DNA from: Astropecten irregularis
Lineage: Eukaryota > Echinodermata > Asteroidea > Paxillosida > Astropectinidae
NCBI GenBank assembly: GCA_963971285.1
Contig: OZ020249.1
Coordinates: forward strand, 2,418,001 to 2,482,000
Reading direction: 5' to 3'
DNA length: 64,000 nucleotides
Position 1 is the first letter of the stretch. Each line of letters opens with the position of its first letter. A model generated the notes under the pieces. It made no database searches and was not told the DNA's origin. It saw only the letters and a list, made by a program, of their open reading frames with translations. The translations under genes were made by a program, and so were the position numbers. Positions 1 through 64,000 of this stretch are shown here, piece after piece.

Positions 1-3000
1 ATGCCGCAGTACCATGAACTTCCCAAGCGGACCTGCGGAACCAATCGGTTTTCGATGCTACCGAGACCTCCAGCCGCCTTGCCCTTATCATCCCACTGGT
101 GGCTGCTGGCCCACGGATACACAAGGTTTACACTTTCTCCGACCTTACCGAAGCGACAAAGGAGCTGTGGTTACAGCCTCTTGACTACAGGTCAGCATCT
201 TCAATTAATCAAGGCAGTGATCAACCTGATGGCTGACCCATCGAAGGATGGCCCAAACCGGCCTTCACCACTCCTGCATCTTACTACCACACCTAACAGG
301 TGACGGAAGTAGACCTGCATCAGTCCAGCACTCCTCAGTTATCGCACAACTCAAACAGGAATTTGGGCACCCCACATCTGGACTCCGCCTACCACCCGAC
401 GAGTAGGATGTTGTCTCTGCACAGCAGTGCAGAAACCTTGAGGCCATCTCCCCAGGGGATGCCACTCCACAACGGTAGTCCCCCTGGATTAAGACAGGAC
501 CTCACGGGGGATTAGAGCGATCAAACTATGTCAGTTCTCATCACCCTGCCATATGCAACCCGCATCTCCTGGCTTCTCAGCCCTATAGCCTCGACTCCAT
601 TGGCATCGCAGTCGAAGTTACGCAGCACATCAACCAGTACCTCCCCTGGTCGATGAAGGAAGTTTACCTAACGACACCCTCTCCTTGACATCAAGAGCCG
701 AGGCGGTATCTCGACGGGTCCCTCCTGGGGTGGAACACACCCCTCCCCCCACACCAGGCATCTGGGAACCGGGACCACATCTCCCGTCTCTATCTCACTA
801 ACACGCTCGTGCTACGGGCCGTCTTTGACGCCCGGCGACACTTTTACGGACACGTCAAGGGAAGACGAACACCGATCTGCTCCAATGACTCAACAGCTGT
901 AGCGCACATCGACCACCATTGAGCCACGTGCTCCCCACAGATGTGTGTCGACCTGGCAGATCCCTACGGTGGACCAAGGACAATGGCGCCCACCTACAAG
1001 CCATCCACATTGCCGACCAGGACAACATACTGCAGATGCTCTCTCCTGAGGGTGGATGAATCCAGAATGGACTTTCCACTCAGACATCACTAGGACGCTC
1101 TCTCTACGACTAGAGATGCCACGTTGACCTGTCTGCGTCAACCGAATACGTCCAACTACTGACGTTCTACACCGGGCACCCTCACCTTCGTTCATGGGCA
1201 ACGGATGCCCGACAGATCAGCGGTGCGGCCCTCCTGGTCATCCCTTTGATCTCCCTTTGATCTCCCTGATACCGCGCACGTTCTCCACAACTGGAACAGA
1301 AACGATGCTGCATTCTCCTATCGCCCTCACACTGGCCACGCCAGAACGAGTGTGATTCAGGCTCTTCAGACTGGCCAGACTTCTTGCGCTAAAACTGATC
1401 ATGCTCCCAGACCGGCCGGGCCGGCCGTTGCGCCACTGATCACGCTCCCAGACCGAACTTCCCTTCATCAACCTCGGTCAGTCAGGGATCCTGCTCCCAG
1501 CATCCGGAGGTCTCCACCTTATGTGCTGGATGCTGTCCAACGACCCTCTCTTCTGCTGGTCTTCTGACTACACTGCCGCCACGGCTGCACCGGGACGACA
1601 GCTGTCAACCGAAAACACACGATAGCGTTAACGCCTCTGCGCTTCGTGCTACATCGACCATGCACCTGTTACAGTGGTAGTGACCTTTCCTTACCCACTT
1701 GTTCCACACTGGACTGCAAGCTTCGACACCCTGCATCCACAGTTCTCCACTGGCTGCCATACCTGAGGACCCTGAGGATGGCTCACCCATATCAAACAAC
1801 GAGGCCCCTCACCTCCTCACGCAGGACTTAGAGCGGCCTCCCAGCAGACAGCCAATCCCATCCTGGAACCTGGACATTCTACCTGTAACTCCATGCAGGC
1901 CTCCACTCGAACCTCTGTGCTAGGCCCCTCTGATGCCCACTACTATCAGCTCCTGACAGTGGTTACGGCTATGAGGACCTGTGACATCAAGGCTCTATCC
2001 ATAGCTAGGGATCACATCCGCTGGGAGCCACATGGCTTTCGACTCACCCCGACCATCGGCTCTCCGCCAAGAACCAGTCCCCCTCCTTCGAGCCACTGGA
2101 CACTTTGGTACCATCTCTGGCTTCTCACACCGGGGACACATTCGACAATCATGGTGCTCTATCAGGACCCTGAAGCCGTAGTTGCCCCGAACAAGGGGCC
2201 TGAGAGGGAGTTCCTCTCAGCCGTTCACCTCTACCACCAAGCGTTGCCATCCATCGTCTTGGTACACCATTGCCCACTGGGTCGTCATCCAGCCGTCAAC
2301 CATCAAGCTGCAGGCCCAGACTAGCCACCCAGGCTGGATCAGCTAACCCAACAATACATCAAGGCCCACGATGCTTGAGAGGTCTCTGCATCCTGGTCCT
2401 ACTTCAGGGGAGTTTCATGCTGGAAGTGCCCCTCCGTTTTTACCTCCTTCACGAGGGACGTCTTGCAGAGCAACTCAACTCACGGCAGGACGGTCCTGGC
2501 CCCAACAACTCGGAGCCCAGGAAACCCTCCAACCATCTGGCACCTGGGTGAGACCCGCACGGACCCCCACCCAGGGTACAGCTCTTTAGGGGTAATGTAC
2601 ATGTAAAATCGTACACGTGTTACTTTACCTCCTCTACGCTACCACCTGGCTCATATCCACCTTCCACCTGACACTCCTCGTAGCCAACCCGCCACCGGGA
2701 TCCGGTGCCACTCTGCATTCGTAGTAACCGTCTGGGGTAGGTTGAATGCAGTAGACTCTCCCCCACCTGTTGTGGTTCGAGTCTACTAGTTCATACCTAC
2801 CCCAGACGGTTACGTCCCGCCCGTCCTCCCCACTCTTGGCTTCGAGGTGTTTAACTTCGAAAAGAAGGACGATCATGGCGGCTATGGCGGTACGCATTGT
2901 TGGAGGTCAGGGTGCACCACGGTTGATCAAGTCTTTTCAGCGAAGTAGCAAATAGGCGCAGGGGAATTGCATTCGTAGTAACCGTCTGGGGTAGGTATGA

Positions 3001-3033
3001 ACTAGTAGACTCGAACCACAACAGGTGGGGGAG
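1..3033 (+). mobile_element. DIRS-like tyrosine-recombinase retroelement, copy A (left part outside the window)
   Basis: Remnants of DIRS coding domains lie in order. An RNase H-like stretch at about 690-930 has the LDGSLLGW and NDSTAVAHID type motifs. A tyrosine-recombinase-like stretch at about 1600-2350 has an LLTVVTAMRTCDIKALSI type helix. Near 2720-2830 lies an internal complementary region: the reverse complement of one element end is joined to that of the other, around the word CCGTCTGGGGTAGG. The right inverted terminal repeat is about 2860-3033 and ends in ACAACAGGTGGGGG. This circle-junction layout is typical of DIRS elements. The copy is broken in several places and looks old. Copy B at 30.4-36.6 kb is the same family. 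It probably lies in an upstream intron of CEP85. Confidence 0.82.
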
Positions 3034-3142
3034 ATTTCTTGGCATTCCTTCGGCATACCCTGTATTTATATATTTATTAAGCTACATGTATATGATATCA
3101 TGGTATGTATGAATGATCCTAATTATTTGACATTGAGAAATC

Positions 3143-3387
3143 TGTAATAACACGTTTTGTTATTTTGTGTATTCAACAACATGATTTATTCATGATCCAC
3201 AATCAACAGTACAACCACATGAGGGCACTATATAACATTATTGAAATGTGTGGATCGGTTTGCGGAAACACTATGTGATATTCGTTCGTACTTCGCACTT
3301 TGCACTTCTATATCGTTCGCACTTCTCGCAATCAACCTTATGTGTTGCATAATGCGTCCATGTCATGTATTATTGAAATACATGACA
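3143..3387 (-). repeat. 3' LTR of the Gypsy-like element
   Basis: This 245-bp repeat starts TGTAATAACACG and ends ACATGACA. Its outer parts match the other LTR at 8389-8501. A pyrimidine run directly inside it is the complement of a polypurine tract, which fixes it as the 3' LTR of a minus-strand element. It is longer than its partner because of a central block containing GTGGATCGGTTTG. A related block occurs near 17.27-17.8 kb. Confidence 0.88.
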
Positions 3388-3399
3388 TCCCCCTTTTTC
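3388..3399 (-). other. Polypurine tract of the Gypsy-like element
   Basis: On the minus strand this reads GAAAAAGGGGGA, immediately before the 3' LTR. That is the expected place for the plus-strand primer of reverse transcription. Confidence 0.8.
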
Positions 3400-3629
3400 A
3401 TAATGCTTGTAAATATTGACTTTGTAAACATAACACGTATTGTATTGTTGAGGTTGATAAACTTATGGCAATGTTTTTATATCTCATGTTTTCTTGTTTT
3501 GTCATTTGACTAAATGACTGATGAATTTTGCACCGGTTGTTGAACCTCAAATTATTTTAGGTTTTGACATTATTACAACCCTTATGCAAATAGTGTAGTA
3601 CATGTAATTGGTCACATGTGACTTTACTT

Positions 3630-4045
3630 AATTCTGGTGGTGTCCCGAACTGTGATGGCTGTCCATAGGGTCCTGTCCTGCATTGCTGTCTCCAGATCTG
3701 TTGCCTCCAATTCTGTGTCTTTCTTCAAGACTTCTACATAGTTCAGCTTTGGTCTACCAGGCTTCCTGTATCCATGATTTGGTTTCCAGAGGATGAGTCT
3801 TGATGCAAGCTCCTCACTCCTCCTACTGCAGTGCCCGGCAAATCTTAAGTGTCGCCCCCTGATCTTGTCACTCAGTCTTGACCACTCCCCATACAGCTCC
3901 GCATTTGACATATGCTGATTTCAGTGAACATTCAGGACAGTCCGAAGCATGCGGGTGTAGCAGCCATCCAGCTCTCTTGCAAGCTTGGGCGTTACAGACC
4001 AGGCTTCGCACCCATAGAGGAAGACTGATTCTACAGTACATATAG
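3630..4045 (-). mobile_element. LINE fragment (C-terminal end of a non-LTR reverse transcriptase), nested
   Basis: The minus strand encodes LRFAGHCSRRSEELASRLIL and GYRKPGRPKLNYVEVLKKDT, the C-terminal tail shared by many RTE-like endonuclease/reverse-transcriptase LINEs. Just upstream, in another frame, is GCEAWSVTPKLARELDGCY type sequence, so the reading frame is shifted near 3.9 kb. Only the last 130 or so codons remain. It lies inside the Gypsy-like element, so it was either inserted there or picked up by it. Confidence 0.75.
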
Positions 4046-5087
4046 TGTAGTATCCTAATTGTGCTCATTCTTGTGACTTAAACTCGTTTTTGGGATTTAA
4101 CATGTCACTTTTGATTTCAACTTAAATTTTAATTGTTTCATTAAGACCATAATTCTTAACTTTGACAATTTTCTCAAAACTGTAACTTTTACATCAAAAT
4201 TCAAAATCAACCTTCGTCTTAGATAAGCCTAACTGTTTACATGTAGAAAGTCTGCTTTGACATAACATATTCACAGTATGTGTTTTTCAACATTCCTCTA
4301 CATACCTCCTGGGTGGTTTAATTGACCTACCACTCCTGGGGTGCGTTCCGCTTGCGGGAACATACGCGAACATGTTCGCGCCATTTGCGTTACGCTTGGA
4401 TTTTGTAGTGGAATGCACACGCAACAAATGGCGAACATGTGTTGCATAATGTGTCCATCTTTCATTCAATGTAGTAGTTAGCCAACTTCAGCAAACACCT
4501 CCTCTACACTGTTAGCTATGTTAGGCGAACGTTGTGTGCGTGTTCAGACTATGGTTGCTGTTTGTTTGGTACATGATCTAGATCTGGCGGTTCTAGGTTT
4601 GGTATTCCTTCTTTGGTTTTGAGAAGATGTTTTCTGTTTCTTCTCAGTTCTCCCATGGGTGTTATCACAATGTATGATCTAGGTTCCTGTGTTTTCTGTG
4701 TCACTACAGCTGGTTGCTAGGTCCCATCTTTGTGCTGCACTCTGACTGTGTCCCCTATGTTCAGATTCGGAAGTTTACCCAAATTTCTGTCATGTTATAT
4801 TTTCTGAACATTTTGCCTACTGATCAGTTGGTATTGGAAATAGGTTTGAACTTTTGGTTCCAACAATTTGGCATGTGTAGGAAGAATACTCCTTGTTCTC
4901 CTACTCATTAACAACTGACATGGAGATCCTATATTTTGATCTATGGGTGTGTTTCTATACTAATAGACTCAGGTAAGGATCTTGTTTACTTTTGTTTGCT
5001 TTCTTCAGCAGCTGTTTCACAGACTAAATGGTTCTTTCAGCCATTGCATTTGAATGTCCATACTCAGGGCTAGACTTTACATGATAA

Positions 5088-5217
5088 AATAGCGTTCCGC
5101 ACTAATGACGCCACACCATGCATGCACACATACCTCCACTCACCACACGTTTGCATGGCCGGTTGCAATGTTTGTCTGAGGTACGGTGCTATTTTTAGCG
5201 CAAGTGCACAGTGCTTT
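5088..5217 (-). mobile_element. Short MITE (AATAGCG...family), copy 1
   Basis: This 130-bp insert in the Gypsy-like integrase region begins AATAGCGTTCCGCACTAATG. It contains a GGTGCTATTTTTAGCGCAAG end and is the inverse of the copy at 37799-37964. The shared interior includes TCAGACAAACATTGCA, read on the opposite strand here. The inverted ends and two locations show an independently mobile unit. Confidence 0.7.
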
Positions 5218-5560
5218 TGCCATGATTGTGCAAATTCCCTGAACACATTGCTACTATACTGCGGGCCACCATCTGAGATCACTTGATCTGGAATTCCATG
5301 ACGAGCAAATATGCTCTTTAGTGCAGTAATTATTCCTTTACTGGTAGTGTCATCAAGCAACATTATTTCTGGAAATTTGGAATAGTAGTCTACTACTATC
5401 AAATATGTTCTTGAACCAAGGTGAAATAGATCAGTCCAAACTTTGGACCATGGACATTCTGGTGTAGGGTGTGGCATCATTGGCTCTCTTATGTTTGATT
5501 TCCTATAGTAGACAGACTGCACACCTGCTACACATGTCCTCTATTTGTTTAGACATCCCT
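5218..5560 (-). pseudogene. Integrase-core remnant of the Gypsy-like element
   Basis: Minus-strand translation shows an integrase catalytic core: WSKVWTDLF, VVDYYSKFPE and IPDQVISDGGPQY, which match the first and second acidic positions of the rve domain. A MITE sits directly beyond it at 5088-5217. A C-terminal tail reading RSGRSIKPPRRY on the minus strand near 4.3 kb probably belongs to the same reading region. Broken. Confidence 0.85.
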
Positions 5561-5869
5561 GGCCAATACAGAGTATCTCTTGCCCTAGCTTTGCACTTGT
5601 TCATGCCTAGGTGACTACTGTGTATCTTTGCCAGCATTTCTTGCTGTAGTGTCTTGGAAACAATGATCTTTTCTCCTTTGAATAGTAACTCTTCGGCTAC
5701 ATGAATTTCTTCACGAAAATCCCAATATGGTCTTATCTACTGGCACCTCTTGTTTTCTTTCTGGCCAGGCATCTAAAACTGTGTTTGTCAACATTTGTAG
5801 TGTTTTGACTTTCTTTGTTGCTATTTTAAACAACGTTTCTCATTATTCAAAGGTAGATTTGATACCAGC

Positions 5870-7383
5870 ATGTGCACTTGCATTGCTATTTCATTTTGCA
5901 CTACGGTTTGTTCTGCTGGCAGGTAAGCTCTTGACAATGTATCTGCTATTATCATTTCTTTGCTTGTCCCTGGCTTATGTATGACCTTTATGTCATATTT
6001 CTGTACTGCTAACAGTAGTCTTTGAATGCGTGGTGGCGCTGCTGACAGAGGATTTCTGGTTATTGCTTCCAGAGGTTTGTGATCACTTATTACAGTCACG
6101 TGTCTACCATATATGTATTGGTGAAATTTCTGACAGCCAAATTTGATGGCAAGCATTTCCTTTTCTATTTGTGCATAGCCTTTTTCAGTCTGTGTTAGAG
6201 CTTTGGAGGCATATGCCACAGGACTGCCTGACTCTTGTGTCAACACTGCACCCACACCATCCTTGCTGGCATCTACTGACAATTCTACTGGTTTATCTAC
6301 ATTGAAATACTTCAAAGTAGGAGTTGTTGTTGCAAGGTCTTTCAGCTTTTTGTATGCCTCTTCTTGTTCTGTTTCCCAGTGCCACTCTGTCTCCTTTTTC
6401 AACAGAATTCTGAGTGGAGCTGAGATTTCTGATAGAGATGGAATAAAACTCCCTATGTACTGAATCATACCCAGAAAGTTTTCCAAGTCTTTTCTAGACT
6501 CTGGAGTTGGCATTTCAAGAATGGCCTTTATTTTGGCTTTGTCTGGCTGTATGCCTTCACGGGATAGCTCACGTCCCAGGTACTGGACTTCTGTTTGTGC
6601 TATTTTGCACTTTGCCTTGTTCAGTTTGATTTTATTGGCTCTTGCTAATTCTAGCACCTGTTACAACCTTGCATCATGTTCCTCCCTACTTTTACCGTAC
6701 ACATGTCATCTATGTAACAGACTGCTCCATCAATATTCACAAGTAGTTTAGACATTCTCTTATGGAATACTTCTGACGCACTATGGATACCGAATGGCAA
6801 TCTCATGAACTTGTACCTTCCAAAAGGTGTGTTGAACGTACAGAGATCTGAACTCTGTTTATCTAATGGGATTTGCCAGAACCCATTGCTGGCATCCAAT
6901 ATGGAAAAGTATTGGGCCTTGCTGACTATCTCTTCAATCACGTGATGATGTTTTATGTTTTATTGCCTGATTCAACTCTTTGGGATCTAGACAAAGTCTG
7001 AGCTTGCCATTTGGTTTCTCTACAATTACCAATGAATTTACCCAATCTGTAGGATAATCAACTTTCTCTACAATGTTCTGTTTAACCAATCTGTCCAGTT
7101 CTTGTTTGAGTCTGTCTTGCAGTGCAAACGGTACTCGTCGTGGTGGGTGTACAACTGGGGTAGCGTTCTCATCAAGCTTGATGTGATGATTTCTGTTGAA
7201 GCATCCTGTTCCGTCAAAGACATCAGCATATTCCTTTGTGATGTCTGTTTTTTCCATGTTGTCTATGCACTTGATGAGCTGCATTTTGATGGCTGCATCC
7301 AGTCCCAGCAAGTTCTGTCCACTTTGACAACAATGAACTTGATCTTTTGTGAGATGCCACGATGGCACACTTTGATCACACAC
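5870..7383 (-). pseudogene. Reverse transcriptase and RNase H remnant of the Gypsy-like element
   Basis: Minus-strand translation shows Ty3/Gypsy polymerase landmarks: the VEKPNGKLRLCLDPKELN stretch, the LPFGIHSASEVF and CYIDDM stretches around the active site, and an RNase H region with SVDASKDGVGAVL and YASKALTQTEKGYAQIEKE. It is a broken fossil spread over more than one frame. The gag-like and protease region lies between about 7.4 and 8.39 kb and is less readable. Confidence 0.88.
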
Positions 7384-8377
7384 TTGCCAACTACTGGGAT
7401 CTTCTCACAGCTGTAGCTGATCAATCTCACTGTAGTGCTTGTCACTTGTGGATTTCTCTTGATTCGCTTCAGTGTGCTCTCCGAGATGATGTTTGCTTGC
7501 GCTCCATTATCTATCTTTAGTTGGAGACGTTTTTTTTCACCTTTAGTTTAGTGAACTCAGTCTTTTGCCTTGTCTCCTCAGTTTGTCTCTTCACGTGTGC
7601 CCACTGGGCCTTTAAAGAGCTCTTCTAATGCCATGTGTATAGCTGCAACATTTGGCATAATGATTGCGTTTCTTGCACTAGAGTCAAATCTGTCTGAAAG
7701 CTGGACAGCTTCTTCGAGGATGTGTTGTTCTAGATTTGGTACATGTTTTACTTTGTTTCTGCTGGGCCTTGGCTTCTTGGCTCCTTTTTCTTATGCTTAG
7801 GCTTTACTCCTATTTTATGGACAGTTGTTGCCACGTTGGTACTTTCTCCACTGGCACCGCTGCTCAGGCTTTCAATCTATGTTTTGCTTGCTTCTGCAGC
7901 ATGGCAGATTTCTGGCTAGATCTATGTTACTTTCCCTGAGCTGAGCATGTGCTCTCGAACCACATCACTGGTTTAAGGCTGTGCATCTAAATTTAATTTA
8001 CTATCCATTTAAATCAATTTTTTTTTACACCAATTGTCTAACCTTGATGTTGACTTTGCTTGAAGAACTCAAGAATGCCTTTGATGTGTTAGATTTTGCA
8101 GTATGTCTTAAATGTTTCCTTTATTTTCTTGAGGTTTTCTTTGTCTTCCGGTTGTTCCCACTTATATGTTGTGCAGTCGCATCACGTCCTTTCCCGCTGT
8201 GGTTAAAAAGAGTGCCGTTTTCTAGTTGTCGGGTTTACTGTTCTTTTCGGTGGCGAGCATGTACAGTTCAAATTGCTGCACAAACCATTTGCAGTTGTCC
8301 GCTAGATTACCCTGTAATATGACAACCCTTTTGGAAGATCTATTTTGTCCATTTTTATGGACTGTCAAGACGTTTAG

Positions 8378-8388
8378 TTCTGACACCA
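8378..8388 (-). other. Primer-binding site, tRNA-Leu type
   Basis: On the minus strand TGGTGTCAGAA directly follows the 5' LTR. It is complementary to the 3' end of animal tRNA-Leu, which ends TTCTGACACCA. This supports the orientation and the LTR boundary. Confidence 0.8.
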
Positions 8389-8501
8389 TGTAGTAACACG
8401 TTTTGTTATTTTGTGTATCCAACAACATGATTTATTCATGATCCACAATCAACAATACAATCACATGAGGGCACTATATAACATTATTGAAATACATGAC
8501 A
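8389..8501 (-). repeat. 5' LTR of the Gypsy-like element
   Basis: This 113-bp repeat starts TGTAGTAACACG and ends ACATGACA. It is followed by the AAATC duplication on its outer side and abuts the primer-binding site on its inner side. It matches the ends of the 245-bp LTR at 3143-3387. Confidence 0.88.
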
Positions 8502-8506
8502 AAATC

Positions 8507-9005
8507 TATATATAATTACTGGTACGTGTAATTTGAATCCTCATATTTGTCTTCATGTAGGTAGAAACATGTCCTTGCCACGTGTGTGACAATGAAGCAG
8601 TCAAACTTTTATAACAAATTATATCAATAAACTTTCACCAAGGAAATCTTTTGCATCAAACAGAAATAAAGGGTGCACAAAAAGAAACTAACATTGAATT
8701 TGACGCCTTAACCCTTTGTAAAAAGGTGCAAACCAAAACTTGCACTATTAAGTATACAGTGCGTAGCTGTGTGTAACCCATTGTTGACCCAAACAGTATT
8801 GCCCTATGCAATGTAGCACATGGTAAGTTCCTGTATATCTAAAAGGAGAGGTCGTCAAAATCAATGGAAGTTTTTTTTTTCACCCTTCAGTTTTATTTTT
8901 CCCTTGATCTACATAATGGTATGCATACATATCTTTGTCTTTGTCAATTTTATAAAAGTAGTTACATTTATTGTATTAAATTGTTTCTATCTGTTTTATT
9001 CACAG
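8507..9005 (+). other. Unique sequence before the first visible CEP85 exon
   Basis: Mostly AT-rich with a T run at 8870-8880 and a polypyrimidine-like end leading to the CACAG acceptor. I see no N-terminal CEP85 coding sequence here. Confidence 0.5.
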
Positions 9006-9592
9006 CTCCACCAAACATCCTTCATGAAAACGAAGCTCGCATGCTCCCAGTTGCCCAAGTAACTCCCTCCAAGGCTGAACAGAGCCCACCAAGAAAGAGC
9101 TTTAATAATGTACCATCCTCTGTCAACCTAAAATCCCGCACCCTGTACCACTCTGACATTGGTGATGGGCTTCCACACCATATGCGCCAAGATTCTACAA
9201 TAGACGATGAGTTCATTTCCATAGATGCAACACTGAATCAGTCATTACTAGCAGACACAGAACTCTCCAAAAATAAGTGGATCTCTAAAGAAAGTCACAG
9301 TCATCCTTCAGATCGGGACTTCAACAAATCTTATGCTCATAGCTATAGTACTTGTATTCCTCACAAACGGTCACCATTGGCAAGTAGTGTGATTAAGGGC
9401 TGCACACCAACAGGAGATGTCCACTTTGGAATGAGACATCCTGGCAAAGTATCGGTGGACAGCGTAGACAAACCAGGTTTCACTTCAACTTATGGTGCCA
9501 GTCTACAGTCTCATGACCTGACACACTGGCAGCAGCAGTTGCAGCAGAAGCGGTTGGAGCAGCAACTGGAACAGTTGCAAATTTCACACACA
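9006..9592 (+). CDS. CEP85: CEP85 exon 1 of those visible
   Basis: The acceptor is TTTTATTCACAG and the donor is CACACA|GTAAGC. It enters with two bases of a split codon and leaves in phase 0, giving 195 residues. This is the serine-rich, disordered N-terminal region. It holds DATLNQSLLADTE, which matches the human STLNQS motif, and ends in a Gln-rich helix (HWQQQLQQKRLEQQLEQLQ) that starts the coiled coil, as human CEP85 does with CRQQLELIRLQMEQMQLQ. No start codon is assigned. Upstream in-frame sequence lies past a good acceptor and is intron. Confidence 0.9.
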
Positions 9593-12500
9593 GTAAGCTA
9601 TCAAATTCATTATGATATTTTTGTAGTGGGTAAAGTTAAATCTTGAGTTATTTCAGGAGACAATTTGTCTTTAGTGTAAAATGTCTTTACATTTTATGAA
9701 TGCCATGATTAAAACATTTCTGCTTTGTAATGATTGCATGTAGATGCACACTTTGTATACAGTAATCTGTATAAAGCGTATGTGATTTTACATCCATATT
9801 TATAACCAAGATAAAGTGAAAGATATGTTTGACATATTGTACTTCACAAAGCATACATTTATACTAAAGAATCTTATAAAACTGCGAATGGAAAAATCAT
9901 GGAAAAGTTGTGTCCGAACTGAACATGTACCGTAAAGTTCCATGTATGCGGTACATTTTTGTTCACCTCGGCGGTCTCGAGAGTGTGGGTTGAGATCATT
10001 GCGCCGCGCCTAGTAAAAGCATGTGATGCACCATTGTCCATATCGGCAGCTTCTGTAACCAATTAGCGCGATGTCTGACTGAAAATCTTGCGATAGGCCA
10101 AGGAAAACTTAACTGCAAAATCGGTTAGGTTTAGGATTAGAGACACTGAAAATACCGTGCAAAAACACCGTTGGAGCACCGCAATGTGCACACGACGACG
10201 GGCCAGTGGACATGTGCATTTACAATTACAGTACATGCAAGCTCTGGACCATGATGGTCGGGCCGTCGGACCATAGTCAGACTTACATATTTCATTTCAG
10301 AATGTTGTGATTGTTCAATAAATTATCAAACCTGTGTCTGGAGTTATTATTTTAATCAGCAATAGTCACGTTTCCATTGGGAAATATCCTCATGGGTAAA
10401 AACGTTAAGTTTGTGGCAGCGTTTCGGTGCAACGTGAACCGCCATTTTGATTTGTTTTATTGTAAGATGACAAAGATTGTAGAGTGCACGCAAATCGTCT
10501 AGCCAATTACAAAATTTGATACGCACTTTTTTTTGCGGACGTAGGATCAACAATATGAGGCACATTGAGCTCTTACGCCACTAAACCCGTACTAAAACTC
10601 GTACACTAATTACCAACTCATACGCAAGTAATTAATCAGGTTTTTTTTTTAGGGGTTTGTCTTTTTTTTATCGGGATTTTTTGCGCGAGATTTTATTTGA
10701 CGGATTGGTTATTTTCAGAAAAAAAACCCCAGAATCGTCAATCCCTGAAATTCAGCGAAAAGTCATTTAATTGGAAATGGTGTACGAGTTGGCTGGCCCG
10801 GCATACGTACGAGTTCTATTTCCTTCCTCCATAGTCTGTGTACGAGTTGGAAGGCGTACAAGTTGGTCGGTGTACAAGTTGGACGGCGTACGAGTGGGTC
10901 GTCATACATGTTGGAAGGCGTATGAGTTGGTCGGCGTACGAGTTGGTTGCCGTACGAGTTGGTTGGCGTACGAGTTGGTCAGCGTACGAGTTGGTTGGCA
11001 TACGGTACGAGTTGAGCAGCATTTGTTGGCCCGACGAATTTCGCATTTCGTGTGTGAGGGTAATACCGATAGCTTTGGAGCTTTGGAGCACTTAAATGTA
11101 TTATACTTGTGTAACAGACTGAAATTGAGGTATACGGAACGGGAATGTACGCATTGTCTGTTGAATATGTAGACTGCAGAGGAAGTCTACTATGCATGGT
11201 GGAGATCGAATGCTGTTTGCACGTGTGCACGATTCGAAGTAGGCTGCATGCAACGGTAGTACTGCTTTTGCTGCGGCTTGGCGCACTTCAGGTTGTTGCA
11301 AACTCAGGCAAAACATCGCTGAAAGATGTGAGTTGGATTGAGTACTTCAATGTTTTTATTTTTGTTGAATTTGCAATTCTCAATTGAAATACAAGTCACA
11401 AATGAGCTGAGAAAAATGAGCGCTGCAGTTTTCTATATTTTTCTGGTCATCCACTGCTGATGTCAAAAGTAGAGGGTGCGGCGTATACATGGGACTTTAC
11501 GGGATATTTATTTAACTATATTCTCTGCTAAAATTAATATAATATTTTCTTTGTTTTCTCCATTGCAGGCAAACCATCCTTATTCTGGGGCGTTTACTTC
11601 TTCTTTTACTGCCCTTCCAGGCTCTCCCCAATTTGGCCAATATCTTGGCACATTGGAGGGAGTCATCCGAGCCAAAGAAAATCTTTTGGAGGAGAAGAAT
11701 CTTGTCATTGAAAGGTAAAAGTGGGTTCACACGGGCCACGTTAACTTACCCGGTACTCAGTGGTGCACCCGGGGGGAGAGGGTGGGCTTGAGTGCCAACC
11801 CCCCCCCCCCCCCCCCCAAGAGGGTCCCTGAAAAAAAAGGGGGGGGGAGGGAAAGGGAGAGGAGGGGGGGTTGAGGTACAAAATGTTTTTTGGCTGTTTT
11901 TTTTTCTTTGAGCCCACCCTAAGACAAAATCCTGGGTGCGCCGGTGCCGGTACTTGAACAATTTGCAAAAGACGCAAAGGTAAACAAAATTGCAACGCTC
12001 AAAAGATCGGCAAACCATTGCGGGGCTCGTAAGTGTTGTCAATTGTTTGCAGGTATCGTTTCTTGTTCAGCGGGAAATTCAAGAAAGTTTCCAATTTCTT
12101 GCTAACGATTCCCACATCCCAGGTCGTGTTTAAGTTGTGATTTGTTCTAAAAAATGTCTTCAAAGCTTCGTCATATTGGCAATCCATGAGCGATGTTCAC
12201 AAAATCTTCATAAAAGCCTCTTGAAGGCCAGCTGAAAGTCTTGCACAAGCAGCGAAGTTCACACGATTATTTCTCAAGCTGTTTGCATTTAAGTAACGTG
12301 TTCTTCATGCATGTCTACTGGGTGTAGATAGTGTGTGCTACACACGACATTTGCGCACATTTTGTGAGAACTTTGCACAAAATGTTGTGACTTCATTGTC
12401 ACAAGACGTTTGGAGAAAAAAATCCACTAATTTTTTACTTTTAACATTCGCGTCCTTTGCAAATTGTTCGCTTATGTTTGCGTGCCCCATGTGAATCCCT

Positions 12501-15500
12501 TAAAAGAAGAAGAGTAGCAGAAAAAAGTTCTTAAGCCTTGTTCCCATGTGTATTTTTTGGGTTGAACTACCAAGGCTTTCCTGTATAAAATTCACAACAT
12601 TTAGTCCAATGGAAATGCACAGTAAACTTATGTCCCTGCGAACTAACCGTGAATATAATGCAAAACTAACAGACCGACAGTGGTTGTGGACGACTTCCAC
12701 ATAGCCACGGTAAGTTTACAGGGATGCAAAAAAAAAGTCCAATGGGAATGCTTCCAATAGGGTAAACATACCGCGACCACACTGTAAAACAGGACAGCTT
12801 CCTGTATTATGTCACCAGTACAAACAGACTGACAGTGGATGCATAAAATACTTGCACAGTTCCCTGTTTCCTTGCCTATAGTGCATGTCATCATCAGCAG
12901 ACAAACGTGCCTAGAAAAATGGCACGTGTACGTACGTTTCTTGTTCAGCACTTGTACTTGAAATATGTCATATTTGACATGATGATGATGATGATGACTT
13001 TTTTGCTTGCTGTACTTTTTTGCTTGTATGCCAAGTTCACATTTGCAGCGTCAGTTTTTTTTTTTTTTGAGATACTGCACCTTTTGAATTCAGCAGAGCA
13101 CTGGGTGGTGACGCCATTTTCTTGCCATCTAGCTTCTAGCTACCTTACATTCAGCCCTAATGCATACATTCAGTTCCTTTGTGTTGTCGCTGAGGCCATC
13201 ATTCAAGCCAAGCCTGAATACTTGTATAATTAATTATTTCATTGTAATTCTAGAGATATTTTTAAAATTGTACATAAGCTATTGTGTGATAACCAGCGTC
13301 CCTTACCTATTTCCACCAGAACAGTTTTCCTTGCCAATGAATTTTGTAATTTCTGTGTAAGTGTTACTGGGTTGTTCCACTTTATAATAAGAGTCAGGTG
13401 GAGGAAGATATTTTGCAAGAATATGTTTTAATAGGATGCTTCTGTACAGCGTCAACAGTCAAAAGGGAATATGTCTGCAAAAAGTGAATAAATCCAATTG
13501 AATAATATGTAATTACATCATTCTGCTTATCAGTGTCATAATATCATAATTCTTTTATGATTTGATAAAAGAAACAAAACTAATCATCTACAAGACAGAA
13601 CCATTTTATAGACTTTGTTTAAGTAATGTGTTTAACATTTTGGGAATCTTTGCATCTTTTATTAGAGATTATATAACACCTTAGTAGATCCTTGTCATTT
13701 GATTGGAGGATTGTATGTCACGTGATATTTGATAAATAGACCAATTCATGGCTTACGTCACAACCGTTGAAATTTGTACCATCCACCGTGCATTTTTGGT
13801 GCCATCCGATTTGTACCATTGCACGCCAGGGACTCTAATACGTGATTGGTCAAGCGGCGTTCCATTTATTTGTCACTGCGTGCGCGCGTACGCGTTGGTG
13901 TGCTACGCGCGTTACTGTAATAAGAGCATAATGTATAGTTTGCCAAGATTTTAAGCTTTTTTTGTCTCGCTAACTCTTATAATGTTATCCTCCAATCAAA
14001 ATCAAATGACGAAGATCTACTTAGATGTTATATAAAACAAATAATGAATGTTTCACAATCGTAGAATGGAAAAAATAATTTCATTCGGTGACAGATGGAC
14101 TGTTCCATTCCACTCGGCTTCGCCTCGTGAAATGGGACAGTCCATCTGTCACCTCATGAAATTATTTTTACCATTCCACTCATAAACATTCATTATTTGT
14201 ATATTGTACATTTTGCAGAAGTGTCTCGGCAATTAATTGCATGAAATGAACTGAGGCCAAACGTCAATGTAAACTTATTAATGTTCCAAACCTAGTTAAA
14301 GTATTTTCTTTGTCTACCCATGGCAAAGACTAATTTAATAACATGCAGAATTCAAAGAATTTTTTTCTGTAACCATGCACAATTACAGGCAAAAGTTGGA
14401 ATTAGCACACTCCCAAGATCAGTTGAGACAGAAACAAGAACAAGAGAGACAGTTCATGTACACCAGAGTGCAAGAAGACAAAGGAGATTTTCTTCTCATT
14501 AAAGTACAGGTACATGTAATCACCATTGTTTTGATAAATTGTCACTTTTAATCGCATGTACATTTATGCAAATTGTGATGCTTTGTGCATTATACAACCT
14601 TGTGAAAAACAATGTTTTAGTTACAGCAATTTGGCTCAGCCCTTATGGATGAAATTTCGGATCTAAAATGTTTATTTTTGCTTAAAGATGTGTTCTCTGT
14701 GCTTTTGTTGAAATTTGTATGCAAATGGAATCAATAATTCACATGTAGTAAATAGTGAATACCCGACAACCAAATCTGAATTTGTTTTCTATGATATTGT
14801 TCAGATAACCATACTGTAAACCATGTAAAAAACAAAAGGCAAGGGCTTTTAACAAAAACGTGGATGAAATCACGCAAGCCCTAATGTTGCTCTAATTTGC
14901 CTTTATGGAATTTGTACGTTAAAGTCATTGGTTAAACTATGAAAATGTAATCAATTTAAAACAAATGTGAACATTTTAACCACAAGGGAAACTGACTGAA
15001 TTAATCTTCTTTGCTCACTTGACTATAAAAATTGAAACAAAATTGAAAATTAAAGGTTAAAAGGTCACTTTAATCATTCCCTGTTTTAATTATCAAATAA
15101 TCACAAGGAAAACTGACTGCGTTAAATTTAAATTTTTTAAAAGTGAACTAAGACAGATTGACTGGAGGGGGATTAGAACCAGGGATCTCAGATGCGGTGT
15201 TCTAGAGGTCGCTGGTTCGAATCCAACTCCAGTCAATTTTGCTTTGTTCAATTTTCAATTACTTTTTTTTAATTGTAATTTTGCATGGGTGCATGCTTAT
15301 TATGGGAAATTATTTACTGGGGTCTGCACCCTTTTACAATGTCACAGCCTGAGCTTTTGCCAATCAAGATGGTGGAAACAGTAGACCTTTCTTTTATTTA
15401 CAAACACTGGCTCTTGGTTGGCATGTTTTGTTGCAAATCATGTTGTCTTCTTGACAGACAGTGTGACCAACTTCAATGTTTTTACAATCTTTCCATAGCT

Positions 15501-18500
15501 GTACAAAATACATACCATCATTGCATGTGTTGTTTCCATTACATTCAGCAATATCTTTCAATGTTTATAAAACGCTGTGTACAAATTGTGTAAAATATGT
15601 GGTTATTTTTTATGCCTGGCTTTGACGGCTCGCCATAGTTTCCACCATGTTGGTTGGCAAAAACTCTGGCTGTGACGTTGCAAAAGAAATGTCTGTAGGA
15701 AGCCATCAATGTAAAGCAAAAACATACAGATGATGAGTGTTGGTTCAAAGTTATTGTTGAACTGTTGAATGTTATGGAAACAAATCATACAATAATGGGT
15801 TGGAATATCTTGTTATATAATGTTTCTACAAATGTTGAATTTGGTCACATTGTCTATCAAAAAGATCAATTCTTTGCAACTATTGACATGACAACAGTTG
15901 TTTGAGGTTCTCGAGGTTCTTGTGAATGAATTCATGAATTTTCTTCATTTAAGCCACTTAAGTGCTATTATATTTTGCTTTAAATGGAGCAGATATGAAA
16001 CCATTCCTTTACATTAATACATCAGTTTGGACATAAGGATTATTGCCTCATCTTCATTTCCAGATTATCCCTGGCTCAAATTGATTAAAGGTACACGCCG
16101 GCTTTGTTTGGCGATTTGGGGCGCTTATTTGCGCCAATGCATGCATTTACCATGGCTGGAAAGGTCTTCAAAAAGTTGAATAGAACTTAACAGAAAGGTC
16201 TATTGTTTTCATGTGATCATTGTGATAGCTCCATTTCCAGTCATTTAAAAGCTTTTTAACCATACAAAATTTACGTATAACTTTTTGTTTAATCACTCTT
16301 TTTAACCAAAACAGGTAATGATTTGACCTAAGTGTTCCCTTTTTTAATTCAGGAATTTCCAACACGAATGGGCAAAACAAATACATGCCAAATTAAATTT
16401 TTTATAAAAGACTGGTCATTGCGGGTGCATTACCACCTCTGCAAAAACAGTGCGTTGGGGCTTGTGATGCATTCAGCCCAAGGCATGGGCCCGTGATAAC
16501 CAGTGCGGTCCATCCACGCACGGACGTTCGTGTAGTATTTTTTATGCGAGACCGCGCGGCCTGCAAGTTGACTGAGTCACTCACCCGGTCCCTTTAATTT
16601 TTTTGGGGGGGCGGGGGGATTTTCGAGCGGAGCAGTAAAGCCTCGAGATAATTTCTTGTCATACATTAGAATCATTTCATGCACTCAAAATATTTTTGTG
16701 TCATTATCAAAATTATATTTTGTGTATTCATGTGGAAATTGTTTCGGTCACTCGAGGGCAGATCTCAATATTTATGGACGTTATTCCTAAATAATTGTTT
16801 CATCGATCATTCCCCCAAAATCCTTTTGTGAAATACACTGCGTCAACTTGCAAACATTGCGTCAACTTGCAAACATTGCGTCAACTCGTTAAGTGTTCTA
16901 GAAATATTGTGTTATACTCTGCACTCTTAATTGTTTGGACTTTGAAGCCGGCATGTACTTTAACAGTGAGGTGTAAAAAACATCCTGCATTTCCAATCCA
17001 GTTTTTCAACAATATACATGTAATTGAGTCAGCGTTTTTTGTAAAATGTATACCTTCAAAATCGTCATTGCTTCTGCCAGTTGTAGTGCCCTTTTATTGA
17101 GATGGTTGCAATGTCTTTTTGCTAATAATGTCCCAAAGTATTCCCTTCATTTGCAAAGCTGGCAATTTTGATCTGAAATTACAGGTATGATAATTATCAA
17201 ACGATGAAAAGTGTATAAAAATTACATTAGAATCAATGATTTGATGGTACCTAACAAGTATTTGTTTTCTATGTGGATCGGTTTGTGGAAACACCAGGCC
17301 TTAATTTTTAAGGAGAGTGAGAGTGATCACTCTCCTCCGCTCTCCTTAATGTTTTCCAAGGAGAGTGAAAAAAAGAGGTCCTTAACAATTTAAGGAGAGC
17401 TGCTTTCTTTCAAAACATCACATACATTTTTCCCTTTATGGCAAATGCAAAAAAGTAATATTTGTTTATAATCTTTTTTAACAGGACAAACACATTATTG
17501 TGCATCTTTTTCTGACACAGGACACAATGCGAACACGTGGTTTAGCAAGAGCAAACTGCTCTCTTTATTCACTAGTATGAGTAGGCCCTACATGTATGTT
17601 GATTATTTTAAGGAGTTGGATTTGCAGCTCAAACCTGATTTGTGTTAGTGAGAGCAAATCACTCTCCTAAATTCTCTACGTTGATTTAAGGAGAGCGATT
17701 TGCAGCTCTCCTCATTTTTATTAAAATAAAGGCCTGAAACACCATGTAATAATCGTACGTACTTACGCACTTCTATATCGTTCACACTTCTCGCAATTAG
17801 GTCTCAACGTTAGTCCTTTTTTGTTTCCTTTTTACTGATATGAATAGTACTTCCTTCTAGTCTGTGACTCCATGGCTGATATGCCACTACATTGTGTCAT
17901 GACTTCTTAAGAATAATGGTACGTATTAGAATAGTATCAACCTTTTATTATTACATTGATGTACATGTATATGTTTGTGCCACAGGAGTACCAGTATGAA
18001 AATGCCTCTCTCAAGGCTCAGCTTTCTGAACATTCCTCCATTAAAGCAGTAGAAATGGAACAACTTAACAAGAAACTTGGGTATGTACATGAACATTGCA
18101 CATTACTTTGATCACACTGACAGATGGAGGGATAATTCGTCCATTTAAATATGAATTGGGGCAAGAAATTAGTTGGGTTATTTTACACAGAGACCCAAGT
18201 CTCTGACATGTGAATCTTTCTGGTTTAACCAGAATTCCACTTTTTTCCCTTCAAATTTGTGGTCTTCAAGTTCAGTGTAAAAATGGAATAATCTTTGGGG
18301 GTTGAGTTGGAAGGGGGTAAATGTTGGTTGACCACTTGGCGCTCAGAATTTCCTTCTTTTTATTCCCATGAAATTTGTATGGAGAGTCAAAATAATATCT
18401 TTGCGATTTTCTAATCGGAGTCGGCCACACTGCAGCATTATATGACGTATGCTTATAAGCATAAATCAAGTAATATGTGCTATATTTCTGGTCAAACAGG

Positions 18501-21500
18501 GTTGGTCTTCATGATACATGTACATTCTTTCAGATAACCCTTTTATTATTCCCATATACCCCACTCCTTGGCAGTAATTTGTTCACACTCACTTCGCGTT
18601 TAAACTTTAACAGAAATTGGGGTAGGCTAATTGTATATTTTAAAATGAAAAATATATGTTTGTATTTCTGTTTGTATTCTTTGTGCAGACTTTTTTAAAT
18701 AGTTTCTCTACAGTTTTGCTTAGTTCTCAATTTCCTGACATGCAAGGCATCTTGCCATGTCGGTCTGAATTGAAATGTACGTGTGTGAGAAATGAATGCT
18801 TATTCACCAAGTTGAATGCTTGCCAGATTGCTGTTTAAGGCCTTTGACGATTTTGAATGCACAACATTGAATTTTAAAGACCGGATTTTATGGAAAAAAT
18901 GTTAAAATAACAAAATGTAACGACTTAGTTTTAATTTTGAATGCCCATGTGGACAAGCATTCATTTTAAATTGAACTTAATCAAGCCTTGTGTTAAATAA
19001 GTCAATGGTCTATGTTGAAATTGGCCGGGAAAACCATTACAGATAATGTGGAAAAGGAGAAAAGGAGAAGATTTTGCTTCAATAAATCAGTGGAAAAGGG
19101 GCAAGGAATCGCCTCAGATTACATCATAAAGCATTACATTCCAAAATTGTCTGGGCCCAAAGCAGGCCTCAGAGAGTACACCATAAGAGCTTTGCGCTCA
19201 TGGTAGTCTCTTCATGACCAAGCTCATCACAAATCATTTTCAGGTTTTTTCTTAAGTCCCACTCACATGCCTGCAAGTCAAGCCAGTGTTGTTTACTCGC
19301 TATTATTTACCTGAATTAGGTTCTCAATATTGGTGCATTATTTAACCATGTTAACCTTTAACATTCAAATAGGATTGACAAATAATGTACATTAAGTAGT
19401 TGAGCTCATTCAATTCTTTTCAAATTTTTCCAAATCTAAATTATTTTTCCTAGAGAAACTGAGTATGAATATCAGCAACTGAAGAAAGTCTGTCAAGAGG
19501 CAGAGAAGTCAAAGGTCATGGAATTAAAAGAGTTGGAGCTAAAGGTATTGCCATAATATTTTTCCTTTCATTTTAGAGTAAACATAGAAGATTTACTGAA
19601 TGACTGGAGCAGGGATTCATCAACTTCTCTACTTATTGTTTCCAATTGTCATAGATTTCAAGATCAACAGCACTTTCATTTTAAAGGACTTAGAATGTTC
19701 AATATGCAGGCATTGATGACTGTGTCAAGTATCGAAGCACACTTGTCACTTTGGCTGCTGCCCTGTCATGCCATGGAGATACTTTGCCAACCCAGAGTGG
19801 TAACACCATAAATCTAGCTCAATTTAGGACAGTCAATGCTATACATAGTGCATGTGTTTTGTGTAAGGGAGCATGGGATATAAATGCTCATTCCGGTACC
19901 TGAAATGCAGTAAACATAATATGTTAATGTCATAGGCCCAGCCTTTTTTTTTTTTTTTTTTTTTTGCCTTATTAAAAAAACATTTACACTAATTTTTTCA
20001 TTCAAGTTATCAAATGGAAGCTGATTACCTTTCCCACTGTACATTTTTGTTTCGTTTATTCCATGGATGTATTTCATGAACCAACCAGCTTTTATTTAGT
20101 GTTTATTCACTCATTAATAAAGTTTCCCGATGCCAAGACCAGTAAAATACCGATACCACAGGAGATGAGACCTAGACCGCGACCACTGGGTGTGAGACCG
20201 AGATCGATACCTGTAAAAAGTGGTCTTGAGACTGAAACCAAGACCTGTCTCGAGACCTACAACACTGTACGCAACCATTCCCAGGTCAGGGCTTCACACC
20301 CTACGTGTTGCTTAATGCCATGTACATGTATTAATTATGATTGAGAAATTCAAACCATTATACATACATAAAGATACACTGAACACAGAACCTCCGAACT
20401 GCACTGATGTGAATTAGTCTATCAGGAAAGATCTGCCAAAAAAAAGTGTCATTTGACCTTTGTTCAGTTGCAAGTTGAATCCACTAATATGCTGCTTTAA
20501 TTATCTCAAGGATCAATAAAGATGCTGTGACATCCAAAACACTTCAAACCCTAGTAATGAAAGTTGCAAAGAATGTAACAAAGGTACATGTATTGTAGGT
20601 GTTTACAATGTTTGCCAAGACACATGTTTGACGTTTCTGCAGTCCACTTTGGATACAGTATTTGTTCAGATTTTGGGTGGGTTTCTTTGGTAGTTCTAAA
20701 ACCCTCTTGACCCACAACCCCCTAGACCCGACACTGTCCTTAATCGGGCAGGGGCCACGGTGAACTGTAGGCCAGGTTCGAAGACAGCCAAAGTGCAAAT
20801 CTAATTTCTGGCCTGATACCTAACCCCAAATTAGTTTATTGTCTGGGCTGCCAAAACAAGAAAAGACGAGGCCCTTTTTTAGATGGCCAAGAGTCGTGTG
20901 CAATTTCCGGCCACAGCCAAGTGATTCAGACACGGTACACGGACCAGGTGTGCCTCTGAATAATGTGTCCCAGTTTATGACACTACCCGATTAATGATTA
21001 GCGGCATGCAGCCTGTACATCAGCCATGGCGTGCACGTATCTCCATGCACCTATGTACAATCAATCAATCAATCAGTGGGATCATGCACTGTGCTAGTGA
21101 GTTGCTGCATCTACCTTTGAGTGGTACTCCTTCGGTCGTCTGACCATCCCCCAGGCAGCCACATCTCCATCTCAGCGAAATACTGATCCATCTGATGCAA
21201 CCACGTGTAATGTACAAAGGCCGATATATCGTATTTCCATCAAGACGTATAGGTTGTTTGTACCCTGCGAGGCACTACCTCCCTCCTTCTGCTCTATCTA
21301 TATAAATATACAATATGGAGTACTGTAGTCATATCTGGGCCCTGTTAGACAGAATCCAGCGGCGAGCCATCATTTTGGTGGTTCTTGGTTCGGCCTCATC
21401 TTTGGAACCCTTATCACACCGCCGCTCTGTGGCCTCACTGGCCTTATTCTATAGGTACTATTATGGACGATGTTCTATCGGTACGGTATCTCTGCCTTGG

Positions 21501-24500
21501 TTCCCCAAGATCATCCCAATGCTCAAACCACATGTTTCTCTGCACGGTTGCATCCATATGCAGTTGTGGCTCCCGAAACCAATACACCATGCGCTACTCT
21601 TCCAGCTTTTTCCCGCGCACTGCTGCACTACCTGCAACCTGTTTCCAAATCCAAATCTGATGTCCCCCCCCACAACTTGGCAACTGGTGGAGATTGGTTG
21701 GAAGTGGGCAAATGAAAAGTTGAGGTTTGCTGTGCCCCCCCCCCCACACTGGTCTTGATTTGTTTTCATGATTGGGTTGATGATTGGTGATTTGGTGTCC
21801 TATGTGAGGGATGCTGTGGGAGGTGGGATACCCCCTCCCAAACCAAGGGCTTTTTAATAAAAACAGAGTCGAAAAGTCGCATTTTAGAGCATTTAAAACG
21901 ATATTCAGAAGAATTAAACATAGTATAAATTCACTGCGAAGACTAAAAAAAAAAAGGAACATGTAATATTTCTATACAATAAACTTGAATGACATTCAAC
22001 CTCAAAATATTGGGGGGATGATAATACACGTCATCCCCTCAACCTCAAATATCCCCCCCCCCCCCCCCCCCCGGATCAATACCCATGGCCTCCCACAAAG
22101 GTCTGTGACCAAGTGAACCCAAAGTGCACTTCCTTTTCCCACCTAAACCATACAGGCCAAAGGAAACAATCTCATTGGCTAAAAGTTTCATCCTGCAAGC
22201 ATTACTATTGGTCCAAACATTGCAATCTGATTGGCCCTCTTCTATGTGAATATTCTGTATTGGATTTTCTGTGTTTCTCCTAAACTTTCCCTTGGCATTT
22301 CTTCTGATAGATTATATCCACAGAAACCAATGTGTTGAACATCCCAACTAAAGCACTACTTGACTGTAAAAAGTTATCGCCAAGGACCAACCTAGCACAA
22401 CAAATAATCTGTTTCCCCCTAAAATATACCTATCATTGGTACAGTGGAATCTCAACATAACCAACTTGTACAGCATTCCTCCTGTAAAACATACTTTAAA
22501 TAAAAGTTGCTGTTGTATAGAAAATATAAACTGATTTCCTGACCATTAAATGCCCAGCAGCCGATTTCATGAAATACTAAGACGCGTCTTAGGGAGAGTA
22601 ACTCGCCTTATGTCAGGACGCGTCCTAGGATCGGTTTCATTAAAGTTAAGACGTGTTAAATGCATCTCAGCTTCCATAGCAACGCAGCTGATTTTGTCTA
22701 AACTTAGGACAGGTCTGGGTATCGTCTTATCTGCACGAACGTGTACATAATACCGACGAGCAACAATGGTGCTTATGTTCGGCGGGTGGGGAGGCCTTAG
22801 GCCTAGGCTATAGGCAAGTTAATAATATTCTGTGACCTGAGAGTCCACTCAATAGTTTAAATGACGAGGGAATACTTTGAAGATATAGGTCTATTTGAAA
22901 GGAAATATTCAAAGTTTAATAAAGAGTGGGTGTGAATTTCAGCTCGTCACCCATGTGAGTGCATTTTCGAGTAGCAGACTTTTATTTCAGCAGAAATCAA
23001 TAAATTAATAAAAACATGGTATAGCCGTTTTGTAGCGCCATCCTCGTCCAATAAATTATATTTCGTTTAAGAGAATTAAAGCCTGATCTTGGGTAAGACG
23101 CATTTGGTGAAATCTGTCTTAGCTAAGCTAAGATCGATCTTACAGCTAGGACTCTTCCTAAGTCTAAAGATCAATCCTAAAATAAGACGAGTTTCGTGAA
23201 ATCAGCTGCTGACCTTGTACCTTGCATACAGTATGTTCTACCTTACTCATGAATATTCATGAACCTGATGCCACTCCATGACAAGCACAGCGATGGTTAT
23301 GCAGTACATACACTATACATATCTGTACACTGGTATGTACCTCTTTACATAAATATGTTCACTGAACAACACAACCTAACAATGCAGTGATGGAGCCCTA
23401 TGTACATCAGTACATGAAGTAACATGTACACTGTATTAATGATTTGACCAGTAATATTCTGTGAGCTTGTGGCATCTTCCTGGATACATGGCCCCTCTTT
23501 TGTCAGATATTTGGAGACTTATGAGAACCGTTCTTCAAGTCAACAGCGCAGGCGCAGAACAATGTGCGCATGCTCACAATTGCGTGCGTGTGCGCTGTTG
23601 ACTTGAAAACTGGTTCTCAAAAGTCTCCCATTGGTGGCCAATTTGCGTTAACCTGTCAACTGGGTTTGGGAAAAGCATTAATCTTCCAAGCAACACCTAC
23701 AACCCCATTTCTCCCAGCTCTGTGAGATTTTGTTAAACACCGCTGTGTTTCGAGTGGTGCCATCCAGTTTGTCCAGTCACAACTCTCGTGTGTCCACAGC
23801 TGACCACGTATCGCCTCATTCACCATCTTGTAAATTTAACTAGCACTGCTATGCTCTAAAATGTCGATGTTTTCCACACACATTTTTTCACAGTAAAAAG
23901 AACTGGCCTATAAAACAAGATCTAATAAAAATGGCTAAAGCGGTACACTTGAAGAAAAATATCACAATCTGTACATTAACAGTTTTAAAGATTTGTAACG
24001 GTGTGCGAAATAATCATAAAGACTTGAAAAGGTGAACAAAATTTGTAAGTACCAGTTATCGCTTAATAAGCACACTTCAGTGTGGCCCACATATTGGGTA
24101 CTAGCATAATGTTGTTTGTATCTTGGACCATAGAGCTAGTTACATGCATAGACCAGCTGTTTGGGCATTGTGTAATAAACATTCAACAATACTTGCAGTC
24201 ACTGGTAAAATGCGGACTTGTTTTCGTGCACTCAAACATTGGCCATGCTTGCACCGGATGCTGTCACTGTAAATTGCAGGATCCGATCCCGCATTGCTTT
24301 TACACTCAAACATTGATCCCGCATGAGAGATCAGAATTGCTTCTGATCCTTCCCAAGAGGTGGATCAGGAGCCAATTTCACTAATGCTTTGCATCATAGC
24401 TAAAGCCCAAATCCATCGCTAAACGGAGAATCAATCGTAAAGTAGCCATCTCATATCAAGTGTGATAGCGATGATCGCAAAATACGACTTTAGTGAAATC

Positions 24501-27500
24501 GGTCCCAGATCCCGCTTCATCCCCTGATCCCATTTGCATTTTACACTCAACGTTGATCGTGCGTTGATCGCCGTCTTGGGATCTCCTCGTGGTATCAAGT
24601 GTAAAGACGGTATAGGTCCCTAGTCAATTAACACTTCCTTGGCAACACTCCTGATCTCCAGCATCAATTTCCTTTGGATTACACTTTATTATCTGTTCAA
24701 CATGTTCAATGTACCTTGTACCTTATTTTTGATTGCATTATGGTTTCTTAATTCATTTTGAATTTACATTGTTTATTTGATGAGAGAAACTTTAGAAACT
24801 TTCATTTGATACCGTTGCTGAAAATTAATCCTTGAGGTAGTGTTCATATTATTGATTATTGACTTTTAATACAAGTTAATGACCCATCTTTTTAATCAGA
24901 ATGGCAATCGGAATGAGGTCTATTGAAATAAAATCGATGATGTCTTTAATTTTTAATGACGGAAATGTATTTTGTTGTAATATGTGTTACAAAAGTTTTT
25001 AACAACAAAAAACATGCTACATGTATAAGTTTTGTTATTGGAGCAAACCGTTGTGATTTTTTAAATGAAAATGCATGTGTGGTACGTCTACAGTTTTAAG
25101 ATTGGTAACACATTTCTGTTGGGAGAGTTTACATGATCCTTAACTATTGTTTCCTTTTCACAGATGAATCAAAAAGATGAGAGTAGGGAAGAGATGAAAG
25201 CTAAGTACAGTCGCATCAAGGAGAAGTATGACAAGCTGAAGAAACGAGTTAGTAGCTTAGAGAGATATATGGGAGATTTACCCACTGCTGAACAACACCT
25301 CAAGAATACTGAAGTCATATCCTTTAAAATTTACATGGAATAAGAAATGTCTCCACCACTGCCGCCGATTCATCTAAAGGCATGAATTTTTTCATAGGTA
25401 GTGTAGTAGCTGGAGATGCTTACACTGGAGCCATTTTATTATGATATCCTGGTTGAATCTATTAAAGAGTAAGATTCAATGTGTTTATGAATAATTTTGG
25501 AATAGTCTGTTTTGTTCTTCAAAGAGAAATACACAATGAAAATGCTTTTGTTTTTGTTTGAGGGAAGATATATTAAATTATTTGGCCTTGACCTTTGGCT
25601 GCACATCAAGAATTTATGTGACAAGGAGAAACTTCTTAAGGAACGCATCTCTCAGCTGGAATCATCACTTGCTGAGGCTAGAAATAACGTTCTTGACAGG
25701 GACCTGAGAGTCAGTCAACTAGAAAAGATGGAATCTGACCTAAATATTGAATTGAGAAGGTATGAAAGCCACTTGAATGCGTTTTTATTCCCCTTGTTTA
25801 TTATTATGTTTATCATATTATTATTACTATTATATTGTTAACAGCTATGTTGGAGGCAGGCGCGGTTCTAAAGGGGGCTGTAGCCCCCAACATTTTGTCT
25901 AGTCCCCCCAAAAAATGCAATTGAAAAAACAACAACTTGAGAATACTAGATCTTTCCAGTTATTAGGCGCCAATTACATAAAAAAAACTTGTAGTGTATG
26001 TTATAGTTGCATGTTTTTCGACCCCTAATAAGACATAGCAGAAGCGAGTGTTATTGGAAGAACCCAAAATATTGGGTCTTCTTGCCCCCCAAAAGAATCA
26101 TGGCTCTTCTAGCCCCCCACAAATATTGGCTCTAGAACCACGCCTGGTTGGGGGAAACGTTTTGCTATAAAAGTGAAGTTTAGGTGGAAATCAGACATTA
26201 AGGGGAAAAGGTAAAAGATATAAAATATATAAGATAAGATATATTTAAATGTTCTCGAATATATATATATATATATATATAGAGGCTATTTAACATATAG
26301 GGAGACCAGTTTTCATATAGTCAGCGAAGGTTTTGGTGACCACAGTACTTAGCACAACATTTGGAGGTCGCCTTAACATCCTATAGCTACCTTTAAAAAA
26401 ATGTTTGTCGTCCAAATTTTGATATAAGACAGAGAATGCTCTCAATATGAACATAATGTCAATTTCAAGTTCATCGGTTTGGAGGATGTTTAGAAATATG
26501 TAAGTAAAGTCTTGTGCACAACCCTATTGAAATGTGGCCATGTTATTGGAAAAAGTAGTTCTATATGTATACTCACTGTACATGTGCATGAACCTGTATA
26601 ATAATTTATGTGTCAAAATTTGTGGAAATATTAAGTATTTATTCAGCATTGCCAACCAATTTTCAAAAGTCACCACTCAAAAGCTATGTGCCAGCCCCTA
26701 ATCTTGATGAATCGCTCAAATACATTTTCAGGGTGGCGTCAATTAGACCAAAAAGTCCAAATGAAACTCATGTTGGCCTATTAATGGCAGCCTACCTGTC
26801 AGTTAGTCCTGTCACCCTTTAAACTATGGGGATTTACAAAACAGAGGCTCAGGCTTGGGCTACAGCTCTGTCATCCATATGCTGAAAATATAGGTTGTGG
26901 TTTTCCATTGGAGCTGAAGCTCTGTTTTCCTTTGCAAACCAGAGAATCTACGTCTGAACCGCAGCAAAAAACATCTATTTTGATACCCGTTATTTTAGAA
27001 TTGATTCACGAAATGGACCCAGAGCCTGAGCCTCCTTTTTGTAAACGCCCTTTTAGTCATCTTGGTTCAATCAGAGTTTTTTGTAGATTTTAATCTTTCT
27101 GGCAGACATCTTGTAAACATGTCCTATTTGTGGGCCCTGTATATTTTGGGGAAAAAAGGAGTGAAACAATGACCAAAATTATAATACACATTGTCCTATG
27201 ATCTACAATATGCCCATGAGAAAGTGCACATCAGTGGATTGTTTGTTACTTCATGTACATGTTTGATAAGACATGGTGTGAATAATGTTCTTCGATGCGA
27301 CCTTTACAATCATATCTCATTCCTGTTTTAAATATGGCATCCATTAGGAAGTATGAATGCTCCTGGCTTTGCAGATGCTAGTGGTTATTCTGTAGTGAGA
27401 TACACTTCTGATTAAAAATCTTGGGACAGTGTATCATACAAATCTGTCATCATACTTTGTTTCATATTATTTTTCTTCTAGCCTTCGGCGTGAAGCCAGT

Positions 27501-30500
27501 CGTCTGCAGTCTCTTCTGGGTGCCCCTAAGGATGCTGATCCTGCTGACTTGAAGCTTTTTAGTCATACAGCCATGGAGGAGTTGATTTTGGAAAGAGATG
27601 AAGCAAAATCAGAGGTTGATAAACTTAGAAAGGCAAGTTGTATGTGTAGTATTTTAATATTGAGGTCATCCTACCTGCATTACAGGTGTATCTTAAACCA
27701 CTGATAAAGGGCATTTTTATTAAACATACAACAATTTGCCTTAACCAATGAATAGTTGACCCAATACTCAAACTCGTGTTGTTGTGTTTTGTTTAATATG
27801 TTACAATGCGCGAGACCCCTTTGCATGTGCCAATGTGCCGTCAATCCCATGGCAACCGGTTTTAATCTGAAAATGTTTTGAAAAAAAATAATAGTAAACA
27901 GGTTTTGGAAAGGGTATTTCCACTGTGGATTTCCATCATATGATATCCATGATGACGGTTAATGTGGGCAGGGTTTTGTTTTTGTTCTGTTTTTTTCTTT
28001 CTTCCTCTTCTTGTTGTTGCCGGAATTCCCATAGACTTTGCACATGGGCATTGTGGACTAAGGCTGAAACGATACGCCTGTGTCGCGATACGATACGTAT
28101 CACGATACATGCCACACGATACGATATATATCGTGATATTTCTTGGTTTAAAATAAATAAATAAATAAATTCAAAACATATGAACTTGGTTCATCAGGGT
28201 GTCAGGCCTCTTTAATGTTTCTCTTCAGGTATAACACATTCTGATAATACATGATGCAGTAAGGTACTAAAAGTACAAATGAACTGAACTACAGATCCGT
28301 GTTAAACGATTTAATCGCCTTTTAAATGACAACGCTAGCGGGCGGCGATCGTGTTCAGTGAAGAAGAAAATTGCCTGAATAAAAGCAGTGTTGACAGACG
28401 GTATGGACATTAAGCTTGTTTGATATGACGATATTTATCGATATCGCAATATTTTTTTCATATGGAAAATCGTATCGGGTCCCGGAAATTTTTTTTTGAA
28501 ATATCGGGAATATCGCGATATTTTTATGGTGGCGCAACTTTATACCAAAAAAATCAGAGTAGCTCATGAGCTAACAGAGCTACTTTTTGCACTTTTCGCA
28601 ACGACCAAAACAAACAGATTACTGCAAATTTTGTTGCTGGTTGTGACATTAAAAGCATATTTCTTACCGCAAAATCTGCACCGAAGCCGACCAGGAGTTA
28701 CCCATGCCGTCCATGAATCAGAGCGCTACTTCACTTGACAGCACAAGTCATGTCCATGTACATACGCTGCATTTCCGGCCTTCATGACTGAAGCTGACAC
28801 GTGCGCTGGCCGTGCTGACTTCACTGAGCCGAGAGCACGTGCATGCGATGCCGCGTTGCACACAATTACATGTACATGTACATTGTGCAATGACTATGCT
28901 TGCCGCTTCCTGCCAACATGACTGAAGCTAGCAGCGTATTTGGGCTCACGGATTGGGCGCATTACACACAGTGTGGTTGCTGTATGCGTGTACGTGTACG
29001 TGTAAACCATGCGATCGCAGATAAAAGCCCATGGTTGACCGTTGTGTACTGCGTGAGCTCTGTCATCCGTAGGAGCGCTGCGCTTTTCGGCAAAAAAGTG
29101 GCATTTTCTTCTGCTTTTATACGAATATTTCTGGGTGTTTTTTTGCAGTAGGCTAATTAGACATTTATGTGACTTTCAGCATGTTTTGTAATAAAATTTA
29201 TGTTTTATATTATTATCAAAAATACCGATATCGAATGTTCGTATCGATTAAGTCGTATCGTGACTGAATGTATCGCGATGCACCGATATATCGATGTATC
29301 GTTTCAGCCTTATTGTGGACCCCACTACAGCACTTTTAAACAGCCGAAGTCCCTATGCATAAGTTGCTGAACACTTACATCATCATGATGTCATCGTAAG
29401 TCACATGCCAGCGCCTTAATAAAGGGGTAAACTTCATACATTAATTATGAACAAACCCTAGGTCCGATTGCGTTTAAACTTGGTATGTATATAATTTGGA
29501 AAGTCTTATATTGATAAATTGCAATGATGTCATAATGACATCATCATGTTTCATGTGACATCTTCTTAAAGGGGCAAACTTCATACATCAATTATGAACA
29601 AACCCCCTAGGTCTGATTGGGTCAAAACTTTGTAAGTGTTTTATTGATAAATTGCAGTGATGTAATAATGATGTCACCATAATGTCATATTAAAGGGGCA
29701 AATACTGCAATCTGTTAGTTGCCCTTATACATTTGTTTTGGGCTACTTCCTGTATAACCAGAAGTAGAGATCACAGGGATCAAGTAATGTGTCACAAAGA
29801 AAGTTTTTACCCATGATAAAGATTTGTCCTCATGCAAACATGATTATTGCTGATTAAAATAATGACTCCAGACACAGTTTGGATAATTTATTGAACAATT
29901 ACGACATTCTTAAGTGAAATGTGTACTTCCAATGGTCCGACCGTTACGGTCTGGAGCTTGCATGTACAGTAGTGTATTTGTACATACATGTACATTACAT
30001 ATATCCATGTCCACTTGCCTGTCTTCATTTACACATTGCGCCGCTCCAACCATGTTTTTGCACATTATTGTTGGTGTCTCTAATCATAACCCTAAATGTG
30101 TTTGCAGTAAACTAGTTTTGCTTGGCCTGTCGCACAAGTGGGAAATATTCAATTTTTATAATGGTATCTTTCATGAATCATATATATACTCAATTTTTAG
30201 TTGATCATCGCGCTAATTGGTTCTGATACGGACAATAGTGCATCACAAGCTTTTACTAGGTGCGGTGCAATGATTGCAACCTACACTCGCAAGACCGCCA
30301 GCGGACTGTACCCATGTATACGGCGCACCCCATCTTTTGATTTTGGCCGAGGTGAAAAAAGTGTGCCTTATACATGGAGTCTACTGCATTCAACCTACCC
30401 CAGACGGTTACTACTATATGCAAATTCCCCTGCGCCAATTTGCTGCTTCGCTGAAAAGACTTGATCAACCGTGGTGCACCCTGACCTCCCACAATGCATA

Positions 30501-33500
30501 CTGACATAGCCGCCATGATCGCCCTTCTTTTCTCAGCGCCGCTATGAAACGGACGTGCCCTTCGTGGGCTCTTTCGATTTTCGAGTTTCCGTTTCCCGCT
30601 GCTCTTCCAAACTGTATAGACTTGATATTTTTCCTTTTTACTTATCTGATTAACCGTTACCAATAAACAGTGTTCTCTTGTGCGTTTGTTTTTGGTATTT
30701 TTCTCTCTCTTTTTCTTTGTGCATCCTACAGGTACCGCAGTCCTACGTCGTCGCGGTCTATACACCTCTACGTGATGCCGGGGTAACGCACAGCCGGCTC
30801 TGTGCTTACGACCCGATGAAAGGCCTATATGCGGGGGGAATGGATGAGAGTTTAACCTCATTCCCTCCGCGGTACAGCAAGTCGGAATGGCCGAGTTTGG
30901 GTTCGTCCCCTCATTCCGGGCTACTGCTGCTACCACTGCCAGTCCGAAGGAATTCTGGGCGGTTAGATACTAGGCATGCCTTGAAGGCTACGTGTCTAAT
31001 CGTCCCGAAGAGGCCTACGGCCGGGGGTAGCTCGATACCACGGTCGCTACCAGAGCGGAGGGAGAACGCTCGCTACCGGAGGCGATGAAGGATGCCGCCA
31101 CAACGGAATGACTGGCCCGGGCATAACATGCTCCTTTTGTTAAGGAAACATTGTTATGACCCGCTGAACAGAGGCTCGCCCCGGTTACGTTTTCCGGTCT
31201 CCCGAGCCGATATACTAGCTGTCTACGGGTAAGAGCCGTGATGACGTGCTTTCGCTCCCCGTGCCTGCCGGGCTTGATTGCGGACGTCAGAGAGATGCCC
31301 TGTCTGCGTGCAGCCTCCAGTGGTCCTAGCTATTATTCTGCACACTCCACGCCTTTTTCCGATGTACAAAGCCTCAGACATCAGTGTATATGAGCAGTGC
31401 TACAATCGTACCACCGCTACGCCCGAGCAAACACCATTGCGGACCTCAGAGAGATGTGTAGAGGCTCGAGCAGCCAATGAGCACCGTGACCCCACGTCCA
31501 TTGTCTGGCTCTACCCAGACGGAAAGCCATGGAGAGTTCCATACAAGGCTGAACTACCAGACAGCTACTCCAGCCTGCACCATGCCACGGACTTCAACCC
31601 GCTACCATTAGCGGCATCCAGTCGCCTATACAGGGCACGGTATGAAGGCTCACCTCGCCGAAGATCATGTGCTATTGCTGTTGGGTGAGAGAAGCGATAT
31701 GCCTACCACCCCTCAGTCTGACAAGCACGATTGCGGACGTCAAAGGGACGCTCCTTTACTGCGTGGCCCAGCCGCATAGAGCTGAAAGCTTCAGGGGGTC
31801 ACACACAACAAAGCCCCCTCAACAGGCCTCGTCAGCCCGGCTTACTATCACAGCCCGTTAGTACGGGGAATGCGTATCCATCCCCTACTTTTATTGTCAG
31901 CCACCTCCGATGCATCACGCACGGCTTTTTTAGCCGCGCTACCAGGCCCCCCTTCATTTGATACATGGATTGTCACACGCACATCCTTGCTATTGTTGGG
32001 CTCTCCCCAAGCGGAAAGATGTGGAGAGATCTACGTACACAGCTGCACGGCCCATCGTCCATACAAGCCAGGTCAACACCGTCGGCTTTGTCCCGTGATG
32101 CATCGGCGGTCACAATCAGCTTCCTAGCTCTTTGGTTGGACCCACTACAGTATTACACCGACGTCCAGTGACGATTGCCGCCTGGACGCGCCCACTTATC
32201 TGGCCCTCTCCGCCCAGTCCAAGCTCCATGGCGCAGTGTCACTTTTATTATAATAATAATGGACTCTTTTAATGCGCCGGTATCCGCCAAGCATGACGCT
32301 CATGGCGCATATCTATTATTATCCTTGGTCATCGGGCCACAATTTACAGCATACATGTTATTCTTAGCTCGAGATGGACTTTATACGAGCCTTTTCCGAC
32401 CATCGCTCAACGAAAGCGGAGAGGCACCAACTCAGCCGCGATAGCCCTTTACGCAGCCGAGCCCAGCCGACTGTCACCCTCAGAGTCGGACTGTACCCAC
32501 GGTCGGACTGTCTCAAGTCGAGTCGTTCCACTTCCACGGCCGACTTGTCCTGTCCTATCAATACTGGAATCTGCTATACGCTGTACACGCACTTCGTACT
32601 GTACATGGATCCCTTCCTACTGTCCGGCTCTACTGGAGCGGAAACGATGCCGCCGGCTCGGCCCCAACTGCAGTCGACGCACCTTGGGCCGAGTTGGCCC
32701 GCGGACGACTTAAGGCTAAACTCTATGTTTCCACGGATGCATTGATGGATAATACTTTCTTCCTCGCGGAGCGAAAAGCTGCTAGGATTCCCATTTGCAG
32801 TTTTTTACCGCCCAATGGCCATGCCGGTCCGCACTATGTTTTCGGGCTCGGCCGCTTGCAGTCGACCTGCTTCATGGCGAGTTGTTCCCAGTCGAGCTGT
32901 CCAGTGCCCATGGGCCGATAACGCGTCCTACCTTAGCTCGACGCTACGGAGCGGTAACATGTACCCAAGACACGTACACTGAATCATCGTTCACTATCGC
33001 TACCGGAACGGGAAACTGCGAGAGTCCACACGCACTGCACGTAACTGTTCAACGACCACGCATCACTGCACTTCCGGGCGCATTGTACAACCGTCAACAT
33101 TTACGGCTTGCACACTACTACAATGACTACAGCCAAGACCGCTCCGTGGCTCCACATCGGTGACCTCGGCGACCCTGGCAGTCATAAGTGTACTACATGT
33201 ATCCTGTTTGGACACTGGATAATGAATAGAGTGATAAAGGTGATTAAAATGCAAGCATGCATTGACTCGAAATTCGGCTAGCTCACTCGCCATGCATGTT
33301 GTCCTGAGGTCAAAGGTCATACATGTGATAATACATGTACATGTTTTATACATGTGATAAAACTTGTACATGTACTGCTCACCACATAGAGGCCCAAAAT
33401 ATATTGGGTACTGGGAGGTGACTAGTCAACCTGATCTTGTTCTACCTCCATGACCTGACGGTGTTACATAGTCTGAGATGAACCAAATATCACGCTTGCA

Positions 33501-36500
33501 ACCTCTTCGGATCAGCTGACTTCCTCACCTTCTCTCATTCTTATGCTTTGAAAAGTGATAAACACTGTACAAAGTATGGTATAGATTGGAATTTTCCTCC
33601 TTCCTTTCTGTCAAATTCTAGTTACTTGTCGGCACTTTTATACAGTGCCGAGACACTACATGCCAAGGCAGGCAAGAACCAGGCATGCGTCAACCCAGCC
33701 TACCTCCACCGTCAACTCCACAAGCTCACCACTCGTTGCGAAATAGCTCCCGTTGACGATTGGCAACAACATTGCAGAACTCCGAAGCACCCCTCTCGGA
33801 CCTGCGGGACTGATTTTTGACGTCCTTGAGGCCTTAAAACGCCCATCGGCGGAAAATACAAGGCAATTTTCTTCTCCATCGGCCCTACCCAGGACATTGA
33901 AGAATTACCATGAATAGCTGTGGCCACAGTCCCTTCCACGAAGGTCAACATTTCCAGCTAATCGTAACCACCAGGATGGCCGGCTCATGCCAGCCCTCAA
34001 CACGCTGGCCCTATACCCAATGGGTATGGACCCCGTCGACACGTACCCCGCATCAAACAACCTCTGCGAGCAGGACCGAAGTCGACTCGGGCCAGCCCAA
34101 CAGTCCCCACACAGGGGTCACAGAGTAGGTCATCTCTGCCAATGACCTAACACCTGCTGCCACACACAACAAGACACAGTCCAGAGTTTTCGACTCCCCG
34201 TTCCTACAAACCCCTGGAAGATGTCTAAAACACCCCGCTCAGGATACCCTTAGCATCCTGAGCCTCGTGGCCCACAGGTCTTTATAGATAATGGCAGTGA
34301 CCTGATCCAACCAGGTCACATTCTCCTGGTATACGTAAACTCGCCCACAACGCCTGGCTTCTCGGCCCAGATCTCGGCGAAGGACCGAACTACGTGTTCA
34401 AACGGTCCACTCGGAGCAACCATTGGACATCACCCACATGACGAACGGTGGACGTCAGTCACGTACCCAGCATAGGCGTGAAGTTCCGACTCCAAGAACT
34501 CCAACCCCACTACAAGGATCAACTTGGAATAGTTCCTGGTGAGGTTTGAACCCGTGTCGTCCGGACTGGCGCAACGAGTAGGCCGACACTCCGTACCAGC
34601 ATCAGAACCACAACCACTGTGAGATTCTTAGTAGCCCTGCAACACATATGCCAGCACTCTCACTTATACCGAGAGCAAGCAAGAACATCTACACACCTAC
34701 TCCTGACCTGTCACCCAGAGCGGATGGGTTGTGCCCCTCTGATCTGCGTCCCCACCCTGGATCATCCAGGGGACGCTGGCAAGGACAACACCTCACTCCA
34801 CCTTCCACTTCTCGACCGCCAATAACGACCCCACAGGTGGCCGCTGCGACCGAGACACTCGTCTGCCCTCCTACATAGCATGTATCATGTACAAGCCATC
34901 TTAGGCGCCCCATGTCGCCTCTAAGGACAGTACTGGCAGTGACTTACACCAAGCACTGGACACACGCCTCCAATAGTCGTGCGTACGGGCAGGAAACTTC
35001 TCACCACCATCGAGAGGCAAACTAAGGGGCTCAGCCGGGACCAGTCGCGCAACAACCAGTCAATACTACCCGGGCCCGACACCCTCCACTACACTTGGCT
35101 TGGGGCCTACAGCCCCCAAAACAAACACCTAACATGCTGGACATCATACAAGGACCCTCACAGCGGGGCCTCACAACGACGCCTCTGTCATGGCTACACG
35201 GTGACTGTTTATACCTTCCTCGATGTGGTGCTACGAAGATACTCCCTCTCCTTCTCCTACTAATACACCACTAACGGCTATGGTGGACCTCTGCCTACGC
35301 ACCAGCTCCACACCAGGCTCCAAGTTTCTTCTACCAGCAGCTACAGGTCTGCTTGGACTACACGCGATGTTTTCGAGGATGGCCCTCCCCTCTCAACCTA
35401 TGTGGCCAATGCACACACCTCCTATGGGCCACGTTCTACCAAATGGCCCCTAGCACACTACTGTGCATCTACTAACCTTCCTCCTGTCAGTGGTTACGCC
35501 TACGAGGACCCTGTGAGATCAGGGCCCTACCGATAGCTGAATGCCACATACGTCGGATGCCACATAGCACTCGACTCCTTCCAACCATAGGCTTCCTCAC
35601 CAAAAACTGATGCCCTGTCTTCGAGCCACCAGACACCTCTGTATCGTCTCGGACATCGCGCTCCGGTGACCCGTCAGGCAAGCTAGGATGCCACGTCAGG
35701 GGTCTGATGTGGTACCTAGCCCAATCTAAGGACTTGAGAAGGAACCCCTCTCAGCCCTTCGCCACTACCACGAAGCCCAGCGTCGAAAGTCACATTTATC
35801 CGCTGGATTGCCTCGACCATCAAGTTTGCATGCCCAGTCTGCCCATCTAAACCGGGCCAGCAAACCCACTGATACATCAAGACCCAAGATGCAAGAACAG
35901 TACTCGCATCCTGGTCCTATTTCCGAGTTCTGTCATCAGACTTGGACGAGGCAGCATGATGGAAATGCCCCTCCATTTTCTCCTCTTGCTACCTGAGGGA
36001 CGTCCTGCGGAGCGACTTAACTCATGTACGATAGGAAAATCCTGGCTTCACCGACCTGGAAACCAGGATTCCTTCAGGCATGCTGACAGATGGGCAAGAC
36101 CTCCACGGAAGCTCTACCCATGGCGAACTCACGATGGGCATTGTGCCAATTATGCTAACCTGATTCATATCCACCAAACTTTCCTGGCTCTCCATGTAGC
36201 CAGTCCACCACCGTAACTCGGTGCCACTCTGCATATAGTAGTAACCGTCTGGGGTAGGTTGACTGCAGTAGACTCCCCCCCACCTGTTGTGGGTTGAGTC
36301 TACTAGTTCATACCTACCCCAGACGGTTGCGTCCCGCCCGTCCTCCCCACTTCTCGCTTCGAGCCTCCTGGCTTCGAGCCTCCTGGCTTCGATAAGAAGG
36401 ACGATCATGGCGGCTATGTCGGTATGCATTGTGGGAGGTCAGGGTGCACCACGGTTGATCAAGTCTTTTCAGCGAAGCAGCAAATAGGCGCAGGGGAATT

Positions 36501-38780
36501 TGCATATAGTAGTAACCGTCTGGGGTAGGTATGAACTAGTAGACTCAACCCACAACAGGTGGGGGGGGAACTTATAGTACGTGCAAAAAACCTACATTTA
36601 CATTAGAATATTGGCAACATCTGAAGATTTTAATTCCAGATTGTCTCTCCATCAGATGATTGAAAGTAAACACAGAGAACTTAAGACACAGCAGTCACAC
36701 CATCAAAAGGCTTTGTCTGGACTGGAGGAAAGACTTCAACAGGAGGAGGATACAATCACGGCTTTGAGAGAGACTAGTCGATCTAAGGAGGAACACTTAA
36801 GAAAAATGAAAGAATCCATGACAGCGGTAATAATCAGGCAATTCTTTTCTAATTAAATTTTTTATCTAAAGTAGATTTAAACTATCTTACCACAAAATTC
36901 TGTACCGTGGGACCAAGTGTGATGATGTTTGGTCAGTGTTGTATCAGGCTTGTTCTTGTATTTATTTCACCATTCCAGCTGGCCAAACAGAGCCAAGAGC
37001 TTTATGAACACAACTTGGATGTCCAAGAGCGAAACCAGACCTTAGAGAAGATTGCTTCATCTGATGTGTTGCAGGCTAACCATCATCTCATCAAGGAGCT
37101 TGAGGAGTGTGTTGCTGAATTACACGGTCTAGTCCAAGTATGCACACAGAGAGCAGAGGGACAAGAACCCAATGTGTCTGTACTTCTACGCTTCAGAGGT
37201 ATGTTGATGACGTCTTTGTTTTTAAAAAGTATGATTGTTAACATTATTTAACATCAGACTTTAATCAAGCTTAGCATAGTCAAAGTTTTAGGGGCATTGA
37301 ATAAAGAAATAAATTAAGGCCACCAAATTTTAATGGAGGGAAAAAATGCTTGCCACTGCTGAGGCTTAAAAATAAATGCCTATAACTTCCAGGCCATACA
37401 GATGACTTAATAGTCCTAACCAATGGTGCAGATTCTTCCGCTGTGAGGGGCAAACACCACCGAGCTAGTTTCCATTGGCTAGGGAAAAATACGAGGGAGA
37501 CCTGTCTTTGCCGACACAAACTTTCAGGGTATGACCTCAACTGGTAGTGGTGAATGTAGTGTGTAGAGGGATTAATTGCTTCTGGCAGGTCCACACCCTA
37601 TGTTGTCAACCTGCATCAGTGGGCAAATTAAAACAACAAATCTGTGCGTCTTCTGTGTACAATTAGGTCTTTATTGTTACCTTCACCTGGCCATATTTTT
37701 GATGTGAGTAATGGGATTCGCTACAAGGTATTGGAGAGCGATATCTTTGTGTTGGCATCAGGTGTCCAGTTATAATTTGTTATTTGAAAATCAGTGTGAA
37801 TAGCGCTCCGCACTTGCGCTAAAAATAGCACCAGATCTCAGACAAACACTGCATCCATGCAAACGTGTGTGTGTGTGTGTGCGCGTCCATGTACACTTCA
37901 TGAGTGAGGCAATGTTTGTCTGACATCCGGGGATTTTGTGACGTCATTAGTGTGGAACGCTATTAAACAGTGAAGTGATCTTGCTTAACATTTTACAGTA
38001 ATGTATTGGGTACATGCACATGTAGATAGGTCTTCATTTTTTCAAGTTCCTGTCCTTGATCTTGTATTGGCATTGCTCTGTTCTTGTTCTTGTCTTTGTT
38101 TTGTGCAAATGCCTGGTATTTTGTTTGTAATGTTTGATTTCCATTCATTTTGCTTTTGTTAAGCATTTATTCAACTTAGTTATAAGTGCCAGTAATGTAT
38201 CTGTGTGGTAGATCATTATTATTATTTTTTTTAATTCTTTTTATCGGTTTATTTCATAAAACAAATAATGCTCAGTATGGCAACTGGAAGGTTGAATTGC
38301 ACTACACATTCGTACATAAAAGGTTTCTGAATTAAAAGTGTCTTAAAAAATTTATGAATATTTTAAACAAGAAAGTAAAAAAAGAAATTACTGGAAGTTA
38401 TATAACACTGAAATTGTGTGAAGTGAAACTGCTCAGTCTTACTAAAGTAATATATATTTTTTTCATTCTGGGGTAGCAACAAAAGAATGATGCCTAAAAA
38501 GTGTGTTTCACATAGATCTCTGTTAAGTATTGATCATGCTTTAAATAAGTCCATTGTTTTTTCGGAGTAATGGTAATAATGGTGATTTTGCTTTCATCCA
38601 CCAGCCCCAAGCTTCAGCAGCCTTGAGACCCAAGGAGCAGAAGGTGGTCAACTTACCCCAGACTTATTACATGGAAGATTGAAACAGGTTAAAGAGCTAC
38701 GAGTAGAGATTGACCGACTTCGTAGCTTAGTGTCCAACAAATATGCTGAAGACATGGGAAATGAATGTATTACCCAGTAG
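9006..38780 (+). CDS. CEP85: CEP85/CEP85L orthologue, centrosomal coiled-coil protein (5'-partial, 11 exons)
   Basis: Join: 9006-9592, 11569-11714, 14389-14509, 17986-18080, 19454-19544, 25164-25316, 25605-25759, 27482-27632, 36656-36826, 36979-37198, 38605-38780. All phases agree and give 687 residues. In vertebrates CEP85 is a centrosomal protein that restrains NEK2-driven centrosome separation and works with STIL and PLK4 in centriole duplication. Recognisable family landmarks are DATLNQS (human STLNQS), LERYMGDLPT (human LERYLADLPT), CTQRAEGQEPNVSVLL (human VTQRAQGHDPNLSLLL) and the C-terminus NKYAEDMGNECITQ (human DRYAQDMGENCVTQ). Residues 1-190 are low complexity and the rest is mostly coiled coil. 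Human CEP85 is about 760 residues, so roughly the first 60-80 residues lie on exon(s) not seen. The orthology is firm. Whether it is the single ancestor of CEP85 and CEP85L is inference. Confidence 0.93.
9920..10364 (+). repeat. Unclassified interspersed repeat R1, copy 1
   Basis: About 445 bp that recurs inverted at 29844-30377. Shared words include GCTGATTAAAATAA, CTCCAGACACAG and GATAATTTATTGAACAAT on the opposite strand, the CATCGCGCTAATTGGTT block, and GCATCACATGCTTTTACTAG. No coding sequence, terminal inverted repeat or A-tail is evident, so the class is open (a LINE 3' end or a long SINE). Confidence 0.7.
10582..11022 (+). mobile_element. Foldback-like element with 16-bp minisatellite arm
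   Basis: From about 10838 to 11022 a 16-bp unit (GGCGTACGAGTTGGTT with variants) repeats about ten times. The opposite-strand version of the same unit (ACTCGTACAC and CCAACTCATACGC) lies at 10590-10612, so tandem repeats form inverted arms around a 150-bp middle. This is the layout of foldback elements. Open frames across it are artefacts of the repeat. Confidence 0.6.
11569..11714 (+). CDS. CEP85: CEP85 exon 2
   Basis: The acceptor is TTTTCTCCATTGCAG and the donor is GAAAG|GTAAAA. It enters in phase 0 and leaves in phase 2. It encodes the linker SPQFGQYLGTLEGVIRAKEN and the helix start LLEEKNLVIER, parallel to human LNSNEHLLKEKELLIDKQR. Confidence 0.9.
11758..11946 (+). mobile_element. hAT-type MITE with 8-bp target duplication
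   Basis: This 189-bp element has ends CAGTGGTGCACCC and, inverted, CACCGGCGCACCC. It is flanked by perfect CCGGTACT copies (11750-11757 and 11947-11954). The interior is homopolymer-rich (long C and G runs). The 8-bp duplication and the CAG terminus fit hAT. It inserted 40 bp downstream of CEP85 exon 2. Confidence 0.85.
13669..14035. mobile_element. MITE with about 45-bp terminal inverted repeats
   Basis: The left end TTATATAACACCTTAGTAGA and the right end, inverted, TTATATAACATCTAAGTAGA continue through GTCATTTGATTGGAGGAT on both sides. The element is 367 bp with no coding capacity. I could not read a clear target duplication, so the superfamily is open. Confidence 0.75.
14038..14202. mobile_element. 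Near-complete palindrome (foldback MITE)
   Basis: Arms of about 80 bp pair across a 5-base centre. ACAAATAATGAATGTTT is matched by AAACATTCATTATTTGTA, and GGTGACAGATGGACTGT by ACAGTCCATCTGTCACC. It starts two bases after the previous MITE, so one probably inserted at the edge of the other. Confidence 0.78.
14389..14509 (+). CDS. CEP85: CEP85 exon 3
   Basis: The acceptor is GCACAATTACAG and the donor is GTACAG|GTACAT. It enters in phase 2 and leaves in phase 0, encoding 40 residues plus the split one. The coiled-coil stretch LELAHSQDQLRQKQEQERQF is followed by TRVQEDKGDFLLIKVQ, which corresponds to the human VRESELQVHSALL to LLRLQ part. Confidence 0.88.
14980..15255. mobile_element. tRNA-derived SINE fragments arranged head to head
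   Basis: At 15202-15230 GCTGGTTCGAATCCAAC is a pol III B box followed by CTCCAGTCAATTTTGCTTTG. The inverted version (GATTGACTGGAG...ATTAGAACCAG) lies at 15155-15190. CACAAGGGAAACTGACTG at 14984 and a variant at 15103 match the tails of the related copy at 41313-41410. At least two SINE pieces meet in opposite orientation. Confidence 0.65.
16611..16900 (+). repeat. Interspersed repeat R2, copy A (short minisatellite)
   Basis: Matches the right edge of the window in order: GATTTTCGAGC, GATAATTTCTTGTCATACAT, ATTATATTTTGTGT, TCATGTGGAAAT, ATCGATCAT. It ends in about three copies of the 19-bp unit AAACATTGCGTCAACTTGC. The copy at 63171 carries about 21 units. Confidence 0.75.
17272..17805 (+). 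repeat. Fragment related to the long LTR of the Gypsy-like element
   Basis: GTGGATCGGTTTGTGGAAACAC at the left and CACTTCTATATCGTTC plus ACACTTCTCGCAATTA at the right match the central block of the LTR at 3143-3387. A 440-bp MITE splits it. Only this block is recognisable here, so it is either an old LTR piece or a separate repeat that the LTR also carries. Confidence 0.55.
17296..17735. mobile_element. hAT-type MITE with perfect 8-bp target duplication
   Basis: This 440-bp element has inverted ends AGGCCTTAATTTTTA and AGGCCTTTATTTTAA and is flanked by GAAACACC on both sides (17288-17295 and 17736-17743). Subterminal AAGGAGAG and CTCTCCTT motifs repeat many times in both orientations, like transposase-binding arrays. 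It has no coding capacity. Confidence 0.88.
17986..18080 (+). CDS. CEP85: CEP85 exon 4
   Basis: The acceptor is TTTGTGCCACAG and the donor is CTTGG|GTATGT. It enters in phase 0 and leaves in phase 2. It encodes EYQYENASLKAQLSEHSS and MEQLNKKLG, matching human LQRENTFLRAQFAQK and KIDLEKKLS. Confidence 0.88.
18081..19453 (+). other. CEP85 intron 4
   Basis: GT-AG intron of 1.4 kb. I see no mobile element or gene in it. Confidence 0.8.
19454..19544 (+). CDS. CEP85: CEP85 exon 5
   Basis: The acceptor is ATTTTTCCTAG and the donor is CTAAAG|GTATTG. It enters in phase 2 and leaves in phase 0. The encoded coiled coil is ETEYEYQQLKKVCQEAEKSK and so on, without an obvious hallmark of its own. It is placed by its phase and by its position between recognised exons. 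Confidence 0.85.
21310..21730 (+). mobile_element. LINE fragment (C-terminal end of a non-LTR reverse transcriptase)
   Basis: Translation gives MEYCSHIW, LLDRIQRRAIILV, SLEPLSHRRSVASLALFYRY and YGRCS, the tail typical of CR1/Jockey-group LINE reverse transcriptases. In another frame it continues toward ATLPAFSRALLHYL (the SFFPRTARLWN-type region). It is a short, frameshifted relic. Confidence 0.72.
22555..23211. mobile_element. MITE with CAGCWGMTGATTTCAYGAAA ends
   Basis: The left end CAGCAGCCGATTTCATGAAA and the right end, inverted, CAGCAGCTGATTTCACGAAA frame 657 bp rich in short AAGACG and CTTAG motifs in both orientations (such as AAGACGCGTCTTAG and GATCGATCTTA). No transposase and no clear target duplication are visible. 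Confidence 0.75.
23513..23628. mobile_element. Short foldback MITE
   Basis: GGAGACTTATGAGAACC at the left and GGTTCTCAAAAGTCTCC at the right enclose further inverted sequence (CAAGTCAACAGCGCA with TGCGCTGTTGACTTG). The whole 116 bp can fold into one hairpin. Confidence 0.72.
24368..24506. mobile_element. Short MITE with GATTTCACTAA ends
   Basis: GGAGCCAATTTCACTAATG is answered by CTTTAGTGAAATCGGTCCC. The termini resemble those of the elements at 22555 and 42035. It sits inside a region where TTACACTCAAACATTGATC-type words recur (about 24226, 24302 and 24542), which may be an older host element. Confidence 0.6.
25164..25316 (+). CDS. CEP85: CEP85 exon 6
   Basis: The acceptor is TTCCTTTTCACAG. 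It encodes 51 residues with the family signature VSSLERYMGDLPTAEQHLKN (human IETLERYLADLPTLEDHQKQ). I end the exon at 25316, after the codon GTC, because the next bases are ATATCCTTT, the U12 AT-AC donor consensus. With that end, the spacing between the PT of DLPT and the next conserved LES motif is 24 residues, the same as in human CEP85 as I recall it. Confidence 0.9.
25317..25604 (+). other. CEP85: Probable U12-type AT-AC intron of CEP85
   Basis: The intron starts ATATCCTTT, a full match to the minor-spliceosome AT-AC donor, and ends in AC. CCTTGAC at 25586-25592 fits the U12 branch-site consensus CCTTRAY, with its A 13 nt before the intron end, the usual distance. Both flanking exons are in phase 0, and this junction keeps the residue spacing of human CEP85. 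The GT-AG alternative (GAA|GTCATA to ATCAAG|AAT) has a poor donor and drops three residues. Confidence 0.85.
25605..25759 (+). CDS. CEP85: CEP85 exon 7
   Basis: It follows an AC acceptor (GGCTGCAC|ATCAAG) and ends at AGAAG|GTATGA. It enters in phase 0 and leaves in phase 2. It encodes coiled coil including LLKERISQLESSLAEARNN, parallel to human LQEKVTELESLLEETQA. Confidence 0.88.
25857..26146. mobile_element. hAT-type MITE with near-perfect 8-bp target duplication
   Basis: This 290-bp element has ends CAGGCGCGGTTCTAAAG and, inverted, CAGGCGTGGTTCTAGAG. It is flanked by GTTGGAGG and GTTGGGGG (one mismatch). GCCCCCCA-type words repeat near both ends. It lies about 100 bp after CEP85 exon 7. 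Confidence 0.83.
26258..26282. repeat. (AT)n microsatellite
   Basis: An alternating AT run of about 24 bp in CEP85 intron 7. Confidence 0.8.
26829..27052. mobile_element. MITE with GAGGCTCAGGCT inverted ends
   Basis: GGATTTACAAAACAGAGGCT at the left is answered by AGCCTCCTTTTTGTAAACGC at the right, with CTCAGGCT and AGCCTGAG adjoining. It is 224 bp with no clear target duplication. Confidence 0.65.
27482..27632 (+). CDS. CEP85: CEP85 exon 8
   Basis: The acceptor is TTTTTCTTCTAG. It encodes SLRREASRLQSLLGAPKDAD through AMEELILERDEAKSEVDKLR. I place the donor at AGAAAG|GCAAGT, a perfect GC-type donor, because the next exon then continues LRK|MIE in line with human LQK|IVE. A GT a few bases later (AAGTT|GTATGT) is possible but would change the phase of the next exon. 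Confidence 0.87.
28059..29312. mobile_element. hAT-like non-autonomous element, 1.25 kb, perfect 8-bp target duplication
   Basis: The perfect inverted ends TAAGGCTGAAACGATAC are flanked by TTGTGGAC on both sides (28051-28058 and 29313-29320). Subterminal runs of GATACGATAC, CGATATATCG and similar words form arrays near both ends, typical of hAT transposase-binding regions. I see no transposase frame, so it is probably mobilised in trans. The perfect ends and duplication suggest a young insertion. Confidence 0.9.
29413..29700 (+). repeat. Tandem dimer, unit about 150 bp
   Basis: The words AACTTCATACAT, AATTATGAACAAACCC, AGGTCYGATTG and TTGATAAATTGCA each occur twice in the same order, about 150 bp apart. 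A third partial unit starts at TTAAAGGGGCAAA near 29692. Confidence 0.7.
29844..30377 (-). repeat. Interspersed repeat R1, copy 2 (interrupted by DIRS copy B)
   Basis: The inverse of the repeat at 9920-10364. It carries two extra blocks relative to copy 1. At 30377 it is cut by the DIRS element and continues on the other side as AACTTATAGTACGTG from 36569, matching AACTTTACGGTACATG in copy 1. Confidence 0.7.
30378..36568 (+). mobile_element. DIRS-like tyrosine-recombinase retroelement, copy B (both ends present)
   Basis: The left inverted repeat (about 30378-30535) is answered by the right one (about 36391-36568), which has an extra tail ending ACAACAGGTGGGGG. This unequal design is known for DIRS elements. 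Near 36236-36315 an internal complementary region joins the reverse complements of both ends. A recombinase-like stretch at about 35460-35900 parallels that of copy A. There is no target duplication, as expected for recombinase integration. The coding region is broken in many places. It lies wholly inside CEP85 intron 8. Confidence 0.85.
36656..36826 (+). CDS. CEP85: CEP85 exon 9
   Basis: The acceptor is TGTCTCTCCATCAG and the donor is ACAGCG|GTAATA, for 57 residues in phase 0. The stretch LQQEEDTITALRETSRSKEE aligns without gaps to human VAQEEGTSQALREEAQRRDS. The exon starts only about 90 bp after the right end of DIRS copy B. An alternative acceptor at 36639 (AATTCCAG) would be out of phase. 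Confidence 0.9.
36827..36978 (+). other. CEP85 intron 9
   Basis: A short GT-AG intron (152 bp) with a good polypyrimidine acceptor. No other content. Confidence 0.88.
36979..37198 (+). CDS. CEP85: CEP85 exon 10
   Basis: The acceptor is TCACCATTCCAG and the donor is TTCAGAG|GTATGT. It enters in phase 0 and leaves in phase 1. It encodes QELYEHNLDVQERNQTLE and the highly conserved LVQVCTQRAEGQEPNVSVLL, one of the best family identifiers. Confidence 0.93.
37199..38604 (+). other. CEP85 intron 10
   Basis: GT-AG intron with one MITE (37799-37964). Nothing else is recognised in 37210-37790 or 37970-38590. Confidence 0.8.
37799..37964. mobile_element. Short MITE (AATAGCG...family), copy 2
   Basis: Ends AATAGCGCTCCGCAC and GTGGAACGCTATT form imperfect inverted repeats around CAGACAAACACTGCAT and a short GT run. 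It is the inverse of the copy inside the Gypsy-like element at 5088-5217. Confidence 0.75.
38605..38780 (+). CDS. CEP85: CEP85 exon 11, C-terminal
   Basis: The acceptor is CTTTCATCCACCAG and the stop is TAG at 38778-38780. It encodes LKQVKELRVEIDRLRSLVSN and KYAEDMGNECITQ, matching the human C-terminus (LEEVQQLRRDIEDLRTTMSD and so on). The reading frame ends at the same position as the human protein, so the C-terminus is complete. Confidence 0.95.
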
Positions 38781-39030
38781 AGAGATATTGCAAATACTTG
38801 GAATGCATAGCTCATAGGGCAGTGACTTGTTGTATGATGAAGTACAATATGCTGGGCAACCTTATAGCAACTTCCTGGGCAGGTGTTAATCACATTTCGT
38901 GATGTAAATGTTTTATTTGATAAAAAACATGCAACTTGACTAAGTTAGACATTTTGAAGAATGATATATATGTATCATTATGTATTAACTCCACCAATAA
39001 TAAATAAAAAGCACTTGTTGTTATTGATTT
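38781..39030 (+). other. CEP85: CEP85 3' UTR (short form)
   Basis: Non-coding sequence from the stop to just past two overlapping AATAAA signals. A longer form could reach the AATAAA at 39311-39316 and would then include the hairpin at 39049-39132. Cleavage sites are inferred. Confidence 0.65.
38999..39008 (+). terminator. Twin overlapping poly(A) signals
   Basis: AATAAATAAA contains two overlapping AATAAA hexamers about 220 bp after the CEP85 stop, followed by a TTGTTGTTATTG-type downstream element. Confidence 0.65.
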
Positions 39031-39048
39031 TCTTTTTTGATGAGATAT

Positions 39049-39132
39049 TATTATGCAAATAATTTATTACCCTTCACAGATGTAGATGAGCACTTAATAC
39101 GTCGGTGAAGGGTTATAAATTATTTGCATAAA
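39049..39132. repeat. Perfect-stem hairpin just after the CEP85 poly(A) signals
   Basis: TTATGCAAATAATTTATTAC followed by CCTTCAC is repeated inverted as GTGAAGG and ATAAATTATTTGCATAA, with a loop of about 30 bp. ATAAAAAGCAC occurs on both sides (about 39005 and 39128) and could be a duplicated target. It is probably a small foldback MITE that would be transcribed in a long 3' UTR. Confidence 0.65.
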
Positions 39133-39311
39133 AAGCACCTGTAAAAAGAGTTTTATTCTAACATTCCATAAGGCGCATACTATTCCACTCAAACCTGATG
39201 TAGGTTTTTAAATTTCTGAAGGTGACTATATTTATATTTTTGACATGAATTATGGATTAGATTTCTTGAATAGTAATGGCAATTATGTCTTGTAATAGAA
39301 GTGGTTTGTGA

Positions 39312-39594
39312 ATAAAAGTTGAGTTGACGAAACTTTGTCATCGTATGTTGATGTATGTTTGCTAAATGTTACAGTTTTCATTTTTAGCAGTAATTTTGTT
39401 GGATGTGTTTCGTACACCATTCTAAATTGTAATTTTGAGGAATTCTGGACTGCATAGTCTGAAAATTAGGGAACACATTCTTGAAATTTGTAGTTTCACA
39501 GTTCCATATCCTTATAGATTACATTATTCGCTATTCTACGGAAGAAGAAAGCCTTTGTTTCTGCTTTTCCGAGGTACAGTTCGAGGCGTGGTAC
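39312..39594. other. Intergenic sequence downstream of CEP85
   Basis: AT-rich and starting with a second AATAAA (39311-39316). No gene or element is recognised. Confidence 0.5.
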
Positions 39595-39596
39595 AA

Positions 39597-39652
39597 TTCA
39601 AGGAGCGGTACATGGAGCGGTACAAGGAGCGGTACAAGAAGCGGTACAAGGA
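39597..39652 (+). repeat. 12-bp tandem repeat
   Basis: The unit GAGCGGTACAAG repeats about four times. The ERYKERYKKRYK-type frame across it follows from the repeat. Confidence 0.75.
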
Positions 39653-39698
39653 CTGCCCAAAGGAAGTCCTCGGTGCCTGGAATATCAACCAACGCCAG

Positions 39699-39790
39699 TG
39701 ATCTACCCTCACTGCGGACCGTGATCTACCCTCACTGCAGACCGTGATCTACCCTCACTGCGGACCAAGATCTACCCTCACTGCGGACCG
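39699..39790 (+). repeat. 23-bp tandem repeat, four units
   Basis: The unit GATCTACCCTCACTGCGGACC (plus two bases) occurs four times with one or two changes per unit. It directly follows the 12-bp array and may belong to one decayed element. Confidence 0.78.
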
Positions 39791-39869
39791 AGATGCTTGG
39801 CGGCAAAGCATCCACCAGGCTGTTTCATGCCTCGAGAATTCCCGGCTGGCCAATCTGAAAGATCAAAGA

Positions 39870-40500
39870 TTTATTTAGTTATTTATTATGTATTTATTTC
39901 TTCTTTAGACTGGGTGTCCCATTCAGTGCTTACAAAGTACTGATCTCCCATGGGTCCCAGTAACATGAATACGTACAGTTTCATAATAAAAAAAACACTA
40001 AAAATGAAATTATTTTCGAAGTAAATAAAATTACATTGCACACAAAAGACCAAAAATTATATACTTAAATATTGGCTAAAACATTTCAATGTAAACAAAA
40101 CAATAAAAGAAACAGTCAGATTACAAATTTACAATAAAAAAAAAAAAAAACGTACATGAAAAACCCCACGTCATGCCCCCAGTGCACCCCAAGCCCCCCG
40201 GGCTACAAATAAAAGGTACAAATAAAAAGGTGAACTATGATTAAAATTGGTTAACAAAGCTTTGTATTGATGTAGGGAAAGGATTTTTTAGTCCGGCTGG
40301 AATGTTATTCCAGGCTTGAGCACCACGATATTGAAAGGTATTTCTACCAAATTTGGTTCTAGGAAGTGGTAAAATAACGTTCCCATTAGTACTGGATCTA
40401 GTGCGATGTGAATGGTGTTCGTTGACCCTAATAAAATTGTCACTAAGATAAGTTGGAACCAACCCCGCTAAACATGCAGGAGGAAGGACCACCAAGCCTC
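39870..40500 (-). mobile_element. LINE fragment with 3' tail
   Basis: The minus strand at 40241-40495 encodes GLVPTYLSDNF, HRTRSSTNGNVILPLPRTK and FGRNTFQYRGAQAWNNIPAG. This is the C-terminal end shared by CR1/Jockey-group reverse transcriptases (TRSS, LPRTN, YRGAKLWN). The 3' untranslated part runs to about 39870 through an A/T-rich stretch. Confidence 0.82.
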
Positions 40501-40792
40501 AACACCTAACCCAGACTAGACCTTCATCCGGCAGCCGGGCCTGCTTGGCCCACATTGATCAACCACGAGTGCACATACATCTGTCATGGACCACCACCTT
40601 CCCAGACTAGATCTTCATCCCTGAAGTCTCCCCATGAATGAATGAATGAATGAATGGAGCTGTGTACATGCAATCCTCTGTTGACAAGTGGCAATTTCAG
40701 CATTTGATAATGCTGCGTGTATCGTAAATGATCCTTGGGATATAGCAGTATGTGAGTGGTTTCATGGCTTCTGCTAAGTGTAAATTTTACAG

Positions 40793-40944
40793 GTGTAAAG
40801 GTTAAAATGTGTCCGGGGGAGGGGGGGACAGAATTATCCAGGTAAAAGGTCACAACCGCAACCATGTAAATGTGTAAATGTATCTGTGTATCTTGCCGGA
40901 CACATTTAATGGTGGGGGGGGGGGGGCAGATTTAACCTTTACAT
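40793..40944. mobile_element. Short foldback MITE with G-rich inner edges
   Basis: GTGTAAAGGTTAAAATGTGT and CCGGGGGAG at the left are answered by CCGGACACATTTAATGG and TTAACCTTTACAT at the right. About 150 bp. Confidence 0.6.
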
Positions 40945-40974
40945 CGGTCAAGACTAATGCTTTAGTCTTGTAGA

Positions 40975-41290
40975 GTACTGTGGCCTAGTGGTCTGGCGTG
41001 TTGAACTCAAAGTCTTGAGGTCAATCTATGGATTGTGGGTTCGAATCCAGCCATGGGTTAATGGTACTTGCGTCCTTGGGCAAGACGCTCTGTCACATAT
41101 TGCTCCTCTTCACCCAGGTGTAAATGGGTACCTGCGAGGGTAGTGATGGCTTTGTGGTTTGATTAGCCTATGTGCACTGAATACGGTAGCCGGGGCTGTA
41201 TACTCCCCAGGGAGTTGAGATGGTTTCAGGAATGTTAATTATGGCCCGATGACCAGGGATAATAATAAAGTTGTAATGCGCAGTAGAGTA
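40975..41290 (+). mobile_element. tRNA-derived SINE with invertebrate-type central domain
   Basis: The head GTGGCCTAGTGGTCTGGCG (A box) and GGGTTCGAATCCAGCC (B box) is tRNA-like. It is followed by TTGGGCAAGACGCTCT and CACCCAGGTGTAAATGGGTACC, a central block that recurs in SINEs of many invertebrates. The tail runs to AATAATAATAAAG. It looks nearly full length. Confidence 0.85.
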
Positions 41291-41312
41291 TATTTTCAGT
41301 GCTAAAATCATC

Positions 41313-41410
41313 AATTAACCACAAGGGAAACTGACTGAATTTAAAGTCATTGAAAAGTGAACAAAGAAAAATTTACTTGAGCGGGATTCGAACTGGTGAC
41401 CTCCTAAAGG
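41313..41410 (-). mobile_element. tRNA-derived SINE fragment (second family)
   Basis: Read on the minus strand, AGTTCGAATCCCGCTC is the B box, followed by TTTTCTTTGTTCACTTTTCA and a GTTTCCCTTGTGGTTAATT tail. It matches the copies near 15.2 kb and 60.1 kb. Confidence 0.7.
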
Positions 41411-41435
41411 GCCACATGCACCCAGCCCTGGTGAT

Positions 41436-41867
41436 CAAAGATTATATAGCGCTACGCGCAAGATGGATAACTGCCCATAGGGCGCATGGTAATCTGTATG
41501 GGGGCCGCCATTCTCCATACAAATTATACACGAGCCGCCATGTTGGCGTGCAAATAGCGAGTAGTTTGTACACGGGACATATGGGAGCTGGGAGATTTAT
41601 CAAAGAAAAGGGGAATGTTAGGCAAAATTTTGGCTCGGATTAAAACCTATTGTTTATTGTAAATAGAAATATTTTACATTGGTGTGAAGCAGTTGAATAT
41701 GAAAATGGCATTTTTTTGTGGTTTTACCTACTTGTGCAAGTTGCTCATCATGTCATGCTATGGAACTCTGTACGTGGAGCGCCTGCCCAACACCATTATG
41801 GCCCCCATGGCGATTACGCGTTTCAGGGAGAGTTCCCCATCTTGCCCATAGCGCTATATAATCTTTG
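41436..41867. mobile_element. MITE, hAT-like, imperfect 8-bp target duplication
   Basis: CAAAGATTATATAGCGCTAC and, inverted, CAAAGATTATATAGCGCTAT continue into CAAGATGG on both sides. The flanks CTGGTGAT and GTGGTGAC agree at six of eight positions. 432 bp with no coding region. Confidence 0.75.
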
Positions 41868-42034
41868 GTGGTGACTCTAAAAAGTTATTAAAACAATGGT
41901 CAACTGTATGTGCAATAGCAGTGTGTTTCACCCATAATGTCATATATGTCATGGAGGCCACAAAAATGTTGAGTGGTGAGAATAGTTGAAGATTCTTTGT
42001 CTGCCGGGAACCAAAACTATAATGAACGTAACCA

Positions 42035-42312
42035 GGGCCCAATTTCATGGAATCCGTTACAGCTTATTTTTGTGCATACCCAGGCACTGCTTTGCGTGAA
42101 ATCTTTTTCATGGAATCCGTAAGCAAGATTTTCAGTTAGCGAAGAATTTCTAGGGTAACTGTAATTATTAACGTCATATGCATTCTGCAGAAAAAAACTT
42201 TGCTTACCGTTACCAAATAAAGACTCTCCCGTGAAATACGCTATTAAAACCATATCCAAAAAAAGTCTGCTAATGTAAGCGAATAATTTTTCTATTCCAT
42301 TAAATTGGGCCC
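42035..42312. mobile_element. MITE with GGGCCCAATTTCATGGAATC ends, long copy
   Basis: The left end GGGCCCAATTTCATGGAATC and the right end, inverted, GGGCCCAATTTAATGGAATA enclose 278 bp that includes internal CATGGAATCCGTAAGC repeats. Confidence 0.78.
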
Positions 42313-42476
42313 AGAAAATATGACAACCATGAAGTAGATTTCAGTTCTAGCAGTATCCAGAAGCACAAAAATAGACTGTTATACATTGATCTCCATTTTA
42401 TATATTCTATAGGCCTATAATAGAGAATTTTAGAGATCAATGGCTGTTATGGGTTCCATGAAATTGCGCCGGAACT

Positions 42477-42543
42477 GGGCCCAATTTCATGGAATCTGAA
42501 GAATTTTTGCTAACGGTATAACAGATTCCGTGAAATTGGGCCC
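42477..42543. mobile_element. MITE with GGGCCCAATTTCATGGAATC ends, 67-bp copy
   Basis: GGGCCCAATTTCATGGAATC and its inverted partner GGGCCCAATTTCACGGAATC are separated by only about 27 bp, including GCTAACGGTATAACAG. It is a minimal derivative of the family at 42035. A further lone end, TTCCATGAAATTGCGCC, lies at 42453. Confidence 0.8.
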
Positions 42544-42627
42544 TGCATGCTGCAATGCTCTAAACTCCTCGCTGCCGCTGAGGGCGCTGGCCATATTGTC
42601 TTCTTAATATGGGGGTGCAACTACAGT

Positions 42628-43128
42628 ACATAAATAACCAATAGACCGACAGCGCCCTATTCAAATGCATGGCGGGGTACCGTAATTGTGACGGCACCCG
42701 ACTATTGCAAAACTATGGGCAAAAAAAGTTACTTTAACGCACGATTGAATAGGAAGGATTTATTCAAAAGGGAAATTCTAGATGAAAACGAATTGATATC
42801 AACTTTAAACCCATTGGAGCATTAGGTTTACCTCACATGCCATTGTACAGTGATAGATGTTTCTCAAATAATGGAAAGATTGAATGAAAACTTTTGTGTT
42901 TGACAATTTCATCTTGATTTTATGAGCCTGAACTAGCGCGAGATTACGTGCGCAACTGGCCTCTTTTAGAATCTTTGCGAGATTTTGAAATAAAATCATT
43001 GTTTACGTGCGGCGCGCGCGTCTCGCGCACTGAGTGACGCGCACTTTGCCCATAGTTTTTTGAGATGGCGTCCGTTTCCAAAATTACGCGCTCACGCCCT
43101 GTGCTGTCGGTCTATAGGTTATTTATGT
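42628..43128. mobile_element. MITE with ATAGACCGACAG ends
   Basis: ACATAAATAACCAATAGACC plus GACAGCGCCC at the left is answered by inverted ACATAAATAACCTATAGACC plus GACAGCAC at the right. AACTATGGGCAAA lies inside both ends. It is 501 bp, with the GC-rich words CGGCGCGCGCGTCTCGCGC near the right end. Confidence 0.75.
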
Positions 43129-43467
43129 CTATGGGTGCAACACACTAAATAGCTCAAAAATCAATGTGCCAAGCTGATGATCATATCCTGCGTTATAGCT
43201 GCAAATGTTTTTTAAATATGCAATTTATTTGGGGGGTCATGCAATTAATATTTTGTGTAATTATGACGGGTTGTCACAACCTGGGGGTTAAGTGCTTCAG
43301 CCTGTTGCGGAGACTTTTGGTTTAATTTTGGTTTAAAATCTGGCCCTACATTGTTTTGAACGTGGAGTGAATTGCTTTATGAAAACTGGCCGCAATTATC
43401 AACAAATTTAATAGCCTAACAAACTAAAAATTGAAAAGAATTGGGTAGATGAGGGTTCAAACTACCA
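43129..43467. other. Unassigned intergenic sequence
   Basis: No gene, inverted repeat or recognised element seen. Confidence 0.4.
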
Positions 43468-43476
43468 TTTACAGTA

Positions 43477-43595
43477 TAGTCTTGGTTCCAAGACCTTCGT
43501 TGTTGCTTCCCGCGGCCCATAGGGCGCCCCCGCGCGGTGGATATGGGAGAATTCTGTCAGAGAAAGCAACAACGAAGGTCTTGGAACCAAGACTA
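43477..43595. mobile_element. Mutator-like MITE, 119 bp, perfect 9-bp target duplication
   Basis: The inverted ends TAGTCTTGGTTCCAAGACCT extend perfectly over about 32 bp (through TCGTTGTTGCTT). They are flanked by TTTACAGTA on both sides (43468-43476 and 43596-43604). A 9-bp duplication is characteristic of Mutator-like elements. The GC-rich centre holds CCGCGGCCC and CCCGCGCGG. Confidence 0.87.
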
Positions 43596-43671
43596 TTTAC
43601 AGTATTGCACCAAAAACTGAGAGACTCCTGGATGAGGTTTTTTTTAACTGTGAAGAATGATTTTACACTAA

Positions 43672-46600
43672 GGGCCGAGATCAAAAGTATTTTACCCGTT
43701 CGCACGCGGGCGCCCGCGGCCGCCCGCGTTCCTTCAACTTTGCCTGGGGATTAACTTTTTCCAACAATAGGACCGTTCGCCCGCGGGCGAACGGCTGTTT
43801 GGCTGCTTGGTCAGCAACACCACTAGAGCTCATTAAAGTGTCTATTCATTGCGTGCATTGTGATGTTAATTCGCCGTTCCATAGCGGCCAGTCACGCCCG
43901 AAATAGCAAGGGTATGTGGAATACTTCGTGATTGAAACTTGGTGTATTGTGTATACATTGGTTGAGTTTAACCATGACGAACGTTTAAAAATATGTTTTC
44001 ATTTTCATTTTCGTTCAGACTTACAGGAAAATGGAAAATCAGTCCCTGTGGCTCCTGTGTGTCTCTCCAACGTGCGGAAAAGACGTGGCGCACCGCCATG
44101 CTTTTTATCTACGGCACCCGCTGATTTTTGCCATGTTTTAAAATCCTGCCTTCACATTTGTATTTTGTACTGTGCAGTAGGCTATATTTACTTTCGAAAT
44201 AATCTGGAAACGTTAACAACCATTTAATTTTTCATTTTAACTTCAAGACTTTCCGATGATTTAGCATGAACTGTCTAGTTTCAGACGCGGGGTGACGTGA
44301 CTCGAATCCATACACATTATAAAACGATGTACATGTACTTAACTGGGCAGTTGAGTCGCCCGGATCCGCGCTCCCATGCATTCACGTGTACTGCACTGTA
44401 CTATAGAGACCACAATCGACTTTTGCCGCATACAGTCTGCGTACGACTCGATCCATTTAAAACTGTTTTTTGACGCATGGGTTCCTTTTCCATTTTCAAA
44501 CCTGTACCCATCTTCGTCGTCGAAGTTTCGCGAAACTTCCTCACTTTTTCTAAGATACGGCGTTGTGAATAAGGTTGCTTTATTCAAACTACATTTTCGA
44601 TGATTTTTCGTACATGCACAAAAGTGGGTACATTTTTGGAACATTGAGGTACATAATATCATGCTCATTTAGAGTTGATTTTGCGATCGCAACTGTTGAC
44701 ACTTCTTGCCACAACACGATTTACCTTACCGTGATGTGCCGTGCAATGGTCGTGGGGCTTATGCTTCGTGCGGCCGGTCAACATTCCGTGCAGGTACGCT
44801 ACCTCCGTTGTGTGCTACGTCGTACGGACACTGTCGTTTAATCAACTCCATGCAAGGATGGTTCATGTTAATTTGTTATAAATTGTGTCTTTAATATTGT
44901 CTATAAAATTTAGAACTGGTCTACGTACCCAATTAATTGTTTTAGCCGGGGCCAATAAATGACTAAATTTGCATTTCTTTTAATTAAAAATAGGTTTCTC
45001 ATTTTCAGGTTTAGTCTGAGAGTGGCAAGGAATGCACCACAGAGCATCTAGAATCAAAATTATGTGTGTAATAGTTTACAGTTAATATTTAATAGTAAGC
45101 CGTGTAACCGTTGTAAAATCCTGTCAATTTTTAAATACAAATTACAAAAATATAATGGTAAAAACAAATTCCGAACATGTGCTGCAATAAAAACAATTTA
45201 TGGATAAATATAGTTATACTTTACATAATTTTGTCAAAAACAATAAATATGATTGTAGTTGTACTCAAATTATATTTTAATAGTAGATCTGAGTGTACAT
45301 CTTTAAAGATGTACATTTTCGATCGAGGAAAAACCGGCTTTATGATGGATGTTCGGTCACGTAAGTACTCTAATTCGTCTTTTCTCTGCCACTGTTGCTA
45401 TACCTGGACAACTCGGATTGTCATCTGCAATACTGAAAAGAACATTGAAAAGTATATAAATAAAATCTTATTTATTGAAAATGTTGCAGGATGTTATGAA
45501 ATGTTTAGGAGTACTAGCTCGTTTTAACGAGTAAGTTGGCCTACAGTTACACTTCCAAAGTTGTACTGTGTTCATTAATACTGAGTCATTGTAAGGTATC
45601 TTTAGGAATCCATAAGAGAAAGTGAACTTCAAATTCAGGATTTAAAACAAACTTTAACAAACCCCGAGATAATTTTGGCGATGCAGGTTGTTAATACGGA
45701 AAATCCATGTAGTTCAACCTAGTGTCGATTTCCGTGTCGGTGGGCAAAAGTAAGCCTACTTGTGAAAAACATATCACTTTAATAAGCTTCTTCTGGTACG
45801 AACGAAGACTCTTCCGTGGTTTTTAGCTCTCTTATATTATAGTCTTGTATAAATTTTCCCCATGAGATAAGTTGTTTATTATCCATTTATACCCGTATTA
45901 CTATCGCACAAGTCCCGATTGCACGTGCTGTGCTGTGCCCACATTATCCGTCTTATTCCCAGTACCAATACTGCTGTACAAAACACTATACTCACAACTA
46001 CAACCCGGGTAGCTGACTAAAATATGATAGCGTGATCTTCGATATTGCGTGCTCACGGGGAAATCCCAAATTGCACACAATGACTAATACGATCGGCAGC
46101 CAATAGGAAAATTTCTTACGCGCTATGTCTTGGATGTTGACCAATGAATGGACGCGTTACACACAAAGCACCACTCTTTGGTTGACATGGTTAGTCAGCC
46201 GCCGTCGCACTCGGAATCACGATACTGGCGAACGTGAGTAACCTCATATTTTGTACGCTTCCAAAATGGAAACTGAATTTAATTGTCGCTCTGTTACGAA
46301 AACAGTAAACATCACGAATAACGGAACACAACGTGAATTCATAACCGATCGCAGTCATTTGTCGGCCGTGGTCATTATTTATTTGTATTCATCCGACAAT
46401 CGCATACGTTCGCACGAACTTACGAAGAGGCAATCACAGTAATTTACAGTTCAAAAAAGTTGAATGTCGAAAATAAGCCTAGTCAAACATGAAAAATCTT
46501 TTACAATCTCCCGATTTTCTGAAAATATAAAATTCCGAAAGTTACAAAACTTGATCTATATCGATGTTTAGCCAAAATTAAAAACGATCTCAAATTCACA

Positions 46601-46847
46601 CCAAACTTTACCATTCTGGTGTCAGCAGGAAGACCTATTCATCTGCACTCTTCTTGTCACTCATTCTTACCCTTTATTGTTCTATTGTTATGCATTTTCG
46701 TCCCGGGATCCCGCGGTCGGAACGGGCCGCGGGCGAACGCGGGCGCCCGGGGGAATTTGTAACAATGGGCTCGTTCCACTTGGTTGGACGCGGGCGGCCG
46801 CGGGCGCCCGCGTGCGAACGGGTAAAATACTTTTGATCTCGGCTCCC
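43672..46847. mobile_element. 3.2-kb element with extremely GC-rich terminal inverted repeats, PIF/Harbinger-like duplication
   Basis: The ends read GGGCCGAGATCAAAAG at the left and, inverted, GGGAGCCGAGATCAAAAG at the right. They then stay identical through TATTTTACCCGTTCGCACGC and a GCGGGCGCCCGCGGCCGCCC core, about 56 bp in all. Inside lie further GCGGGCGAACG words, including the palindrome CGTTCGCCCGCGGGCGAACG. TAA flanks both ends (43669-43671 and 46848-46850), which with a GGG start suggests PIF/Harbinger. The 2.9-kb interior has no transposase I recognise. Frames up to 116 codons are unremarkable. Confidence 0.72.
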
Positions 46848-46893
46848 TAAATAAACTCCATTTGCTTAAAGCAAATGGAGTTTATTTAGGGAG
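46842..46893. repeat. Near-perfect palindrome bridging two element ends
   Basis: GCTCCCTAAATAAACTCCAT plus TTGCTT is followed at once by AAGCAAATGGAGTTTATTTA plus GGGAGC. It overlaps the right end of the GC-rich element and the left end of the MITE at 46889. Confidence 0.8.
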
Positions 46894-47016
46894 CATTCGT
46901 TTAGCTCCCCCGGGTCGACACCAGTCAACCTCGTCCCATTCTCTCGCTTGTTTTGTGCAGTATAGCACGACCATTCCCAGTAAGAGCTGACCCGTGTTAG
47001 CTAAACGAATGCACCC
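46889..47016. mobile_element. PIF/Harbinger-like MITE, TTA target duplication
   Basis: GGGAGCATTCGTTTAGCT and, inverted, GGGTGCATTCGTTTAGCT, with TTA on both sides (46886-46888 and 47017-47019). The 128-bp element has no coding capacity. Confidence 0.78.
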
Positions 47017-47634
47017 TTAGTGTGGTGCATCCATGGACAATGTGGAGACTGGCAGTGGCAGCGAGTCTTTGCAAATATTGGTGGGAATCGGTGATAGAGG
47101 GCGTCCGTTGCACTACTTATTAGGACTATACGCATACATGTCATGTGTGTTCGTGCATCAGCTTTGTAAAAATGTAGATAAAGCACTTGTCGAAACGATA
47201 AAACGTTTACACCACCACGACATTGGCCCAAACAGCATTAGGCCTACCAGCAAAATCAAATCACTGGAGGTATTTCTATCCTTATACTTTTCGGGGAAAT
47301 GGTTAACGTTATCCACTTGTTCAGTGATTGACCTGCATCGCCATCCATGCCATCGGAGTAGAGGCCTATGCAATGACATTGACAAGTTAACTGTGACTTG
47401 CTCCTATTTGGTTGCTGTTTCGTTGGATGGAATGCCACCATCAACATAAACTGATCATTTTATCATGCTGCGGACATGGATAGCCATTTTACTGGGATTT
47501 TGGTCATCTTTGTATTTGGCGGATACATTTATCAAGGTAAAACTAAAACTAAGTAGGCCTAAAACTAAAAAAAGCCTAGGCCTATCTCTGATTAACAATA
47601 ACATTAATAACACTAAAACAGTTACGTAATACTA
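47017..47634 (+). other. Intergenic sequence with a 138-codon open frame
   Basis: An open frame at 47033-47449 (starts MDNVETGSGSESLQ, ends VSLDGMPPST) could be an exon, since TCACTGGAG|GTATTT at about 47270 is a fair donor. It matches no family I recognise and has no supporting neighbours, so I do not call a gene. Confidence 0.3.
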
Positions 47635-47642
47635 ATGGTTAG

Positions 47643-50539
47643 CGGGGTCAGACAAGTCGACCGGTGGGACAACTCGACTTGAGACAGGTCGACCGTTGGG
47701 ACAGGTCGACCGTTGAGACAGGTCGACCGGTGAGATAGGTCGAGACAGGTCGACCGTTGGGACAGGTCGACCGGTAAGACTGGTCGACCGGTGAGATCAT
47801 ATACCGTAATTTGGAATATATCGTGGCTAATGTGGTGATTCTCACCTTGAAAAATGTCTTTGCGGTTTATATTGTGGGCGGCTAATATGACAACATCTGA
47901 AGAATAAAACCAACTTTAGGGTATTCATAGATTAGTTTAACCAACAAAAGAACCCAAGCAACAACGTTTTTAACATCCCGTGGTCGTACAAAACCACTCA
48001 CAGGAAAAATAAACCCACAGCGATCGACAGTCGGTACGTATGCACCAATAGTACATGTTGTATTCAGCTACCAAGGAAGATGTTTACATTGCGGTCCTTG
48101 GTTGGTGCCCACGGGACAACTACACGTCTACACCACATAAATTGGCAACCCGTCAAACGGAACCAGCGGCTTTTCAGGCGACCACGTGCGTGTGAATTTC
48201 AGCAGCCGTCACAGAATGCTGTGTCAACCAATAACGTTTATCATGATAATGACCAAACAAGGATCGTTATTGGACGCCGAGCTTTTTAACCCAAATCCCC
48301 AAGCTGCGCACAACATACAAATTCAGTTTGACACTGCGCAGTAACTGTGGTTGGAAAGCCAACTGAATTCACTCATATCGGATCCGAGAATAATAAAATC
48401 AGGATCATTATATCTTAAGAATATTGTTCCTCTTGTAAAGTATAAGGGTCGGAGAGTCACGCAGTTGACGCCACCTGTCGTGTTTGGGGTTCACGACTTA
48501 AAATGTCCCCCAACAAGATGGAACAATTAATTGGTGCGTGGGGCTGGGGATTAACATTTAAATGAAAATAACTCACACGACACAGAAAGGAAAAGCATAG
48601 AACAGAGAAAAGACCGAGAAAGGAGAAATCTCTTGTTTTCATTTGATTAAATAATATATATTTTTTTAATATGTGGCTCTAAAAAGAGTTTATTGTCGGC
48701 AAGTCATGCTTCACAAGTCAAAACCATCAAAGTTGTCCTCTCGCTGTCCCTGCGGAACATGGGCCGAAACTTTCCTTTTGTGTTGCGACCGCGCGACTGA
48801 TAAATGCTACGCATTGTCTGCGAAGGTGCGGCTTATAATGCATTGCGGCTAATACAGTAATTTTAAATCTTAATTTCCTGATTTTGGCGTGCTGCGGCTT
48901 ATAAACCACACGGCCTATATTCCGAAAATTACGGTATCTTAGCACGGCGTTCCCGTTTAGTTGGCTCATGGAGGAAGGAAAAAAGAGCTCAACACGCGCT
49001 GAATAAGGGCCTTGTCCGGTTCGACTTGGTCGACTGCTGTATGCATGCTGTGGATCGAAGCGATTCACGGCGTTCCTGTTGGCTCAATGCGCGCTGAATA
49101 ATGGTCCCGTACGCTGAGACAGGTAGACCGCTGTACGCATGCCGTGTATCGAAGCGATTCACGGCGTTCCCGTTGGCTCAACGCGCGCTGAATAGGACGG
49201 TCCCGTCCGGTCAGACAGGTCGACCGATCGTGTGCTGCATACATGCTGTTAAATGAAGCGATTCACGGCTTCCACGTGGGCTCATAACGCGCTGGATATA
49301 GTCTGAGAGCCAGCAGGTTTTAAAGATCAACTCCAACGATTTCAATTCGAGTGCAAAAGGTTTAAAGTCTGCCATGTAGGGCTTCCTTCATGCTTAGACA
49401 AGCACAAGAAGTGCCCCTTAAAGTCACCCAAAGATTCACTTTAATCATAATTCGGAGTGCAAGCATGAAACAAGTGTCAGAACATGGAGGTAGAAATCAT
49501 CCTCCATGGTCAGAATGATCCTTTCACTACCCTGAATCCAAAAATACCTGTTAAGAAAATCTATTTATTTATCACACATTCGATTCACTTAAAATACGAT
49601 AGCAAACCTTACGCATACAAAAATTCATAAAATAATTCACAAAATAATTCACAATACGAAGGCAAAGAACGACAATGTTCAATCTTTGAATCAAACAAAT
49701 TAAAGGTAATAGCATAATTTGGTTTTTGTCAAAGAAATGCAGATTCATGGGCAAAAAATATCAGGGAAGATGCAGCAACAGTCATCTGTGGAAATTTCAG
49801 TCCCATACGGTGCCCACTTTTTGAGAAAAACAGTGAAAACGGACACAGTATTTCTTAAGTCTTTTCTCTTTTATTTTTGATCTTTTAAAAGATCAAAAAG
49901 ATTTTTGGTCGTAAATACACAATTTCGGGCGGAAACATTTTAACTGTATGTTTCTACCACCAAAATCTTTATACCCTGTATAATTTATAGATAAATCTGT
50001 GAAAATATCTGTTTCGGTATGCTACCAAAGTATGATACTACCTTTAATCATTTCATTGACTGATGCTTTTTTTCTTTTCTTTTTTAAGGCAAAGAAGCGT
50101 ACGCCAATAAAAAAAATAGCTTCCTCCGAACAAAAGTCACAGCCCTTATATTCAGCGCGCGTTGAGCCCGTCGGGAACGCCGTGAATCGCTTCGATACAC
50201 GGCATGCATACAGCCGTCGACCTGTCTCAGCGTACGGGACCATTATTCAGCGTGCGTTGAGCCAACGGGAACGCCGTGAATCGCTTCGATACACGGCATG
50301 CATACAGCGGTCGACCTGTCTCAGCGGACGGGGCCCTTATTCAGCACGCGTTGAGCTGAGCCACGGCTTCGGATCGGGGGGAAGCGGTGAATCGCTTCGA
50401 TACACGGTATGTATACACCGGTCGACCTGTCTAAACGGTCGACCTGTCTCACCGGTCACCCTGTCTCAACGGTCGACCTGTCCCAGCGGTTGACCTGTCT
50501 CAAGTCGAGTTGTCCCACCGGTCGACTTGTCTGACATTC
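47643..50539. mobile_element. TU-like foldback element with tandem-repeat arms, 8-bp target duplication
   Basis: ATGGTTAG flanks both ends (47635-47642 and 50540-50547). The outer arms (47648-47800 and about 50420-50535) are inverted arrays of the 17-bp unit GACAGGTCGACCGTTGG. The inner arms (about 48950-49290 and 50150-50415) are inverted sets of roughly three units of about 95-105 bp holding GAAGCGATTCACGGCGTTCC and CGCGCTGAATA. The middle (49300-50140) is unique and shows no transposase. Sea-urchin TU and Drosophila FB elements have this design. A separate 1.1-kb insert sits in the left arm. Confidence 0.83.
47801..48937. mobile_element. 1.1-kb insert with ATACCGTAATT ends, nested in the foldback arm
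   Basis: ATACCGTAATTTGGAATATA at the left is answered by inverted ATACCGTAATTTTCGGAATA at the right. GCGGCTAATA and GCGGCTTATA words recur just inside. The right arm of the foldback has no such insert. No clear target duplication or transposase is seen. Confidence 0.72.
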
Positions 50540-50551
50540 ATGGTTAGACCC

Positions 50552-51309
50552 GTTGTCATGCCAAAACTAGGTGCCCATTGCCAAATACATGTAGGCCTAC
50601 ATGTAGTGTCCGCGGAGCATGCGCAGTGAAGCACGGACAGTTTTTGTATGTAGTACATGCCAAATAGTGTCCGAGCACAGCCCATGCGTACGCATGTAAT
50701 GGTGCATTTGCAGTAGGCTGCGTACGTAAAGGTACGTCGGTAGTTGCATGGTAGGATTCTTGATCCTTTCTGATTTTGCTTTTATTTGTCTTTATGAAGG
50801 TATTGCACAGTATACAATATATGCATGCCATAAAAAAATAAAAAAATACGAGGCACTTTCATCTACGATCAACCTAAAATAAGAAACAAATAACACGACA
50901 TTGCGTGATTTTGATCACCTTTTTCCCCCCCTGTATCTACCGCGATCTTACCTTTTCCTTTGTATTAAAAATGATGTCCTGGGATAAAAATAATTAAAAA
51001 CTATCTGACAAGTTTGATGTCAGCGCGATCATTCTCAACTGCCCTTGTACTTTGTAGAATTCACATGATGATTTTCGTCGATGTAACTAAGCCATGACGA
51101 GGTAATTTTTTTATGGACTTTGAATGAAAAACTTTGACACGTCTTGCTATAGGCGAAGAGTCAGCCCGACTCAATAGATGCACGCTAAGCGCGGACACTA
51201 TTTAGCAAGCTTGCATAATTATATGACGTCAACGGCGCATAGCCAATCAAATCCCTGTATGCTAATTAGCGGACACTATTTGGCAACGGACACCTTTTGG
51301 CATGACACC
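50552..51309. mobile_element. MITE with TGTCATGCCAAAA ends
   Basis: GTTGTCATGCCAAAACTAGG plus TGCCCATTGCCAAAT at the left is answered by inverted GGTGTCATGCCAAAAGGTGT plus CCGTTGCCAAAT at the right. GTGTCCGC words follow on both sides. It is 758 bp and starts only four bases after the foldback's target duplication. Confidence 0.75.
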
Positions 51310-51337
51310 GTAAACAGGGCTCAGAAACGTCGCTACT

Positions 51338-53271
51338 GGGTCATTCCGTGTCAATTCAACGCCCTTTGGAACCCGACCGACTCGGATTTCAATGAAATTT
51401 GGTATGCTTATTGGCCTCCATGAGAATCCCTCAGAACCGAAATTTTTTGTAATTTGGTCCATTACTTTTTGAGATACGGGTTAACAAACTTTTGACTAAT
51501 TAGCACAATCTGTCGCATTCAAACAGCCATATCTCCAGAAGTAAAGAACCTACAGAAATAAACTTTACATCATTCTAAAGCTCTTATAATGGCCTTCATT
51601 TCGTAAAATAAAACCAAAATTTTTTCATGTACGACAAAAAAATTATGTTAAAATTTGACCTTTGACCTCGATTTAAAAAAATTCGTATTTTTCAAAATGC
51701 GTAATTTGTTTTTTAATTTTAGCTTGACATGTAAGCAACGTCTCCAGAAAAATTTGAAGTGGGCACTCATATACTTTTGAAGTTATGATAATTTTTAAAC
51801 ATCGGATTTCGAGGTTAAAAGCTGTAAATATGCATTTACAATATGCACTGTACATATACTTCTGTACAGGTAATCCATGTATAGTAATGCTTGTGCAAAA
51901 ATATGAAGTATTTTGGCCTTTCTAGCCATTTTCAAGTAAGCATAACTACAAAACTGTACAAAAGCCCATCCTTAATCTTTTACATGTTGCTGCATTCTAA
52001 ACACTAGGCCCTATATCTTCCGGGAAGGGGGGGGTTGGCTAGTGTACCTGTCAGCCAAGCATGTTACTAACTAAGGGCTTGTTTGTTCAACGCACAGGAT
52101 CCCAGATTTGGGGATCAAGGTCCTATGCAGGGTACGCTAAAATGGGATCTGGATCCGCTGGATTCGTGATCTTGTGCATTAAACAAACAGGGCCTAACCT
52201 AGTCATCTCCATTCCATCAGAGTTTTTATTGCAAATTTCATTTCCTTTGCAGGCATCTTTTATGTGTTTAGTCTCTGTAATACTAAAGTTTCTGCAATTG
52301 TTACTATTCTGAGAGTGCATCATGTAATGTGTAATCGTGTATTTAAGCAAACTAGCGATTGTTCCTTCCAGCTATAAACGATGGTAAACTGTAAGCTGTG
52401 AATTCCTTCAGGTTACACAGATACTCTCAGGATATAGTAATAATTGTGGAAACTGTTACAGAAACCAGATATGTTTACTTGATGTCTGCAAAAGAAATGA
52501 AATCTGCAACAACAAAAATTCTGATGGAATGGAGATGATTAGGTTAGTTAACATGCCTGGCTGACAGTTCCAGTACCCCCCCCCCCCCCGAATATATAGG
52601 GCCCAGAGCAACATGTAAAACATTAAGGGTTGGCTTTTGTACAGTTTTGTAGTTATGCTTTAATACTTGAAAAGGGCTAGATAGGCCAAAATACCTCATA
52701 TTTGTGCACATGCATTACTACACATGGATTACATGCACATATGCAATGCAAGTATATGTACAATGCACCTGTTAATGCATATTTACAGGTTTTATCCTCG
52801 AAATCTGATGTTTAAATTATCATAACTCCAAAAGTATATGAGCGCCCACTCCAAATTTTTCTGGAGATGTTACTTACATGTCAAGCTAAAATTAAAAAAA
52901 AAATTACGCATTTTGAAAAAATACGCATTTTTTTAAATCGAGGTCAAAGGTCAAATTTTAACGTAATTTTTTTGTCGTACATGAAAAAATTTTGGTTTTA
53001 TTTTACAAAATGAAGGCCATTATAAGAGCTTTAGAATGATGTAAAATTTATTTCTGTAGGTTCTTTACTTCTGGAGATATGGCTGTTTGAATGCGACAGA
53101 TTGTGCTAATTAGTCAAAAGTTCGTTAACCCGTATCTCAAAAAGTAATGAACCAAATTACATAAAATTTCGGTTCTGGGGGTTTCTCATGGAGGCCAATA
53201 AGCATACCAAATTTCATTGAAATCCGTGTCGGTCGGGTTCCAAAGCGCGTTGAATTGACACGGAATGACCC
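51338..53271. mobile_element. Giant hairpin element, arms about 850 bp, 4-bp target duplication
   Basis: GGGTCATTCCGTGTCAATTC begins both ends, and TACT flanks them (51334-51337 and 53272-53275). The left arm (51338-52315) pairs with the right arm (52424-53271) over nearly its whole length, for example CAGCCATATCTCCAGAAGTA with TACTTCTGGAGATATGGCTG. The loop is only about 108 bp. A Tourist-like MITE interrupts the left arm at 52075-52194. No transposase is seen. The superfamily is uncertain. Confidence 0.87.
52075..52194. mobile_element. Tourist-like (PIF/Harbinger) MITE inside the hairpin arm
   Basis: GGGCTTGTTTGTT and inverted GGCCCTGTTTGTTT ends with TAA on both sides (52072-52074 and 52195-52197). 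It is 120 bp and the inverse of the copy at 53617-53737. The opposite hairpin arm keeps the empty site (GTTAACTAACCTAATC on its complement). Confidence 0.85.
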
Positions 53272-53365
53272 TACTCTCAGATCTACAGTAGGATCTGAGT
53301 AGCCATGTATCTGGGCCCTGTTTATGTGTCTAGGTAATGGTGTACTGTCAGGTATGATACCTTAT

Positions 53366-53486
53366 GTCAAAAATATCATTTTGGAACAGTAGAAACTATT
53401 CAGTTGTTTTTATTAATAAAGGGAATAAAAACAACTGAATCGTTTCTAGGCCTAGTCGCCTACTGTTCCAAAATGATATTTTTGAC
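53366..53486. repeat. 121-bp hairpin
   Basis: GTCAAAAATATCATTTTGGA plus ACAGTAG is answered by CTACTGTTCC plus AAAATGATATTTTTGAC, and the inner GTTTTTATT and AATAAAAAC also pair. The direct repeats GGTGTACTGTCAGGTA and GGTGTACTGACAGGTA lie at 53338 and 53550. Confidence 0.75.
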
Positions 53487-53616
53487 TTTCACTTTTCAGC
53501 AAATGTTCCAGAGTCCTTAAAACCCCAGATAGAACTTTGAAGAATTGTGGTGTACTGACAGGTACGATAACTATAACTATAAAGGGAATAAGAACAACTT
53601 TTTGTAAAGAGACTTA

Positions 53617-53737
53617 GGGCCTGTTTGTTTATTGCACAGGATCACGAATCTTGCTCATCCGGATCCCATTTTAGCGTACACTGCATAGGACATGGATCCC
53701 TATAATCTGGGATCCTTTGTGTTAAATAAACAGGCCC
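53617..53737. mobile_element. Tourist-like (PIF/Harbinger) MITE, second copy
   Basis: GGGCCTGTTTGTTTA and inverted GGGCCTGTTTATTTA ends with TTA on both sides (53614-53616 and 53738-53740). 121 bp. Confidence 0.85.
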
Positions 53738-54699
53738 TTACTCCCTTAGGCTTACTTAAATATACGTTTGTGGTGTCCTCTTCAACAGGGCTGGAAATAA
53801 GGTTTGGTGAGGGCAAGGCCAAATGGTCTTGGTAATTTTCAAATTTTGGGGGCACCAAGGCCATTGGGAAGGGCACGAAGGCCAAACACTCTTTAGCTGT
53901 AGGGCACCAAGGCAAAAATTAAAAACTGAAGTTTTATAGAGTGACCGTAAACCAATACAGCCTTCTTTTAAACCTCACTGAAATATACTTGATAATCTTG
54001 TAATGCAAACATTTCTTTCCATTAAATGTTGTAAAAAAAATGTATATGTCAAAATTATAGACTTTCTGAGTCATCTCGGCGTTTTGTTTTGTTTTGTTTG
54101 AAATCCAGCCGTCGGGAATTGCGGTGTGCCAGGCTCCCGATGTCCCAATGAAATCATACATGTGCATACACTGTGCATGTGCATTTATATGTACATGTAC
54201 ACATGTACAATACCCCAGTAGTACGCCTTTTTATATTTCTTTCTCGTTGGCAATTAAAAGAAATTAACATAAAAAAAAACAGAGCTGTTTTGGAAGACCG
54301 AAACAGCTATAGTTTAACGGAGAAAATAACATTTGAACTTAGGGAGCAGGGCGTTAATGTTGATTCAGCTTTCCCGAAAAGAGTCTTCACCAGGCCGCGG
54401 CCCTGCAAACTTTTTCTGGTCCATTGTGTGCCCTAATCCCCCTACAAAAGAGACCCAGTTAATCTGAACGTTTGCACCATCTCTCAGGATGGCCAGCCTG
54501 GAGTTCAGCCAAGCATAGCTCATTATCAGAGTCCTATTGTGCCTGCCCTATTCATACTTGACATCAGCCTATTACGGGAATTTCTTTGAGGGTAGGACAT
54601 TGCCGACGGGTTTATTTCTTGAGCGGTCAACTACATTCATCCCCATGCTGGAACTTTGCAACATTTCCTTGAAGACTTCAGCATCATCAGTATAAAATA

Positions 54700-56130
54700 A
54701 TAGTCACAACGGGGTCTTTCTTCAGGGGCTCGGGATTTCCTTTAGCTAACTCATTTTTACTTTCAGCTGATCGTTGTGCATCTTGGTGGTCGTGATTTGT
54801 TTCCACCTTTTTTGTCTCGGGATCGGCATTTTATTAAGGAATAATTTTTGTCTTATTCTTTTTTTTTTCTGGGGATGAAATATATTTCCGAAGATCGTTG
54901 GGGAAATCAACGGAATCCGATTCTGTGGGTTTTTTTTTCAGAGGATCGTGGTAGAAACCTTCATTGTCATGATTCTTTTCACGGGGGTCTTTTGGCGGAT
55001 TATTATATGACAAGTTATTTTTTGCGTGGATACAATAAAACATTTCAGCGAAGGGGCCGAAAGCGCTTATTTATATATTCGCGAACTTTATTTGGAGAGA
55101 AGAAAGTACTTTCTGAAATCTGATCTTTTTTTTTTTTCAGACGGTCGGGATACATTCAGTTTTAGGGGATCGGGATTTAATTTGTTTTCTTTATAGGGCA
55201 TTAGAAAGCCAACAAAAACCTGTTTTATCCCCTGGCAAGCATTTTCAAGGGGATTGGGCCGGATTTATAGTTATTATAATAGGGGAAGACTTTATTTTTT
55301 CGCCGGGATGTGGTTTGATGATTTCTTTCTTATTGGGTCTCCGGTTTCAGGGGCTCCGGATTTCCTTTTCATGTAATGAATCTATCCCACTGGAATCGGA
55401 ATTTTTTTCTAGCGATATGACTATATTTCTGGGGATCGTTTTGTTGGGGTTCAGGGGATCCTGACTTATCCATAATTTCAGAAGGTCGTGGCATTTATTT
55501 CTTTTTCTTCTATTTCTCTCGTGGATTGGCTGGGATCCAGAAGATTTGGGATCGGGAAGCCGTCTTCAATTCAGGGGATTCTGTTTTTTGTTTTTCTTGT
55601 TTTGCTTTTTTAGAGGATCGTGATTTTTCTTGCTTGTGGTATTTTCTTCTATTTTTTTCACGGGGTCTTTTTGGGGAATTATTATAGGCCAGATAATATC
55701 TGAAATCTGATATGGCTAGGGCTGCGTTCCTAACAATACAGCTGTCAATCATTCTTGGAAGAGAGCCAAGTTTTGTTTCAAGTTGGTGATGTTTTTTTTT
55801 TCTCACAGAGATCAAGTTTCAGAGGGTTGGGATTTTTTTTTCACGGCATCGGGATTTGTTATTTTTTCTCGGGGATCGTTTTATAACATGGCAAGCATTT
55901 TTTCAAGGTGATCAGAATTGATATTTTTGGGGATGGATTATATTTTGGGGATGTTTCGGGGTATACATGAGAAACCTATAAGCTGTCTATGTTTTTTCTC
56001 TTAGGGATCGTGGTTTTTGGTGATCGTGATTTTTTAGGGGGTCTTTTTTTCTGTCTAGTTGTCGGGGTTGCTTTAAGATGGTCTGGGTACGGATACTTTC
56101 CAGGGGATCGGAATTCATGTTTTTTTTCTA
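54700..56130 (-). repeat. GGGATCG-rich block, partly a tandem duplication of about 660 bp
   Basis: About a dozen GATCG words in 1.4 kb, usually as GGGGATCG(T/G)GATTTTTTT. Collinear word pairs show a duplication: AGAGGATCGTG (54940 and 55612), TTTCACGGG (54976 and 55656), CTGAAATCTGAT (55112 and 55698), GGCAAGCATTTT (55233 and 55885). The minus strand reads as Lys/Ser/Pro-rich pieces (YNNPPKDPREKN and YNNSPKRPREKN; EKSRSSKKAKQEK). It may be decayed repeat-protein coding sequence or only a decayed DNA repeat. I cannot tell which. Confidence 0.55.
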
Positions 56131-56133
56131 GGA

Positions 56134-57021
56134 AGGGCTCGACACTAACCTTTTGGGTTTGTTGGTGACCCATTCGGGCCACTAAAATCTTCGTATTTTC
56201 ATTTGTGGCCCAATCATGTAGCCCGAAAAAATAAAGAAAACAGAAAACACGCCTGCAGAGTGTACACGTACCGAACGGATGTATGCATATCGTTGCGAGA
56301 ATCATTAGGTATATAGGCTGTGACCGTTCTCGAATCCAAGGTAGGGGCCTACAGCGTCCATAGACGGAAATCGCATATTCCTGATCAGCTAAATCTTGCT
56401 TGAATTTCACTCGGTTATTTCGTCCAATTCGCTATTGGTAGCAACATTCGTTTCATGTACTTGATGTAAAAATAATGTGCCGTAATTCCCCTCCAGTCCG
56501 ATCGGCGCATTGCCGTACGGACGAAAACATCGGGCACCCACGGCCACATGCACGCACACCGCTCAGCAGTCAGCCTGGTATCCGCGCCCGTAAAAGCCAC
56601 AATCTTAAATGAACCGTGCACCAGCGAAATTGTTTCAACCACGTGTAGGCCGGAAGCCTACTTTACGTGTGTATAAATGGAGCCAGTCACTAGCGCGTTA
56701 CCGATACCGTGGCGGCGCGGCCGGCTTCGGTAGGCCTACATAATTTTACGGTAAGAATCCGCTTTTACTCGTCCCAAAAAGCCTGTCACGCTTAGCAATT
56801 CCACTCATGATCGACTCTGAATATTCTGTAAGGTTGCTCCAGCAATAGAATATTGCCATACTCCCGAACACTCGCCAACATCGAGACCAGAATCTCACAT
56901 ATAACGGTGCCGTTTTTTAATTGCCCGATCGGCCGCTGAAACTTTAATAATACTTTAAATAGTCGTCCGACATCTTATTTCTATTACTAAAAGCACCGGG
57001 CAACCGTCAGTGTCGATCCCT
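56134..57021. mobile_element. hAT-like MITE nested in the 4.3-kb element
   Basis: AGGGCTCGACACTAAC and inverted AGGGATCGACACTGAC ends, with CGGGCCACT and CCCGGTGCTTTT inside. It is 888 bp. A stretch near 56270-56660 resembles one near 60880-61250 (CGTGCACCAGCG, GGAAGCCTA, TCGTTGCGAGA, CTAAATCTTGCTTGAATTT). Confidence 0.7.
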
Positions 57022-57930
57022 AAGATTGTTTTTATCCCGTGCGGCGAAGATTTTTTCAAGAATATCGGTATTTATATATATATATTTTTTAAATTTATTT
57101 ATTTATTCAATTAAAACCAACAGCGGTTAACCGCCACTTACAGGCATAAAAAAACATTTAAAAGAAATAAAATGAGCCATATAGGCCTACATATAAACAT
57201 TAATACTTTATAAAAAAAAATACTCCCATAAAGACCTACATTCACCCTCACAATAAAAGCACACACCCAGTGCAAACTTGAGTTTCGGAATGGGATTTGC
57301 CTTCCATAATTATAACGGCATTATGTGCACGACATTATTGAACATAAATAGTGTTTTTGGGAAGGTGATCTTAGCTTGTCTATTCATTTTTCTCGCCATC
57401 CAACCTGGAATCCAAAGAGGATTTTACTCGCCTGTCCCACCGTACGCGTCATGTTCTAGTCTCACCATAATATTTCTCACTCACATTTGGTGACAGGGCA
57501 GCTAATTTCAAATTCAAACCTAGAAATAAATAGGTCTAACTTTCTGCTCATCCTATCGCTAATATACTCACTGCTTGAAAATGTTGCCAAATTTCTTGTT
57601 TTGGCTGCTGCAGCCTGAATTTCTGCAATTTTCTGTCGTTTTACACGATCTTTTCGAGGCTGGAAGTACCGCGCGTATGTACTTAAACTTCATGTACAAT
57701 TATTGTACACTACACACAGTGTTGCAGTACGTACGTGTACATGTTAACTGTACCGTCTTCGCTTACGTTACGTACCTGTTGTACTTTCGTTATACCCGCG
57801 GACCATGCTGGGCCGGGCAGCGCACCGCGGATCCCGGCCTGGTGTTCAGACATCGTCTACTCGGATCATAAGGACACGGACCCGGCCGTTTGTCGTTATG
57901 CTGCGACGGAGTGGTGAATTTCATTTACAT
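57022..57930. other. Interior of the 4.3-kb element, unassigned
   Basis: A short AT microsatellite near 57074, then sequence without recognisable coding content. Open frames up to 98 codons show no known motif. Confidence 0.4.
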
Positions 57931-58065
57931 TCGGCTGACAAAAAGGGCACAACGGACAAAGTAAAAGGGCACTACGGCCTTTGTGGCCTTCGATGATAGT
58001 TATTTTTGGAGGGCACCACGGCCATCAACGAAATTGGCCGTCGATTATTTCCAGCCCTGCTTCAA

Positions 58066-58745
58066 TTACCAAGGTTAAATTTGTGGAAAGACACAGCAAA
58101 AAACCTTACACGAATTGGCACGAAACGGCCACAAGAGGGCCTCATGATCACCTCATTATGTGACGTTATCGCACTGACCAAAAAAGGTCATGAATGAAGC
58201 TGACGCACATGGGCACATACTAAGCAACACCCACTCAATTCATTGCCACATCGACAGACCTCGCCACAATCTTTTGAATGGTACCAAAAATGCACAATTT
58301 TGTACATTTGGTCGACCTTTTGACCATTTTTTGTGGTGTCACCCGACGTTCGAGAACTCCCGGACTCTGCGGTCGTATTGAACTTTCTTCAGCTGTATTT
58401 TTGTCGTAATTTTACCGCGAAACGGCGCCGCTGTCTGAGTGTAATTGTTAGGTCGTTGAATATTCATAGCAACGTGTGTTGGGTCTGTTGGTTGTGTATT
58501 CTGAGAGCGCTACATGAATATATGCTTAGAATTGCCGGAGTTGTCGTACGTTGCGTAGTCGTACATCGTGTGTGTTTGCATACTCACATTGCGTGACGTG
58601 TGCTCCGTACGTGCCTGCAACGGCCCTGCGTGCGTGGGTAAAGAGTTGGGCCAGGACATGGTTTCCGTGATGTCACAAGCACTGCCTTGTGCATTGACCA
58701 ATCAGCATGGCGCTTGTTACAGTACATAAAGGGAATTTTTCGCTG
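58066..58745. other. Intergenic sequence, nothing recognised
   Basis: No inverted ends, tandem repeats or coding motifs found by eye. Confidence 0.4.
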
Positions 58746-58747
58746 TG

Positions 58748-58860
58748 AAAGAGGGCAGGGGTTTTATTTTTTAGGGAAATTATGAGGTAAACGCAACTTT
58801 TCATGAGCGCACTTAATATGTTGGTTGTAGGTACCAGACTATACTAGCCCTGCCCTCTTT
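58748..58860. mobile_element. Short MITE with AAAGAGGGCAGGG ends
   Basis: AAAGAGGGCAGGGGTTTTATT at the left and CCCTGCCCTCTTT at the right. A related left end, with the following AGGGAAATTATGAGGTA stretch, recurs at about 59237-59282 inside the next element. Confidence 0.65.
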
Positions 58861-59112
58861 CCACAAATTTAACGTTGCTTATATTGAAGAAGACATCACA
58901 ACTGGTCAACATATTTAGGGGAGTTAGTTTACTGTTAAAGCCATGTCTGAATATAATCCTTGTGGACTAAATAAGGTTGGGCGATTTCCAATTTTGACTA
59001 GCTGGTATACTGGCACCCCAAAAAACGCGGTATTTGTTATTACCGACAACTTCTATAAGGCACAAATTACGTCATCTTATCTTTTGATCGGATACCCACA
59101 GGAATGTTAATA

Positions 59113-59627
59113 GGGGGATTGTGATAAGACGGGTCCCAAAACTATAAAGGAAAGGACAAGTACTTTTTGGAAAGTTACTTAAAATATATATGTTCGTTAT
59201 GTCCTCTTTTACATTATTAGCAAGGTTCATTTTGGGGGAAAGAGGGCAGGGCTTTGATTTTTGAGGGAAATTGTGGGGTAAAAATGGTAACAAAGATGTA
59301 ACTTTTCACGGCCGCAGATGAGAATAGTCTTGTTTCCACTCTGACATTTTGAACACTCTTGATCTGTTGGGTCTGGGCACTAGACTAAGCGGACCAGACA
59401 AATGGCCTTGCGCGATCAGACGGGCTGTTTTCAAGGTTGCAAGAAGCGCGTAAGAAAATAGCATTTTATCACTAAAATAATGCACTTGTTTTCTTCAATC
59501 TAGGCTTTTAGGGACCCAGGAACATTTGCTGAAGTGAAAGTCCAAAGTATCTTTTTTGAGGAGTGGAAGCTATTTAAGAGGTAAAAATAATCAATGTGTT
59601 TTGGGGATCCCTTCTTATCACAATCCC
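59113..59627. mobile_element. hAT-like element, 515 bp, 8-bp target duplication
   Basis: GGGGATTGTGATAAGACGGG and inverted GGGATTGTGATAAGAAGGG ends are flanked by TGTTAATA on both sides (59105-59112 and 59628-59635). A further shared G would make the duplication 9 bp. No coding capacity. Confidence 0.82.
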
Positions 59628-60084
59628 TGTTAATAGTGTGTCTTACATCGTGAGTGGTTCAGCCACCTGTTTTCTTGGCAATCTTAAGATTAAGAAATCT
59701 TACAAACTGTGTTTTTTATTGGCAAGAATTTAATTCAATAGTTTTGAAACAACATCGTTCAACCATGAATACCATTTTTATTGCCCGACGCCCGCACCCA
59801 GAGGATCCTATTTTGTGCCAGCCCAGAGCAAAAAGCAATCAAGGCCTACATACTAATTCTAATTATGTGCCCTCTCTTGGCGAAACTGAAGACAGGCTTA
59901 AATATTTTGAGTTGCCTGTAGAGTGAAAGGATGAGAAACAATTGTTTTAAGGCCAGATTTGAGTTCCTTGGGTGCAAGTTACATTGGGTACCAGTTTTCA
60001 GCTTTGTATCTTATTTTGAAGGTGCTCTTAAGGACATTTCAAAACGCAATTTCGTCAATGACGTGAATCACGCGCTTTTAAAGG

Positions 60085-60200
60085 GCCATACCACAGGTAG
60101 AGCACCTGTACGGTATTCAGGAGGTCGGTGGTTCGAATCCTGCTCCAGTCAATTTTTCTTTGTTCACTTTTCACTTTTCAGTGACTTTCAAGGTTCAATA
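60085..60200 (+). mobile_element. tRNA-derived SINE (second family)
   Basis: CAGGTAGAGCACCTG (A-box-like) and GGTGGTTCGAATCCTGC (B box), then TCCAGTCAATTTTTCTTTG and TTCACTTTTCAGTGACTTT. It is the same family as the pieces at 15.2 kb and 41.3 kb. Confidence 0.72.
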
Positions 60201-60523
60201 CATCATTGTCACAAGACAGCACTCGCACTTTGTCTCATCAAACATGTACATGTACATGAAATAATAAACCTGTGAAAATTTGAGCTCAATCTGGATAAAT
60301 ACAGCATTTCAGGTGGAAATAGTTTTATGGTACTGTATGTTTCTACCAGCACCATCTTCATACCTTGAGTGAAAGGGGATAACTAAAACAACTCAAGTGA
60401 GGGTGTCCTTTATGTTTGTCTAGCGACCGTCAACCCCAAAATTAAAAAAGGGAGTTCAGCGGCCCAGTTACTGCGTCTAGCCAAATCTTTGCAAATCCTA
60501 TGCTCCCTTTAAGCCATGAGTTG

Positions 60524-61398
60524 TAGGGCTGCCCATTTACGAATAATTTAGTATTCGCAAAATTTATCGAATATTCGAATATTCGAAAAATCGCAATTCA
60601 ATGTATTAAAAACATAGAAAATAAAAATATGAAAGTACGTTGCGTAATAGCTGCTGGTAGCTATCGGGATGACACATGCGTGCTAAACAATTACAAATCA
60701 TGAACAGATCCTATCAAAACACCCTGCCTTTTTAGCAGATTTTTAATAAGTTACAAAATGATATTATCCGCTATTTCTACCAACACGCCATTGACAGGCC
60801 AAGCAAAATTTAGCGCGATCTTTTTTTCCGACATCGAGCACCAACATCGAGCACACCATTATTATATGTAAGCCGTATGCATGGTTGTATCGTTGCGAGA
60901 TCCCCATAAAAATATTTTGATCGTACTGTTCTTCTAAAATAGTACTGTAAATCGTGTTTTTCTGGTCACCTAAATCTTACTTCAATTTAGTTATTTTGTC
61001 CATCTGGCCAAGTAGAAACACACTTTTCTTTTCACCGATTTAATTCCAAAAACGAACGGTAAAAAATCCTCCAAAAGCGATGATCGTATTCATATCGCAC
61101 GCACGCTACATGCACCATGCATGCACACCACGTGCAGCCTAGCAGGCCATCGTGCATCACTGCTATCTGCGCTCGTAATAGAACTTCACACAGCACATAG
61201 CGTGCACCAGCGCAAGTCTCAATCACATGGTCGGCAGGAAGCCTGCACGTACATGTACACGTACATGTGCACAGTACACATCAAATGTACAATGTGTGAA
61301 TGCCACAAAATCTGCTTTTGGCATCGCGTTAATTTTTTCTCGAATATTCGGACGGGCAAAATATTATTTGAATATTCGAGTGATGATCGAATATTAAC
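60524..61398. mobile_element. hAT-like element with TATTCGAATATTCG subterminal arrays
   Basis: It starts TAGGGCTGCCCATTTACGAA and ends CGAATATTAAC. GAGTTG flanks both sides (60518-60523 and 61399-61404). ATTCG-type words cluster just inside both ends. The interior shares a cassette with the element at 56134-57021. 875 bp with no transposase. Confidence 0.68.
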
Positions 61399-61404
61399 GA
61401 GTTG

Positions 61405-62560
61405 CATCAGTTTTGAAGGAACACGGCCAATTTTTATTTGTACCAGTTATCTTGCGGCCGCAAGAAAAACATTCACACACCATATCAAAGAAATGTTTTT
61501 ACGCAATTACGGAACGTGTTCACACCCTATGTCAAATAGATATATTCACCTGGCACTAATGGGCTTCCGTACAAAGCTGTGTAGTCGACATTTTGAAAAT
61601 GTTTCATTTATGATATAAATATAATATAACCTCGCCTACACTGCCTGCATAGTTGAGACAATCGTGTTGCATGATGCGACGGGCCGGGGTGCATCGCGCA
61701 TGCACGACACCGATCACGAGGAACGAATTATAAATGTACATTGCATTATTATGTATTATGAAAGGTTTTTTTAATCCCCAAATTTCCCTGTTTCACACTT
61801 GGTATTTATTCCTTTCTTTCTTTATATTTTTTCCCTCTCCTCTTCCTTATTTTCTTCCTTTCCACATTTTTACCGCTGAGCAAAGGGGGCTGTTTTACGT
61901 CCAAAACACCCCCCCCCCCCTGCATACGCACCTGGGCTGGTAAGACTTGAATCACCCCCCTCCACCCCCTCCCCCCCAAAGGGGAAAAATGCAAAAAATA
62001 TTTAGACTTAGAGTCTATTTAGACTGAGTATTCCCATTCTACTCCGTGTCAGTACGTACGAACATCTGATACATGCGTGCATGCACATTTTATGCAACAC
62101 GGCATATCAGCCAATTGTATCTGTTTTGAGAAAATTTCTGTCAGGATCGTGACGGAGACTGTTGATTGGCCATTTTGCGCGTCTGCGTGGCAGAAGCTAT
62201 TTTCCTGATAGACACCACACGGTCGCTATACTGTACGATAGTAGATATCTCCTGATTTGTCAAAACTTAGAGCGGTCAGTGCTGGGTTGGTTTTTATAAT
62301 TACATGTAATCTGGAAATCTGCACGCATGTGATAGACACTTGCTCGCTGAACGGCGAGTGCATCTATCACATAGACTAATATGCGTTTTGCGTGTAACAG
62401 TTTGTTACATGTACGCAGTGGCTGTCTGCTCAGCTTCCAGACCATGCACAATGCATGCAACAATGTTGCAATGTTTGAACAGTGTGCCCATTACATTCAG
62501 CTATTCAGGTATATCATGAGTTGGATGGTGATGACCTGACAGCTTTTTGTTTTAATTAAT
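61405..62560. other. Intergenic sequence, little recognised
   Basis: Includes C-rich stretches at 61908-61990 and a pyrimidine-rich stretch at 61795-61870. No gene is supported. Confidence 0.4.
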
Positions 62561-62564
62561 TAAG

Positions 62565-62682
62565 CCTTTCACACTGGAGCCGACACTATGGGCCACAGAA
62601 TAGACTGTGAGTGACATACGCTGTACATGTATGATACTGTGTGACATGTATGATATTCTATGGCCCTCTGTGGTGCGAAAGG
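62565..62682. mobile_element. Short MITE with CCTTTCACAC ends
   Basis: CCTTTCACACTGGAG at the left and inverted CCTTTCGCACCACAG at the right, with CTATGGGCCACAG and TTCTATGGCC pairing inside. Followed at 62790-62900 by GACTTGACTT and GACTCGAGTC-type short repeats. Confidence 0.6.
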
Positions 62683-63277
62683 GTTTGGAGTAAATTTATC
62701 ACAGTTTGTGACCCGGATGTAATTTCTTTGAAAGCGAACAAATTCCAGTCTCTTGGTATTTGTTTATTTCCAAATATTTGTGACTTGCATTGACTCGAGC
62801 TAAATAATTGACTTGACTTGACTCTGGTCACTACTTTAAGAAGACCCAACTCGAGTCATATTTTGAAAATAACTTGACTTGAGTCGTAACAAACAGTGAC
62901 TCGTTATAACTCTTGTGAAAAGCACCTTTGCAGCATATTAGCCCCTTCTTTACCCCTTCCAGCGCCTATAGCAGTTCGCCTCATGGTGGGGGAATATTAG
63001 AATGAATAGAATATTAGAAACATTGCTTGTGGTGACACATTACATCCTCAGTGATTACGTCCGCCTGGAATTTCGGATATTGTCTGGCAGTAATCAACCA
63101 TTGTGTGGCGACAATTTTTATGCTGAGCTCCCTGCATACATAGGCCTACATGTGTAGGCTTACATGTGTAGCCCAGCCAGGGATTTTCGAGCCGCGGAGC
63201 GGGAAGCCTCAAGATAATATCTTGTCATACATGAAAATCATTTTAGGTGTTCAAGCCGAACACCTATTGTTATTGTT

Positions 63278-63278
<1 letters not shown>

Positions 63279-63316
<38 letters not shown>
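63279..63316 (+). repeat. Poly-T tract
   Basis: A run of about 38 T residues within repeat R2 copy B. Confidence 0.9.
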
Positions 63317-63504
63317 CTTCCCAAACTTGTCTGCAGGACTTCTATATATATATGACAGTTACAAGATATTGACTTGAAACTTGAATTTTGCCATCAAAAT
63401 CTGTTTGTGTTATTCTCGAAATTATATTTTGTGTTTTCATGTGGAAATCATTTCAGTCCCTCAAAAATTGGTTCATCGATCATGCCCTCAAAATACATTT
63501 GTCG

Positions 63505-63915
63505 AAAACATTGTGTAAACTCGCAAACATTGCGTAAACTCGCAAACATTGCGTCAACTCACAAACATTGCGTCAACTCACATTGTTGCATCAACTTGAA
63601 AACATTGCGTCAACTCGAAAACATTGCATCAACTCGAAAACGTTGCGTCAACTCGAAAACATTGCGTCACCTCGACTCGAAAACGTTGCGTCAACTAGAA
63701 AACATTGCGTCAACTCGTAAACATTGCATCAACTCGTAAACATTGCATCAACTCGAAAACGTTGTGTCAACTCAAAAACATTGCGTCAACTTGCAAACAT
63801 TGCATCAACTCGCAAACATTGCATCAACTCGAAAACATTGTGTCAACTCGAAAACATTGTGTCAACTCACAACATTACGTCAACACAAAAACATTGCGTC
63901 AACTCAATAACATTT
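63505..63915 (+). repeat. 19-bp minisatellite, about 21 units
   Basis: The unit AAAACATTGCGTCAACTCG has changes mainly at ATTGC(G/A)TC and at the last two bases (TCGC, TCAC, TCGA). Open frames reading TLRQLANIAST-like repeats are by-products. Confidence 0.88.
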
Positions 63916-64000
63916 TGTGAATAATTCTGAAAAGTCATGATTTCAACAGACAGTACGGATTTGCCTAATTTAGCAATTGCCTAATTCGGGTTCAAGCCGA

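Follow-up and report, generated by a model that had tools for sequence, protein, structure and literature searches.

Is the coding sequence of the CEP85 gene of Astropecten irregularis interrupted by a minor-spliceosome intron with AT-AC ends? This question was raised by an earlier note on the window studied here, by which we mean the whole 64-kb stretch of DNA (contig C12:2418001-2482000), and we addressed it using the window together with searches of the 475.7-Mb genome assembly (168 contigs). The analysis led us to conclude, with a probability of roughly 0.92, that positions 25317–25604 are a U12-type (minor) spliceosomal AT-AC intron in this CEP85 gene. We favor this reading, as the earlier note had done, because both U12 motifs are present with suitable spacing and no good GT donor exists where one would be needed, and because the genome also contains four minor snRNAs, CENATAC and an AT-AC U12-like intron elsewhere.

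Sequence and placement of the intron

The putative U12-type AT-AC intron comprises 288 nt on the forward strand (25317–25604, window coordinates, like all positions given below unless another contig is named), starting with ATATCCTTTAAAA and ending with GGCCTTGACCTTTGGCTGCAC. Its U12-type 5' splice site, ATATCCTTT (25317–25325, +), has the complete consensus, and its U12 branch-point sequence, GGCCTTGAC (25584–25592, +), would place the branch A at 25591. The CCTTGAC core of the branch site is intact and only the first two positions differ from the consensus TTCCTTRAC, with GG replacing the leading TT, a deviation that would count against the U12 reading. The 3' end is AC (25603–25604, +), the final bases being GCAC, and lies 13 nt past the branch A; in U12-type introns the branch A is found about 10–15 nt before the 3' end. 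Donor, branch site, spacing and AC end were thus all found exactly where they had earlier been described. U12-type AT-AC introns typically lack a polypyrimidine tract, and the pyrimidine fraction at the 25604 acceptor was 0.67, with a range of 0.60–0.80 for eight other acceptors of the CEP85 gene. Acceptor pyrimidine content does not separate 25604 from the U2 acceptors of the same gene, which may count against the U12 reading.

The flanking exons were in phase 0, as the earlier note had also held. The coding exon before the intron (25164–25316, +, preceded by the acceptor TTTCACAG) ends with ...LERYMGDLPTAEQHLKNTEV and closes with the full codon GTC, and the coding exon after it (25605–25759, +, IKNLCDKEKLLKERISQLES...) opens with ATC and, as judged from its frame, ends in phase 2 before GTATGA. 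Phase 0 is disfavored among minor introns, at 22% on average according to the accessible text of PMC10639083, and counts against the U12 reading. If the intron is not spliced, the frame reads through for 8 residues (ISFKIYME) and then meets a stop. A twintron, with U2 introns nested in one another, was considered and dropped as judged by eye, the frame meeting a stop at 25341–25343. Rfam profiles run against the 64-kb window at gathering scores gave 0 matches.

Identity of the host gene

The gene is supported as a member of the CEP85/CEP85L family, as either CEP85 or CEP85L, because of its Pfam and PDB matches and its colinear alignment to a provisional human CEP85 sequence. The assignment to CEP85 made in the earlier note thereby gained support at the level of the family. 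A query of exons at about 36.7–38.8 kb, joined by hand, matched Pfam CC4_CEP85 (PF24555) with an E value of 1.6e-13 and 51.3 bits (cut-off 27.3), and matched the CEP85 chain of PDB entry 5oi7 at E 8.3e-4. The human CEP85 sequence, which in all alignments was a provisional one, aligned colinearly to the window at 9.2, 18.0, 25.1 and 25.6 kb, these being the best 4 of 16 rows; the other 12 had E values of at least 0.25 and were mostly misordered or on the opposite strand. The gene accordingly has in common with the CEP85/CEP85L family both the CC4 coiled coil (PF24555) and, relative to the provisional human CEP85 sequence, four exon stretches in the same order.

In addition to the two exons flanking the intron, CEP85 exons on the same (+) strand could be proposed upstream at 17986–18080 (EYQYENASLKAQ..., from its frame and the alignment to human CEP85) and 19454–19544 (ETEYEYQQLKKVCQ..., from its frame), and downstream at 27482–27632 (SLRREASRLQSLLG..., from its frame, followed by GCAAGT) and 36656–36826 (MIESKHRELK..., the start of the CC4 coiled coil by PF24555 and 5oi7). 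These four and the two flanking exons gave a joint translation without any stop. The last coding exon (38605–38780, +), ending with ...NECITQ and TAG, was read by eye. The gene model is partial, with exons before 17986 or after 36826 identified by eye and possibly others in addition. The intron following the exon at 27482–27632 starts with GCAAGT at 27633 and is apparently of the GC-AG kind, the next exon found being the one at 36656, in frame.

When the four middle exons were used as a protein query, the 4 genome matches obtained all fell within this one gene, giving a single genomic locus of the CEP85 family in Astropecten irregularis with these exons. The genome search revealed no retrocopy or paralogue showing the spliced junction at E 0.001, the single DNA match being the window itself. 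When the two flanking exons were searched against the PDB, none of the 7 matches with E values up to 10 was a centrosome protein, and the best reached E 0.015.

Alternative splice readings

The only GT within 25300–25341 is found at 25314, with possible AG partners at 25610 or 25562. A major-spliceosome GT-AG intron at 25314–25610 would keep the reading frame and remove VIK from the protein. We consider this very unlikely, since its donor (GAA/GTCATA) scored −2.01 when the six other donors of the gene scored 5.58, 5.42, 5.64, 3.67, 7.33 and 3.63, using human frequencies for U2 donors, and since the complete U12 donor three bases downstream of that GT would then be a coincidence. With AT-AC splicing, DLPT and LES are separated by 27 residues, and with the GT-AG rival by 24. 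The rival product is indeed three residues shorter, as had been noted before, and the count of 24 that the earlier note had given for the AT-AC product was wrong and belongs to the GT-AG product. The claimed equality with human CEP85, for which we presume 27 residues in this interval, still stands for the AT-AC product. Alignment with the provisional human fragment gave the AT-AC product a score of 136 without gaps (26/70 identities) and the product resuming at 25611 a score of 133 with a 3-residue gap, the latter having 27 identities and thus one more than the AT-AC product. The protein alignment would therefore prefer AT-AC splicing over the 25313/25611 junction only mildly, and it is the splice sites that appear to decide.

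Other pairs of major-spliceosome sites can be formed, either as an intron at 25314–25562, which adds GRYIKLFGLDLWLH before IKNL, or by joining in-exon donors after 25247 or 25225 to 25563 or 25611, and all of these are in our judgment extremely improbable. The acceptor before 25563 has a pyrimidine fraction of 0.87, higher than in the eight other measured acceptors of the gene, but the 25313/25563 junction depends on the same weak donor and its product aligned with 13 gap positions and a score of 115, compared to 136 with AT-AC splicing. The in-exon donors score better than that at 25313 (3.11 for 25225 and 2.88 for 25247), and joins from 25247 keep the frame; however, those joins remove VSSLERYMGDLPT...EV, including LERYMGDLPT and thereby the stretch closest to the provisional human CEP85 sequence, and joins from 25225 shift the frame. 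It is hardly more conceivable that the major spliceosome would use the AT-AC ends themselves, as in the sodium-channel introns exemplified by SCN4A intron 21. The terminal AT and AC are as such compatible with an intron of that type, but those introns have G at +5, according to the accessible text of PMC2831892, whereas the donor at 25317 has C at +5, within ATATCC.

Chance expectation

The occurrence of the U12 motifs by chance was estimated using a background of 13 loci of 10 kb each (130 kb, or 260,000 bases over both strands). The exact donor 9-mer occurred twice in these 260,000 background bases, and the window, with its 128,000 bases over both strands, has a single copy. Branch sites at least as good as that of the intron, with an AC at 10–17 nt past the A, were found 35 times in the 260 kb, and pairs of donor and branch site with AC, separated by 60–3000 nt, once. 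The single exact donor of the window pairs with 3 possible acceptors, and chance alone would be expected to produce the motif pair in a sequence of this length. The rarity ascribed to the intron in the earlier note was thus not upheld for the donor motif by itself, and what stands is its in-frame place between exons. The joint chance that an exact donor falls within the 42 bases allowed and that one of 39 allowed places holds an in-frame acceptor was about 1.7e-6, a rough and post hoc estimate made with hand-set weights and presuming that some intron has to separate the two coding exons. The case for 25317–25604 is consequently made by the in-frame location between coding exons, the motif alone being insufficient.

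Minor-spliceosome components and control introns in the genome

An Rfam search of the genome gave one match each for U6atac (139.2 bits), U11 (100.7), U12 (132.2) and U4atac (87.4), all exceeding the Rfam cut-offs. CENATAC/CCDC84 gave 5 matches above cut-off at a single locus, two of which read past a stop, as is expected where matches overrun an exon. The donor ATATCCTTT has a pairing potential of −6.5 kcal/mol with the genome's own U11 and −6.4 kcal/mol with its U6atac, and the branch site GGCCTTGAC one of −4.8 kcal/mol with its U12, these energies being calculated for short fragments, without a shuffled control and with the bulged A outside the model.

As a positive control we selected the sodium-channel gene, guided by intron 2 of human SCN genes, which we take to be U12-type both in class and in position. 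In the same genome, a voltage-gated sodium channel gene was found to have an AT-AC U12-like intron of 759 nt in domain I (C21:18315189-18315947; ATATCCTTTT...TTCCTTAACTCTTTTCTCAC), the second such intron of this genome. The donor ATATCCTTTT at C21:18315189 is followed by TTCCTTAAC and by the AC at 18315947, with the branch A at 12 nt from the end, and the spliced product MMYLLCNQFFDVFVILTILVNCGF is in frame. This intron is in phase 2, whereas the CEP85 intron is in phase 0 and has a different host gene.

Two further loci gave negative results. Intron 21 of human IPO5 is a minor AT-AC intron (PMC8280824, accessible text), and the IPO5-like locus, which served as the second positive control and was covered over about 13.9 kb by three overlapping loci, had no [AG]TATCC[TC][TC] donor; the IPO5 intron is either absent in this form from the stretch read or located outside that stretch. 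The CENATAC locus (9.7 kb) also lacked a [AG]TATCC[TC][TC] donor, and these negative scans at the IPO5 and CENATAC loci count against the U12 reading. Downstream of the IPO5-like exons (C27, locus L030, about 8080–8590) there are repeats reading WRCLICRYLHHWLISSLVMEMLNLQISSSLVNLIPGDGEA, together with variants thereof, in several frames.

Relation to known minor introns and possible meaning

Animal U12-type AT-AC introns, such as that of sodium channel intron 2, share with the CEP85 intron the ATATCCTTT donor, the CCTTRAC element and a branch A 12–13 nt from the AC, and the intron at 25317–25604 is a credible further example of this well-known class. In the accessible texts of the following sources, minor introns make up near 0.3% of introns in vertebrates, with a comparable density in the starfish Asterias rubens (PMC10639083); the AT-AC share of human minor introns is 24% (PMC8280824) or about 26% (PMC10639083); and human U12 introns are kept as such in approximately 20% of comparisons with invertebrates (PMC2831892). 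With the latter degree of conservation, human CEP85 need not carry such an intron. Our search, which had supplementary tables outside its scope, found no literature linking CEP85 to a U12-type intron, a minor intron or the minor spliceosome, or CEP85L to a minor intron, and large intron databases may well already list the intron at 25317–25604.

Motifs, spacing, frame, machinery genes and pairing potential are what was seen here; actual splicing in this manner is inferred, and any regulatory role would likewise be an inference. In the proposed course of events, U11 would pair with ATATCCTTT and U12 with CCTTGAC, leaving A25591 bulged, whereupon U6atac would take the place of U11 at the 5' site and the minor spliceosome would excise 25317–25604, so that V (GTC) is followed in frame by I (ATC). 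CENATAC would probably assist, as it is reported to do for human AT-AN introns. The CEP85 intron would be of the same subtype as the human CENATAC-dependent A-type (AT-AN) minor introns (described in the accessible text of PMC8280824), and a CENATAC orthologue is present in the genome. Full-length CEP85 would in that case depend on the minor spliceosome, since the unspliced frame stops after 8 extra residues.

If spliced as read here, CEP85 would belong to the genes that cannot yield their full product without the minor spliceosome, and its intron, more specifically, to the AT-AN subtype served by CENATAC. According to the accessible text of PMC8280824, depletion of CENATAC in human cells affected 92% of the A-type minor introns, and the protein is also found at centrosomes and suppresses centriole over-duplication; CEP85 is reported to bind STIL and to serve as a centriole duplication factor (PMC5928214, accessible text). 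With these roles of CENATAC at the centrosome and of CEP85 in duplication, the intron offers a testable link between the two; otherwise, 25317–25604 would be one more minor intron of a deuterostome genome. We regard as improbable the more far-reaching idea that an old, conserved A-type intron makes CEP85 CENATAC-dependent and that its retention lets minor-spliceosome activity set centriole duplication in echinoderm eggs or embryos.

Other contigs of the assembly

The mitochondrial COX1, on contig C168, contains AAA at 4 codons; genetic code table 9 renders these as Asn, in contexts where Asn is conserved (QIYN, INMR, VNTTFF, WNTVSS), and renders AGA as Ser and TGA as Trp. Since table 9 is used by echinoderms and flatworms and this COX1 has an echinoderm-like appearance, the mitochondrial sequence points most likely to an echinoderm. 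Two further COX1 matches were observed elsewhere in the assembly. The match at C131:32162-33484 has a 552-aa open frame without internal stop and is perhaps bacterial, in which case its contig would come from a symbiont or contaminant, and that at C25:9951047-9952018, on a contig of 14.4 Mb, contains 7 TGA and probably represents mitochondrial DNA that was copied into the nuclear genome.
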